Assembly: GCA_029884455.1 (NCBI GenBank)
Contig: JAOUHU010000009.1
Location: 1 to 64,000 of the forward strand
Direction of reading: 5' to 3'
Length of the DNA: 64,000 nucleotides
Source: Gammaproteobacteria bacterium
GTDB lineage: Bacteria > Pseudomonadota > Gammaproteobacteria > Steroidobacterales > Woeseiaceae
In this document: piece after piece, positions 1 through 64,000 of the stretch
Position numbering within the stretch: the first letter of the stretch is position 1
How the letters are laid out: each line of letters starts with the position of its first letter
Notes under the pieces: generated by a model
Told to the model about the DNA's origin: nothing
The model's database searches: none
The model's input: only the letters and a program-made list of their open reading frames with translations
Position numbers and translations under genes: made by a program

Positions 1-787
1 CTTTCTCGGTGGGCAGTCGACCGCTGGTGAATAGCCGTCCAATAGCGATGACATGCTGGTAGCCGAGATGCCATACGGTCCTGGTGTCACTCACCGGGTC
101 GAGAAAATGGATATGTGTGCCTACGAGACCGGCCGGATGCGGGCCGCTGAACTCGGCGTGCACATACTGGTCACCGTCGGGACACAGGATCCCGGATGCA
201 GGCGCTGTGCAGACGTAGACCTTTACGTCGCCGAGGCGGCCGACGACCTGCAATCCGTATCGGAAGTCGTCGCCGGCGTCGGCAATGATGACGGCGGGAT
301 CCGCGGCGAGCGGATTGGTATCGATCGCGGTAACAAAAATCGCGGCGGGCTGCGCGGCCGGGTCCGGAACGTGGCTGAACGGACGCGTGCGCAACGCGGT
401 CCAGAGGCCCGACGCAAGCAATACCCGGCGCACCTGGTCGCCGGACAGTGTCGCCAGCTGCTCCGTTCCGAACGCCTCGAATTCGTCGGCAGCATCACCG
501 TCGAGGCGTATCACCACGGACTGCAGTGCGCGTCTGGCGCCACGATTAATTGCGGTAACTTCGCCTGCTCCCGGAGCGGTAAAGCGGATATCCGGGCAGT
601 ACTTGGCTGTAAACAATGTCTGGCCGCTGCGTACCTGGTCGCCGACGCTCACGGCCATGGTCGGGCGCAAATCATTCACATCGGTCGCGACCACGGCGAC
701 AGTTGATACCCCGTGTGCCTCGCCGATGCTCTGCTCGGGGCGACCTTGCAACGGGATCGTCAGGCCTTTCTTGATGCTTATCTGCAT
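1..787 (-). CDS. nqrA: Na+-translocating NADH:ubiquinone oxidoreductase subunit A (NqrA), N-terminal part; truncated by window edge
   Basis: Reverse-complement reading from ATG at 787 gives [82 protein letters not shown], a NqrA N-terminus. Absent from the ORF track because it runs off the window. Confidence 0.9.
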
Positions 788-827
788 GCGAAACGAGGTG
801 ATTTCGAGAAGCGCGCGGGCAAGGTCG

Positions 828-1835
828 TCAAGACTGCCAGAATGCGACGAACAGGGCCGCAGCCATCAGCCAGAGCGAGCCGACCGTATGAATGCCAAGA
901 GTGGCCTCGATTGCTTTGGTCATGCGGTGCCGATCGTTGACGCCAATGCGAATCGCGCTGGCTGCCTGAAAGGCAGGAATCAGCAAGACCGCCGGCAAGA
1001 GCAGCGTGCCAATTGGCAATGGTCCGAGGATCGACAGCCAGGCAACCACAGCGGCGGCGAACAGGTGCATGCTTGCGTATAACATCGCCGTGCCCTGATG
1101 GCCGAGTCGAACCGGCAAAGTCCTCTTGGCCGTTGCGCCATCGGCGGCGATGTCAGGGACCTCGTTAATCAGCAAGATGGCCGCGACCCAGGCACTGATC
1201 GGCAGCGAAAAAATAACTAAAGCGGGGCTGATGTCACCGCTCTGCAGCCAGGCCGCTCCGGTCACCGGCAATATGCCGAATCCGAACGCAACAGCGGTTT
1301 CGCCAAGTCCCAGGGAACTCAGGCGTAGTGGCCCAAGAGAATACAGCACCGCGAGCAATACACCGGCGACACCAAACCACAGTACCAGAACACCCTTGAT
1401 CAACAACAATATCAACCCGGCAATTGCCGCCACCGTCAGCAGGCTGATTCCGAGGCGCGCCATGCTGCCGGACGACATGATGCCAGCCTGGATAAACCGG
1501 GAGCCGCCGGTATAGGGATATATCCGATCAGTATTCTGTCGGTCAGTGCCGCCGGCATCGTCGCCGACATCGTTCAGCACATTGGCTCCGCCATGCACGC
1601 AAAGGGTTGCAAGCAGCGCCAGCAGGAATACCACAGCGTCGAAACTGCCTGCGGCCATGAAACCCCACGCGGTTCCGGCAAGTACCGGCAGCAGGGACGC
1701 CGGGAAAAACTTCGGTCGCGTGGCGTGAAAAAGTCGCTTCATCAGCCCTGCCGCGCCCGAACCAATAAATTCATCCGGCCGCGGCCCGGCCGTCGGTGCA
1801 TCATCAAGGGACATCTGGCTCAATCCTTTGCGCAA
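828..1835 (-). CDS. UbiA/MenA-family prenyltransferase
   Basis: Multi-TM protein with [29 protein letters not shown], matching the NDxxDxxxD-type motif of UbiA prenyltransferases; alternative start at 1814. Confidence 0.8.
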
Positions 1836-1904
1836 GCTGAATGTAACGATTCAGCAGTTTGTAATGAACTCGAGGGCGCCAGTATAACTTCTTCGCTGCC
1901 AAAT

Positions 1905-2129
1905 CTAATGATTACCCGTCATTGCCCGGAGCAGACGGTGTATCAATAGTATGCCAACCAGGACCAAGGGCAGTAAGGCCGGAAGATGGTGCGCGCTGCC
2001 AAGCTGGTGCGCCAGCAGGTCCAGCCAGCTTTGATGCCCGTCCGGCAGGTCAGCGTGCGCAGCAATACTGGTGGTTGCTAATAGCAGTGCAATAACAATT
2101 CGCCGCATTTTGGCCTCCCCAGGACTCAA
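1905..2129 (-). CDS. Small secreted/membrane hypothetical protein
   Basis: 74 aa with signal peptide (RRIVIALLLATTSIAAHA) and one C-terminal TM segment; divergent to hypC. Confidence 0.5.
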   Translation of the reverse strand: MSPGEAKMRRIVIALLLATTSIAAHADLPDGHQSWLDLLAHQLGSAHHLPALLPLVLVGILLIHRLLRAMTGNH

Positions 2130-2263
2130 TCAGGAAAAGTTTGTCAGATCGCAGAATAGGCGCGAGCAAGCGCTACCAAAATAGGCGTTATTACGTAGGG
2201 TTTCAGGCCACTCGCGAACCTATGATAGTCAGGCCATATATTGTGTCGTCAGCGGGGATCGAT

Positions 2264-2491
2264 ATGTGCCTTGCCGTGCCGATGAAAATCAAAGCGATAG
2301 ACGGGTTTCAATGTACTTGCGAGGCACGCGGCATCGAGCGTGACGTCAGCCTGTTCATGCTGCAGGGCGAGGCGCTGCAGCCGGGTGACCACGTGCTCGT
2401 ACACGTTGGCTATGCAATCCAGAAGGTTTCCGCGAATGAAGCCTTTCAGTCCTGGCGATTATTCGATGAAATACTGAACAGCGCGATCTGA
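2264..2491 (+). CDS. hypC: Hydrogenase maturation chaperone HypC
   Basis: MCLAVPMKIKAID... N-terminal Met-Cys-Leu-Ala-Val-Pro signature; internal ATG of the 2141-2491 ORF. Confidence 0.93.
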   Translation: MCLAVPMKIKAIDGFQCTCEARGIERDVSLFMLQGEALQPGDHVLVHVGYAIQKVSANEAFQSWRLFDEILNSAI

Positions 2492-2513
2492 ACAAGACCA
2501 GAGGGCAACGACG

Positions 2514-3299
2514 ATGTGCAATTCCTGTGGTTGTAATCTGACGCCGGGTAATGAACACCTGGTCAGCGCGGGCGGTCATCTGCACACGACAGCTGCTGGC
2601 ACCGAGTCCGTGCAGGTTCTGCAGGGGCTGCTGAACGCGAACGATGAACAGGCCATGCACAATCGCGAGCACTTTCGCGAGCATGGCGTGCTCGCCATCA
2701 ACCTGATGTCGTCGCCAGGCGCCGGCAAGACATCGCTGCTTGAAGCGACGATCGACGCAATCAGCGATGACTTTCGAATTGCGGTCATTGAGGGTGACCT
2801 TGAAACTGAAAACGATGCTGTGCGCATTCGCAGCAAGGGTGTGCCGGCAATCCAGATCAGCACCGGCAGCGCCTGTCACCTGGATGCGCACATGGTGCAT
2901 TCCGCCTTGCACGAATTAGATCTCGATACTGTCGACATTGTTTTTGTCGAGAATGTCGGCAACCTCGTTTGCCCGGCGAGCTTCGACCTGGGCCAGCGCT
3001 TTAACGTCGCATTGCTGTCGACGCCTGAGGGTGACGACAAGCCAGCGAAGTACCCGGTGATGTTTCGCGCCGCCGACCTGGTGCTGGTCTCCAAGTGCGA
3101 CCTGCTCAGCGTGCTTGACGATTTTGACCCGGCCAGGGTTCGTGCCGGTATCCGGCAGCTGGCGAGTGACGCGCCGGTGCTGGAACTGTCCGCCAGAACC
3201 GGCCATGGGCTCAGTGCCTGGACGGACTGGATCAGGCTTGCAGTTCGTGAGCTGACAGACCTTGCCGCGGTTTCGCATGCGCATGGAAAAGTTGCGTGA
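2514..3299 (+). CDS. hypB: Hydrogenase nickel incorporation GTPase HypB
   Basis: N-terminal MCNSCGC metal motif, P-loop SSPGAGKTSLLE, HypB order and family motifs. Confidence 0.95.
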   Translation: MCNSCGCNLTPGNEHLVSAGGHLHTTAAGTESVQVLQGLLNANDEQAMHNREHFREHGVLAINLMSSPGAGKTSLLEATIDAISDDFRIAVIEGDLETENDAVRIRSKGVPAIQISTGSACHLDAHMVHSALHELDLDTVDIVFVENVGNLVCPASFDLGQRFNVALLSTPEGDDKPAKYPVMFRAADLVLVSKCDLLSVLDDFDPARVRAGIRQLASDAPVLELSARTGHGLSAWTDWIRLAVRELTDLAAVSHAHGKVA

Positions 3300-4429
3300 A
3301 CAGGACTGCGACAGACTGGCTTAAAGCGTTGCACGAACTCGGCATCCGGGAGCGTGTCCGCATCATGAACGTTTGTGGTGGACACGAGCGGTCGATTTCG
3401 GTTGCCGGATTGCGCAGTGCGCTGCCGGACAATATCGAACTGGTGCCGGGTCCGGGTTGCCCTGTTTGTATCTGCCCCGAGGAAGACGTCTTTGAAGCCA
3501 TCCAGCTGGCGCTGCACGAAGACATCATCCTGGTGGCCTTTGGCGACATGCTTCGAGTCCCGGTCAACGTGCCGCGCCGCGAGCCACGCTCACTCGAACA
3601 GGCGCGCGCTGTGGGCGCGGACATTCGACCGATCGCGTCACCGATGGATGCCGTGCGCATCGCCATCGGGAATCCGCAACGCAAGGTCGTGTTTTTCGCC
3701 GCCGGTTTCGAGACCACCACGGCACCGGTCGCGGCAATGCTGGCCGAGGGCGTGCCGGACAATCTGTTCGTGCTGCTGTCGGGCCGGCTGACCTGGCCGG
3801 CGGTTGCAATGCTGCTCGATTCCGAGGCCCCGGGCTTCGACGGCCTGATCGCGCCCGGACACGTGTCGACGGTGATGGGACCCGAGGAGTGGCAGTTCGT
3901 AGTCGACAAGCATCGCATTCCGGCCGCGATTGCCGGCTTTCGTGCCGACACATTGCTGGCCGCTATGGTTTCGGTACTTCGCCAGTGGCAGAGCGGCCGC
4001 GTGTTTCTCGACAACTGTTACCCCGAGGTTGTTCGACCCGGCGGTAACCCCGAGGCGCGCCAGCAGCTCGAACGCGTCATGCAGGTGGTTGATGCAAACT
4101 GGCGCGGAGTAGGCGTCATTCCGGCTTCCGGTTTCAGTCTGCGTGCCGAGTATTCGGTGCACGATGCGCGCCGCGAGTTCCCACGTTACGCGGACGACTC
4201 GCGCAAGCGCGTCGGCGAAATGCCGCCGGGTTGCGATTGCGCCAGGGTTGTGCTCGGCAAGATCTATCCGAACCAGTGCCGGCTGTACGGGCATGCCTGC
4301 GTACCGCGCAAACCGATCGGGCCGTGCATGGTGTCCGATGAGGGTGCCTGCCGAATATGGTGGTCGGCCGGTCACCGCGATAATCGCTGGGTGAGGGAAC
4401 CGGACCATGCGGCGCGCGCTGTCGGTTGA
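3296..4429 (+). CDS. hypD: Hydrogenase maturation protein HypD
   Basis: IMNVCGGHE, GPGCPVCICP, GFETTTAP, GCDCARVVLGKIYPNQC motifs; overlaps the hypB stop. Confidence 0.94.
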   Translation: MNRTATDWLKALHELGIRERVRIMNVCGGHERSISVAGLRSALPDNIELVPGPGCPVCICPEEDVFEAIQLALHEDIILVAFGDMLRVPVNVPRREPRSLEQARAVGADIRPIASPMDAVRIAIGNPQRKVVFFAAGFETTTAPVAAMLAEGVPDNLFVLLSGRLTWPAVAMLLDSEAPGFDGLIAPGHVSTVMGPEEWQFVVDKHRIPAAIAGFRADTLLAAMVSVLRQWQSGRVFLDNCYPEVVRPGGNPEARQQLERVMQVVDANWRGVGVIPASGFSLRAEYSVHDARREFPRYADDSRKRVGEMPPGCDCARVVLGKIYPNQCRLYGHACVPRKPIGPCMVSDEGACRIWWSAGHRDNRWVREPDHAARAVG

Positions 4430-6701
4430 AACGCTCGACTTTGACCCGGACCGTGACCGCGCCATCGCGCTCACGCTCTCGGGGCACGTGCAGGGCGTCG
4501 GCTTTCGGCCGTTTGTCTACCGGCTCGCGAACGAGTATGGCATTCGCGGTCAGGTACAGAACCGGCTCGGCGAGGTCGAAATCATCGCCTGCGGCCACCC
4601 TGATGCACTGGCGCGTTTTTGCCGCGATCTGCTGCAGCGTGCTCCGCCGCTGTCCCGCCCGCAGATCAGCCGCCAACGGGCGCTCGAACCTGCAGTCTAC
4701 GAACACTTCGATATTGTTGCGAGTTCGGCCGGCGCCGAGCCACGTGTATTCGTGCCGCCGGATTTTTTCATGTGCGACGATTGTCGCCGCGAGCTGCGCG
4801 ATCCGTTTGACCGGCGATTTCAGTACCCGTTCATCAATTGCACCCAGTGCGGCCCGCGCTACACCCTGATCGAGTCGCTGCCCTACGACCGTGCGAACAC
4901 CAGCATGCGGGACTTCGCACTTTGTGCTGCATGCGCAGCGGACTACCTCAACCCGGCTGATCGACGCTTTCACGCCGAGCCGGTGGCCTGCCCGGCGTGT
5001 GGCCCCGCGCTGCACTTCATGGCCGATGGCGAGGTAACCGCTGATAAGCCGCTGCGGCGCGCGCTCGACAGCCTGCGCGACGGTCGCATTGTTGCCGTCA
5101 AGGGGGTCGGCGGTTATCACCTGATGTGCGATGCGCAGGACGCAGCCGCCGTAGCCCGGCTGCGGACGCGAAAACATCGCCCCGACAAACCGCTCGCGGT
5201 CATGTTTCCGATCTCAGGCGGGGATGGGCTGGACATGGTTCGTCGCCATGCGACGCCGGATGCCGACGAGGCAGCGCTGCTCGCGAGTCCGTTGCGGCCG
5301 ATTGTGCTGCTGCGGAAAAAAACCGGTACCGGCATCGCCAGCAATGTCGCACCTGGCCTGGGTGAGATCGGGGCATTGCTGCCCTACAGCCCGCTGCACC
5401 AGTTGCTGCTTGACGCCTTCGGCCGCCCGCTGGTCGCGACATCGGGGAACATCAGCGGCGAGCCGGTATTGACAGACAACGATGAGGCTGCCACCGGCCT
5501 TGCTCCGGTCGCCGATGCTTTTCTGCAGCACAGTCGTCGCATCGTCCGGCCGGCTGATGATTCCGTGTACCGCAAAATTGCATCGGTTCTGCGTCCGCTG
5601 CGCATTGGTCGTGGTGCGGCGCCGGCTGAACTCACATTGCCCTGGTACCAGGACTGCCCGACGTTGGCGGTGGGTGGCCAGATGAAAGCCGCGATTGCAC
5701 TGAGCTGGGAGGACCGCATCGTGGTGTCGCCGCACATCGGCGAAATGGACAGCCCGAAGAGTCTCGCTGTACTCGAACGCCTCGCGGACGATTTGCAGTC
5801 GCTGTACAAGGTCAAGGCAGAACGTATCGTTTGTGATGCGCACCCGGCTTATACGACGCATCGTTGGGCGCATCGCCAGTCCGCGCTGCCGGTCGAGCAC
5901 GTGTGGCACCACCACGCGCACGCAAGTGCGCTCGCCGCCGAGGGCGGTCTGGGCACACAGAGCCTGTTATTCACCTGGGACGGCGTCGGGCTCGGCGAGG
6001 ATGGCAGTCTCTGGGGCGGTGAGGCATTGCTTGGTGGTGCCGGTCATTGGCAACGTGTGGCGAGCCTGCGCCCGTTTCGACTGCCAGGAGCGGATCGCGC
6101 CGGACGGGAACCCTGGCGAAGTGCCGCGGCGTTGCTTTGGGAGTGCGGGCAATCGTGGCCCGACTGCCCGGACCGCACCGGTCTCGCCGCGGCGGCCTGG
6201 CGGGCGCAGCTGAACTGCCCGCAAACCACAGCGGCTGGCCGCCTGTTCGATGCGGCGGCGGCGCTCGTTCTCGGGCTCAATTTCGCCAGTTTCGAGGCGG
6301 CCGGGCCGATGCAGCTCGAGGCGATCTGCCGGCGTCGTCAGCCGCCCATAGGCTTGCCGCTGGTCAAGGACCATAACGGCATCTGGCGCAGCGACTGGGA
6401 GCTGCTGCTGGCACTGCTGCAGGACAGTTCGATCAGCGCCGCGCGGCGCGCTGAGATCTTTCACTCGAGTCTCGCGCACGCGATCCTGGCGCAGGCGCGC
6501 CACGTTCGGGACGAGCGTGCGGTCAGCAGGGTCGGGCTCTGTGGCGGTGTATTCCAGAACCGGGTGCTGAGCGAAGAGGTCGCGGAGCTGCTGCGCAATG
6601 ACGACTTTGAAGTTGTCATGCCGCGCCAGCTGCCGTGCAACGATGCGGCACTTTGCGTTGGTCAGGCAGCCGAGATCGCGGCACGTGCCGCGAACGGGTG
6701 A
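4407..6701 (+). CDS. hypF: Carbamoyltransferase HypF
   Basis: Acylphosphatase motif VQGVGFRPFVYRLA, zinc fingers CDDCRREL..CTQCGPRYT..CAACAADY..CPACGP, C-terminal HHHAHA-type motif. Confidence 0.95.
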   Translation: MRRALSVETLDFDPDRDRAIALTLSGHVQGVGFRPFVYRLANEYGIRGQVQNRLGEVEIIACGHPDALARFCRDLLQRAPPLSRPQISRQRALEPAVYEHFDIVASSAGAEPRVFVPPDFFMCDDCRRELRDPFDRRFQYPFINCTQCGPRYTLIESLPYDRANTSMRDFALCAACAADYLNPADRRFHAEPVACPACGPALHFMADGEVTADKPLRRALDSLRDGRIVAVKGVGGYHLMCDAQDAAAVARLRTRKHRPDKPLAVMFPISGGDGLDMVRRHATPDADEAALLASPLRPIVLLRKKTGTGIASNVAPGLGEIGALLPYSPLHQLLLDAFGRPLVATSGNISGEPVLTDNDEAATGLAPVADAFLQHSRRIVRPADDSVYRKIASVLRPLRIGRGAAPAELTLPWYQDCPTLAVGGQMKAAIALSWEDRIVVSPHIGEMDSPKSLAVLERLADDLQSLYKVKAERIVCDAHPAYTTHRWAHRQSALPVEHVWHHHAHASALAAEGGLGTQSLLFTWDGVGLGEDGSLWGGEALLGGAGHWQRVASLRPFRLPGADRAGREPWRSAAALLWECGQSWPDCPDRTGLAAAAWRAQLNCPQTTAAGRLFDAAAALVLGLNFASFEAAGPMQLEAICRRRQPPIGLPLVKDHNGIWRSDWELLLALLQDSSISAARRAEIFHSSLAHAILAQARHVRDERAVSRVGLCGGVFQNRVLSEEVAELLRNDDFEVVMPRQLPCNDAALCVGQAAEIAARAANG

Positions 6702-6706
6702 GGTAC

Positions 6707-7708
6707 ATGGAAGACGAGCGCATAACTCTTGCACACGGCAACGGCGGTCGATTCATGCGCGAATTGATCGAGGAAGTGTTTGCGCGGAACCTTGCCGATT
6801 CCGATCTCGATACAGAGGCGGATGCCGTGCCAATTGCACTGAATGGCGGCGAGGTGATGATCACCACCGACGGTTTCACCGTGCAGCCGCTCGAATTCCC
6901 GGGTGGCGATATCGGCTCGCTGGCTGTGCACGGCACGGTTAACGACCTTTCGGTGGCCGGTGCGCGGCCGATGTACCTGACATTGAACGCGTTCATCGAG
7001 GAGGGGCTGGAAATCGCGTTGCTCGACCGGCTCATTGCCAGTCTAGCTGCAGCCGCGCGCGAGGCGAACGTCAAGGTCAGCGCCGGCGACACCAAGGTGT
7101 TACGCAACGGCGAGGGTGGCGGACTGTACCTGGCCACGACCGGCGTCGGCATCCGCTTGCCGGGCGCGCGGCTGTCGATCAGTAACATCCGGGACGGCGA
7201 CGTCATCCTGGTCAGCGGTTCGGTCGGTGACCATGGCACCGCGATCATGCTGGCGCGCGAAGCGTTCGGCCTGCGCGGCGACGTACGGTCGGATTCTGCC
7301 CCGGTCGCGGAGCTGACCGAGGCACTGCTGCAGTTCGACGGCCTGCGGTTCATGCGCGACCCGACACGCGGCGGGATCGCCTCAGTGGCTAACGAGATTT
7401 GTCGTGCCACCGGCCTCGGCGTGCGCTTCGAGGCGTCGATCCCGGTCAAGGACCCGGTGCAATCCGTATGCGAAATGCTCGGCTACGACCCCTATTACCT
7501 CGCTTGCGAGGGTCGCGTCGTCGCGGTCATTGCAGCGGATCAGGCGGACGCGGCACTGCGTACCTGGCGGCAATGCCGGCGCGGACAGGATGCGGCGCGC
7601 ATCGGCACAATTTCGGCTGCCAACTCGCGTGTGATCCTCGAGACCGGCCTGGGTGGCGAGCGCTTCCTTGAAGAGCTTGAGGACGATCCCTTGCCGCGCA
7701 TCTGCTGA
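6707..7708 (+). CDS. hypE: Hydrogenase maturation protein HypE
   Basis: MEDERITLAHGNGGRFMRELIEEVF...TRGGIASVANE, C-terminal DDPLPRIC with terminal Cys acceptor. Confidence 0.95.
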   Translation: MEDERITLAHGNGGRFMRELIEEVFARNLADSDLDTEADAVPIALNGGEVMITTDGFTVQPLEFPGGDIGSLAVHGTVNDLSVAGARPMYLTLNAFIEEGLEIALLDRLIASLAAAAREANVKVSAGDTKVLRNGEGGGLYLATTGVGIRLPGARLSISNIRDGDVILVSGSVGDHGTAIMLAREAFGLRGDVRSDSAPVAELTEALLQFDGLRFMRDPTRGGIASVANEICRATGLGVRFEASIPVKDPVQSVCEMLGYDPYYLACEGRVVAVIAADQADAALRTWRQCRRGQDAARIGTISAANSRVILETGLGGERFLEELEDDPLPRIC

Positions 7709-7718
7709 CGGCGTCACG

Positions 7719-9302
7719 ATGCATCGAGCCGGCTCAGGAATCGCCCCGCTTAATACTGAGCTGCTCGAGCGGCTGTCGGATCCGGCAGCTTTCGATTTCC
7801 CGCCGGGCAAAATTGAAACCATTGAGACGCATATTTCATGGGTGATCCTGACGGACCGTTATGCCTACAAGATCAAGAAACCGCTGCGGCTCGAGTTCCT
7901 GGACTTCGGCACGCTCGAGCGACGCAAGTTCTTTTGCGACGAAGAAATCCGCCTGAACCGCCCCTGGGCGCCGGACATTTACCTCGATGTCATCGCGATT
8001 ACCGAGGATGGCGAGCGGCTTCGCTTCGGTGACCACGGCCGAACGGTCGAATATGCGGTCAGGATGCGCCGCTTCGATGAAAGCCTGCGCCTCGACCGCC
8101 AGCTCAGCGCGGGGCAGCTGACTGCCGCGGACATGCGCGAACTCGGTGAGTCGATCGCCGCCAGGCACATGGCGGCCCCGATAGCAGATGTAGCAGACCG
8201 TGCGCGCACACTGCGCATGACGAGTGCGCTAATTCGTGACAATTTTGCGCCATTGCACGGCCAGACCAATGCGGACACTTTGACATCACTACTGGAATGG
8301 ACAGAGGCCGAGCTTGCAGCCACTGCTACCCTGATTGAGCAACGATTTGATGCCGGTTTTTTTCGCGACTGTCATGGCGATCTGCACCTGGCAAACCTGG
8401 TACGCATGCCCGGTGGCATCCGCACCTTCGACTGCATCGAGTTCAGTGAGGATATGCGTCGCATCGATGTCATCTGTGATACCGCTTTTCTGGTCATGGA
8501 CCTGGTCGCGAATGCTCGCAGTGATCTCGCCGCCGGTTTTCTGAATCGCTATCTGGAGTGCTGTGGAGATTATGCTGGCGTGGCACTGCTTGACCTTTAC
8601 TTCGTCTACCGGTCGCTGGTGCGCGCCAAGGTCGCCGTGATCTGCAGCCAGGAATGCGAGCTGCAGAGTGAACGCCTGAGAAATCTCGCTGATGCCGATC
8701 GTTACTGCCGCATAGCGTTGCGCCAGACCTGGAAACCGGCACCGATGCTGGTGATCATGAGCGGACTGTCCGGGTCGGGAAAAACCTGGGTCTCGAGCCA
8801 GCTTTTGGCGCGCTTGCCAGCGATCCGCATTCGCTCGGATGTGGAACGCAAGCGCCTGTTCGGCATTGCCGAGGGTGCGGCCAGCGGGTCCGGAATTGGC
8901 GAGGGTATTTATTCTTCGCAATCGGGTCAGGACGTTTATGAGCACCTTTTCAGGACTGCCCGGTTGCTGCTGGATACACGGCACAACGTAATCCTTGATG
9001 CTGCGTTCCTGCAGCAAAAGTTCCGGGATGCTGCACTGGAAATCGCCGCTGGCCGTGGATACTCGGTCGTTATCGTCGATGTTCGGGCGCCAATGGCATT
9101 GCTGCGCGAGCGTCTGCAGTGGCGCCGCGAATCAGCGGCTGATGCCTCAGAAGCGGATTTCGATGTACTTGATTACCAGCTTGCCGCGGCAGAAGAACTT
9201 ACGGCGAGTCAACTGCAACGCACGATCGTGTTTGAGAATATCGAGGGCTGCAGCGTTGATCGCCTGGTTGCAGACATACGGCGCAAGGCAGGGACAGCCT
9301 AG
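7719..9302 (+). CDS. Bifunctional aminoglycoside-phosphotransferase-like / AAA (predicted kinase) protein
   Basis: APH-like CHGDLHLANL motif in the N-terminal half and Walker A GLSGSGKTW in the C-terminal half; start 11 nt after hypE. Confidence 0.8.
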   Translation: MHRAGSGIAPLNTELLERLSDPAAFDFPPGKIETIETHISWVILTDRYAYKIKKPLRLEFLDFGTLERRKFFCDEEIRLNRPWAPDIYLDVIAITEDGERLRFGDHGRTVEYAVRMRRFDESLRLDRQLSAGQLTAADMRELGESIAARHMAAPIADVADRARTLRMTSALIRDNFAPLHGQTNADTLTSLLEWTEAELAATATLIEQRFDAGFFRDCHGDLHLANLVRMPGGIRTFDCIEFSEDMRRIDVICDTAFLVMDLVANARSDLAAGFLNRYLECCGDYAGVALLDLYFVYRSLVRAKVAVICSQECELQSERLRNLADADRYCRIALRQTWKPAPMLVIMSGLSGSGKTWVSSQLLARLPAIRIRSDVERKRLFGIAEGAASGSGIGEGIYSSQSGQDVYEHLFRTARLLLDTRHNVILDAAFLQQKFRDAALEIAAGRGYSVVIVDVRAPMALLRERLQWRRESAADASEADFDVLDYQLAAAEELTASQLQRTIVFENIEGCSVDRLVADIRRKAGTA

Positions 9303-9670
9303 CAGGACGCGGCAGGCCTGCTGGTAGCCGGAGTCAGCTCGATGCTTTGCAGCAGCAATTCGTCGCCGCTGATGAGATGCGTACGAAAGTCGCCACAGGT
9401 CTTGCACAGCAACCGGTTCGGCGGGACCGTTGACTCTTCGCCGCAGCGGCTGCAGCGCACCACGACCTCCGCTGCAGCGATGCTCAGTTCGGCATGTTCT
9501 GCGATTGTGCCCGCAGCTGCCAACGGGTATGCGCGTTGCAGCAACCGCGGTTCAATACCCGACAACGGTCCGAGTCGCAGCACGATTCGGGATACGCTCA
9601 GTGCGTTTTTTTCGCGCGCGATCCTCTCGACCTGGTCGAGAAGCGCGCTGCAGACGGATAGCTCATGCAC
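9299..9670 (-). CDS. hypA: Hydrogenase nickel metallochaperone HypA
   Basis: GTG start giving (M)HELSVCSALLDQVERIA; CSRC..CKTC zinc motif; overlaps the end of the upstream fusion gene. Confidence 0.92.
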   Translation of the reverse strand: MHELSVCSALLDQVERIAREKNALSVSRIVLRLGPLSGIEPRLLQRAYPLAAAGTIAEHAELSIAAAEVVVRCSRCGEESTVPPNRLLCKTCGDFRTHLISGDELLLQSIELTPATSRPAASC

Positions 9671-10694
9671 CAGCGGGCAGAAACGCGAATTGCCCGGCGT
9701 CGCATTGCGGGCAACGCCAGTGTTCTGGGAGGTCACGAAATTCAGTGCCAGCCGGAATCTGCTCGAGTGGATCACCTGCGGCGGGATCGTAGAGATACCA
9801 GCAGATCCGGCATTCGTACCGCGTCGCGTTGGTGTCGGGCCAGTACGGCGTCAGCAGTCCCGCGAGGCGCTGCGCCGAATCCTGCAGGTCCTCCGGTGCG
9901 GCACAAATGACCGCGGGTACATCGATGACTTCGAGTGTGTTCAGGATCAGCGTGTTCATCGAATTGTAGAAACGTACCCACCAGACGTTCGGCACCTGGG
10001 TGCTGATGACCTGGCACTTGCCATACGCACGCGACAATGTGTCAACCGGGCCGCGGCCGAGTTGTTCATCGAGGAACACCAGGTCGGCATCCGACAACGG
10101 CAGCAGCGTGAGGTTGATCACGTGCGGCTTGCCGCTCAGCTCGTAGTCCTGCACGTGCGATCGCAATTCGACCAGCAGCGACAATGCATTCATGAGATCG
10201 GCGGAATCGTCGCCCGGCCGGGCAACAATCTCACGCTTGCCGGCGGCTGCCATGCGAACCACGTGCGGAGCGTCGGCAACTTCGAGTATGTCAGCGATGA
10301 TGCGATCTGCATCGTCGAGGTACAGTGTGCGCCACACACCCGCGAGCACCGCTTCCTGCGTCCGTGCACGCAGCTCGCCGTTGAAACTGATAGCGACCTC
10401 GCCTTCGCCAAGTATCTGGTTGACCAGGCCGCGATTGTCGTCATCAAGCGCCGTCAGGTTCGCGAGTTGCGGCGCTGCGCAGTGCGGATATCTTGCCAGC
10501 GCCTGTTGCAGCCATTGCATCGCGTCGCGAGCTGCCGCGAGGTTCTGCACGGCGTCCGGCTCCGGCAGCTCCGGAGGTCTGTAGGACCACATTTCGCTGG
10601 GCATATCGATGTAGGACAGGACCTGGCCGTCGTGTTCCTCCGGCTGACTGCGGGGGCCGATCACACGCACAGGAATCGATCCAATATCCATCAT
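9663..10694 (-). CDS. HupH/HoxQ-type hydrogenase assembly protein fused to C-terminal rubredoxin (HupI/HoxR)
   Basis: HupH-like body (GEGEVAISFNGELRARTQEAVLAGVWRT, NVWWVRFYNSMNTLILNTLEVIDVP) followed in frame by YECRICWYLYDPAAGDPLEQIPAGTEFRDLPEHWRCPQCDA (rubredoxin CxxC..CPxC). Confidence 0.88.
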   Translation of the reverse strand: MMDIGSIPVRVIGPRSQPEEHDGQVLSYIDMPSEMWSYRPPELPEPDAVQNLAAARDAMQWLQQALARYPHCAAPQLANLTALDDDNRGLVNQILGEGEVAISFNGELRARTQEAVLAGVWRTLYLDDADRIIADILEVADAPHVVRMAAAGKREIVARPGDDSADLMNALSLLVELRSHVQDYELSGKPHVINLTLLPLSDADLVFLDEQLGRGPVDTLSRAYGKCQVISTQVPNVWWVRFYNSMNTLILNTLEVIDVPAVICAAPEDLQDSAQRLAGLLTPYWPDTNATRYECRICWYLYDPAAGDPLEQIPAGTEFRDLPEHWRCPQCDAGQFAFLPAGA

Positions 10695-11113
10695 GAAATC
10701 TCGGTGACGACCGGAATACTGAATCCGGGCGCCCGCCGCGGAGCGCTCAGCAGAAGTTCGCCGATTTTCTCGAGATATTCGCTCCAGTCCCGAATCCGGG
10801 TCAGCGAACCCACGAAATCACCGCCGCGTACAAATACCAGCGCCGGGTACTCGGTAAAACCGTAACGGCGCCGCAACGCGTTGCCATCACCAAAGACATC
10901 ACGCACCACGCCGGGCCGCAATTGGCCATCGAAGGCTGTGACCAGTTCTGGCAGGACCACCGCGACATCGGTTGCATCGCGCACCGTCGTCGTGTCGCCC
11001 GGGAAAAACAGCACGTTCATGCCCGGCATGGCGACAAAATCATCGTGGCTGGCCAGCGAAACATCCGCGTAGCCGAGCTCGGTGACGAGCCGATCGACGA
11101 GTGCATGGCTCAT
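10691..11113 (-). CDS. HupG/HyaE/HoxO-family hydrogenase assembly protein
   Basis: Thioredoxin-like protein lacking CxxC, in hup operon order; 4-nt overlaps with both neighbours. Confidence 0.75.
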   Translation of the reverse strand: MSHALVDRLVTELGYADVSLASHDDFVAMPGMNVLFFPGDTTTVRDATDVAVVLPELVTAFDGQLRPGVVRDVFGDGNALRRRYGFTEYPALVFVRGGDFVGSLTRIRDWSEYLEKIGELLLSAPRRAPGFSIPVVTEIS

Positions 11114-11721
11114 GGCCGCGCTCCACCCGGCAGGGGGCGGCCGTGTTCATAGTCATGGATGGCGAGTGCGCCGGGACCGGTTCGCTCCCGCGCCGGCAGC
11201 ACCGTCTTGCGGCGTTCGAATTCGATGCCCCAGTCTTGCAGTACCTCGCGGGCCAGTGCCAGCGCCGGCTCGACCTGGGCTTTCACGCCGGGGGTCAGGC
11301 TGCCGCCATAGTCGTTAAGGATTGCGGGTTGCACGCCGACCAGTGCAACCTGGCCCGGGAACTCGCCCGACAGTTTTGCTGACGACAACACTTCCTGGAA
11401 GCCTGCCTGGTGCATGCTGACTTTTTTTGCGGCCATATAACTGGGCACGGCGTCGCCAATGATGAGTTTCAGAGTCGCCGGCGCCAGGCCGAAATCGATG
11501 GCGTCGAAGATCAGCAGGCGCCCAGCCGATCGCACCCAGGGCAGCAGAAAAATTCCCTGCGTGCCGCCATCCATCAGCCGCACACCGGGTTCGAACTCGT
11601 AGCGCTCATTCAGGGCCTCGATGCAGCGCACGCCAAAGCCCTCATCGGCCCAAAGCACGTTACCGATACCGAGGATCAGCGTGTCGAAGTTGTGATGGCA
11701 AGTATCCACGGCATCAGTCAC
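11110..11721 (-). CDS. hupD: [NiFe]-hydrogenase maturation protease (HupD/HyaD family)
   Basis: LILGIGNVLWADEGFGVRCIEAL..LMDGGTQGIFLLPWV family motifs. Confidence 0.92.
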   Translation of the reverse strand: MTDAVDTCHHNFDTLILGIGNVLWADEGFGVRCIEALNERYEFEPGVRLMDGGTQGIFLLPWVRSAGRLLIFDAIDFGLAPATLKLIIGDAVPSYMAAKKVSMHQAGFQEVLSSAKLSGEFPGQVALVGVQPAILNDYGGSLTPGVKAQVEPALALAREVLQDWGIEFERRKTVLPARERTGPGALAIHDYEHGRPLPGGARP

Positions 11722-12409
11722 GGTACGTGCGCCAGCCGTTGATGATCGTCCTGACGCTGCTCTGAGAACTCACGAGGTCGGCGCGGATCGCCATGTATAT
11801 ATGAATGATGGTAAATACGATAAACAACCACATGCCGAGGATGTGCAGCATGCGCACCTCCTGTGAGCCGCCCAGCAACGGGATGGCCCAGCCAAACCAG
11901 GCGTCGGCCCAGCTGCCGAGGCCAAGCCCCTCGCCGTACAGGGCGAAGCCGGTCACGATCATGAAAAAACCCAGCAGCACGTTGAAAATCCACATGGCGA
12001 ATTGGGCCAATGCATTGTGGCCCACATTGGGCGGCGCCTCGCGGCGCAGGAACAGGTAGAACTTCACTTCTTCAATGAGATCGTGCCACCAGGCACGGCG
12101 CCAGACGGGCAGATAAAGCAGCTCACGCGAATACTTATTGCCGACGAAACCCCAGTAAATGCGCACCGCGAAACCGATCGTAAATACGTAAGCGGCAATG
12201 AAGTGAATCAGCCGCAGATTGCCCATCAGGAAATGTTCGCTGGCTTCGCCCGGCGGGCTCGACAAGGGATTCGCGATCAGGTAGCCGGTGACCGCCAGCA
12301 CCAGGATCGACAAGGCATGCAGCCCGTGCCAGATGCGGACCGGCAATTCGAAAACGTAAACCGGCTGCCGTTGGCTGCCTGGAACGCTGTCTGCGGCGGT
12401 ACTGGCCAT
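11714..12409 (-). CDS. hupC: Ni/Fe-hydrogenase b-type cytochrome subunit
   Basis: VFELPVRIWHGLHALSILVLAVTGYLI..., multi-TM with His residues; operon position. Confidence 0.9.
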   Translation of the reverse strand: MASTAADSVPGSQRQPVYVFELPVRIWHGLHALSILVLAVTGYLIANPLSSPPGEASEHFLMGNLRLIHFIAAYVFTIGFAVRIYWGFVGNKYSRELLYLPVWRRAWWHDLIEEVKFYLFLRREAPPNVGHNALAQFAMWIFNVLLGFFMIVTGFALYGEGLGLGSWADAWFGWAIPLLGGSQEVRMLHILGMWLFIVFTIIHIYMAIRADLVSSQSSVRTIINGWRTYRD

Positions 12410-12425
12410 GCGTCAATTCTCCTCG

Positions 12426-14211
<1,786 letters not shown>

Positions 14212-14219
<8 letters not shown>

Positions 14220-15303
14220 GCTGCGCCCCCTTTGCTTCGCTGCTCCTCAGGCGGCTTACCGCTGTTGCAGCAGCGTGCGCGGCCACGCCGACCGCTGCAG
14301 CGCCGGCAAGTACGCCGCCGATCCTGTCGGCTGTGGCCTCGACGCCGCCCATTGCGCCAAAATTCGTAACTGCGTTGTAGAAAGAGCCCTTATCCCAGAA
14401 ATTGTCCTCTGCGCAGCCCAGGCAGCCGTGCCCGGACTTGACCGGCCAGGACAGGCCGCCGTTCCATTCCAGCGTCGAGCAGGCGTTGTACGTTGTTGGT
14501 CCCTTGCAACCGACCTTGTACAGGCAGTAGCCCTTCCGCGCGCCTTCATCGTCAAAGCGCTCGACGAACTGGCCGGCATCAAAGTGCGGGCGCCGGTAGC
14601 ATTTGTCATGCAGGCGTTGCCCGTAGAACATTTTCGGCCGGCCCTGGCGGTCGAGCTCGGGCAGTGCATCGAATGCAATCATGTAGGTGATGACGCCGGT
14701 CATGACTTCGGCAATGGGCGGGCAGCCCGGCACCTTGATGACCGGCTTGTCGAGTATGACCTTGTGGATCGGCGTAGCCCGCGTCGGGTTTGGCCGTGCC
14801 GCCTGCACGCAGCCCCACGACGCACAGGATCCCCACGCGATGATTGCCTTGCAGTGGTCGGCCATGTAACGGAGCTTTTCGACATAGGGTCTGCCGCCCT
14901 GGATGCAGTACATGCCGTCCTCGTTGAGGGGCGGATTGCCCTCACAGGCGAGGATGTACTGGCCGTCGTATTTCTCGACAGTTTGGGCCAGCAGTTCCTC
15001 GGCCTGGTGCCCCGCAGCCGCCATCAGCGTGTCGTCGTAGTCGAGCGAGATCATTGACAGTATGACGTCGCCGGCGAGCGGATTGCCGGAGCGGATAAAC
15101 GACTCCGTACAACAGGTGCACTCAAGGCCGTGCAGCCAGATAACCGGCGTGCGCGGTTTGGTCTCGAGCGCATGCGCAATCGTGCCCGCGAATTCGGGAC
15201 CGAGCCCGAGCCCTGCCGCGGTGAGACTGCAAAATTTGAGGAAGCTTCGGCGCGTAATGCCATGCTGGCGCATAACTTCATAGAATGTTTCGTGAGCCGG
15301 CAT
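14212..15303 (-). CDS. hupS: Uptake [NiFe]-hydrogenase small subunit, Tat-exported, 6-Cys proximal cluster type
   Basis: Twin-arginine [49 protein letters not shown]-terminal TM anchor. Confidence 0.97.
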
Positions 15304-15531
15304 CGACGATCTCCATTGTGATTGGAATGCAATCCGGCTGGTCGCGGTCTGTATCCGGCACAGCCACTCAGCAACGATTATGATGCGCCGGACGGAAACT
15401 GCGGCCTATTGTGGTTCTTACCTACAATGCCGCCACGCGCATCGCTTGGGTCAGTACTAGTACGCATGGCCGGTGCAAGCGTCGTGCCGCAGTATTTTTT
15501 CCGTCGCGCCTCGTACGGGCTGACCAATACA

Positions 15532-16674
15532 ATGGATGTCCTGTATCTAGTCCTGGTGTTACTCGTCGTGACGCGAGTGTTTGCGGAACTCGCGGCGCGG
15601 TCGGGTCTGCCTTAAGCGAAACGTTCAGGTCGATTGTCGATCTCGGCATGTTCTTCCTGATGCTGCTGGCCGGCGTGCGCATGGAGCCGCTCGACTTCGC
15701 GCGTACCTCGAAGCTGGCGATACTGGTCGCTGTCGGTGGCATGGTCGTGCCGATCGCTGCGGGAATTTTGCTGGGCCTCATTGTGCTTCCCGAATCGCCG
15801 CTCAAGCTGGTGCAGTGCCTGTTACTGGGTACAGCACTCGCGATTACCGCCGTTCCGGTCGCCGTGCGGATATTCATGGATATCGGTCAACTCGAGACTC
15901 GCGTAGGCAAAACAGTCGTCGCTGCGGCATTGTGGGACGACCTCATCAGCCTGTTCCTGCTCGCCATCGTCATCGCAGCCATGGGCGAGGGCGCCGGTAG
16001 TGAATTTTACCTGTATTCCATCTTTCCGCTCATTGCCAAAGTCGTATTCTTCTTCGCGGTTACGATCCCGGCCGGGTTATTCCTGTTTGCACGCATCGCC
16101 GGGTACTTTCGGTATCTGCGTTTCCCGGAGGTCGATTTCAGCATGATGCTGATGGCGGCCCTGGCCTACGCGATATTTGCCGAACGCATGGACATGCATT
16201 TCATAATCGGCGCGTTTCTTGCCGGCATGTTCTTCCACCCGAACGTTGTGGACAGGCATGTCTACGAGCGTGTCGAGAACCAGATGTCGGGTATCACACA
16301 GGGGTTTTTCGCGCCAATCTTTTTTGTCTCGGTGGGTATGCAGCTGGATTTCAGTGCAGTCACTGCGACTCCGGTTTTCGTCACTGTCTTTGTACTCATT
16401 GCGCTGTGCAGCAAGATTGTCGGTGCTGGTCTGCCGGCATACTGGGTGGGCCATTCCCGGCATGAAGCGCTGATGGTAGGTGTTGGCATGAGCGGTCGCG
16501 GTGCGGTCGAGCTGATTGTTGCCGGTATGGCGCTGCAGGCGGGGGGTCTTCCTGCTGCCGGATCCGCCACCACCGATTGTTCGCGCCCTTTATTCTTCAA
16601 TCGTCATCATGGCGCTGGTTACTACCATAGCGACACCCGTCATCCTGAAATTCCTGGCATCACGCCAGCCTTGA
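15532..16674 (+). pseudogene. Decayed CPA2-type cation/proton antiporter (Kef-like membrane domain)
   Basis: N-terminus MDVLYLVLVLLVVTRVFAELAARSGLP ends at TAA; the family continues in another frame as ETFRSIVDLGMFFLMLLAGVRMEP with the intervening TM region missing. The C-terminus is frameshifted at a G6 run (about 16551) with the expected end PDPPPPIVRALYSSIVIMALVTTIATPVILKFLASRQP* in another frame. Confidence 0.82.
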
Positions 16675-16677
16675 GCG

Positions 16678-16819
16678 CAGGCGCTATGTCGGAACATTCG
16701 AAGGCGACATGGTCGATGAGATCTGCGGACCGGGACTTGCCCGGGTCGATTGAGTCGTCCATGACGAGGTGCACGACAGGCTGATCGCCGAGGTATATCC
16801 AGTAACCGGTGGAGCTAAA
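16678..16819 (-). pseudogene. VOC/glyoxalase-family protein fragment
   Basis: Reverse-strand reading FSSTGYWIYLGDQPVVHLVMDDSIDPGKSRSADLIDHVAFECSDIAPA resembles the central VOC fold (GYWLYLGxxPVxHLV...DHxAF); no start and no flanking halves. Confidence 0.6.
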
Positions 16820-16846
16820 GGGAATGACTGAATCGGTTTATGTGCA

Positions 16847-19030
<2,184 letters not shown>

Positions 19031-19190
19031 ATGTTTCAGCCATGGGCGCGTTAAGGTCGGGTATTTCCATTACTCGTCAATTAGCATGGACCTATAGCTG
19101 GTGTACAGTTCTGCATTACATTTCTGCCGGCGTCATGTTGAACTGTTGGCATAGCCGGATCCGGGGAGAGCATTAACGTGGCTGGAACAG

Positions 19191-21141
<1,951 letters not shown>

Positions 21142-21142
<1 letters not shown>

Positions 21143-22377
21143 TGAACAGGCATTCCGGAACCGGCCCGCTCGGGCATGTTCGTGTGCTCGATCTCAGCCG
21201 GATCATGGCGGGCCCCTGGGCCAGCCAGATACTCGCCGACCTCGGCGCGGACGTGATCAAGATCGAACGACCGGGTGCCGGCGACGACACGCGCAGCTGG
21301 GGGCCGCCTTTCTTGCAGGACACGGCTGGGAACGAGACCCGGGATTCTGGCTATTACCTGTGTGTCAATCGCGGCAAGCGTTCGGTGACACTTGATATAT
21401 CCAGGCCTGAAGGCCAGGCTGTTGTGCGTCGCCTCGCTCGCGAGTGCGATATCGTGCTGGAGAATTACAAGGTCGGCACACTCGCGCGTTACGGTCTCGC
21501 CTTCGAGGACCTGCAGCGTGAAAATCCGGCGCTGATCTACGCGTCCGTGACCGGCTTTGGACAGGATGGGCCGCGCAAATCGCAGGCCGCTTACGATTTC
21601 ATGATCCAGGCGATGGGCGGCCTGATGAGTATTACGGGCGAGGCCGACGACAAGCCGGGCGGTGGCCCGCAAAAAGTCGGTTTACCAATCGTCGATCTCA
21701 TGACCGGCATGTACGCCACGGTTGCGGTGCTGGCGGCACTGGCGCGACGTGCCGAAACCGGCAAAGGTGACTACATCGATCTTGCCATGCTCGACGTGCA
21801 GCTCGGCTTTCTCGCAAACCAGTCCATGAATTTCCTGCTCACCGGGAGGTCACCAAAACGGCATGGCAACAGCCATCCAAATATTCAGCCGCAAAACGTT
21901 TATGCGTGCCGGGATGGCAAGATCGCCGTCGCGGTGGGCAATGATGATCAGTTCGCAAAGTTCGTCGAGCAGCTGGGGTGCGCTGAAATGGCGGACGACG
22001 CACGTTTCAAAAGAAATTCGGACCGGGTGCATAATCTTGCGGCCTTGAACGCGATGATTACTGACGCCCTTGCGTGCGATGACATGGCTGCGTGGGTAGG
22101 CCGCATGGAAAACGTCGGCGTACCGTGCAGTCCCATCAACTCGATTCCGGATGTGTTACAGGAGCCGCAGCTTAAACATCGTGGCATGCTGCGCGAGCTC
22201 GATCACCCACTGGCCGGAAAAGTGCCGCAGATCGTGAGCCCGATGCGGTTCCGGAATGCTCCGTTGCAATTTGAGCGGGCGCCGCCGGTCCTGGGTCAGC
22301 ACACGGACGAGGTACTGCAACAGCTGGGGCTGGATACCGCAGCGGTCCAGGAATTGCGGGACAAAAATGTCATCTGA
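21142..22377 (+). CDS. CaiB/BaiF family III CoA-transferase
   Basis: VRVLDLSRIMAGPWASQILADLGADVIKIERPGAGDDTRSWGPP..VNRGKRSVTLDI; start overlaps ligI stop. Confidence 0.9.
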
Positions 22378-22396
22378 GCGAGTTACCCGGCACAGC

Positions 22397-23362
22397 ATGG
22401 ACAACAGGATATTGGTTGCCCCGATGATGGATTGGACCGACCGGCATTGCCGTTATTTCATGCGGCTGCTGTCGCCGAGCGCACGTCTATACACAGAGAT
22501 GGTAACGGCTGCGGCGATCGTGCACGGCGACCACGAGCATTTGTTGCGTTACAACGCGGCCGAGCACCCCATCGCGCTGCAGCTCGGTGGCAGCGACGCC
22601 GGCTGGATGGCGACGGCGGCGCTCGCTGCGGCCAACTATGGTTACGACGAGATTAATGTCAATGTGGGTTGCCCGAGCGACCGCGTGCAGAGCGGGCAAT
22701 TTGGTGCCTGTCTGATGGCGAGCCCGGATATTGTTGTGCGCTGCTACAAGGCGATGCGCGCAGTCGTCGCTATACCGGTCACGATCAAGACGCGCATCGG
22801 TATCGACGCGCACGACAGCTACGACTTTCTGCGGCGATTCGTTGATCCGCTGATTGATGCAGGCTGCCGAACTTTTATCGTGCACGCGCGCATTGCACTG
22901 CTTGATGGCTTGAGCCCCAAGCAGAATCGTAGCGTGCCGCCGCTTGACTACGAACGCGTCTATCGCCTGAAAAGCGACTACCCGGATTTACAGGTCGTGC
23001 TGAATGGTGGCGTGCGAACGCTGGCACAGGTCGATGAGGTGCTGCCTCATGTCGACGGCGTGATGATCGGTAGACAGGCCTACCAGCAGCCATACTTTCT
23101 TGCCGAGTTAGAGCAGCATCTGCATCCGGAGTGGCCGATGCCGGGGCGTCGCGCCGTGGTGGAGCAGATGCTCCCGTATATAAAGAGTGAACTCGCCGCG
23201 GGCGAGCGCCTGTCGCGCATTACGCGCCACATGTCGGGATTGTTTGCCGAACAGCCGGGTGCGCGAGCTTGGCGCCGCACGCTTGCAGAAAATGCGTATC
23301 GAGAAGGCGCGGGCATTGAAGTTGTTATCGCCGCCCTCGACACAATGTCGATGGCGGCCTAA
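22397..23362 (+). CDS. dusA: tRNA-dihydrouridine(20/20a) synthase DusA
   Basis: RILVAPMMDWTDRHCRYFMRLLS..NVNVGCPSDRVQSGQFGACLM..HARIALLDGLSPKQNR. Confidence 0.95.
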   Translation: MDNRILVAPMMDWTDRHCRYFMRLLSPSARLYTEMVTAAAIVHGDHEHLLRYNAAEHPIALQLGGSDAGWMATAALAAANYGYDEINVNVGCPSDRVQSGQFGACLMASPDIVVRCYKAMRAVVAIPVTIKTRIGIDAHDSYDFLRRFVDPLIDAGCRTFIVHARIALLDGLSPKQNRSVPPLDYERVYRLKSDYPDLQVVLNGGVRTLAQVDEVLPHVDGVMIGRQAYQQPYFLAELEQHLHPEWPMPGRRAVVEQMLPYIKSELAAGERLSRITRHMSGLFAEQPGARAWRRTLAENAYREGAGIEVVIAALDTMSMAA

Positions 23363-23419
23363 GGATTCCGCCGTTACAATATCGGGTCCTGCAACAGCAA
23401 CCGAGCGATAAATCCCCAG

Positions 23420-24244
23420 ATGAGCGCGAAAACAGCGAACCAAGGAAAGCAGCCATCAATGGCTGACCTGGCCGACATACATGAACTTTATGAGGAGTCG
23501 GTACAGAACGTCGAGCACGAAGTTGCCTTCCTGAAGGCTACGTTTGCCGAACGGACGGGCCGCGTTGCGCATACTCTGCGCGAAGATTTTTGCGGCACGG
23601 CCAGCCTCGCCTGCGAATGGGTCAAACAGGGGGGCGATTATTCCGCCATCGGGGTCGATATCGACGCGGCCGTGCTGGACTGGGGCAGGCAGCATCGCGT
23701 CAGCCGCCTGGCCCCGGCGGACCAGGCCCGCGTCAGGCTGATTGAATCGGATGTGCAGACCGTCGAAACGCCGCCGGTGGACCTGCTCGTGGCGTTCAAT
23801 TTCAGTTACTGGATATTCGATGAGCGGGCGCAAATGCTGAATTACCTGCGCCGTTGCTACCAGGCAATCAAGAGCGATGGCCTGTTGTTCCTGGACCTGT
23901 TTGGTGGTCCCGAATCCATGGAAGAAACCAAGGAAAAGACCAAGCACGACGGTTTCACCTATATCTGGCACCAGGCAAAATTTCACCCGGTAACCAATCA
24001 CCTGCAGTGCTACATACATTTCAAGTTCAAGGACGGTTCCAGGATCAAGCGGGCATTCAGCTATTCCTGGCGGCTTTGGACGGCGCCTGAGATTCGTGAC
24101 CTGCTGCTCGATGCCGGCTTCAGCAATGTGACAGTCTACTGGGAGGGCGAGGACGAACACGGCGACGGCAATGGCGAATTCACGCCAAATGCCAAAGGCG
24201 AGGCCGACTTGGCCTGGGTTGCCTATGTGGTCGCTGAAAAATAA
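23420..24244 (+). CDS. Class I SAM-dependent methyltransferase
   Basis: EDFCGTASLACEWVKQGGDYSAIGVDID SAM-binding region. Confidence 0.75.
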   Translation: MSAKTANQGKQPSMADLADIHELYEESVQNVEHEVAFLKATFAERTGRVAHTLREDFCGTASLACEWVKQGGDYSAIGVDIDAAVLDWGRQHRVSRLAPADQARVRLIESDVQTVETPPVDLLVAFNFSYWIFDERAQMLNYLRRCYQAIKSDGLLFLDLFGGPESMEETKEKTKHDGFTYIWHQAKFHPVTNHLQCYIHFKFKDGSRIKRAFSYSWRLWTAPEIRDLLLDAGFSNVTVYWEGEDEHGDGNGEFTPNAKGEADLAWVAYVVAEK

Positions 24245-24274
24245 CCTTGTATTTTAAACAGTTACATACGCGGA

Positions 24275-25171
24275 ATGGCTAAGGACCTGGAAGTTGCGAT
24301 CTTGTTTGCTGACGTCGTTGGCAGTACCCAGCTATATGACAAGTTCGGTGACACCAAGGCCAGCGAAACCGTTGCCAAGTGCGTCGAAGTAATGAAGGAC
24401 GCGACCCACCAGTTTAACGGCACGGTGATCAAGACCATTGGCGACGAGATCATGGCGACGTTTCCATCCGTGGACGAGGCCATGGCTGCTGCAATCCTGA
24501 TGCAGGCGCGCATATCAGCTGAAAACAAGCAGGAAGGTCGAATCCCGGTATCCATTCGCATTGGTTGTCACTTCGGACCGGTCGTGCAGGAACAGAACGA
24601 TATCTTCGGCGCGGCGGTGCACACCGCCAATCGCATGACTTCGCAAGCCAAGGCCAGGCAGATCGTCATCTCCGGCGATACGGTCAAGAAAATGACGGAC
24701 AAGTACCGTGAGCAGACGCGACAGATTGATGTGGCGACGGTGCGCGGCAAACTTGATGAGGTAGCGCTGTACGAGTTGTTGTGGAATCCCGATGAGGCAA
24801 CCAGCATGCTGCCGACCATCGAATGGGAGGGGCAGGAGCGTAAGGACGCCAAGGTTGAGCTCTCGTTTCGAGAGCAGAAAGTCGTGGTCAGCGACAAGTG
24901 CAAAAGTGTCACCCTCGGTCGTGCCGATGACAATGATCTCGTGATCAAAGGTAACCTGATTTCGCGAATCCACGCGAAGGTCGAGATGCGGCGCGGCAAG
25001 ATCATGATCATTGATCAAAGTACCAATGGCACGTTTCTGCAGAACGTGCAGGGCGTCGAGAGCTTCGTGCGCCGCGACAGCATTGAATTGCAGGGGGAAG
25101 GTACCATCGGTCTTGGCAAGGCCGAAGAGCCTGGCGCATCGCTCGCTATCCACTACCGGACGCTGGCCTAG
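24275..25171 (+). CDS. Class III adenylate/guanylate cyclase with C-terminal FHA domain
   Basis: AILFADVVGSTQLYDKFG..TIGDEIMATFPS (cyclase catalytic Asp pair) and VTLGRADDNDLVIKGNLISRIHAKVEMRRG..IDQSTNGTFL (FHA). Confidence 0.88.
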   Translation: MAKDLEVAILFADVVGSTQLYDKFGDTKASETVAKCVEVMKDATHQFNGTVIKTIGDEIMATFPSVDEAMAAAILMQARISAENKQEGRIPVSIRIGCHFGPVVQEQNDIFGAAVHTANRMTSQAKARQIVISGDTVKKMTDKYREQTRQIDVATVRGKLDEVALYELLWNPDEATSMLPTIEWEGQERKDAKVELSFREQKVVVSDKCKSVTLGRADDNDLVIKGNLISRIHAKVEMRRGKIMIIDQSTNGTFLQNVQGVESFVRRDSIELQGEGTIGLGKAEEPGASLAIHYRTLA

Positions 25172-25182
25172 GAAAAGAAAAA

Positions 25183-25220
25183 GGGGTCAGAGCCCTTTCT
25201 TGAGAAAGGGCTCTGACCCC
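25183..25220. repeat. Perfect palindromic element, copy 1 (18-bp arms, 2-nt centre)
   Basis: GGGGTCAGAGCCCTTTCT-TG-AGAAAGGGCTCTGACCCC between convergent cyclase and pckG genes. Confidence 0.9.
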
Positions 25221-25227
25221 GTTTGCT

Positions 25228-26970
25228 CTATCCCAATTCCTTGGCGATGCGTTTTTGCTCGGCGCGAAGCTCATCGGGCAAGCGCTCGCCGTAACTCTCG
25301 AGGTACACGCCGATAGCGTCGATTTCAGCGCGCCACTCATCCTCGTCAATCGAAGTCAACGCCGACATGTCATCGTCGCTGACCGCCAGCCCGGTCATGT
25401 CGATGTCACCGCTCGCCGGCAGGTAACCGATGGCGGTTTCGACCGCCGCGACACGCTCCTCGCAGCGCTCGATGATCCAGCGCAGCACGCGCAGGTTATC
25501 GCCGAAACCGGGCCACAGGAATTTGCCATCCTGGCCCTGACGGAACCAGTTGACATGGAATATTTTCGGCAATCGAGGGGAACGGTCGGCAAACGACAAC
25601 CAGTGTGCCCAGTAATCGGCGAAGTTATAGCCGCAGAAGGGCTTCATCGCCATCGGGTCACGACGCACCACGCCAACCTTGCCGACATTGGCTGCGGTTG
25701 TCTCTGACGCGACCCCGGCACCGACCAGCACACCGTGCCGCCAGTTCTTCGCCTGGTACACCAGCGGTGCTACGGACTTGCGGCGGCCGCCAAAAACGAT
25801 GGCGGAAATTGGCACGCCTTGCGGCGCTTCGGCGAGCCTGGAATAGGCCGGATTGTTCTGCGCGGCAACCGTGAAACGCGAATTCGCGTGCGCTGCCTTG
25901 CCGTTCGCCGGATCGTACGGCCGCCCCTGCCAGTCAATTGCCGGTGCGCCCTCGTTCTTCCCTTCCCACCACGGCTCGTTATTCGCGGTACGCGCCACGT
26001 TGGTAAAAATGGTGTCATGCCGGATCATGGCGTAGGCGTTCCTGTTGGTCTCTTCGTTGGTACCCGGTACCACGCCAAAGTAACCGGACTCCGGATTGAT
26101 GGCGCGCAAGGTGCCCCCGTCATCGAGATGTAGCCAGGCGATGTCGTCGCCAAGCGTCCAGACTTTCCAGCCGGGCTGCGACTCGGGCGGGATCAGCATG
26201 GCAAGATTGGTCTTGCCACAGGCCGACGGGAAAGCACACGCAATGTAGTGTGTTTCCCCATGCGGATTTTCAATGCCAACGATCAGCATGTGCTCGGCGA
26301 GCCAGCCTTCCTTCCTGGCCTGGTAGCTGGCGATGCGCAGTGCATGGCATTTCTTGCCCAGCAGGGCATTGCCGCCGTAGCCCGAGCCGATGCTTTTGAT
26401 GGACAGCTCTTCAGGGTAGTGCATGATGAAACGCCGTTCCGGATCCAGGTCGCCGGTAGAATGCAGGCCTTTCACGAAGCTGCCGTCGCGTTCGATGCGT
26501 GCCAGCGCTGCCGAGCCCATGCGTGTCATGAGCTTCATATTCACTGCTACATACGCGCTGTCGGTGATTTCCACGCCGCAGCGGGAATACGGCGAGTCGA
26601 TCGGCCCCATGCAATACGGGATAACATACAGGGTGCGCCCGCGCATCGCGCCCGCAAACAGCGCATCCATTTTCGCGTGGCCATCGGCCGGGCTCATCCA
26701 GTGATTGTTGGGTCCGGCATCGATCTGCCGCTCGGTACAGACGTAGGTCAGGTGCTCGACGCGCGCAACGTCACTCGGATCGGACAGATGCAGGTAGCAA
26801 TTTGGATAGCTGTCCTGGTTCAGCGCCGCCAATGTGCCATCGTCCGTCATTTGACGGATCAGGTCTGCAAATTCTTCGTCGTCTCCCGTACACCAGTGTA
26901 TGGCTTCAGGCTGAGTAAGCCGTGCGACCTCATCAACCCACTTTCGCAGGGGTGAGTGGTTAGCTGTCAT
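25228..26970 (-). CDS. pckG: Phosphoenolpyruvate carboxykinase (GTP)
   Basis: CAFPSACGKTNLAMLIPP, YVIPYCMGP.DSPYSRCGVEITDS, FWPGFGDNLRVLRWI motifs. Confidence 0.97.
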   Translation of the reverse strand: MTANHSPLRKWVDEVARLTQPEAIHWCTGDDEEFADLIRQMTDDGTLAALNQDSYPNCYLHLSDPSDVARVEHLTYVCTERQIDAGPNNHWMSPADGHAKMDALFAGAMRGRTLYVIPYCMGPIDSPYSRCGVEITDSAYVAVNMKLMTRMGSAALARIERDGSFVKGLHSTGDLDPERRFIMHYPEELSIKSIGSGYGGNALLGKKCHALRIASYQARKEGWLAEHMLIVGIENPHGETHYIACAFPSACGKTNLAMLIPPESQPGWKVWTLGDDIAWLHLDDGGTLRAINPESGYFGVVPGTNEETNRNAYAMIRHDTIFTNVARTANNEPWWEGKNEGAPAIDWQGRPYDPANGKAAHANSRFTVAAQNNPAYSRLAEAPQGVPISAIVFGGRRKSVAPLVYQAKNWRHGVLVGAGVASETTAANVGKVGVVRRDPMAMKPFCGYNFADYWAHWLSFADRSPRLPKIFHVNWFRQGQDGKFLWPGFGDNLRVLRWIIERCEERVAAVETAIGYLPASGDIDMTGLAVSDDDMSALTSIDEDEWRAEIDAIGVYLESYGERLPDELRAEQKRIAKELG

Positions 26971-27327
26971 TTAACTTATGCTCGACTGGACGCAGCCTCG
27001 CGGCGGTGCCCGATTGAGAAGGTGCGTAATTATACGCGCCGTGACCTTGCTGGATGCAAGCCGCAAAATTTCGAAGCAGCACAATCGCGATATGCCGCAA
27101 ACCAGCGCTTTTGAATTGACATATTCGTGCTGCTACGACGGCAAAAAAAGTGCTGCAGGCCTCGCCGGCAAAGGCCTGGCAACTGTGAGCGACTTCACGA
27201 GCAATCTGTGAGGCCGTTCACAAACCGGCGACAAATAGGGGTTTCTCCGTGCGTTGCTTCATCAATTCGCCGACAGTTCCAAGGGCCGCGCATTGAAGCG
27301 TCGGCGCTCCTGCGAGAGGAACAAATC

Positions 27328-28341
27328 TTGAAGACAGTAAACCAGCGACTCGCTGCAATGTCCGCACAGCTGCAAGCAACATTATGCGCTTGCGTGTTTA
27401 TCATCTTGTGCACGACAGCCGGCGCCGTAGGTACACCGGTTGGCACGGTGATTCAGAACACAGCGACTGTTACATTTGATCTTGCCGGCACTCCGGTCAC
27501 GCTGCAGTCGAACGTCGCCACGATTACCGTGGTCGAGCGCATCGACGTCATCGTGACGCGGCAAAGTCCGCAAATCCTGGTCGCGCCGGGTGATACCGGT
27601 CGCGCGATCCTGTTTACCGTGAGCAATACGGGCAATGGCAGTGAGGCTTTTGCACTGGCAATTGACAGCCTGATTGGCGGCGACGATTTCGATCCGGTCC
27701 CGGCTGTGCCGGCAATCTATTTCGACACCGACGCTAGCGGCGATTTCAATATTGGCGACGTGGCCTACAACCCGGGCGTAAATGATCCGGTGCTGGCGGC
27801 CGATGCATCCCAGAATTTCTTCATCGTCAATGACATTCCGGCGCTGGTCGTGAATAGCCAGATTGGCTTCAGCCAACTTACGGCGACTGCGCTGACCGGT
27901 TCGGGTGCACCCGGCACCGAATATCCTGGCCAGGGTGACGGCGGCGTTGATGCCGTCATAGGTACGACCGGCGGCGAGGACGCTGATATCGGAGAGTACC
28001 TGGTCTCGGATGTGGTCCTGAACGTCGTGAAATCGCAGCTCGTCAGTGACCCGTTTGGCGGTACACAGCCGGTTCCCGGCGCAACGATTACCTACACGGT
28101 TACGGTCGAGGTCACGTCGAGCGGCACAGCTACCGCGAGTGTCTTCAGTGACCTGATCCCGACCTACACAAGCTTCGTGCCGGCCAGCATCGCGCTGAAC
28201 GCGTTGGCGCTGACAGATGCCATCGACGCTGATGCAGGTGAGTACGACACGGCAGGTGCGCCACGCGTGGTGGTGCGCCTGGGCGACCTGACACAGGCGG
28301 ACGGCGTCCAGACCGTCGTCTTCCAGGTGACCATTGATTAG
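27328..28341 (+). CDS. Secreted DUF11-like repeat protein A
   Basis: TTG start preceded by GAGAGGAACAAATC; signal peptide; VIQNTATVTFDLAG..LQSNVATITVVERIDV; DUF11-like KSQLVSDPFGGTQPVPGATITYTVTVEV. Confidence 0.72.
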   Translation: MKTVNQRLAAMSAQLQATLCACVFIILCTTAGAVGTPVGTVIQNTATVTFDLAGTPVTLQSNVATITVVERIDVIVTRQSPQILVAPGDTGRAILFTVSNTGNGSEAFALAIDSLIGGDDFDPVPAVPAIYFDTDASGDFNIGDVAYNPGVNDPVLAADASQNFFIVNDIPALVVNSQIGFSQLTATALTGSGAPGTEYPGQGDGGVDAVIGTTGGEDADIGEYLVSDVVLNVVKSQLVSDPFGGTQPVPGATITYTVTVEVTSSGTATASVFSDLIPTYTSFVPASIALNALALTDAIDADAGEYDTAGAPRVVVRLGDLTQADGVQTVVFQVTID

Positions 28342-28381
28342 GGTAATTCCTGATGTAACGAGCGATGAAAAGGGGAACGCA

Positions 28382-28864
28382 ATGAAATACCTGATGAGCG
28401 CAACTTTAACCCTGCTACTGCTGAGTCTGCCTGTGGCAGCCCAGGAGCAGGGATCTTTGAACGTCATGACGACGGTGCAGAAAGAAGAAGTTTTCGTCAA
28501 TGACGCGGGCGAGAGCGAAACACGACTGGTACCGGCCAACACCGTGGTGCCGGGCGAAGCCGTTATCTACACGATCACATTTCAGAATGTGGGCGACGAA
28601 CCGGCCGGCAATGTCGTCATCACCAACCCGATTGCAGAGACACTGAGCTATGTAGACGGTTCTGCATTCGGCCCGGGCATGCAATTGCAGTTTTCGGTTG
28701 ATGGCGGGCAAAACTTTGCTGCCGCAAACGCCTTGACTGTCGAGGAAGACGGGACCGCGCGACCGGCCGGTCCTGCTGACTTCACTCACATTCGCTGGGT
28801 GATGCAAAACGAACTGGCAGTGAACGCAATGGCAACAGCGCGTTTCACCGCTGTATTGAAATAG
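28382..28864 (+). CDS. Small secreted DUF11-like protein B
   Basis: Signal peptide MKYLMSATLTLLLLSLPVAAQ; VPGEAVIYTITFQNVGDEPAGNVVITNPI. Confidence 0.72.
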   Translation: MKYLMSATLTLLLLSLPVAAQEQGSLNVMTTVQKEEVFVNDAGESETRLVPANTVVPGEAVIYTITFQNVGDEPAGNVVITNPIAETLSYVDGSAFGPGMQLQFSVDGGQNFAAANALTVEEDGTARPAGPADFTHIRWVMQNELAVNAMATARFTAVLK

Positions 28865-28886
28865 TTTTAACCACAAAGGGAGTACC

Positions 28887-30020
28887 GTGATGAAAGTAGC
28901 AATACACAGTCTCAGTCGGAGCTTGCGGCTGGGCATAACCGCCGGTGCCCTGTTGCTTGCGCAACAGGCGCTGGCATTGGGTACGGACGCGGGTGTGACG
29001 GTGTCGAACCAGGCAACTGTTGCCTACACCGTTGGTACCGCCGCACAGACGCCGATCGAGTCCAGCCCGACAGGCAACGCGACGCCGGGAGCAGGCGCTC
29101 CGACCACGTTCCTGGTTGACCGGCGTGTCGACTTCACGCTGGTCGAGACCAGCGGTGGTCCGACCACACCGGTCGCGCCGGGTGATGCCGATGTCATCGC
29201 CTCGTTCACGCTGACCAATAACGGCAATGCGATCATGGACTTTGATCTTGCGGTAGCCGACTTCGCAGGCGCTGTCTTTGGCAATGCAGACACGACCGAT
29301 CTCGGCAACTACCGGATTCGTGTCGCTAACGGCGATGGCGCTGGTGGCGTACCCGACCTGGGAACCGACCTGGATTTCGTCGACGAGCTGGCGGAGGACG
29401 CGGTGGTTGAGATTTACGTGTTCGCCGACGCGCCACTGACAGTAAGTAACGGTGACTACGCTAACATCCAGCTCACCGCAACGGCAGCCGACGATGCCGA
29501 CGCAGTCGCGACGCCCGGTACACTCGACGCCGTGCTGGCAGAAAGCCCCGGAGTCGACGATCCGGCAGTTATCGAAAGCGTGTTTGCCGATACTGACAAC
29601 AACGGATTCGAGCAGGCAGAAGACAGCTACGAAATTATTTCTGCCGCCCTCGAAATCACCAAAGTTGCAACCGTGTTTTCCGATCCATTCGGCTCCGGCA
29701 AAGCGCTGCCCGGTGCTGTTGTCGAATACATTGTTACCATCGACAACACCACCGGCGCGGCTGATGCAACCGGCATAACGCTGACCGATCTCATCCAGAT
29801 CGCGGACGTTGTGCTGCAAAACGGTGTGTATAACGCCGGCGCATCGAACATCTCGTTTAACGCTGGCGCTTCGTTCTGCAATGCCGACGATGCGGTCGAT
29901 ACGGACGCTGACGGTTGTTCCTATGACATCGGCACTGGCGCGCTAAGCATTACGGTTCCCGATGTCACAGCAGGGACGTCAACTACTGTCCGATTCCAGG
30001 TATTGATCCCGAATACCTAA
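28887..30020 (+). CDS. Secreted DUF11-like repeat protein C
   Basis: Signal peptide; VSNQATVAYTVG; ALEITKVATVFSDPFGSGKALPGAVVEYIVTIDN; paralogous to protein A. Confidence 0.75.
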   Translation: MMKVAIHSLSRSLRLGITAGALLLAQQALALGTDAGVTVSNQATVAYTVGTAAQTPIESSPTGNATPGAGAPTTFLVDRRVDFTLVETSGGPTTPVAPGDADVIASFTLTNNGNAIMDFDLAVADFAGAVFGNADTTDLGNYRIRVANGDGAGGVPDLGTDLDFVDELAEDAVVEIYVFADAPLTVSNGDYANIQLTATAADDADAVATPGTLDAVLAESPGVDDPAVIESVFADTDNNGFEQAEDSYEIISAALEITKVATVFSDPFGSGKALPGAVVEYIVTIDNTTGAADATGITLTDLIQIADVVLQNGVYNAGASNISFNAGASFCNADDAVDTDADGCSYDIGTGALSITVPDVTAGTSTTVRFQVLIPNT

Positions 30021-30043
30021 GTCGACAGCGATGACTGATCACG

Positions 30044-33000
30044 GTGCTTAACGGACCTCAGAAGTCCAACGGGCGACGGGCCACCCGCAAGGGTGGCCCT
30101 CGCTACGTTCTGGCGCGGCGATTTGTCGCGTGTCTCGGGGCCTTGCTGGTCACCGGGATTGCGTTCGCCAGTCCACCGGGGGCAGTCATTTCAAACCAGG
30201 CAGAGCTCGCTTATCAGCCGACGCCCGGGGTGAGCGTCACGGTCACCAGCAATGCGGTAACTGTCACCACGGCGGTCGTGCGAGCACCGTCGAGTGTGGA
30301 ATTCACGCGAGTGCTCGGCGCGGGCACCGGCAGCTACCAGGAAACGGTTGGGCCCGCGGCCTGCGAGCAGGGTGGGAGTTTCGTCTTGCTGGCCGATCCG
30401 GTGCTTATCGGTGGTGTTCTGATCGACCCGACGCAGCTGCACGAGGTCAGTGCCGCGGCCGCCTACACGTTGGCTGAGTCGGCCTTCATGCGCCTGGCGG
30501 ATGCAGACCAGAACCTGGACTTCCAGTTAATTGACTACGCCGTGGTCACCGTCAGCAATACGACCAGCGGCGATACCGAAACCATTCGCCTCAGCGAAAC
30601 CGGTCCCAACACCGGAGTATTCGCAGGATTTGTACCCCTGGCTGGCGGTACTGCAAGCAGCGGCGACTGCGCGCTGCAGGGCCAGTCCGGTTCGTCGATC
30701 GTGGTGCAATACGTCGACCCGGCCGATGGCGGGGATACTGCCAGCGATACGGCCTTGCTCGATCCGGTGCAGCGAGTTTTCGAATCCGTGTCAGGCACTG
30801 CAATCAGCAATGCCAGCATTGAACTGGTCTATGCCAGCAGCGGATTGCCCGCGATTGTCTACGGCAATGATGGCGTAAGCCAGTTTCCGTCAGTTATCAG
30901 CAGCGGTGGCACCGTGATGGACAGTGCAGGAACGTCGTACACGTTTGGTCCGGGTGAGTACCGCTTTCCGGTTGTTCCCGATGGCGACTATCGACTACTG
31001 GTGACGCCGCCGCCCGAATACACCGCACCATCCCTTGTATCGATCAGCGACCTGCAAAATCTGCCCGGGGCGCCTTACGCGCTGCAGCCGGGATCTTTTG
31101 GCAACGCCTTCAGCAAGTCAGGCGGCATTACATTTTCGCTCGACATTCCCGTCGATCCGCGCGAATCCGCGTTGTTCCTGCAGAAGGCAACGACGACCAC
31201 CGTCGCAGCGCCAGGTGATTTCGTGCGCTACGAGTTACAGCTTGAAAACAGTTCCACGGCCGGAACGTTCAGCGACGTGCAGATCGTCGACCAACTGCCA
31301 CCGGGCGTGCGATATGTTGCGGATTCAACCCGCATTGATGCACAGGCTGCACCCGACCCGGTACTGGGTGCGGATCTGCGCACGCTCGAATTCCGCATCG
31401 CGACTCTGGCTGTCGGGCAGCGTGTAACGATCACCTACGTGGTCGAAATTATCGGTGGCGAGCGCAACCAGGACCTGGTTAATCGTGCCACCGCCACGAC
31501 CAGCGCCGGGCTGGTCTCCAACGAGGCGAGCGCCACAATTCGCCTCACCGAGGACCTGTTCCGGAGCACTGGCACGATCATCGGCCGTGTACTGGAAGCG
31601 GGCTGCAGCCAGCAAACATTTTCCGAAGAACAGGGCGTAGCCAATATACGCGTTTACCTCGAGGATGGACGCTATGCCGTCAGCGATGCGGGAGGCCGCT
31701 TCCATTTCGAAGGCTTGGAGCCTGGAACCCACGTTGCACAACTCGATACCTTCACGGTACCCGAATACTTTGATGTCATCGGCTGTGACGATGCGCCGGC
31801 CTTCGCCGGCCGCGCCGATTCCCAGTTCGTCAAGCTTGCTCCGGGCAGCCTGCTGCGCGCCGATTTCTACCTGCGACGCAAACCACGGCCCGAAGGGCGC
31901 ATTGACCTCGAATTGCAGAGTTCCGGGACCGACAGTGCGGAACAGGTCGCCTACGAATTGACGCTGCGCGGCAAAGGCAACGTGGCGGTCGACAATATCA
32001 GGCTGATGTTCCTGCTGCCGGACGGAGTGCACTACCTGCCGGGCACGATGCGTATCGGCGATGCGCATGCCGGCGATCCGGTGATTCAGGACAGCATGCT
32101 GTCGATGCCGATTGCAGATCAGTTCGGCGACTGGCTGAGCACCGTCCGGTTTGTCGCCGCGATCGATGCTGATGTCACCGGCGAACATTCGACCAAAGCG
32201 CTGGCAAGATTCGATTCGCCGATTGCGGCAGATCAGCAGACGCCGGTCGCTGAAACAAAGATGGTTCGGGATGCCGCGGTGAGCAAGAATGAAGGCTACG
32301 TTCTGGACCTGAAGTTCGACGTTCTGTCGGCGAGCCTCTCCGCCGAGGACGAACTCAAGCTTGACCTGCTGATCGAGGACTGGCAGGGCGTCAGTGACAT
32401 TCGTATTGTCGCCACCGGGCATAGCGACAGCGCCAGGATCAGTGCACGAAACCAGCACCTGTTCGAAAACAATTACGTATTGTCAGAGGCGCGTGCCATG
32501 GCCGCGGCATTCTATGTCGCAGATGCGTTGCAGGTGCCCAGGGAAAATATCCAGGTGACCGGTCGTGGTGCTGACGAGCCGGTAGTCAGTAACGACACCG
32601 CCGCCGGTCGCCAGGCTAACCGGCGCGTGGAAATGGTGCTGTCGGGTTCGCGCCGCAGCAAACCGTCGTTCCTGCAGGTGACCCAGGAATCCAGCGGTAC
32701 CATGGTGACGCCGACGCTGGGGGCGATTCCTGGTGAGGAGACAGAGCGTAATCGCGCCAGGTCCGATGACGAACTGGATGCCGGAATGCCGGCGTCGCAA
32801 GTTGAGCCGGGTATCGAAACATTGCAGCCGGGCGTCGCATTGCTGCTGCCGCAGAGAGGTTTCCAGCCGGCTTTGCCGGTGACCAAGGTATCGGTGCAGC
32901 ATGAGCCGACCCAGAGCATCAAGATCTATCTCAATGACAGCCCGGTGAGCGAGCTGAACTTTGATACTACGGCAGTGAATGCTGCGAAAACCGTCGCCGT

Positions 33001-35905
33001 TTCCCGTTGGAAGGGTGTTGATCTCAAGGACGGCGACAACCAGATCCGTGTCATTGTTTCCAATGCCGATGGCAGCCGCGCTGCTGCCTTTACACGCAGT
33101 GTGTACTATTCCGGAGCACCGATCCGCGGTGAGTTTGTCGCCGGCCGGTCGAGCCTGGTCGCCGATGGCAAAACGCAGCCTGTTGTTGCTGTGCGCATGT
33201 TTGATCGCGCCGGCAAACCATCGCGTACCGGCACCATCGGTACTTATCGCGTCGATGCCCCGTATCGGTCGGCATGGGACGTGGACAACGAACGCAAGAA
33301 CAAGCTGGTCAGCATTGGTCCGCGCGAACCGAGTTATCGTGTCGGTGCTGACGGCATCGTGCTGATTGAACTCGAGCCAAGCACGCAGTCGGGCGAGGTA
33401 GTACTCAACTTCAAATTTGACCATGAACGCGAACAGCAGCTACGCGTGTGGCTGAAGCCCGCCGATCGCGAGTGGATCCTGGTCGGTTTCGCGGAAGGCA
33501 CGGCGGCCTACGACACCTTGTCGGACAACCTGTCAGCTGCCTTGGCCGCAGGTCATGAGGAAGGTTACGTCGACGAGGGGCGGGTAGCATTCTTTGCCAA
33601 GGGCAGCATCAAGGGCAAATACCTGATGACTATTGCCTACGATTCAGACCGCGAACGCAGCGAGACGCGCAACAGTTTTGACACGGTGGTCGATCCGAAC
33701 GCCAATTACCCGTTGTATGCGGACACCAGCGAACAGCGCTTCGAGGCGCCAAGCCAACGAAAGCTCTACGTCAAGCTCGAGCGCAGCCAGTTCTATGCAT
33801 TGTTCGGTGATTACGATACCGGCTTGTCGGTTACCGATCTGGCGCGCTACGAGCGGCGCTTCAATGGTTTCAAGAGTGAATACCGTGGTGACAACATCGG
33901 CTATACCGCGTTTGCTGCAGAAAGTAACCAGGGTTTTCATCGGGACGAGATTCGCGGCGATGGAACCTCAGGCCTGTACCGCCTGAGTGTTGCGCCGATC
34001 ATCGCCAACAGCGACAAGGTACGCCTCGAAGTACGCGACCGTTTTGACTCTGGCCAGGTGATCAGTACTACCAATCTGCATCGCTTCCTGGACTACAACC
34101 TTGATGCGCAGAACGGCAGCCTGTACTTCAAACGACCGGTGCCAAGCCGTGACCAGGATTTCAATCCGGTCTATATAATCGTCGAGTACGAGTCGGCATC
34201 CGACGCGGATCAAGACATTGTGGCCGGCGGTCGAGTATCGATCGGCAATGCCGTACGAACACTGGAAGCAGGTGTGACCTACGTCAGTGACGACACTGCT
34301 GGTGCCGAGGCGGACCTGAGCGGCGTCGATCTGCGCTGGCAGGTTAATCCGCAGGCGGAATTCAAAGCCGAACTGGCAAGTACCAGCTCGATCGTCGCGG
34401 GTGTGCCGCAAGACGGCACGGCGAAATCGCTCGAACTCGAGTACAACGGCGAGAAAGCGGACGTGCGCGCCTTTGTCCGCGAAGTCGAAAACGGTTTTGG
34501 ACTCGGCTATCAATCGGCCGCTGACCGTGGATTCCGCCGGCTCGGCGTCGAGGCGCGCGGCAAATTCAGCGAGCAATGGGCAGTCGAGGGCGAGGCGGGC
34601 TGGCAACAGAATCTGGAAACTGAAGACATTCGCGTACTTGCTATCGGGCGCGTGCGCTACGAACGCGACTCATTTAGTACCACGCTGGGCCTTACGCATG
34701 CTGAAGACGAGTTTGAAGACGGCGAGACGCGATTGAGCGACATTGCCGAACTTGGCGTGGCGCAGCGCATGTTCGACGATCGATTGACGCTTCGTGCCAG
34801 CGGCAGCTCGGCGATTTCCGGGGATGCCGAAAATACTGATTATCCAACGAGTTTCGTGCTGGGTGCGGATTACAAGCTGCTAAAGGATGTATCGCTGGTA
34901 GGCGAGTACGAAGATGCCAGTGGTGTTGGTCTGGACGCGACCATGACGCGAATTGGCATTCAGGCGACGCCGTGGAACCGCACGCAAGTGAATACGTTTG
35001 TTACCAACGAGGTGACCGAATTCGGGCCGCGCCTGTTTTCCAATGTCGGCCTGGTGCAGGGATTCCAGCTCAACGAACGCTGGTCGCTGGACTTTGGCGT
35101 TGACCAGAGCAATACCTTGCGAGATGCCGATGCCCGCCAGTTCGACCCGGATCGCGAGCTGGCCACGGGATCGAACCAGGAGGACTTCCTGGCAGCTTAT
35201 GTCGGTGCCATGTACAGCGCCGGGATGTGGAGCGCGAATTCGCGCTTCGAGCACCGCAATTCCGATCGAGAAGAGCGCAATACCTTGCTGGCAGGATGGT
35301 ATCGCGAGCCGGTCGCCGGTCATGGCATGTCAGCGGGCATGACCCTGCTGCAAAACGATACCATTGGCGGTGACGATATGACCTCAGTGGCGTTAAAGGG
35401 AGGCTGGGCCTATCGCAAGTCGGACAAGCGCTGGTCCTTCCTGAATCGCACCGACCTGATCTTCACTGATGCAACCCAGGGCGGCCAACAGTTGTTGTCC
35501 TGGCGCCTGATAAATAATTTCAATGCCAATCGGCGCCTCGGCGCCGCGGCCCAACTGTCGTTGCAATATGCATTCAAGTTTGTGCGCAGTGAATTCGACG
35601 GCGATGGCTACTCGGGGTTTACCGACCTGATCGGGGTCGATTGGCGCCGCAGCCTCAGCCAACGCTGGGATTTCGGCGTCAATTCCAGTATTTACCATGC
35701 CTACCAGTCGGGCGTTTTCGACTATGGTGCCGGCATGGATGTCGGCTTCCGCTTGCTGGACAATATGTGGCTTAGTGCGGGATACAATGTCAGCGGTTTT
35801 TACGATGCCGATTTTACCCAGGCACGTTACACGGCACAGGGACCGTTCCTGCGATTCTCAGTCAAGGCCGACCAGCACTTTCTGCAGAAAGTAACCGCCA
35901 GATAG
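30044..35905 (+). CDS. Giant (1953 aa) DUF11 / OmpA-C-like / outer-membrane beta-barrel protein
   Basis: Signal peptide; VISNQAELAYQP; DUF11-like LENSSTAGTFSDVQIVDQLPPGVRYV; SdrD-like GVANIRVYLEDGRYAVSDAGGRFHFEGLEPGTH; OmpA-like LIEDWQGVSDIRIVATGHSDSARIS..RGADEPVVSNDTAAGRQANRRVEMVL; long alternating beta-strand C-terminal region. Confidence 0.82.
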   Translation: MLNGPQKSNGRRATRKGGPRYVLARRFVACLGALLVTGIAFASPPGAVISNQAELAYQPTPGVSVTVTSNAVTVTTAVVRAPSSVEFTRVLGAGTGSYQETVGPAACEQGGSFVLLADPVLIGGVLIDPTQLHEVSAAAAYTLAESAFMRLADADQNLDFQLIDYAVVTVSNTTSGDTETIRLSETGPNTGVFAGFVPLAGGTASSGDCALQGQSGSSIVVQYVDPADGGDTASDTALLDPVQRVFESVSGTAISNASIELVYASSGLPAIVYGNDGVSQFPSVISSGGTVMDSAGTSYTFGPGEYRFPVVPDGDYRLLVTPPPEYTAPSLVSISDLQNLPGAPYALQPGSFGNAFSKSGGITFSLDIPVDPRESALFLQKATTTTVAAPGDFVRYELQLENSSTAGTFSDVQIVDQLPPGVRYVADSTRIDAQAAPDPVLGADLRTLEFRIATLAVGQRVTITYVVEIIGGERNQDLVNRATATTSAGLVSNEASATIRLTEDLFRSTGTIIGRVLEAGCSQQTFSEEQGVANIRVYLEDGRYAVSDAGGRFHFEGLEPGTHVAQLDTFTVPEYFDVIGCDDAPAFAGRADSQFVKLAPGSLLRADFYLRRKPRPEGRIDLELQSSGTDSAEQVAYELTLRGKGNVAVDNIRLMFLLPDGVHYLPGTMRIGDAHAGDPVIQDSMLSMPIADQFGDWLSTVRFVAAIDADVTGEHSTKALARFDSPIAADQQTPVAETKMVRDAAVSKNEGYVLDLKFDVLSASLSAEDELKLDLLIEDWQGVSDIRIVATGHSDSARISARNQHLFENNYVLSEARAMAAAFYVADALQVPRENIQVTGRGADEPVVSNDTAAGRQANRRVEMVLSGSRRSKPSFLQVTQESSGTMVTPTLGAIPGEETERNRARSDDELDAGMPASQVEPGIETLQPGVALLLPQRGFQPALPVTKVSVQHEPTQSIKIYLNDSPVSELNFDTTAVNAAKTVAVSRWKGVDLKDGDNQIRVIVSNADGSRAAAFTRSVYYSGAPIRGEFVAGRSSLVADGKTQPVVAVRMFDRAGKPSRTGTIGTYRVDAPYRSAWDVDNERKNKLVSIGPREPSYRVGADGIVLIELEPSTQSGEVVLNFKFDHEREQQLRVWLKPADREWILVGFAEGTAAYDTLSDNLSAALAAGHEEGYVDEGRVAFFAKGSIKGKYLMTIAYDSDRERSETRNSFDTVVDPNANYPLYADTSEQRFEAPSQRKLYVKLERSQFYALFGDYDTGLSVTDLARYERRFNGFKSEYRGDNIGYTAFAAESNQGFHRDEIRGDGTSGLYRLSVAPIIANSDKVRLEVRDRFDSGQVISTTNLHRFLDYNLDAQNGSLYFKRPVPSRDQDFNPVYIIVEYESASDADQDIVAGGRVSIGNAVRTLEAGVTYVSDDTAGAEADLSGVDLRWQVNPQAEFKAELASTSSIVAGVPQDGTAKSLELEYNGEKADVRAFVREVENGFGLGYQSAADRGFRRLGVEARGKFSEQWAVEGEAGWQQNLETEDIRVLAIGRVRYERDSFSTTLGLTHAEDEFEDGETRLSDIAELGVAQRMFDDRLTLRASGSSAISGDAENTDYPTSFVLGADYKLLKDVSLVGEYEDASGVGLDATMTRIGIQATPWNRTQVNTFVTNEVTEFGPRLFSNVGLVQGFQLNERWSLDFGVDQSNTLRDADARQFDPDRELATGSNQEDFLAAYVGAMYSAGMWSANSRFEHRNSDREERNTLLAGWYREPVAGHGMSAGMTLLQNDTIGGDDMTSVALKGGWAYRKSDKRWSFLNRTDLIFTDATQGGQQLLSWRLINNFNANRRLGAAAQLSLQYAFKFVRSEFDGDGYSGFTDLIGVDWRRSLSQRWDFGVNSSIYHAYQSGVFDYGAGMDVGFRLLDNMWLSAGYNVSGFYDADFTQARYTAQGPFLRFSVKADQHFLQKVTAR

Positions 35906-35943
35906 CCCTGCGATTTCTGGTTTAAACGTGTACTCTCGGCGGC

Positions 35944-37863
35944 GTGATCTCGCTCGCTGATTTTTTTTCCATCGATAGTCCGTTGCAACAATTGCTGCCG
36001 GGGTTCCAGCTGCGCGCCGGGCAGGCCTGGATGGCCGAAGCAGTCGCCGATACCATTGCCAGCGGCAGCAAACTGGTGGTCGAAGCCGGCACCGGTACCG
36101 GCAAGACTTTCGCTTACCTGCTGCCGGCCTTGCAGAGCGGCAAGAAAACCATCATCTCGACCGGCACCAAGGCCTTGCAGGACCAGTTGTATCATCGCGA
36201 TTTGCCGCTGGTCGGCAAGGCGATCGGGCGGCCCGTCAGCACGGCGCTGCTCAAAGGCCGTGCCAACTACCTGTGCCTGCATCGACTCGACCAGCTTGCG
36301 GAGGTTGGCAGCACGCTGCGCGACGATCTGCGCGAGATTCGCGAATGGCGTTATCGAACCCGCAGCGGTGATCGCGCTGAACTCAGCGAGGTTGCAGAGG
36401 ACTCCGGCGTCTGGCCGCTGGTGACTTCGACGGTTGACAACTGCCTTGGCCAGAAATGCCCGGAGTACGCCAATTGCCATGTTGTGAAAGCACGTCGCGC
36501 TGCCCAGGAGGCCGATCTGGTCATCGTCAATCATCACCTCTTGCTTGCCGATCTCGCCATGAAGGAACACGGTTTCGTCGAGTTTCTGCCAGGTGCAGAG
36601 GCATTCATCCTCGATGAGGCACACCAGATTCCGGATCTTGCGGTGCAGTTTTTTGGTGTCAGCCTGGGCAGCCGCGAGCTGGAACGCATAGTCGAGGAAA
36701 TTCGTGCTGCGACGCTGCCGTTCCAGCAGACCGAGCTGCAGCGCCGCATTGACAAGTTGCAGCTAAGTATCCAGTCGCTGCGCGCGCACGCACCGCGCCA
36801 GGAGGGCAAGCACCAGCTGGCCGAAGTGCTGCCGGACATTCGCGACGACTTGCAGGCACTGCAATTGGCACTGGGCGACATGCAACGGGCGCTTGCAGAG
36901 TTCGCGGATTCTGGTGTCGATTTGCAGCAATTGCATGTACAGGTCATGACAGCGCTCGAGCGCCTGGCATTGCTGGTAAATGATGAAACGTGGGATGGAC
37001 TGCGCTGGCTGGAAGTCAATCCGCGCTCATTGCGGCTGCACCTGACGCCCCTCGATGTCTCGGCGACACTGCACGGCATGTTCAACAATCCGGGCCAGGC
37101 CTGGATATTCACTTCGGCAACGCTGGCCGTCGCCGATGATTTTTCGCACTTCCTCGCGCGCGCGGGTCTTGTCGGGGTCACCGCGCTGTCATTCCCGAGT
37201 CCATATGAGGTACACGAGAATGGGTTGGTGTATCTGCCGCACCATCTTCCGGAACCGTCAAACGCATTGCATACCGCCGCCATGCTTGAGTCGGTGGTTC
37301 CGTTACTGGACCTGACCAGTGGCGGCGTGTTCTGCCTGTTTACCAGCCACCGTGCCTTGAACAATGCCCGGCAGTGGTTCAAGACTCACAAAAAGGTCCT
37401 GGCTGGCCGCAAGCTGCTGGTGCAGGGCAGTGTGCCGCGCGATGATCTGTTGCGACGTTTCCGTGACGCAGGAAATGCGGTACTGCTTGGCACCGGCAGC
37501 TTTTGGGAAGGGGTCGATGTGCGCGGCCAGGCGCTGACGATTGTGGCGATCGATAAGTTGCCGTTTGCATCGCCCGCGGATCCGTTGCTGCTGGCGCGGC
37601 TTGAATACATCCGGCGGCAGGGCGGTAACGGATTCACCGAACACCAACTGCCACAGGCGGTGCTGGCGATGAAGCAGGGCGCAGGCCGATTGCTGCGTGA
37701 CCAGGATGATTATGGCGTCATTGTGCTATGCGACCCGCGCATCATGAGCAAGAGCTATGGCGGGATGTTTCTCAACAGCCTGCAGCCGATGCCATGCACC
37801 TCGTCGCTGGACGATGTTGCACGATTCTTCGCGCGGCACGAGAACCGGCGGGCCAGCGCATGA
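35944..37863 (+). CDS. DinG/YoaA-family ATP-dependent helicase
   Basis: Walker A VEAGTGTGKTFAYLLPAL, DEAH (LDEAHQIPD), GTGSFWEGVDVRG, GAGRLLRD. Confidence 0.93.
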   Translation: MISLADFFSIDSPLQQLLPGFQLRAGQAWMAEAVADTIASGSKLVVEAGTGTGKTFAYLLPALQSGKKTIISTGTKALQDQLYHRDLPLVGKAIGRPVSTALLKGRANYLCLHRLDQLAEVGSTLRDDLREIREWRYRTRSGDRAELSEVAEDSGVWPLVTSTVDNCLGQKCPEYANCHVVKARRAAQEADLVIVNHHLLLADLAMKEHGFVEFLPGAEAFILDEAHQIPDLAVQFFGVSLGSRELERIVEEIRAATLPFQQTELQRRIDKLQLSIQSLRAHAPRQEGKHQLAEVLPDIRDDLQALQLALGDMQRALAEFADSGVDLQQLHVQVMTALERLALLVNDETWDGLRWLEVNPRSLRLHLTPLDVSATLHGMFNNPGQAWIFTSATLAVADDFSHFLARAGLVGVTALSFPSPYEVHENGLVYLPHHLPEPSNALHTAAMLESVVPLLDLTSGGVFCLFTSHRALNNARQWFKTHKKVLAGRKLLVQGSVPRDDLLRRFRDAGNAVLLGTGSFWEGVDVRGQALTIVAIDKLPFASPADPLLLARLEYIRRQGGNGFTEHQLPQAVLAMKQGAGRLLRDQDDYGVIVLCDPRIMSKSYGGMFLNSLQPMPCTSSLDDVARFFARHENRRASA

Positions 37864-38555
37864 AAATACTGGCGCTGGATACGTCATCGATTGCATGCAG
37901 CGTTGCGCTGCAGATCGGCGACCGCAAGGCTGCGCGACATACTGAGCACGAGCGCGAACACACGCGATTGCTGCTGCCGATGATTCGTGCGGTACTCGAT
38001 GAATTGGCTGTTGAGCTCAAGGATCTTGATGCAATTGCGCTGGGTAATGGCCCGGGCTCGTTTATTGGCATGCGCATCGGCGCATCCGTAGCACAGGGCC
38101 TGGCGCATGCTGCGAACCTCCCGATTGTGCCGGTTTCATCATTGGCCGCCGTCGCGAGCGAGGTATTTGCCGAACAGCATGCTGCTGAAGTCGTCGTGAC
38201 CCAGGACGCACACATGAATGAGGTGTATCTCGGTTATTTTTCGCGGGATGCGGCCGGCCTGCCGCTGGCACTGATAACAGAGCGACTGCACCGGCACGAG
38301 GCAATTGCAGAGCTTGCCGCGGCGCGCAGCGGCGCGCGCCTCGCGGCCGGCGCTGGCTGGGCCTGCTATCCGGCACTGCTGGCGGCAAACCGCCAGTATT
38401 TCGATGGCACCAGCAAGGTGTTGTACCCGAGTGCCACCGCGGTGTTGCGCATCGCTGTGCAGGCCCTGGCTAACGGTGCTGGCATTGCACCGACTGAGGT
38501 GGTTCCTGCCTATTTGCGGCATGTTGTGGCGGCAGTGCCGGCGGGGAGTTCGTAA
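37860..38555 (+). CDS. tsaB: tRNA t6A synthesis protein TsaB
   Basis: MKILALDTSSIACSVAL..AIALGNGPGSFIGMRIGASVAQGLA; ATGA overlap with upstream helicase. Confidence 0.94.
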   Translation: MKILALDTSSIACSVALQIGDRKAARHTEHEREHTRLLLPMIRAVLDELAVELKDLDAIALGNGPGSFIGMRIGASVAQGLAHAANLPIVPVSSLAAVASEVFAEQHAAEVVVTQDAHMNEVYLGYFSRDAAGLPLALITERLHRHEAIAELAAARSGARLAAGAGWACYPALLAANRQYFDGTSKVLYPSATAVLRIAVQALANGAGIAPTEVVPAYLRHVVAAVPAGSS

Positions 38556-38623
38556 CAGATCTGTAATATAGTGCTGCTGTAATGTTCGGGCCGCGCGCCA
38601 TGGCGCGCTTTCAAGAACCGAAG

Positions 38624-39319
38624 ATGACTGCGACCAAGATACTGATTGTTGAAGACGAAGCGCCGATTCGAGAGATGATTGCCTTTCACCTCGGGCGAGC
38701 CGGTTTTGTCGCAATCGAGGCTGCAAATTGTCGGGATGCGCGTGAACTGCTGGCGAATGAGCGACCTGACCTGGCGCTGGTGGACTGGATGCTGCCGGAC
38801 ATGAGCGGCCTGGAGCTTACCCGGATGCTGAAACGGGATCGGGCGAATGATGACCTGGCGATCATCATGCTGACAGCGCGTGCCGACGAGTACGACAAGG
38901 TCGCTGGCCTGGAGGGTGGTGCCGACGATTACATCACCAAGCCATTCTCGCCGCGTGAGCTGGTTGCAAGAATCCAGGCGGTGCTGCGACGAGCCGGCCA
39001 TATTGACGACGAGCCGCTGGTCGCGGGTGATTTGCACCTCGATGCCGCCGGACATCGGGTGAGTGTCAATGGCAAGGAAATTCGGCTCGGACCCACAGAG
39101 TATCGGTTGCTGCATTTTCTTATGACCCACCCGGACCGGGTTTTCAGCCGGGCGCAGTTGCTGGACCGCGTCTGGGGCGCCAACGTCTATATAGAAGAGC
39201 GTACCGTCGATGTGCACGTGCGCCGTCTGCGCAAGGCACTCGCGGCCGGGGCGGGCGCGCAATACATTCAGACCGTGCGCGGCGCCGGCTATCGATTTTC
39301 GGCCAAAGACAAGAGCTGA
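38624..39319 (+). CDS. phoB: Phosphate regulon response regulator PhoB
   Basis: OmpR-family receiver plus winged helix; KILIVEDEAPIREM..TVRGAGYRFS; next to phoR, phoU and pst genes. Confidence 0.9.
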   Translation: MTATKILIVEDEAPIREMIAFHLGRAGFVAIEAANCRDARELLANERPDLALVDWMLPDMSGLELTRMLKRDRANDDLAIIMLTARADEYDKVAGLEGGADDYITKPFSPRELVARIQAVLRRAGHIDDEPLVAGDLHLDAAGHRVSVNGKEIRLGPTEYRLLHFLMTHPDRVFSRAQLLDRVWGANVYIEERTVDVHVRRLRKALAAGAGAQYIQTVRGAGYRFSAKDKS

Positions 39320-39325
39320 CCGCGT

Positions 39326-40615
39326 GTGAGTGAGTCGGGGCGAAAAGTAGTCATTGGCATCGGCCTGCTGTTGGCCACTGGTGCGCTGATCGGTTGGAGC
39401 TATGGCCACGTTGAGCGCGGCCTGTTGATTGCGGCACTGCTGATATTGGTCTGGATGCTACGCAGTCTTATTATCTTCGAACGCTCGATTCATAGCGGCG
39501 AGTTCAACGCCTTCCAGTATGGCGATGGCATCTGGCAGCAAATGGCGTCGCGATTTCGTTACGAGCGTGACCGCGGTGACCGGTACAAAAGCCAGCGATT
39601 GCAATTGCTGAAGGAAATCCGCAGATCGACGCGCGCCATGCCGGATGGCGCTATTATTCTCGATGAACAGCTGGAGATCATTACCTGTAACCGGGCAGCA
39701 AAAACCCTGGTCGGGCTGAAACCGAAGAAAGACCGTGGCCAACGGGTCGACAACATCATTCGCGATCCTGCGTTAACCGAGCTGCTGCGGGCCGACGACC
39801 CGACCATGACGGTCGATATCGAATCGCCGATGCAGGACAGCGCCTGGCTGAATTGTCGCCTGGTGCCCTACGGGGCGGGCCAGAAATTATTGATCATTCG
39901 GGATGTTACTGAGCGCATTCGGCTGAACAAGATGCGGCGGGATTTCGTCGCCAATGCCTCGCACGAATTGCGCTCGCCGTTGACGGTTATTTGCGGATAC
40001 CTCGACAGTTTGGCCGGTGATGCTGCCGTGCCGGAGGACCTGCGGCAGCCGATCCTGCAGATGCAGGCGCAGGCGCAACGCATGTCCATCATAGTTGCAG
40101 ACCTGATGCAATTGTCGCGGGTCGAGAGCAGCGGCCGTGCCGGCGACGAGGAACATGTCGACGTCACAGCTGTCCTGACGGCGGCTGCGCGTGCCTATGC
40201 GGGCCTGGAGTCGTCGCCGGACATCCAGGTTGAGGGCGACGCGTCGATCCGGATTCTCGGCATCACTCGTGAAATCGAGTCCGTCGTGGCGAACCTGATT
40301 TCAAACGCGGTCCGGCATACACCTAAATCCGGGCACCTTAAGCTGTGCTGGCGCAAGGCAGAAAATGGTGCCGAACTTATCGTCAGCGACGATGGCGAGG
40401 GTATCGCCGAGGAACATATACCGCGATTGACCGAAAGGTTTTTTCGCGTCGATCGCGGCCGCAGCCGCGAGGGTGGCGGCATCGGACTGGGCCTGGCCAT
40501 CGTCAAGCACATCCTGCAGCGGCACGATGCGCGGCTCGAGATCAGCAGTACGCCGGGCCAGGGCAGCGAGTTTCGTTGCTGTTTTCCCGCGGCGCGCATT
40601 TCCGCGGCAACGTAG
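39326..40615 (+). CDS. phoR: Phosphate regulon sensor histidine kinase PhoR
   Basis: H-box FVANASHELRSPLTVICGYLD; N-, G-boxes; PAS region. Confidence 0.9.
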   Translation: MSESGRKVVIGIGLLLATGALIGWSYGHVERGLLIAALLILVWMLRSLIIFERSIHSGEFNAFQYGDGIWQQMASRFRYERDRGDRYKSQRLQLLKEIRRSTRAMPDGAIILDEQLEIITCNRAAKTLVGLKPKKDRGQRVDNIIRDPALTELLRADDPTMTVDIESPMQDSAWLNCRLVPYGAGQKLLIIRDVTERIRLNKMRRDFVANASHELRSPLTVICGYLDSLAGDAAVPEDLRQPILQMQAQAQRMSIIVADLMQLSRVESSGRAGDEEHVDVTAVLTAAARAYAGLESSPDIQVEGDASIRILGITREIESVVANLISNAVRHTPKSGHLKLCWRKAENGAELIVSDDGEGIAEEHIPRLTERFFRVDRGRSREGGGIGLGLAIVKHILQRHDARLEISSTPGQGSEFRCCFPAARISAAT

Positions 40616-40619
40616 TTTT

Positions 40620-40693
40620 GTCACAAAAATGCAATATTTCGGTCACCATTTCGAAATACAAAGCCCGTAGCTTGTCGTCACAATTTCGAAACA
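40620..40693. promoter_or_regulatory. Candidate PhoB-responsive region upstream of porin: GTCAC repeats
   Basis: GTCACAAAAAT at 40620; GTCACCATTTCGAAATA (40642-40658) and GTCACAATTTCGAAACA (40677-40693) form a near-identical direct repeat; first two GTCAC motifs are 22 nt apart. Confidence 0.4.
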
Positions 40694-40708
40694 GGGACAT
40701 GACTTGCA

Positions 40709-41806
40709 ATGAAACTGATACATGGCACGTGCGTTGCGTTAATTTCGTTGATGCTGCTGGCGCCCGCATCGAACGCGGCGGAAGAGAACTGGGCGGATCG
40801 AATCACTTTCAGTGGCGACTTGCGGCTGCGTTATGAAGTCATCGAACTGGAACTGGCTGAAAAGCGCGATCGGGCCCGGTACCGCGCACGCCTGGCAATG
40901 GCCATGCAGGCCAGCGACTCGGTGAGCCTGGTTATGCAGCTTGCATCCGGTGCCGAGGATCCGGTGTCCAGGAACGTCACCTTTGACGGCGGTTTTTCCG
41001 GCGACGACATTGGCTTCGACCTGGTTTATGCGGACTGGACCGCGGCCGAAGGCCTGCACGTATTGGCAGGCAAGATGAAGAACCCCCTGTACCGGGCTGG
41101 CGGCAATTCGATGACCTGGGACAGTGACCTGAACCCGGAGGGCCTGGCGCTGACCTACAGCAAGGGACTGTTTTTCGGTACCGCCGGCCGATTCTGGGTC
41201 GAGGAGCGTGCCAGCGACGACGACTCAACACTGACAGCCGTGCAGCTGGGTGGCAAATTCGATGTCACGGAGAACGCCGTAATCACCGCTGGCGTTGGCT
41301 ATTTCGCCTTCAGTAATACGGTCGGTAACACTCCGTTCTACAACGGCTTGCCAAAAGGTAACTCGGTTGACACACAACTCCTGTATCTCTACGAATACAA
41401 GGACACCGAAGTATTTCTGCAATTCGATACCAAGGTCGGTGACATGCCGCTGCAACTTTTCGCGCATACCACGCGCAATGGCGAGGTTGACGAGCAGGAC
41501 AACGGCCTGGCATACGGCGCCAGGCTGGGGTCAGCCAAAGACCCGGGCCAGTGGGAAGTTGCACTGGCCTACCACGACATCGAAGCGGATTCGCTGCTTG
41601 GTACTTTCAACGATTCGGACTTCGGTGGCGGTGGCACGGGCGCAAATGGGCTTATTTTCAAGACCAGGTATGTCGTGGCGAAAAATATCGCGCTGGCCGG
41701 CAGCTACTTCAGCAACACGGTCAACGCCAATTCCTCGAGCATTTCAAGCCTGCCCGAACTGGACTATGATCGGTTGCAACTCGACGTCGAATTCAGGTTT
41801 AACTAA
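40709..41806 (+). CDS. Outer-membrane porin-like protein
   Basis: Signal peptide; DLRLRYEVIELELAEKRDRARYRARLAM; beta-barrel; terminal LQLDVEFRFN. Confidence 0.8.
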   Translation: MKLIHGTCVALISLMLLAPASNAAEENWADRITFSGDLRLRYEVIELELAEKRDRARYRARLAMAMQASDSVSLVMQLASGAEDPVSRNVTFDGGFSGDDIGFDLVYADWTAAEGLHVLAGKMKNPLYRAGGNSMTWDSDLNPEGLALTYSKGLFFGTAGRFWVEERASDDDSTLTAVQLGGKFDVTENAVITAGVGYFAFSNTVGNTPFYNGLPKGNSVDTQLLYLYEYKDTEVFLQFDTKVGDMPLQLFAHTTRNGEVDEQDNGLAYGARLGSAKDPGQWEVALAYHDIEADSLLGTFNDSDFGGGGTGANGLIFKTRYVVAKNIALAGSYFSNTVNANSSSISSLPELDYDRLQLDVEFRFN

Positions 41807-41822
41807 GCAGGTCTACCCAAGC

Positions 41823-42530
41823 ATGCAAGCATCTGACCTAACTCAGCACATCTCGCGGCGCTTTAACGAGGATCTGGAAGAGCTGCGTAACAAGGTAATG
41901 GCGATGGGCGGTCTCGTTGAGTCGCAACTGTCGAAAGCAATAGCCGCCGTTGTCAGCGGCGACAGCGAGCTCGGGCTGGAAGTCGCCAACGACGACTACA
42001 AGGTGAATGCTCTTGAGGTCAGTATTGATGAAGGTTGCAGCCGCATCCTTGCAACGCGCGCCCCGGCGGCGGGTGACCTGCGGCTGATTGTTGCGATCAT
42101 CAAGACTATTACCGATCTTGAACGCATTGGTGACGAGGCCGAAAAAATCGGCTTCCTTGCCTCGCGACTTGCGGCCATGGACCGGCCACCGGATTCGTAC
42201 CGCGAACTGAAGACGCTGGGCATGCATGTGCTGCAAATGCTGCGCGATTCGATGAATGCATTTGCACGACTGGATGATGCGGCGTCGATCAAAATCGTGC
42301 ACGAGGACGAACGAGTCGACGATGAATACGAGGCAATCCAGCGCCAGTGCATTACGTTCATGATGGAGGACCCACGAACAATCAAGCGTGTTATGAACGT
42401 GACCTGGGCGGCACGCTCGCTGGAACGGATCGGCGATCACACCAAGAACATTTGCGAGTATGTAATTTACATGGTGCAGGGCCGCGACGTCCGGCATACT
42501 GACCTGTCTGAGTCTGCACCGGAAAAATGA
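41823..42530 (+). CDS. phoU: Phosphate signalling regulator PhoU
   Basis: HISRRFNEDLEELRNKVMAMGGLVE..DLERIGDEAEKIG repeat architecture. Confidence 0.95.
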   Translation: MQASDLTQHISRRFNEDLEELRNKVMAMGGLVESQLSKAIAAVVSGDSELGLEVANDDYKVNALEVSIDEGCSRILATRAPAAGDLRLIVAIIKTITDLERIGDEAEKIGFLASRLAAMDRPPDSYRELKTLGMHVLQMLRDSMNAFARLDDAASIKIVHEDERVDDEYEAIQRQCITFMMEDPRTIKRVMNVTWAARSLERIGDHTKNICEYVIYMVQGRDVRHTDLSESAPEK

Positions 42531-42537
42531 AACGACC

Positions 42538-43032
42538 GTGGTCCTGCCGGCAAAACGCGTACTGAATTTCGCAGCCTTCCTGGCCTGCGCCGGCATGATG
42601 GCTTTCGCGCTGTTTGCGCAGCATGTGCTGCTTCTGGAACCGTGTCCGCTTTGCGTACTGCAACGAGTGGCTGTGATTGGCAGCGGCATTGCGTTCCTGG
42701 TCCTGGCGCTGTGCAACAGGAATTCTGGCTGGGTACAGCGAATTTTTCTTGCGTTGCTCGGACTGTTTTCTCTGGGTGGCCTGGTCGTGGCCGGCCGGCA
42801 CGTCTGGCTGCAGCATTTACCGCCCGACAAGGTGCCATCCTGCGGGCCCGGTCTCGGCTACATGCTGGACAATTTCCCATTCGCGGACGCGCTGAAGATG
42901 GTGTTCACGGGGTCGGGAGAGTGCGCCAAGATCGACTGGTCGCTGCTTGGAATTTCGATGCCCGGCTGGGTATTCATTGCGTTGCTTACGCTGCTGGTTT
43001 TCGGCCTGTGGAATAATCTGGCACGTTCCTAG
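42538..43032 (+). CDS. dsbB: Disulfide bond formation protein DsbB
   Basis: 4-TM protein with EPCPLCVLQR and periplasmic Cys pair; GTG start. Confidence 0.9.
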   Translation: MVLPAKRVLNFAAFLACAGMMAFALFAQHVLLLEPCPLCVLQRVAVIGSGIAFLVLALCNRNSGWVQRIFLALLGLFSLGGLVVAGRHVWLQHLPPDKVPSCGPGLGYMLDNFPFADALKMVFTGSGECAKIDWSLLGISMPGWVFIALLTLLVFGLWNNLARS

Positions 43033-43053
43033 CTTGCGCTTTGCTGCAACGGA

Positions 43054-44226
43054 TCAGTCGGCGTTCGGCCGCAATAGCAGCAGCTCCATGATACGACGGT
43101 ACATGGACGTCAGCGTGATGACATCGCCGATCGCAACATGTTCATCGATCTTGTGGATTGTTGCGTTGACCGGGCCAAGCTCGACGACGTCGGTTCCGGC
43201 CGGTGCGATAAAGCGGCCATCCGACGTGCCACCGCCCGTGGACAGGAGCGGTGCCTTGCCGGTGTGTTCCTGAATTGCGGTCTTCACTGCCTCGATGAGA
43301 TCGCCGGCCGCGGTGAGGAACGGTTCACCGGACAGGTGCCACTTGAGTTCATAGTCAAGATCATGTGCCGCGAACACCGCCTCGACTCGCGCCTGCAGGG
43401 TTTGGTAGGTCCACTCGGTGGAATAGCGGAAATTGAAACGCGCCTTGAGTTCGGCCGGGGTGACATTCGGAAAACCAGTTCCGGCCTGAAGGTCGACGAC
43501 CTGAAAGCTCGTGGGCGGGAAAAATTCATTACCCCGGTCCCACTCGATCGTATGCAGTTCAGCCAGCAGCGGTGCGAAGCGCCGGATCGGGTTGTCCGCC
43601 AGTTGCGGGTAGGCTACGTGCCCCTGAATGCCGCGCACCGTCAGTTTGCCGCTGAGTGAGCCGCGCCGGCCGATGCGGACCATATCGCCGAGCTGGCCGT
43701 CGCTGGAGGGTTCACCCAGTACGCACCAATCGATGTGCTCGCCGCGTGCCTGCAGTGTCTCAACCACGCGCAGCGTGCCGTCACGAGCGCACCCTTCCTC
43801 GTCGCTGGTAATCAGGACCGCAAGGCTGCCGGCGTACTCCGGGTTGGCGGCGATAAACTGCTCGATTGCCACAATCATGGCGGCAAGCCCGCTTTTCATG
43901 TCTGCTGCGCCGCGGCCATACAGGCTGCCGCCGCGGACGGTCGGTTCGAATGGCGGCGAGCTCCAGTCGCTCTCGAGACCCGGTGGCACGACATCGGTAT
44001 GCCCGGCGAAGCACAACACCGGGCCAGATTCGCCGCGTCGCGCGTACAGGTTGCTGACCTCGGCAAAGGGCATGCACTCGCATTTGAACCCCAGCGCGGC
44101 GAGCCGCTCGGCAAGTATTGGCTGGCAGCCGGCATCGTCTGGCGTGACTGAACGACAACGCAACAGTGACCGCAGCAGTGCCATACTTGGATGCTCGAGC
44201 TGGTCTTTATCCGGACTTTCAGTCAA
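43054..44226 (-). CDS. dapE: Succinyl-diaminopimelate desuccinylase
   Basis: LCFAGHTDVVPPG..GRGAADMKSGLAAM..ITSDEEG..LSTGGGTSDGRF. Confidence 0.96.
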   Translation of the reverse strand: MTESPDKDQLEHPSMALLRSLLRCRSVTPDDAGCQPILAERLAALGFKCECMPFAEVSNLYARRGESGPVLCFAGHTDVVPPGLESDWSSPPFEPTVRGGSLYGRGAADMKSGLAAMIVAIEQFIAANPEYAGSLAVLITSDEEGCARDGTLRVVETLQARGEHIDWCVLGEPSSDGQLGDMVRIGRRGSLSGKLTVRGIQGHVAYPQLADNPIRRFAPLLAELHTIEWDRGNEFFPPTSFQVVDLQAGTGFPNVTPAELKARFNFRYSTEWTYQTLQARVEAVFAAHDLDYELKWHLSGEPFLTAAGDLIEAVKTAIQEHTGKAPLLSTGGGTSDGRFIAPAGTDVVELGPVNATIHKIDEHVAIGDVITLTSMYRRIMELLLLRPNAD

Positions 44227-44392
44227 TTCTCAGTAACCCTCATAACTATAAGAAAATGCTACAAAAAAAGGAAAAGCCTGAGTCGACCATGGGAGCATCA
44301 TTGGCACCCGATTGCAACAATTCGGTAACAATCCATCGCTATGCTGTGCGCAGCCTGAACGTCGGGCCTGCTTTCCATAACGGAGGAAATTC

Positions 44393-45457
44393 GTGGCAAA
44401 CAAAAGTACAGCGTTGGCAACATTCACCTGTGGCCTGATCCTGGCCGCATTATGCGGCACGGCCGGCGCACAGTCAGCCCGCGATCATATCTACATTGTC
44501 GGTTCGTCGACGGTTTATCCATTTTCCACGGTTGTTGCCGAGCGTTTCGGACGTGGCAGCGATTTCAAAACGCCAAAGGTCGAGTCCACCGGCACCGGAG
44601 GCGGCCTGAAACTTTTTTGTGACGGTGTCGGCGTCGACTATCCGGATATTGCGAACGCCTCACGCGCAATTAAAGCATCCGAATTGGCGAGTTGTGCGGC
44701 GAACGGCGTTGATGACGTGATCGAAGTCAAGATCGGTTACGACGGCATCGTGCTCGCAAATTCACAGCGTGCGCCGTCGATGGCCTTATCACGATTGGAA
44801 ATATTTCTTGCGCTGGCCAAGCAGATACCGGGCGAAGGCGTGCATGAGCTGGTCGACAATCCACACCGGCTCTGGTCGGACATTAACCCGGCATTGCCGG
44901 CGACGCGTATCGAGGTACTTGGTCCACCACCAACCTCGGGCACGCGGGATGCATTCGTCGAACTTGCAATGGAAGGCGGTTGTTCGGCGATTGCCTGGAT
45001 CAAGGAATTGAAAAATACCGATGAGGCTCGCTACCGCTCCATATGTCACTCCATTCGCGAGGATGGCGCGTACGTGGAAGCCGGCGAAAACGATAATCTG
45101 ATCGTGCAGAAGCTCGACGCGAACCTCAGCGCGATGGGCATTTTCGGCTTCAGCTTTCTTGACCAGAACGCGGAGCTGGTGCGTGGTGCCGCCGTAGACG
45201 GCATAGTACCAAGCTTTGACGCAATCGCGGATGGCTCCTACCCGGTGGCCCGGCCGTTGTATTTTTATGTGAAGAAGACGCACGTCGATGTCATCCCCGG
45301 ATTACGCGGTTTTCTGCGCGAGTTTTCCAGCGAACGGGCCTGGGGTGATGACGGCTACCTGTCCGAGCGTGGACTGATTCCGATGCCGGCCGAGGAACGT
45401 GCCCTGGTAGCGGCAACTGTGCGCGATTTGGTGCCAATGGACGTGGCGAGTAATTAA
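44393..45457 (+). CDS. pstS: Phosphate ABC transporter substrate-binding protein PstS
   Basis: IYIVGSSTVYPFSTVVAERFG..STGTGGGLKLFC..PPPTSGTRDAFVEL; GTG start; precedes pstCAB. Confidence 0.9.
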   Translation: MANKSTALATFTCGLILAALCGTAGAQSARDHIYIVGSSTVYPFSTVVAERFGRGSDFKTPKVESTGTGGGLKLFCDGVGVDYPDIANASRAIKASELASCAANGVDDVIEVKIGYDGIVLANSQRAPSMALSRLEIFLALAKQIPGEGVHELVDNPHRLWSDINPALPATRIEVLGPPPTSGTRDAFVELAMEGGCSAIAWIKELKNTDEARYRSICHSIREDGAYVEAGENDNLIVQKLDANLSAMGIFGFSFLDQNAELVRGAAVDGIVPSFDAIADGSYPVARPLYFYVKKTHVDVIPGLRGFLREFSSERAWGDDGYLSERGLIPMPAEERALVAATVRDLVPMDVASN

Positions 45458-45468
45458 CCGGGCAGAAG

Positions 45469-46857
45469 ATGCAGGGCAACACTCTCATACTGATTCTGGC
45501 CGCAACCAGCGTCGTGGCCTTTTTCATGGGGCGAGCCCGCTCGCTCAAGCTTGCCGGCGCGCCGCGGATTCGCGGCGCGCTGCATTCCTTGCCCGGCTAT
45601 TACGGTTATTTCACCGCGATCTGGTGCCTGCTGCCGGCGTTGCTGGTGCTGTCATTGTGGCTGAGCCTGGAGTCACGCCTGATTATTGCTTTACTGGTGG
45701 AGCAGTTGCCTGCCGCGCAGCAGGCTTTGTCGGCTGGCGAACTGAATCTCTTGCTGAATAATATCCAGAACCTGGCCAATGGCGACGCGATCAGCGGTAC
45801 CGCCGACGCGATGCTGCAGGACGCCGCCAGCCGGTACTCAAGTTACATGATCGCCAGCCGCCGCTTGCTTGCGGTAGTGACGCTGGCGGTGGCAGGGATT
45901 GGCGGTGTGCTGGCCTGGCGGCGCGTCCATCCGGCACTGCGGGCGCGCAACAAGGTCGAGCAGATCGTGCTGGTCTTGCTGGTGGCAGCGTCGAGTATTG
46001 CGATCCTGACGACCATCGGCATCGTGCTGTCGGTGGTGTTCGAAGCACTGCGGTTCTTCCAGAAAGTACCGTTATCAGAATTCCTGTTTGGGCTGAACTG
46101 GAGTCCGCAGACGGCGATACGCGCCGACCAGGTCGGGTCATCCGGCAGTTTTGGTGCGCTGCCGCTGTTTGCGGGCACACTATTGATTACCAGCATTGCA
46201 ATGGTGGTAGCAGTTCCGGTTGGCCTGATGACCGCGATCTACCTGGCGGAATATTCGTCGCGCGCAGTGCGTGCGGCCGCCAAACCGTTGCTCGAAATCC
46301 TGGCCGGAATACCGACAGTGGTTTACGGTTTTTTTGCTGCACTCACGGTGGCGCCCTGGGTACGGCGAGCTGGCGAGGCGCTGGGACTGGAAGTTGCGTC
46401 CGAGAGCGCACTTGCAGCGGGCCTGGTCATGGGTGTCATGATCATTCCGCTGGTCTCGTCACTGACGGATGACGCTATCAACGCGGTGCCCAGTGCCATG
46501 CGCGACGGTGCGCTGGGGCTTGGCTCGACCCGCTCCGAGACCATGCGCAAGGTGATTTTGCCGGCGGCGTTGCCGGGTATTGTCGGCGGGGTCCTGCTTG
46601 CCATCTCGCGCGCGATCGGCGAAACCATGATCGTGGTGATGGCAGCCGGCCTGGCCGCCAACCTGACCGCAAACCCGTTTGCAGCAGTTACCACGGTCAC
46701 GGTGCAGATCGTGACATTGCTGGTTGGTGACCAGGAATTCGACAGCGCCAAAACCCTGGCCGCGTTCGCGCTCGGCCTGATGCTTTTTACGGTAACCCTG
46801 AGCCTCAATGTTGTGGGGCTGCGCGTGGTGCGCAAGTATCGAGAGCAGTATGAGTGA
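45469..46857 (+). CDS. pstC: Phosphate ABC transporter permease PstC
   Basis: Binding-protein-dependent permease; PLLEILAGIPTVVYGFFA, IGETMIVVMAAG. Confidence 0.93.
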   Translation: MQGNTLILILAATSVVAFFMGRARSLKLAGAPRIRGALHSLPGYYGYFTAIWCLLPALLVLSLWLSLESRLIIALLVEQLPAAQQALSAGELNLLLNNIQNLANGDAISGTADAMLQDAASRYSSYMIASRRLLAVVTLAVAGIGGVLAWRRVHPALRARNKVEQIVLVLLVAASSIAILTTIGIVLSVVFEALRFFQKVPLSEFLFGLNWSPQTAIRADQVGSSGSFGALPLFAGTLLITSIAMVVAVPVGLMTAIYLAEYSSRAVRAAAKPLLEILAGIPTVVYGFFAALTVAPWVRRAGEALGLEVASESALAAGLVMGVMIIPLVSSLTDDAINAVPSAMRDGALGLGSTRSETMRKVILPAALPGIVGGVLLAISRAIGETMIVVMAAGLAANLTANPFAAVTTVTVQIVTLLVGDQEFDSAKTLAAFALGLMLFTVTLSLNVVGLRVVRKYREQYE

Positions 46858-48121
46858 GGTGACGCGCGGCAAGGTCAGCGCCGGCCTGGCCCGGCGGCGG
46901 CGCAAGGAGCGTTTGTTCCGCTTGTGTGGAATGCTGGCGACCACCGTCGGCATCGTGTTCCTGGTGGTGTTTTTTGCGGACCTGATCGGCAAAGGTAGCA
47001 GCGCGTTCCGGCAGACTTTCCTGCGACTCGAAATAAGCTTCGACACCGCGGTCATCGCGCCGCAGGGCAGCATCGATCTGCAATACGCGGATTTTGACCT
47101 GCTGGCGAGAAACGCATTGCGTGACCTTTTTCCCGACGTCAGCGGCCGCAACCCGTTGCGCGAGCTGAATCGCTTGCTGAGCGTCGGTGCCGGTTACCAG
47201 CTGCGCGACATGCTGCAGCAGGACCCAGGTTTGCTTGGCTCGGTGCAAAGTGTCTGGCTGCCGGCCTCGTCCAGTGTGGACATGCTGCGAAAGGGCAACA
47301 TTGATGCATCGATCGACGCTGCACTGCGACCGATCAGCGATGCGCAACTCGCCTGGGTAGCCGCGTTGCAGCGCGACGGGCGGCTGGAATTGCGCTGGAA
47401 TCGTGCTTTCTTCAGTAACGGCGACTCCCGCGAGCCGGAGCTCGCGGGTATTCGTGGCGCATTGATGGGCTCTTTTTACATGTTGCTGGTGACGCTGGCG
47501 CTGGCATTACCGATCGGCGTCGCTGCTGCGATTTACCTGGAAGAGTTTGCGCCACGCAATCGCTGGTCCGACCTGATCGAAGTCAATATCAATAACCTTG
47601 CAGCGGTGCCGTCGATTGTCTTTGGCCTGCTGGGCCTGGCCGTGTTCATTAACTGGGCAACTCTGCCGCGATCCGCGCCGCTGGTCGGCGGGCTGGTCCT
47701 GGCACTGTTGACGTTACCGGTGATCATCATTGCCTCACGCGCAGCGATCAAGTCGGTGCCGCCGTCGATACGTGACGCGGCGCTGGGTCTCGGCGCATCC
47801 AGAATGCAGGTGGTATTTCACCATGTGATGCCACTGTCGCTGCCCGGCATGCTGACCGGAGCGATTATTGGCATGAGCAGGGCGCTCGGCGAGTCTGCGC
47901 CACTGCTGATGATTGGTATGGTGGCATTCATCGTCGACGTGCCGGGTGGCTTTTCAGATCCGGCAACGGCGCTGCCGGTGCAGATTTACCTTTGGGCCGA
48001 TAGCCCTGAACGCGCCTTCGCAGAGCGGACCTCAGCGGCCATAATGGTACTGCTGGGATTCCTGATGCTGATGAACCTGGCGGCCGTGGTCTTGCGCAAG
48101 CGTATGGAACAAAAGTGGTAG
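46850..48121 (+). CDS. pstA: Phosphate ABC transporter permease PstA
   Basis: NINNLAAVPSIVFGLLGLAVFIN, SRALGESAPLLMIG; overlaps pstC. Confidence 0.93.
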   Translation: MSEVTRGKVSAGLARRRRKERLFRLCGMLATTVGIVFLVVFFADLIGKGSSAFRQTFLRLEISFDTAVIAPQGSIDLQYADFDLLARNALRDLFPDVSGRNPLRELNRLLSVGAGYQLRDMLQQDPGLLGSVQSVWLPASSSVDMLRKGNIDASIDAALRPISDAQLAWVAALQRDGRLELRWNRAFFSNGDSREPELAGIRGALMGSFYMLLVTLALALPIGVAAAIYLEEFAPRNRWSDLIEVNINNLAAVPSIVFGLLGLAVFINWATLPRSAPLVGGLVLALLTLPVIIIASRAAIKSVPPSIRDAALGLGASRMQVVFHHVMPLSLPGMLTGAIIGMSRALGESAPLLMIGMVAFIVDVPGGFSDPATALPVQIYLWADSPERAFAERTSAAIMVLLGFLMLMNLAAVVLRKRMEQKW

Positions 48122-48132
48122 GAGTGGACTGA

Positions 48133-48975
48133 GTGTCGGATCGAATGTCAAAAGCAAAAGACACGCTGCCGGAGCAGCCGTCCGACATTGGCAAGACAGT
48201 TGGCAATGTTCGCAGTGCCAACCCGTACGTTGTTGCCGAGAATGTCAATGTCTACTACGGCGACAATCACGCCATCAAGAACGTGTCACTCGAGATCGGC
48301 ACGAAGGAAGTTATCGCCTTGATCGGTCCGTCCGGTTGCGGCAAATCGACCTTTCTACGCTGCCTGAATCGCATGAATGACTCTATCGAAAATGCCAGGG
48401 TCAGCGGTCATATCAGCCTGGCCGGTACAGATATCTATAGTAAGGACCTGGATCCGGTCGCATTGCGGGCACGAGTCGGCATGGTATTCCAGAAACCGAA
48501 TCCGTTCCCGAAGAGTATTTACGACAATGTTGCCTACGGGCCGCGCATTCACGGTCTCGCCGCGAACCGAGCCGAACTCGACAATATCGTGCATACCAGC
48601 CTGGAAAGAGCCGGCCTGTTGAAGGAGGTCATTGACCGGCTCGACGAACCGGGTACCGGCCTGTCGGGCGGCCAACAACAACGGCTGTGTATAGCGCGGA
48701 CCATCGCGGTCGATCCGGATGTCATCCTGATGGACGAACCTTGTTCCGCTCTTGATCCAATCGCTACCGCCCGCATCGAAGACCTGATGTACGAGCTGTC
48801 AGAAGATTATGCAATCGTCATCGTCACGCACTCGATGCAACAGGCCGCGCGAGTATCGCAACGCGTCGCGTATTTTCACCTTGGATCACTGGTCGAAGTC
48901 GACGAAACGAACAGGATCTTCACCAACCCGCGGCACCGGCTTACCGAGGACTACATCACCGGTCGGATTGGATAA
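48133..48975 (+). CDS. pstB: Phosphate ABC transporter ATP-binding protein PstB
   Basis: [48 protein letters not shown]. Confidence 0.97.
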
Positions 48976-49083
48976 CCTGCTGACCAATTCGATGTTGGTC
49001 GTGAGTGACGTGTTTTTCGACCGAAGTAAAGCGCAGCGTCAGCGAGCCATGAGGGAGAGAAATACGTCATTCGCGACCAGTCT

Positions 49084-49434
49084 CTAACGGTTTTGCAGGA
49101 ACTCCGAGAAGCGTTTTTCAGAGAAACCGACCGCGATGAAATGATCATCCTCGAGTACCGGGCGCTTGATGAGCGTCGGGCTTTCGATCATGACTGCCAG
49201 CGCCTTGTCATGCGTCAGCTCATTGCGGTCGACCTCGGGTATCTTGCGCCACGTCAGGCTGTTCTTGTTCAGCAGGCGCTGCCAGCCGATGCGCTGCACC
49301 CAGCGTTCCAGCATCTGGATACTGAGTCCGTCTTCGCGTAAATCGTGAAACCTATGCTCGATGTTCCTGGCCCGCAAAAAATTCCTCGCGTTCCTGCAGG
49401 TCTCGCAACTCTTGATGCCGTAAACCGTCAGCAA
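49084..49434 (-). CDS. ArsC/Spx-family thioredoxin-fold protein (YffB-like)
   Basis: MLTVYGIKSCETCRNARNFLRARNI..LIKRPVLEDD. Confidence 0.88.
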   Translation of the reverse strand: MLTVYGIKSCETCRNARNFLRARNIEHRFHDLREDGLSIQMLERWVQRIGWQRLLNKNSLTWRKIPEVDRNELTHDKALAVMIESPTLIKRPVLEDDHFIAVGFSEKRFSEFLQNR

Positions 49435-49439
49435 TGCAA

Positions 49440-50270
49440 TCAGCCTGGCTCGATATTACGCAGCAATTCATTGAGGCTGGTTTTGGCGCGCGTCTTTTCG
49501 TCCACGCGTTTGACAATAACCGCGCAGTACAATGAGTACTTGCCATCCCTGGATGGCAGGTTTCCCGATACCACCACCGACCCCGCCGGTACCCGGCCGT
49601 AGCTTATGCTGCCGCTGTCGCGATCATAAATTCGTGTGCTCTGGCCGATGTACACTCCCATTGAGATCACTGAGCCTTTCTCAACGATAACGCCCTCGAC
49701 GATTTCCGAGCGTGCGCCGATAAAACAATTGTCCTCGATGATTGTTGGTGCTGCCTGCACAGGTTCCAGTACACCGCCGATGCCAACGCCACCGGACAGG
49801 TGCACGTTCTTGCCGATCTGGGCACAGCTGCCGACGGTGGCCCAGGTATCTACCATGGTGCCGGAATCAACGCGGGCACCGATGTTGACGTAACTCGGCA
49901 TCAGCACCACATCCTTGGCGACGAACGCACCGCGACGTACGATGGCATCGGGAACAACGCGCACGCCGTCACGTCGGAAATCGGCGGCCGTGTAGTCGGC
50001 ATACTTGAGCGGCACTTTGTCGAAAAACCGGCTGTGCGAGCCGGCCATGACCGCGTTGTCCGTGAGGCGAAAACTCAGTAACACGGCTTTCTTAAGCCAT
50101 TGATTCACATGCCAGCCATCGGCTTGCGGTTCTGCAACCCGAACCGTGCCGGCATCGAGCAGCGCCACTGCATCGCGCACCGCCGCGCGAAGCTTCGCGG
50201 CGTCCGCCGCATCGGGCATCTGGCCGCCGTGCTCAAAACCGCGTTCGATGATATCGATCATGTCTTGCAT
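49440..50270 (-). CDS. dapD: 2,3,4,5-tetrahydropyridine-2,6-dicarboxylate N-succinyltransferase
   Basis: Left-handed beta-helix; [46 protein letters not shown]. Confidence 0.96.
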
Positions 50271-52855
50271 TTATTGTCCAGTTTATCGACTAAAGCGTTC
50301 TGCAGGCGAGTTTTTGCGGATTCATCGAGCGGTTTGCCGGCTTCGTCGCAAATATAAAATACGTCCTCGGCGCGCTCGCCAATGGTCATGATTTTAGCAG
50401 CGTCAATATCGATGCCGAGATCGATAAAGACCTGCCCAACCTTGCTCAGAAGCCCTGGCTGGTCAGCGGCGACCAGGTTCATTACGGTGCGCCCATCCGG
50501 TGTGTTCTTGCCAAATTGCACGCTGGTATTGGTGTTAAACATGCGCAGGCGACGCGGCGCGGTGCGAGTTACCTTCGCTGTCTTCTCGTCGGCTGCGGTC
50601 AGTATGCGCGTTAGCGAGCGGCGAATCTTGCTAAGCCGCGCCTCGTCTATTTCCATGCGCTTGTCCAGCTCCATAAAAATGTAGGTATCGATGCTGTAGC
50701 CATCGGCGATCGGCACGATACGGGCGTCGACGATATTCATTCCCAATTCGTCGAGCACCGCCGTGGCATGCGCAAACGTATGCCGTATTCGCGGTGTGTA
50801 GAGCACCGCCTCGACACCGTCGCCGTTCTCCTGCAGGCGTACATCGACCAGGCTATCGGTGCCCTGGCGATCAGCACGCGCCAGCAGTTCCGTGTGCCAG
50901 ACGATTTCATCGCTGCGGTGACGCAGGTAGTAACCGTCGCTGAACAACTTCCAGACCGCGTCGACTTGCTCGCTGCGCATCTTGCGTTCCGCGAGCGTCT
51001 GCTTCGCCTGGGATTTTTTCTCGCTGATCAGCTGCTCGCGATCCATAGGATTTTCCAGGCCGCGGCGTAATGCCCGCTGCGTCAACTCGTACAAGTCGCC
51101 GAACAGCGTCGACTTCCACGAGTTCCACAGCTTCGGATTGGTGCCCCGCACGTCGGCGACCGTGAGCACATACAGGTAATCGAGGTGCAGCGGATCGCGG
51201 ACCAGCGATGCAAACTCGTCGATTACGGCCGGGTCGCCGAGGTCTTTTTTCTGTGCGGTGGTCGACAGGATCAAATGATTGCGTACCAGCCAGGCAACGA
51301 CGCGAGCGTCGTATTCACTCATGCCGTGTTCAAGGCAAAACGCCTCCGCGTCAACGGCACCCAGTTCGGAGTGATCGCCACCCCGACCCTTGGCAATGTC
51401 GTGAAACAGGCCGCCGAGGTAGGCAATTTCCGGTTTCTCAAACGACTGCATGATCTTGCTGCAGCGCGGATACTCGTGATCGAAACGCGACAAGGCAAAG
51501 CGGCGCAAGTTGCTGACCACGAACAAGGTGTGTTCGTCTACCGTATAGGCGTGAAACAGGTCGTACTGCATGCGACCAACGATCCGGCCGAATGACGGTA
51601 TGTACAGGCCGAGTACGCCATAAAGATTCATGCGCCTGAGTTCGTGAGTGACGCCGGCCGGGGCCCGCAGGATGGCAAGGAACAGGCGATGATTCCGCGG
51701 GTTCTGCCGGAACTCTTCATCGATCAGGTGCAGATTGCGCTTGATCAGGCCGACCGTATAGGCGCTGACACCGCGAATTTCCGGATTTTGCTGCAGTAGC
51801 AGGAACAGTTCGAGCAAGGCGGATGGATCGCGCCGGAAGACTCGGTCATCGACCGTCTGCAGATAGCCGTTCTTCACCTGGAATCGCTGGTTTAGCGGCA
51901 CTGGCTCGGCCGACGGGTCCATCAGGATTGCTTCTTCGAACAGCTGCAACAACATTTCGTTGAGACGGCTCAGGTCCATCACGGTGCGGTAGTAGCGCTG
52001 CATCAGTTGTTCGACCGCCAATGTGTAGCGAGCATCTTCGTAACCGAGCATTTTCGCCAGGTTGATCTGGTGATCGAACAGCAACCGGTCCTCGCGCCGG
52101 CCGGTCAGGATATGCAGGGCAAAGCGGATGCGCCACAGGAACTGCTGGCCTTCGTGCAGGCGCCGGACCTGGCCCGGCGTCAGGAACCGGTGTTGTACCA
52201 GCTCGGCCAGTGTGTCCACGCCGAAATAACGCTTCGCCACCCAGCCAATCATCTGGATATCCCTGAGTCCACCAGGGCTGCTCTTGACGTTGGGTTCCAG
52301 CTTGTACGCGGAATCGTCGTAGCGATGATGGCGCTCGATCTGCTCCTTGCGCTTTTCAGCAAAGAATTTCGCGGGCGGCCAGATCCTGTCGGCCGCGATC
52401 GCTGCCTGCATGTCGATATAGAGCTCCGCCGGACCCGTAATCAAGCGCGACTCCATGAGCGTCGTGACCACCGTGAGGTCGGCCTTGGCCTCGTCATGGC
52501 ATTGCGCCACGGTGCGGGCGCTTTGGCCGATCTCCAGGCCGACGTCCCACAAGGCGGTGATGAAATTTGACAGTTGCGCCTTGCAGGTGTCGGAAAACTT
52601 TTTCGGCAGCAGTACAAGAATATCGACGTCGGAATAGGGGTGCAGCTCGCCGCGGCCATAGCCGCCGACCGCGACCAGGGCAGCCGTGCCGACACAGTCC
52701 GGCGCGTATTCTTGCCAGAGCTGGGTCACGATCGAGTCAACCACGGCTGCACGCTCATGCACCAGCACAACAACCGACTCGCCGGCCAGGAATCGGGCTC
52801 GAATATCGGCGTTGGCAGCGTCCAGCTCGGCGCGATTCGTGACTAAATAACTCAT
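50258..52855 (-). CDS. glnD: Bifunctional uridylyltransferase/uridylyl-removing enzyme GlnD
   Basis: [19 protein letters not shown] NTase motif, HD region, C-terminal ACT domains. Confidence 0.96.
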
Positions 52856-52873
52856 TGAAATATCAAGCTAAAA

Positions 52874-53638
52874 TTATCTATCAGCGGAGCCAAGCGTGAG
52901 TACCTCGTAGCCGGTTTCGGTCACCAGCACGGTGTGCTCCCACTGTGCCGACAAACTGTGGTCCTTGGTGACCACGGTCCAGCCATCGGGCAGCAGTTTT
53001 ACCGCCGCCTTGCCGGCATTCACCATGGGTTCCACGGTCAGCGTCATACCTGCCTTGAGCTCAAGTCCGGTACCGGCTGAACCGTAGTGCAAAACCTGCG
53101 GGTCCTCGTGAAATACGCGGCCGATACCATGGCCGCAGTACTCACGGACGACCGAAAACCGGTTTTTTTCCACGTGCTTCTGAATTGCCGCACCAACATC
53201 GCCGAGCCGTTTGCCTGCGGCGAGCTCCGCAATGCCCAGCCACATACCCTCAAACGAAACATCCGACAAGCGCTGCGCCTGTACGCTGGGCTTGCCTACA
53301 AAGTACATGCGGCTGGTATCGCCATGAAATCCATCCTTGATTACCGTAACGTCGATATTCACCACGTCGCCGCTCTTCAGCGTGCGTTCGCCGGGGATTC
53401 CGTGGCAGACCACGTGATTCACCGAGGTACAGATTGATTTGGGGAAGCCGCGATAGTTGAGCGGTGCCGGAACGGCCTTCTGCACTTCGACAATATAGTC
53501 ATGACAGATCGTATCCAGCTGCCCGGTAGTCACGCCGGCCTGCACGTATGCGCCGATCATGTCCAGCACGTCGGCCGCCAGGCGGCCCGCGACACGCATT
53601 TTGTCCTGTTCTTCAGCTGTTTTGATCGTAACTGTCAT
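52874..53638 (-). CDS. map: Type I methionine aminopeptidase
   Basis: [56 protein letters not shown]. Confidence 0.97.
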
Positions 53639-53652
53639 CGTGCGCTCAAAAA

Positions 53653-53721
53653 GGGGTCAGAGCCCTTTTTCTACCACATATGGGTTACGCCCATATCTGG
53701 GAAAAAAAGGGCTCTGACCCC
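53653..53721. repeat. Palindromic element, copy 2 (18-bp outer arms, nested inner hairpin)
   Basis: GGGGTCAGAGCCCTTTTT (53653-53670) ... AAAAAGGGCTCTGACCCC (53704-53721), inner ATATGGG-ttacg-CCCATAT (53678-53696). Confidence 0.9.
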
Positions 53722-53747
53722 GGTCGGTTTATGTAGTGGCAAGGCCA

Positions 53748-53776
53748 TTGTTGCTAGCGACCGGCTATGGTATAAA
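53748..53776 (+). promoter_or_regulatory. Candidate sigma70 promoter of rpsB-tsf
   Basis: TTGTTG - 17 nt - TATAAA, about 115 nt upstream of the rpsB ATG. Confidence 0.45.
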
Positions 53777-53890
53777 GCGCGCGCCCTAGAGGCAATTAAT
53801 CCACACGAACACCGTCACGTCACGCTGGGTGCCCCACCAAAAAAGGGGTTGCGAGTCGGGGTGTTCGGAGGCCTAACCCGGAGAAATAAC

Positions 53891-54883
53891 ATGGCAGACG
53901 TATCCATGCGCCAGATGCTTGAGGCTGGCGTGCATTTTGGTCACCAGACCCGTTACTGGAACCCGAAGATGGCACCCTACATCTTTGGTGAACGTAACAA
54001 GATTCATATCATCAATCTTGAAAAGAGCCTGCCCATGGCTCGTGAAGCCGCTGCATTCGTCAAAGCGACGATTGCCGATGGCGGCAAAGTCCTGTTTGTC
54101 GGCACCAAGCGCGCCGCGCGCGAGTCGATGCGCAATCACGCTGTGCGCTGCGGCATGCCATTTGTCAGCTATCGCTGGCTCGGTGGCATGCTGACGAACT
54201 ACAAGACCATTCGCCAGTCCGTGAAGCGACTGATGACGCTGGAGAAAATGGCGGAAGAGGGCGGTTTTGAAGGCCTCACCAAGAAGGAAGTGCTGGGTCT
54301 GAGTCGCGAGCAGGAAAAGCTTGAGCGCAGTCTTGGCGGCATCAAGGAAATGCCCTCTTTGCCCGACGCCCTTTTTGTTGTCGACGTTGATCACGAAGAC
54401 ATAGCAGTTCGGGAAGCACGCAAGCTCGGTATCCCGGTAGTCGCCATTGTTGATACCAATTGTTCGCCGGAGGGCGTGGATTACATCATTCCGGGTAATG
54501 ACGACGCGATGCGCGCGATCGAGCTGTACGCCGGCATGATTGCCGATGCGGTGCTGGACGGTAAGGCATCGCTGCCTGAAGTTGCCCTGGGTGAGGACGA
54601 GTTCGTGGAACTGGACTCCGAGGGCAACGTCAAGAAGGCCGCCGGGCGGAAGAAAAAACCGGCAAAGAAGGCGACGATCAAGAAGAAAGTCGCTGCCCGA
54701 CCTGCAATCGATATGGCCGAGGCGGCGGCGCCAGTCGACGCAGAAGATGCTGCCGAGGCGAAAGTAGCGGCCAGGCCCGAGGCACCGGCGAAGAAGACTA
54801 CCAAGAAGGCCGGCAAGACAACCACAAAGAAGACCGCCAAAAAGTCCGTCAGGAAAGCGGATGGAGATGGCGATGACGATTAA
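53891..54883 (+). CDS. rpsB: 30S ribosomal protein S2 with long basic C-terminal extension
   Basis: [33 protein letters not shown]; about 80-aa Lys/Ala-rich tail [23 protein letters not shown]...[30 protein letters not shown]. Confidence 0.97.
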
Positions 54884-55748
54884 TGCTGCGCTCGTCAAGG
54901 AGCTGCGTGAGCGTACCGGTGCCGGCATGATGGAATGCAAAAAAGCACTGGTTGAGGCGAGCGGGGATCTGGATGCCGCGGCGGAAGTGTTGCGGATCTC
55001 CGGCCAGGCGAAGGCTGACAAGAAGGCCAGCCGCATTGCTGCCGAAGGCCGGGTGGTTGTGGCGGAGGGCAATAACGAAGCCGTCATTGTGGAGATCAAC
55101 TCCGAAACCGACTTCGTTGCGAAAGACGAAAATTTTGTCGCGTTCGCCGATGCAGTTGCAGCAGTTGCGCTGCAGTCGGACGCCAGGGACGTGGTCGAGC
55201 TGGTTGAGCAAGAACTCGCTGATGGCAACACTGTCGAAACCGCCCGCACGGAACTGATCGCGAAAGTTGGCGAGAACATCAGCGTGCGCCGCATGGCACG
55301 CGTCGCATCCAGCGGCGTAATCGGCAGCTACTTGCACGGCGCCCGCATTGGCACGCTTGTAGCGCTGCAGGGTGGCAGCGCGGAATTGGCGCGCGATCTC
55401 GCAATGCATGTCGCGGCCAGCAATCCGCAGTGTATCGATGAGTCCGGAGTGCCTGAGGCGGTACTTGAATCGGAACGCCGCATCGAGACGGAGAAGGCGC
55501 AGGGTTCCGGCAAGCCGGCCGAAATCATCGCAAAGATGGTGTCCGGCCGGATCAACAAGTTCCTCAAGGAAATAACCCTGCTGGGCCAGCCCTTCGTCAA
55601 GGATCCGGATACCAGCGTTGCCAAGCTGCTGGCGGCAGCCAATGCCACTGTGACCGCGTTCGTGCGCTTCGAGGTTGGCGAAGGCATCGAAAAAAAGGTC
55701 GACAATTTTGTCGAAGAGGTCATGGCCCAGGTCAAGGGTGCGCGCTGA
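54873..55748 (+). CDS. tsf: Elongation factor Ts
   Basis: [36 protein letters not shown]; overlaps rpsB by 11 nt. Confidence 0.97.
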
Positions 55749-55869
55749 GGTTTCTCGCTTAAGCTATTGATTTAATAGAGACCAGTAACAGCGAATACGC
55801 TAGAATAACGGCCGCCCCGGGGGTTACCAAAGCGCCCGGCAGTCGTTTCACAACAGAGAAGGCTTGCTG

Positions 55870-56592
55870 ATGAGTGATTCCCCGGTCCGGTACCGTCGCG
55901 TCCTGCTAAAGCTTAGCGGCGAAGCATTGATGGGTGACCTGGACTACGGAATCGAGCCGCAGGTAATTCAACGCATGGCCGCCGAGATCGCAACGGTGCA
56001 GAAGACCGGCATCGAAATTGCGATCGTCATCGGTGGTGGCAATATCTTTCGTGGCGCAGGCCTTGCGCGCGCCGGTATGGACCGCGTTACCGGCGATTAC
56101 ATGGGCATGCTGGCAACCGTCATGAATGCGCTCGCCATTCAGGATGCGCTCGAGTCCAAAGGCGTTTTTGCACGCGTCATGTCCGCGTTGCAGATTCACG
56201 ACGTCTGCGAAGACTATATCCGGCGCCGCGCCGTGCGCCACCTTGAGAAAGGGCGCGTGGTGATTATGGCGGCCGGTACTGGCAATCCGTTTTTCACGAC
56301 TGACACGGCGGCAAGCCTGCGTGCTATCGAAATTGGTGCCGATATTTTGCTCAAGGCCACCAAGGTGAACGGGGTCTACGATTCGGACCCGGTGACCAAC
56401 CTTCGCGCCAAACACTATAAGACGGTGAGTTTTGATACCGTGCTTGCTGACAAACTGATGGTCATGGACGCGACAGCAATTGTGATGTGTCGCGACAACT
56501 GCCTGCCGTTGCGGGTATTCGATCTCACGCGTGAAAATGCCTTGGTCGAAGCCATGTCCGGTCGGGAAATCGGCACCCTGGTGACCGCCTGA
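55870..56592 (+). CDS. pyrH: UMP kinase
   Basis: [45 protein letters not shown]. Confidence 0.97.
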
Positions 56593-56626
56593 CGGCAGCA
56601 GCAAATATGAATTAGGGGCAAGTATT

Positions 56627-57184
56627 GTGTTGAATGAAATCAAGAAGCAGGCGGCCGATCGCATGGCAAAGAGCGTCGCGGCTCTGAAACTGGAGTTGAC
56701 CAAGCTGCGTACAGGTCGGGCACACACCAGTTTGCTGGATCATATAACGGTTGAGTACTACGGCAGCCAGGTGCCGCTGAACCAGGTTGCCAATGTCGGC
56801 GTCGAGGATTCGCGCACGCTCACCGTGTCTCCGTGGGAGAGGAACATGGTGTCAGTGATCGAGAAGGCAATTATGACCTCCGACCTCGGATTGAATCCTG
56901 CATCGGCCGGCAACCTGATCCGTGTGCCGTTGCCGGCGCTGACCGAGGAACGCCGCAAGGACATGATTCGCGTAGTACGCAATGAAGCCGAAGGTGGTCG
57001 TATCGCAATTCGCAATATTCGGCGCGATGCGATCAGCGATATCAAGGAATTGCTCAAGGAAAAGATGATCGGTGAAGACGAGGAGCGTCGCGGTGAAGAC
57101 GAGATTCAGACGATCACCAATAAGTATGTCGCCGAGATCGACAAGGTACTGGCCGACAAGGAAGCTGAGTTACTCGAGGTCTAG
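56627..57184 (+). CDS. frr: Ribosome recycling factor
   Basis: [32 protein letters not shown]-terminal LVA-less DKEAELLEV. Confidence 0.97.
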
Positions 57185-57211
57185 AAACCTTCCCGGGTAT
57201 TGCAGCTCTCA

Positions 57212-57946
57212 ATGACATCAAATCCGAACATTCCCAAGCATGTTGCCGTAATCATGGACGGTAATGGCCGGTGGGCGCGAAAGCGTGGCTTGCCGCGGCA
57301 TATGGGGCATCGTTCGGGTGTATCGGCGGTACGCAATATTGTCGAGGTCGCCGCGAAACGTGGTGTTGATTACCTGACACTGTTTGCATTCAGCAGTGAG
57401 AACTGGAACCGGCCACGCGAGGAAGTCAGCAAGTTGATGGGCTTATTTGTCGAAGCTCTGCAACGAGAAGTTGATGAACTGCATCGTAATAATGTAAGGC
57501 TCGAATTTATCGGCGCGCGACAGCAGTTGCAGGCAAAGTTGTGCGACATGATTTCGGCCGCCGAGCGGCAGACGCACGCTAATAACGGCCTGCGCCTGCA
57601 GGTGGCCGTGGCTTACGGCGGTCGCTGGGACATTGTGCAGGCAGCGCAGTCGCTGGCGAAGCAGGTCGCAGCCGGTGAGCTGCAGCCGGGTGCCATTGAC
57701 GATGCGGCATTCTCGAACGAGTTGGCACTGAAGGGAGTTCCTGATCCTGATTTGCTCATCCGCACCGGTGGCGAGCAGCGCATCAGCAATTTTCTGCTGT
57801 GGAATCTCGCCTATGCGGAATTGTGGTTTTGCGACACCCTTTGGCCCGATTTCGGCGAGCAGCAGTTCGACAATGCGCTGGAATTTTATGCGCAGCGTGA
57901 ACGCCGTTACGGGCATACTGCTGAACAGGTAGAGGCGGCCAGTTGA
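57212..57946 (+). CDS. uppS: Undecaprenyl diphosphate synthase
   Basis: KHVAVIMDGNGRWARKRGLPRHMGHRSG..LTLFAFSSENWNRP. Confidence 0.97.
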   Translation: MTSNPNIPKHVAVIMDGNGRWARKRGLPRHMGHRSGVSAVRNIVEVAAKRGVDYLTLFAFSSENWNRPREEVSKLMGLFVEALQREVDELHRNNVRLEFIGARQQLQAKLCDMISAAERQTHANNGLRLQVAVAYGGRWDIVQAAQSLAKQVAAGELQPGAIDDAAFSNELALKGVPDPDLLIRTGGEQRISNFLLWNLAYAELWFCDTLWPDFGEQQFDNALEFYAQRERRYGHTAEQVEAAS

Positions 57947-58728
57947 TGAAGCAGCGAATTCTGACCGCGATAATTGCGTTGGCGATTCTCGGCGTGCTGT
58001 TGTTTTTCTCGCCGCCATTCTTGGTCAGTGCCGTCATTGGCTTGCTGTTGCTTGCAGGCGCTTGGGAATGGTCCGGGTTCCTGGCCAGGCGCAACAATAC
58101 AACGCGTGTCGTATACGTTCTCATGATTGGTGTCCTGATCGTCGCCATGACGACTGTGCCGGCACCACACAAGGAAATAATTTTGATGTTCAGCCTCGCC
58201 TGGTGGGCGATTGCGCTGTTCTGGACGTTTTTTTTTCCGACACCGATTGCCGAACCTGTGCGCTGGCTGGTCGGCGTATTGGTGCTGGTGCCGCTGCACG
58301 CGGCATTGATGCTGTTGTATGCCGCTGGTCCGACTGTCCTGTTGTTCGCGTTGTTGGTTGTCTGGGTTGCGGACAGTGGCGCTTACGCCGCGGGCAAGAC
58401 GCTCGGCCGGGTGAAGCTAGCGCCGCAAATCAGCCCGGGCAAGACCTGGGAAGGTGTTATTGGCGGATTGCTTGCGGTCATGTTGTTGATTGGCCTGCGT
58501 TCCTTCAAGGTCGAAACCAATTTCGCCGTGCTGGTGCCGTTTTGCCTCGGCGCTGCTGCTTTGTCGGTAGTCGGTGACCTGACGGTCAGCATGTTCAAGC
58601 GCACCGCTGGCTTGAAAGACAGTGGCACGCTGTTCCCTGGCCACGGTGGCGTGCTGGATCGCATCGACAGCGTGGCTGCCGCAGCACCATTGTTTGCGCT
58701 TGGACTGAAGTGGGCAGGTGTCCAATGA
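57946..58728 (+). CDS. cdsA: Phosphatidate cytidylyltransferase
   Basis: Multi-TM; C-terminal SVVGDLTVSMFKRTAGLKDSGTLFPGHGGVLDRIDS. Confidence 0.95.
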   Translation: MKQRILTAIIALAILGVLLFFSPPFLVSAVIGLLLLAGAWEWSGFLARRNNTTRVVYVLMIGVLIVAMTTVPAPHKEIILMFSLAWWAIALFWTFFFPTPIAEPVRWLVGVLVLVPLHAALMLLYAAGPTVLLFALLVVWVADSGAYAAGKTLGRVKLAPQISPGKTWEGVIGGLLAVMLLIGLRSFKVETNFAVLVPFCLGAAALSVVGDLTVSMFKRTAGLKDSGTLFPGHGGVLDRIDSVAAAAPLFALGLKWAGVQ

Positions 58729-58853
58729 AGCAATATTCAGTTGCTGTTCAGTTGCGCTGGCTCAGAGTCAGTGCATTGTCGCGGGAACCGGCCGGCTCGG
58801 CCGTGGTCCACTTGTACAGGAAACCAGACGGGGCGTCGATTGCCAATGGGTGA
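58725..58853 (+). pseudogene. Possible remnant of dxr (5' end only) between cdsA and rseP
   Basis: ATG overlapping the cdsA stop (ATGA) opens MKQYSVAVQLRWLRVSALSR..., reminiscent of a frameshifted Dxr start (MKQxSVLGATGSIGVSAL); 42-codon ORF overlapping the rseP start. Confidence 0.35.
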
Positions 58854-60189
58854 CTTGCTGATCAGTTTGCTGGCTTTCATCGTCGCGATAAGCGTGCTGG
58901 TCGCCGTGCACGAATATGGCCACTACATAGTCGGTCGTTGGACCGGCATGAAGGTATTGCGGTTTTCGATTGGCTTTGGCAAGCCGATCGTCAGCTGGGT
59001 GCGCGGCAAAGATCGCACCGAGTATTGCCTGTCCGCGATTCCGCTTGGCGGCTATGTGCGATTTCTCGACGGTCGCGAAGGCCCGGTGTCGCCGGAAGAC
59101 CAGGGGCGTGCGTTTGATCATCGTCCTGTCGCCGCCCGTATCGCAGTCCTGTTAGCAGGCCCGGCATTCAATTTCCTGTTCGCTATCCTTGCCTACTGGG
59201 TGATTTTCGCGAGCGGCGTGCCGACGCTGTTGCCCGCGGTCGGTGAGGTCGCGCCCGGATCACATGCGGCCCGTGCCGGATTGCAGACCGGTGACCGTAT
59301 TCTCGCGGTGGGTAACGCGAATACCGGCGACTGGGAAACGGCGCTGGTTGGGATGCTTGATCAGATGATCAGCGGTGGCGACATAACGTTGACCTTGCGT
59401 AATGACGCTGGCGTGCAGCGTTCCGCGACACTTGTCGTCGGCAGTGACGCGGCGCGGCTGACCGAACCGGGCATGTTGTTTGACGGTCTCGGCTTCGTCC
59501 CCTGGCAACCGCCGGCCGTGATTGCGAATGTTACGCCGGGCGGCGCCGCCAGCGAAGTTGATCTTGTTGCCGGTGACCGGGTAATTGCCGTTGCCGGTAG
59601 CCCGGTGCGTACCGCGGATGACCTGATCCGCGAGGTGTCGTCACGGCCCGGCGAAACGGTTGCCCTGCAATATTATCGTGACCAGGAGTTGCGGGATGTT
59701 GACATCACTATCCGCGCAGAAACCACGCAGCAGGGAGTGATCGGTCGCATCGGCGTTGCCGTCAGCAGCGATTATGGCGATCTTGCCTACTTGCGCAAGT
59801 TCGGCCCGCTGGCCGCCGTGAGTGAGTCTGTTGAGAAGACCTGGGCGACGATGACCTTCACGGTCCGCATGCTGGGGCGAATGGTGACTGGCGATGTCTC
59901 GTTGCGGAACATTAGCGGGCCTATCAAGATTGCGGAATATGCCGGCGACTCCGCGGCACGCGGCAGCCGCGAATTTTTGACATTTCTGGCGCTGGTCAGT
60001 ATCAGCCTCGGCATTCTCAATCTGCTGCCTGTGCCAGTACTTGATGGCGGGCAGATCGTATTCCAGACCGTCGAGCTGCTCAAAGGCAGCCCGGTTTCGG
60101 AACGCTCGCAAATTCTCGGCCAGCAGTTCGGTATCGTTGCCTTGATATTGCTGATGAGCTTCGCGTTTTACAACGACTTGACGGGATAG
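58846..60189 (+). CDS. rseP: RIP site-2 zinc metalloprotease RseP with PDZ domains
   Basis: VAVHEYGHYIVGRWTGMKVLRFSIGFGKP (HExxH), PDZ repeats, NLLPVPVLDGGQI. Confidence 0.96.
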   Translation: MGDLLISLLAFIVAISVLVAVHEYGHYIVGRWTGMKVLRFSIGFGKPIVSWVRGKDRTEYCLSAIPLGGYVRFLDGREGPVSPEDQGRAFDHRPVAARIAVLLAGPAFNFLFAILAYWVIFASGVPTLLPAVGEVAPGSHAARAGLQTGDRILAVGNANTGDWETALVGMLDQMISGGDITLTLRNDAGVQRSATLVVGSDAARLTEPGMLFDGLGFVPWQPPAVIANVTPGGAASEVDLVAGDRVIAVAGSPVRTADDLIREVSSRPGETVALQYYRDQELRDVDITIRAETTQQGVIGRIGVAVSSDYGDLAYLRKFGPLAAVSESVEKTWATMTFTVRMLGRMVTGDVSLRNISGPIKIAEYAGDSAARGSREFLTFLALVSISLGILNLLPVPVLDGGQIVFQTVELLKGSPVSERSQILGQQFGIVALILLMSFAFYNDLTG

Positions 60190-60199
60190 CGGTATTGCA

Positions 60200-62587
60200 A
60201 TGAAGAATTGCAGCAAAATCGGGTTCGCCCTGCTTATGACATGGTTGCTGCTACCGCCGGCTGTCGTGGCGGATGAGTTCGTCGTAACCGACATGCGGGT
60301 GGAAGGCCTGCAACGAATTTCCGAGGGTACGGTGTTCAACTATTTGCCAGTCAATATTGGCGATACGGTCGACGACATCCGTATCCAGGAGTCGATTCGT
60401 ACACTGTATTCACAGGGTCTTTTCGACAACATCGAAATGCGTCGCGACGGCGGCCTGTTGATCATAGCTGTGCATGAGCGGCCGTCGATCGAGAGCTTCC
60501 AGATTGAAGGTAACAAGGACATCAAGACCGAAGACCTGACGGAGTCGTTGCGCGGTGTCGGTCTTGCCAAGGGACGTACCTTTGATCCTTCCATCCTGGA
60601 AAACGTGCAGATGGCGCTGCGCGAGCAATACTATGATCGCGGCAAGTACGCCGTTAAGGTTGATTCGTATGTTCAGGAACGGCCGAACAACACGGTTCGC
60701 GTCGGTTTCAATATTGTGGAGGGCGACCGGGCCAGGATTCGGCAGGTGAACATCGTCGGCAACCAGATTTTCAGCGAGGAAGATATTCGCGAGAACTTTG
60801 AACTTGATACCGCCAACTGGCTGTCATGGTTCAGGCAGGACGATCGTTATTCGAAGGAAGCTCTCGAGGGAGACCTTGAAAAACTGCGATCCTTTTATAT
60901 GGACCGCGGCTATGCGGATTTTCGCGTCGACTCAACGCAGGTCGCGATTTCGCCGAACAAGAAGGATATTTTCGTCACCGTAGGCGTGCATGAAGGCGAG
61001 TTGTACAAGATTTCCGAAGTAAAACTGGTCGGCGACATGGTGATTCCCGACTTGCTGCTCAGGGCGATGGTGCTGGCGCAGCCTGGCTCGATCTTCAACC
61101 AGGCATTATTGACCCAATCGGTCGAACTGATGAAGTTCCGGCTTGGCGAACAGGGTTACGCGAATGCCGAAATTGAACCTGTGCCGGAACTGGATTACGA
61201 CACCAAGGAAGCGGCGGTTACTTTTTACGTAGATCCGAAAAGTCGCGTCTATGTGCGTCGTATCAATTTCAAAGGTATCGACCAGGTCGACGATGAGGTT
61301 TTGCGACGCGAAATGCGCCAGATGGAGAGCGCCTATCTTTCCAATCGGCTTGTAGAGAGATCCAAGATCCGACTGCAACGCCTGCCGTACATCGAATCGG
61401 TGGAAACCAAAAACGTGCCGGTGGCCGGAAGTCCGGATCTGGTCGATGTTGATTTCGAGCTCAAGTACCGGATGCCGGGCCAGTTCAGCGGTGGTATCGG
61501 CTACTCGGAATCGCAGAGCCTGATGTTGAACGGTAGTATCGTACACACAAATTTTCTTGGTACCGGCAACCGCGTTGCGCTGGAGCTGGTATCCGGTCGT
61601 TACCAAAAGCTGTACAGCCTGTCGCACACCGATCCGGCAAGGACTATTGACGGTGTGCGGCGCACTGTTGGTGTCAACTATCGCGATATCACTCAATTCA
61701 CCTCGTCATCATCGGATTTCTCGACCACCAGCGCCGGCGCTACGCTGGATTACGGTTATCCCATCTCCGAATTCCAATCGGTATCTTTCGGTCTGAACTA
61801 CCAACATGCGGAATTGCTGTCGTCAACCAACAGTACGCAGCAGGCGCAGGACTGGGTGCTGAATAACGGCGATCCGTTTCTCGAAACGGTTGGTAATGGC
61901 GGTGTGTTTTTTGGTACGGCGTACGATGCGGTCGAACTGGTAGCGGGTTGGTCATTCGATAGCCGCAATCGGGCTTTGTTTGCCGATCGCGGTACCTCGC
62001 AGCAGGTCTATGCCGCGGTGACGATTCCCGGCAGTGACGTCGAGTACTACACAGCGCGTTACAATTTCACCAAGTATTTTCCGCTCAGCCGGCGCTGGAC
62101 GCTGGCCTATAATCTCGAGACAGCAATCGGCCAGGCGTTGGGCGACACCACGGCAATACCGCCATATAAACAGTTCTACGGAGGTGGTCCCAATTCTGTG
62201 CGCGGCTTCAAGGAGTCCTACCTCGGACCCCGTGACACCTTCGGTAATCCCTACGGGGGCAACGTTATGTTTGCCAGTCAGTTAGAGCTTATACTGCCGC
62301 TGCCGCAAAAGTTCGCGACCCAGGCCCGGGCGAGCCTGTTCTACGATCTCGGCAACGTTTTTAATACCGGCGAGGTCAATTTCACGGACAAGCTGGGATC
62401 GCCGGTAGAATACAAGCCGGACTTCGACGAACTGCGTGCGTCGGTAGGTATTGGCGTACAATGGCTGTCCCCGATGGGATTGTTCCGATTCAGCTATGCG
62501 TTCCCGCTGAACGAGTATGCAGGCAACGACAGGTACTACAAAGATGAGCTGGAACGATTCCAGTTCTCCATTGGACAAGCGTTTTAA
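60200..62587 (+). CDS. bamA: Outer membrane protein assembly factor BamA
   Basis: POTRA repeats, GGPNSVRGFKESYLGPRD, C-terminal FQFSIGQAF. Confidence 0.97.
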   Translation: MKNCSKIGFALLMTWLLLPPAVVADEFVVTDMRVEGLQRISEGTVFNYLPVNIGDTVDDIRIQESIRTLYSQGLFDNIEMRRDGGLLIIAVHERPSIESFQIEGNKDIKTEDLTESLRGVGLAKGRTFDPSILENVQMALREQYYDRGKYAVKVDSYVQERPNNTVRVGFNIVEGDRARIRQVNIVGNQIFSEEDIRENFELDTANWLSWFRQDDRYSKEALEGDLEKLRSFYMDRGYADFRVDSTQVAISPNKKDIFVTVGVHEGELYKISEVKLVGDMVIPDLLLRAMVLAQPGSIFNQALLTQSVELMKFRLGEQGYANAEIEPVPELDYDTKEAAVTFYVDPKSRVYVRRINFKGIDQVDDEVLRREMRQMESAYLSNRLVERSKIRLQRLPYIESVETKNVPVAGSPDLVDVDFELKYRMPGQFSGGIGYSESQSLMLNGSIVHTNFLGTGNRVALELVSGRYQKLYSLSHTDPARTIDGVRRTVGVNYRDITQFTSSSSDFSTTSAGATLDYGYPISEFQSVSFGLNYQHAELLSSTNSTQQAQDWVLNNGDPFLETVGNGGVFFGTAYDAVELVAGWSFDSRNRALFADRGTSQQVYAAVTIPGSDVEYYTARYNFTKYFPLSRRWTLAYNLETAIGQALGDTTAIPPYKQFYGGGPNSVRGFKESYLGPRDTFGNPYGGNVMFASQLELILPLPQKFATQARASLFYDLGNVFNTGEVNFTDKLGSPVEYKPDFDELRASVGIGVQWLSPMGLFRFSYAFPLNEYAGNDRYYKDELERFQFSIGQAF

Positions 62588-62602
62588 GGAATGGAATTTA
62601 AT

Positions 62603-63139
62603 ATGAGTTTTGTAAAGAAAGGTGTTTCGGTATTTATTGGGATTGCGTTGATCGCCGGGTTTGCATTGCCGGCCGATGCACAGAATCTTCGCATTGGCGT
62701 TGTGAACATTCAGGCGCTGATGGAACAGGCACCACAAACAAAATCGGCAATGGATGCGCTGCAGGAAGAGTTTGCACCAAGGCAACGCGAGTTCATTGCG
62801 AAGCAGAAGGAATTCGAGGACCTGCAGGCGAAGGCGCAAAAAGATGCGGCCGTGATGGGAGAGACCGAGCGACGCAATGCAGAGAAGGACTTGCGCGACC
62901 TGCAACGTGAAGTTACACGTTTGCAGACTGAGTTTCGCGAAGACCTGAATCTGCGACAGAATGAGGAACTCGGCAAACTGCAGCGCGCGCTGCTCAAGGA
63001 AGTGCAGGACTATGCGCAGCAGGAAGGCTACGATCTTATCGTGGGGGATGGCGTTTTGTTCGCAAGCACGGCGGTGAATATTACACCGGCTGTGCTGCAG
63101 GCCGTCGAAGCGAATTTCCAGGCCACAGGCGCACGTTAG
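62603..63139 (+). CDS. Periplasmic chaperone Skp/OmpH family
   Basis: Signal peptide; IGVVNIQALMEQAPQTKSAMDALQEEFAPRQREF coiled-coil; between bamA and lpxD. Confidence 0.93.
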   Translation: MSFVKKGVSVFIGIALIAGFALPADAQNLRIGVVNIQALMEQAPQTKSAMDALQEEFAPRQREFIAKQKEFEDLQAKAQKDAAVMGETERRNAEKDLRDLQREVTRLQTEFREDLNLRQNEELGKLQRALLKEVQDYAQQEGYDLIVGDGVLFASTAVNITPAVLQAVEANFQATGAR

Positions 63140-63179
63140 TATCGGCGTTGCCAGGTTGGCCGGATTTGTGGCTCCAGTA

Positions 63180-64000
63180 ATGCCAATCCGTCTCGGAGAA
63201 CTCGCCAGGCAATTCGACTGCAAGTTGTTGGGTGACGCCGAGGTGCAGATCGCATCTGTCGCCTCGCTTGGCAGTGCCGGTCCGGACGCGCTGAGCTTTC
63301 TCTCGGGTGCTGCATTCAAGCAGCAGCTGGCGACTACCAGGGCAGCTGCCGTTATCGTCAGGGCGGCCGATGCGAAGGACTGTCCGACAGCAAGCCTGGT
63401 CCATGAAAATCCGTATGCGTGCTATGCGCGTATCGCCGACTTTCTGTATCCGCCGCCGGCTATCGAGCCCGGCATCCATCGATCGGCTGAGCTTGCCGCG
63501 AGCGCTCGCATTTCACCTTCCGCACAAATCTCTGCACATGTTTGCATCGGCGAGCGCTCGATCATTGGTGACCACACGTACATTGCGCCTGGCTGTATCA
63601 TCGGCGATGACTGCAGGATCGGTAGCAACGGCAGGATGCTGGCGAACGTTACGGTAGTGAGCAGGGTTACGATTGGTAATCGTTTTATACTGCACCCGGG
63701 CGTGGTAATTGGTTCCGACGGGTTTGGCAATGCAATGACGCCCCAGGGCTGGGTCAAGGTGCCGCAACTGGGCGGAGTACGCGTCGGCGACGATGTGGAA
63801 GTCGGTGCCAACTCAGCCATCGACCTTGGCGCGCTGGAAGACACAGTGATTGGCGACGGCGTACGCATCGATAACCTGGTGCACGTAGCGCACAACGTCA
63901 AGATTGGCGCACATACCGCCATTGCGGGGCAATGTGGTTTTTCCGGCAGCGTGACCATTGGTCAGCGCTGCATGTTCGGCGGCCAGTCCGGTGTGGCCGG
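63180..64000 (+). CDS. lpxD: UDP-3-O-acylglucosamine N-acyltransferase LpxD, truncated by window edge
   Basis: ATG at 63180: MPIRLGELARQFDCKLLGDAEVQIASVASL...hexapeptide repeats...VHVAHNVKIGAHTAIAGQCGFSGS; not in the ORF track because it is open at the edge. Confidence 0.95.
   Translation, partial: MPIRLGELARQFDCKLLGDAEVQIASVASLGSAGPDALSFLSGAAFKQQLATTRAAAVIVRAADAKDCPTASLVHENPYACYARIADFLYPPPAIEPGIHRSAELAASARISPSAQISAHVCIGERSIIGDHTYIAPGCIIGDDCRIGSNGRMLANVTVVSRVTIGNRFILHPGVVIGSDGFGNAMTPQGWVKVPQLGGVRVGDDVEVGANSAIDLGALEDTVIGDGVRIDNLVHVAHNVKIGAHTAIAGQCGFSGSVTIGQRCMFGGQSGVA

Follow-up and report, generated by a model that had tools for sequence, protein, structure and literature searches.

The locus raised the question of what four adjacent genes for secreted proteins, three small and one giant, might build together. 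The window (the whole stretch of DNA analysed, 64,000 nucleotides) comes from a MAG of 3.33 Mb in 151 contigs, and all features of the cassette given below lie on its + strand. The four genes are consecutive and are separated by gaps of 40, 22 and 23 nt. They are G1 (27328..28341, 337 aa), G2 (28382..28864, 160 aa), G3 (28887..30020, or from ATG 28890; 377 aa) and G4 (30044..35905, 1953 aa). The start codon of G1 is TTG, and this start was accepted because the orthologues, which were found in all Woeseiaceae cassettes examined, likewise start with TTG. A signal peptide had been proposed for each of the four proteins, and a Sec-type N-terminus was present in all of them, judged by eye. Promoter and terminator scans of the cassette gave nothing better than shuffled sequences, so that transcription as an operon is argued from spacing and conservation only. 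On the reading developed here, which is considered probable, the products of the cassette would assemble into a surface fibre, with split DUF11 domains completed by donor hairpins and an outer-membrane protein serving as the anchor.

The Pfam DUF11 profile (cut-off 24.6 bits) recognised G2 (27.6 bits) and G4 (35.9 bits) above its cut-off; G3 (19.6 bits) was recognised weakly and the full G1 protein scored 17.9 bits, both below it. G1 matched NCBIfam B_ant_repeat at 33.1 bits (cut-off 24). Two sets of shared motifs had been reported by the first-pass annotation and were found as described: VIQNTATVTF / VSNQATVAY / VISNQAELAY at the N-termini of G1, G3 and G4, and SDPFG..(x)PGAxxxYxVT common to G1 and G3. 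The point missed there is that the shared motifs appear to represent a single DUF11 domain split into two parts. In complete DUF11 repeats, as found in natural multi-DUF11 proteins, strand E ('LapGasatltytVtv') runs directly into the F-G hairpin 'GttltNtAtV...SNtAsAtV'. The C-termini of the small cassette proteins end at strand E, with 'QTVVFQVTID' in G1, 'ATARFTAVLK' in G2 and 'TVRFQVLIPNT' in G3. Read against the complete repeats, G1, G2 and G3 would each end one beta-hairpin (strands F-G) short of a complete DUF11 domain, and the F-G hairpin absent from these acceptors would be the motif with which mature G1, G3 and G4 begin.

The putative donor hairpins are VGTPVGTVIQNTATVTFDLAGTPVTLQSNVATITVVER in G1 (27427..27540), LGTDAGVTVSNQATVAY...FLVDRRVDF in G3 (28977..29135) and SPPGAVISNQAELAY...SNAVTVTTAVVR in G4 (30170..30283). 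G1 continues from its hairpin through a complete middle Ig-like domain to a C-terminal acceptor at 27991..28338, a DUF11 without its last two strands that stops at ...QTVVFQVTID. G3 is laid out similarly, with hairpin, middle domain and C-terminal acceptor (29625..30017). G2 consists of a single acceptor DUF11 (strands A-E) and carries no donor hairpin. A conserved IYFDTDASGDFNIGD in the middle domain of G1 (window positions approximately 27616-27660) resembles a calcium-binding DxDxSGD loop.

The correspondence between the two halves was observed across orthologues. The hairpin motif occurred in 89-100% of G1 and G3 orthologues; among 742 background ORFs it was present in 3.4%, and the 8% seen in G2 orthologues is near that background. 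The C-terminal strand motif was present in 88-100% of G1-G3 orthologues and in 6.2% of background ORFs. One G3 gene (L044:8566-9588) looks frameshifted; the reading frame no longer includes its C-terminal acceptor, and another piece, of 133 aa, also matches G3.

Completion of the acceptors was assessed with two kinds of profile. With Pfam DUF11, the C-terminal domain of G1 alone was matched over profile positions 11-73 of 114 (22.0 bits); with its own hairpin appended the match covered 11-113 (25.5 bits), and with a shuffled hairpin 11-90 (19.5 bits). Addition of a hairpin to G2 extended the DUF11 match from 8-57 to 8-113 and the match to the related DUF7619 from 16-50 to 16-122 (24.5 to 36.6 bits). 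Shuffled hairpins did not restore coverage of either profile. The joining of G3 and the G4 hairpin gave no gain on the Pfam profiles. The training set of the HMM used in the second test consisted of 49 complete internal DUF11 repeats and nothing else; each combination comprised 22-34 cases. Hairpins from the same genome added 5.4-7.5 bits on average, with 64-88% of cases gaining more than 2 bits, whereas shuffled hairpins or unrelated segments added 0-1.1 bits, with 12-24% gaining more than 2 bits. The matched end moved from 61-85 to 101-123 of 128 positions (medians 110-123 for most combinations). Gains per protein were modest, and some proteins showed none, but the pattern was consistent over all families. 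An HMM built from the giant's own internal DUF11 only was too narrow to decide, especially for G2, and was superseded by the 49-repeat HMM.

Homologues of the giant were collected with its barrel region as query. Within the family they occurred in 35 of 61 genomes, within the class in 52 of 369 at E<=1e-10 and within a phylum sample in 32 of 399 at E<=1e-80, and one Desulfobacteraceae contig was also found, counts that include relatives sharing only a module of approximately 300 residues. The neighbourhood was then scored for the 47 giant homologues whose available upstream sequence was 3.5 kb or longer. In 46 of them a G2-type gene lay directly upstream on the same strand, together with one or more genes of G1/G3 type, and 36 of these 46 had two or more of the latter. 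In the one remaining case (L110) the homologue is 3728 aa long and matches more weakly. Giant homologues thus do not generally occur without small partners, a situation that the first-pass annotation had named as refuting its proposal, and the cassette was found across several proteobacterial classes. The order G1-G2-G3-G4 was constant in every Woeseiaceae homologue whose contig extends far enough and recurred in a family of another class (f213); in other families one to three donor/acceptor genes stand between G2 and the giant.

The first-pass annotation had spoken of three small partners of the giant. Their linkage to it stands; they are not equivalent. G2 has no hairpin, and outside some families G1 can be missing, its place being taken by lectin-like genes or by other donor/acceptor genes. 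In most Woeseiaceae, genes for a DinG-like helicase and a TsaB-like protein (window 35944-38555) lie 3' of the cassette. The flanking genes vary in other families while the cassette itself stays.

Acceptor ends without hairpins were also found outside the core genes. In other families, large proteins adjoining the cassette have the truncated acceptor end and no hairpin; among these acceptor-only accessory proteins, two carry an H-type lectin domain, one carries five fn3 domains and one a P-domain. At one locus (L117:12022-14960, minus strand) two tandem H-type lectin proteins of approximately 490 aa with acceptor C-termini lie directly downstream of the giant homologue. A search of the window's own genome with the acceptor-domain profile returned, beyond the cassette, two unlinked secreted acceptor-only proteins of 584 aa (L160:4492-6246, G000:C147) and 338 aa (L161:4642-5658, minus strand, G000:C130), which are predicted to be alternative tip proteins. 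The gene for the 338-aa protein adjoins a dCache/HAMP/GGDEF/EAL gene.

With acceptors that end before strands F-G and N-termini that match the F-G hairpin, each subunit would complete the domain of the preceding one. Assembly would be head to tail, the N-terminal hairpin of each subunit supplying strands F-G to the C-terminal DUF11 of the subunit before it. The parts fall into acceptor-only, donor-plus-acceptor and donor-only proteins, matching the needs of a tip, a shaft and a base. G2 and the lectin-type accessory proteins, which can only accept, would form the tip. The shaft would be made of G1 and G3, each of them both donor and acceptor, with G3 possibly a base subunit, and G4, which only donates, would cap the fibre at its base and anchor it through its C-terminal outer-membrane barrel and OmpA domain. 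From these correspondences we infer polymerisation, covalent bonding, a surface location and adhesion.

In G1 and G3 the hairpin and the truncated domain are in one chain, and the self-join of the G1 C-terminal domain with the G1 N-terminal hairpin restored the profile as well as heterologous joins did. G1 and G3 could thus be circularly permuted monomers that close on themselves and act as ordinary secreted surface proteins, with G4 an independent porin-like anchor; FimA-type pilins, which can self-complement too, offer a precedent. Such closure is nevertheless judged unlikely. A truncated domain without a hairpin is found in G2, in the lectin-type accessory proteins and in both unlinked proteins of the same genome, and G4 has a hairpin while the DUF11 inside it is complete, so these proteins need partners in trans. 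The strict linkage of all parts in 46 of 47 loci also argues for a joint structure.

The predicted anchor, G4, starts with the donor hairpin. Ig-like domains follow, one of them a complete DUF11, and after these come an OmpA domain, a further Ig-like region, a module of approximately 300 aa and a barrel-like end. The domain content first assigned to it was found, at differing strength. The complete DUF11 (residues 379-487, 31178..31504; Pfam E 1.1e-8, profile positions 4-99 of 114) and the OmpA-like peptidoglycan-binding domain (residues 758-860, 32315..32623; Pfam E 1.3e-9) both scored above the Pfam cut-off. The SdrD/carboxypeptidase-regulatory-like domain fared less well, the CarboxypepD_reg and SdrD_B matches at approximately residues 528-567 lying below cut-off. 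For the beta-rich C-terminus, matches to beta-barrel families were weak but were seen in 11 of 18 homologues. In the OmpA domain the GHxD and LSxxRA motifs are kept; across 37 aligned giants the peptidoglycan-binding Asp of GHxD was retained in 30 and the Arg of LSxxRA in 32. The OmpA region is missing or short in several cassette-bearing homologues (L058, L091, L105). Taken with the conserved cassette, a peptidoglycan-binding type of OmpA domain and a barrel-like C-terminus give good support to the earlier proposal of a dedicated multi-protein envelope structure around the giant.

The approximately 300-aa module (33455..34366) has no Pfam family and is common to a paralogue in the same genome and to relatives of approximately 1700 aa, which are frequent in the class. 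The paralogue belongs to a pair (G000:C138, L009:4475-16242, minus strand) in which a 2207-aa multi-DUF11 protein overlaps by 4 nt with a 1715-aa protein that contains several OmpA-like repeats and the module; a proline-rich TonB-like gene lies upstream of the pair.

The barrel-like region proper (33566..35902) ends in ...GPFLRFSVKADQHFLQKVTAR, has amphipathic strands and gives weak matches to OMP_b-brl and related Pfam families in homologues. A crude, uncalibrated count found such strands to be dense in the G4 C-terminus, which suggests a large barrel. AlphaFold2 models were too low in confidence to interpret, with mean pLDDT of 34.5 for the G4 C-terminus (alignment of 3 sequences) and 33.9 for G1 (alignment of 2 sequences). 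An identity of G4 as an usher (PF00577) was considered and rejected: no Pfam usher match was obtained, and hhalign against six E. coli K-12 ushers gave a probability of 0.4%. Profile comparison detected no relationship of the barrel to LptD or FhuA, and sequence searches of the PDB with the barrel region, the barrel profile and the internal DUF11 returned no match.

A large barrel strictly linked to small secreted proteins would also fit a translocator and its substrates. On such a reading the G4 barrel would export the three DUF11 proteins, the C-terminal FxVxI-stop strand would be the export signal, and the products would be shed or displayed and form no polymer; all the small and accessory proteins have this strand motif as their terminus (88-100%, with 6.2% in background ORFs, as above). 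However, the motif is simply DUF11 strand E, which is also found inside complete repeats, an export signal leaves the matching F-G hairpin at the mature N-termini unexplained, and homology to ushers, LptD or FhuA was not found. This is accordingly rated as distinctly unlikely, and the fibre remains preferred.

Along the chain of G4, the OmpA domain follows the donor hairpin and precedes the barrel-like end. With this order, the outer membrane should not separate the hairpin from the peptidoglycan-binding domain. For the proposed fibre, this arrangement would suit assembly in the periplasm and export through the barrel. The same placement of an OmpA domain with conserved peptidoglycan-binding residues, with docking that could be periplasmic, would suit a scaffold, in the periplasm or associated with the outer membrane, that ties this membrane to the peptidoglycan and forms no surface fibre, but this is very improbable given that the acceptor-only lectin, fn3 and P-domain partners suit an extracellular tip and that homologues with an absent or short OmpA region keep the cassette.

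The split domain may also carry a covalent lock. A 2025 survey that included a crystal structure renamed DUF11 as CLIPPER and reported that the domain can form an isopeptide bond within one chain, the triad in 9IFR being Lys715-Asp748-Asn806 (PMC12617251). By offset (+33, +91) these residues correspond to the strand-A Lys, the Asp of 'tDtlP' and the Asn of 'tltNtAtV'. The complete internal DUF11 of G4 has the triad intact in one chain (Lys381/Asp416/Asn480). In the split domains the residues are divided. The acceptors hold Lys235 (28030-28032) and Asp275 (28150-28152) in G1 and Lys258 (29661-29663) and Asp300 (29787-29789) in G3, and the hairpins hold Asn44 of G1 (codon 27457-27459), Asn40 of G3 (29007-29009) and Asn51 of G4 (30194-30196); residues of G3 are numbered from ATG 28890. 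Both Lys and Asp were kept in 28 of 28 G1 orthologues and in 33 of 34 G3 orthologues, the exception being the frameshifted gene, and among the hairpins found the Asn was present in 23 of 25 for G1, 33 of 33 for G3 and 29 of 31 for G4. Since the acceptor supplies Lys and Asp and the donor hairpin supplies Asn, the cross-link should join subunits. Docking would trigger an autocatalytic Lys-Asn bond between them, like a natural SpyTag/SpyCatcher; the chances that the fibre is covalently linked in this way are put at about even.

G2 departs from this pattern. In the G2 of the window the catalytic Asp is replaced by Asn, and its orthologues have Asn at the catalytic Asp position in 34 of 37 and Lys in only 25 of 37, so no covalent bond is expected at G2. 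The replacement is conserved and is apparently a deliberate loss of cross-linking. G2 should then dock without a cross-link and could serve as a detachable tip, as a cap or, by covering donor hairpins, as a chaperone.

Several known systems resemble parts of the predicted fibre, the nearest in mechanism being chaperone-usher pili, archaeal threads and F-ENA fibres. In chaperone-usher (type 1/P) pili, incomplete Ig-like subunits are completed by the N-terminal extension of the next subunit, as is proposed here from strong sequence correspondence, and both would have an acceptor-only tip (the tip adhesin of pili) and an outer-membrane barrel protein at the base. The cassette differs in its domain family (DUF11 E-set), in donating a two-strand hairpin where pili donate one strand, and in the absence of a chaperone gene, since none of the four cassette genes matched a chaperone family in Pfam, including PapD-like periplasmic chaperones. 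Its barrel-like region has no detectable usher homology, its base protein itself includes both a donor hairpin and an OmpA domain, and covalent links are predicted. Sortase-assembled pili have LPXTG signals and a pilus sortase gene, whereas no sortase gene and no LPXTG-type C-terminus were found among the cassette genes.

The archaeal threads of Saci_0406 (PMC9715654) share head-to-tail donor-strand complementation and a proposed intersubunit isopeptide bond. There the bond links the N-terminal amine to Asn57 two subunits along, while the cassette would place a Lys-Asn bond inside the completed domain; the threads are archaeal and, unlike the predicted fibre, have no outer-membrane anchor. The DUF11/CLIPPER fibrillar adhesins (PMC12617251, 9IFR) share the domain family and the Lys-Asp-Asn triad, but their domain is complete in one chain with an intramolecular bond, whereas in the cassette two subunits would each contribute a part of it. 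The F-ENA fibres of endospores (PMC11952670) are likewise modular, with N-terminal hook docking and dedicated anchor and tip proteins; some of the anchors contain DUF11, there only as a spacer, and the subunits differ in being trimeric DUF4183 proteins on Gram-positive spores. SpyTag/SpyCatcher-type pairs are split Ig-like isopeptide domains which, like the cassette domains, should react on docking, but they were engineered from intact domains; the split in the cassette is natural and repeated along the predicted polymer.

By mechanism the cassette would specify a new kind of donor-strand-complemented fibre, with components apparently unrelated to known ones. No description of the system was found in open-access full texts, and an account in a subscription journal or preprint is possible. 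The broadest form of the proposal, a widespread and undescribed class of Gram-negative fibre held by DUF11 strand swapping and spontaneous Lys-Asn locking, with no sortase or known chaperone-usher machinery and with the giant supplying the last hairpin, is put forward tentatively, at slightly less than an even chance. If true, a fibre system would be spread over several classes of Proteobacteria and one Desulfobacteraceae genome, and a DUF11 arrangement now annotated merely as a 'domain of unknown function' would gain a function. Natural covalent polymerisation without a sortase would be predicted, and the cassettes would offer new split-domain pairs for protein ligation.
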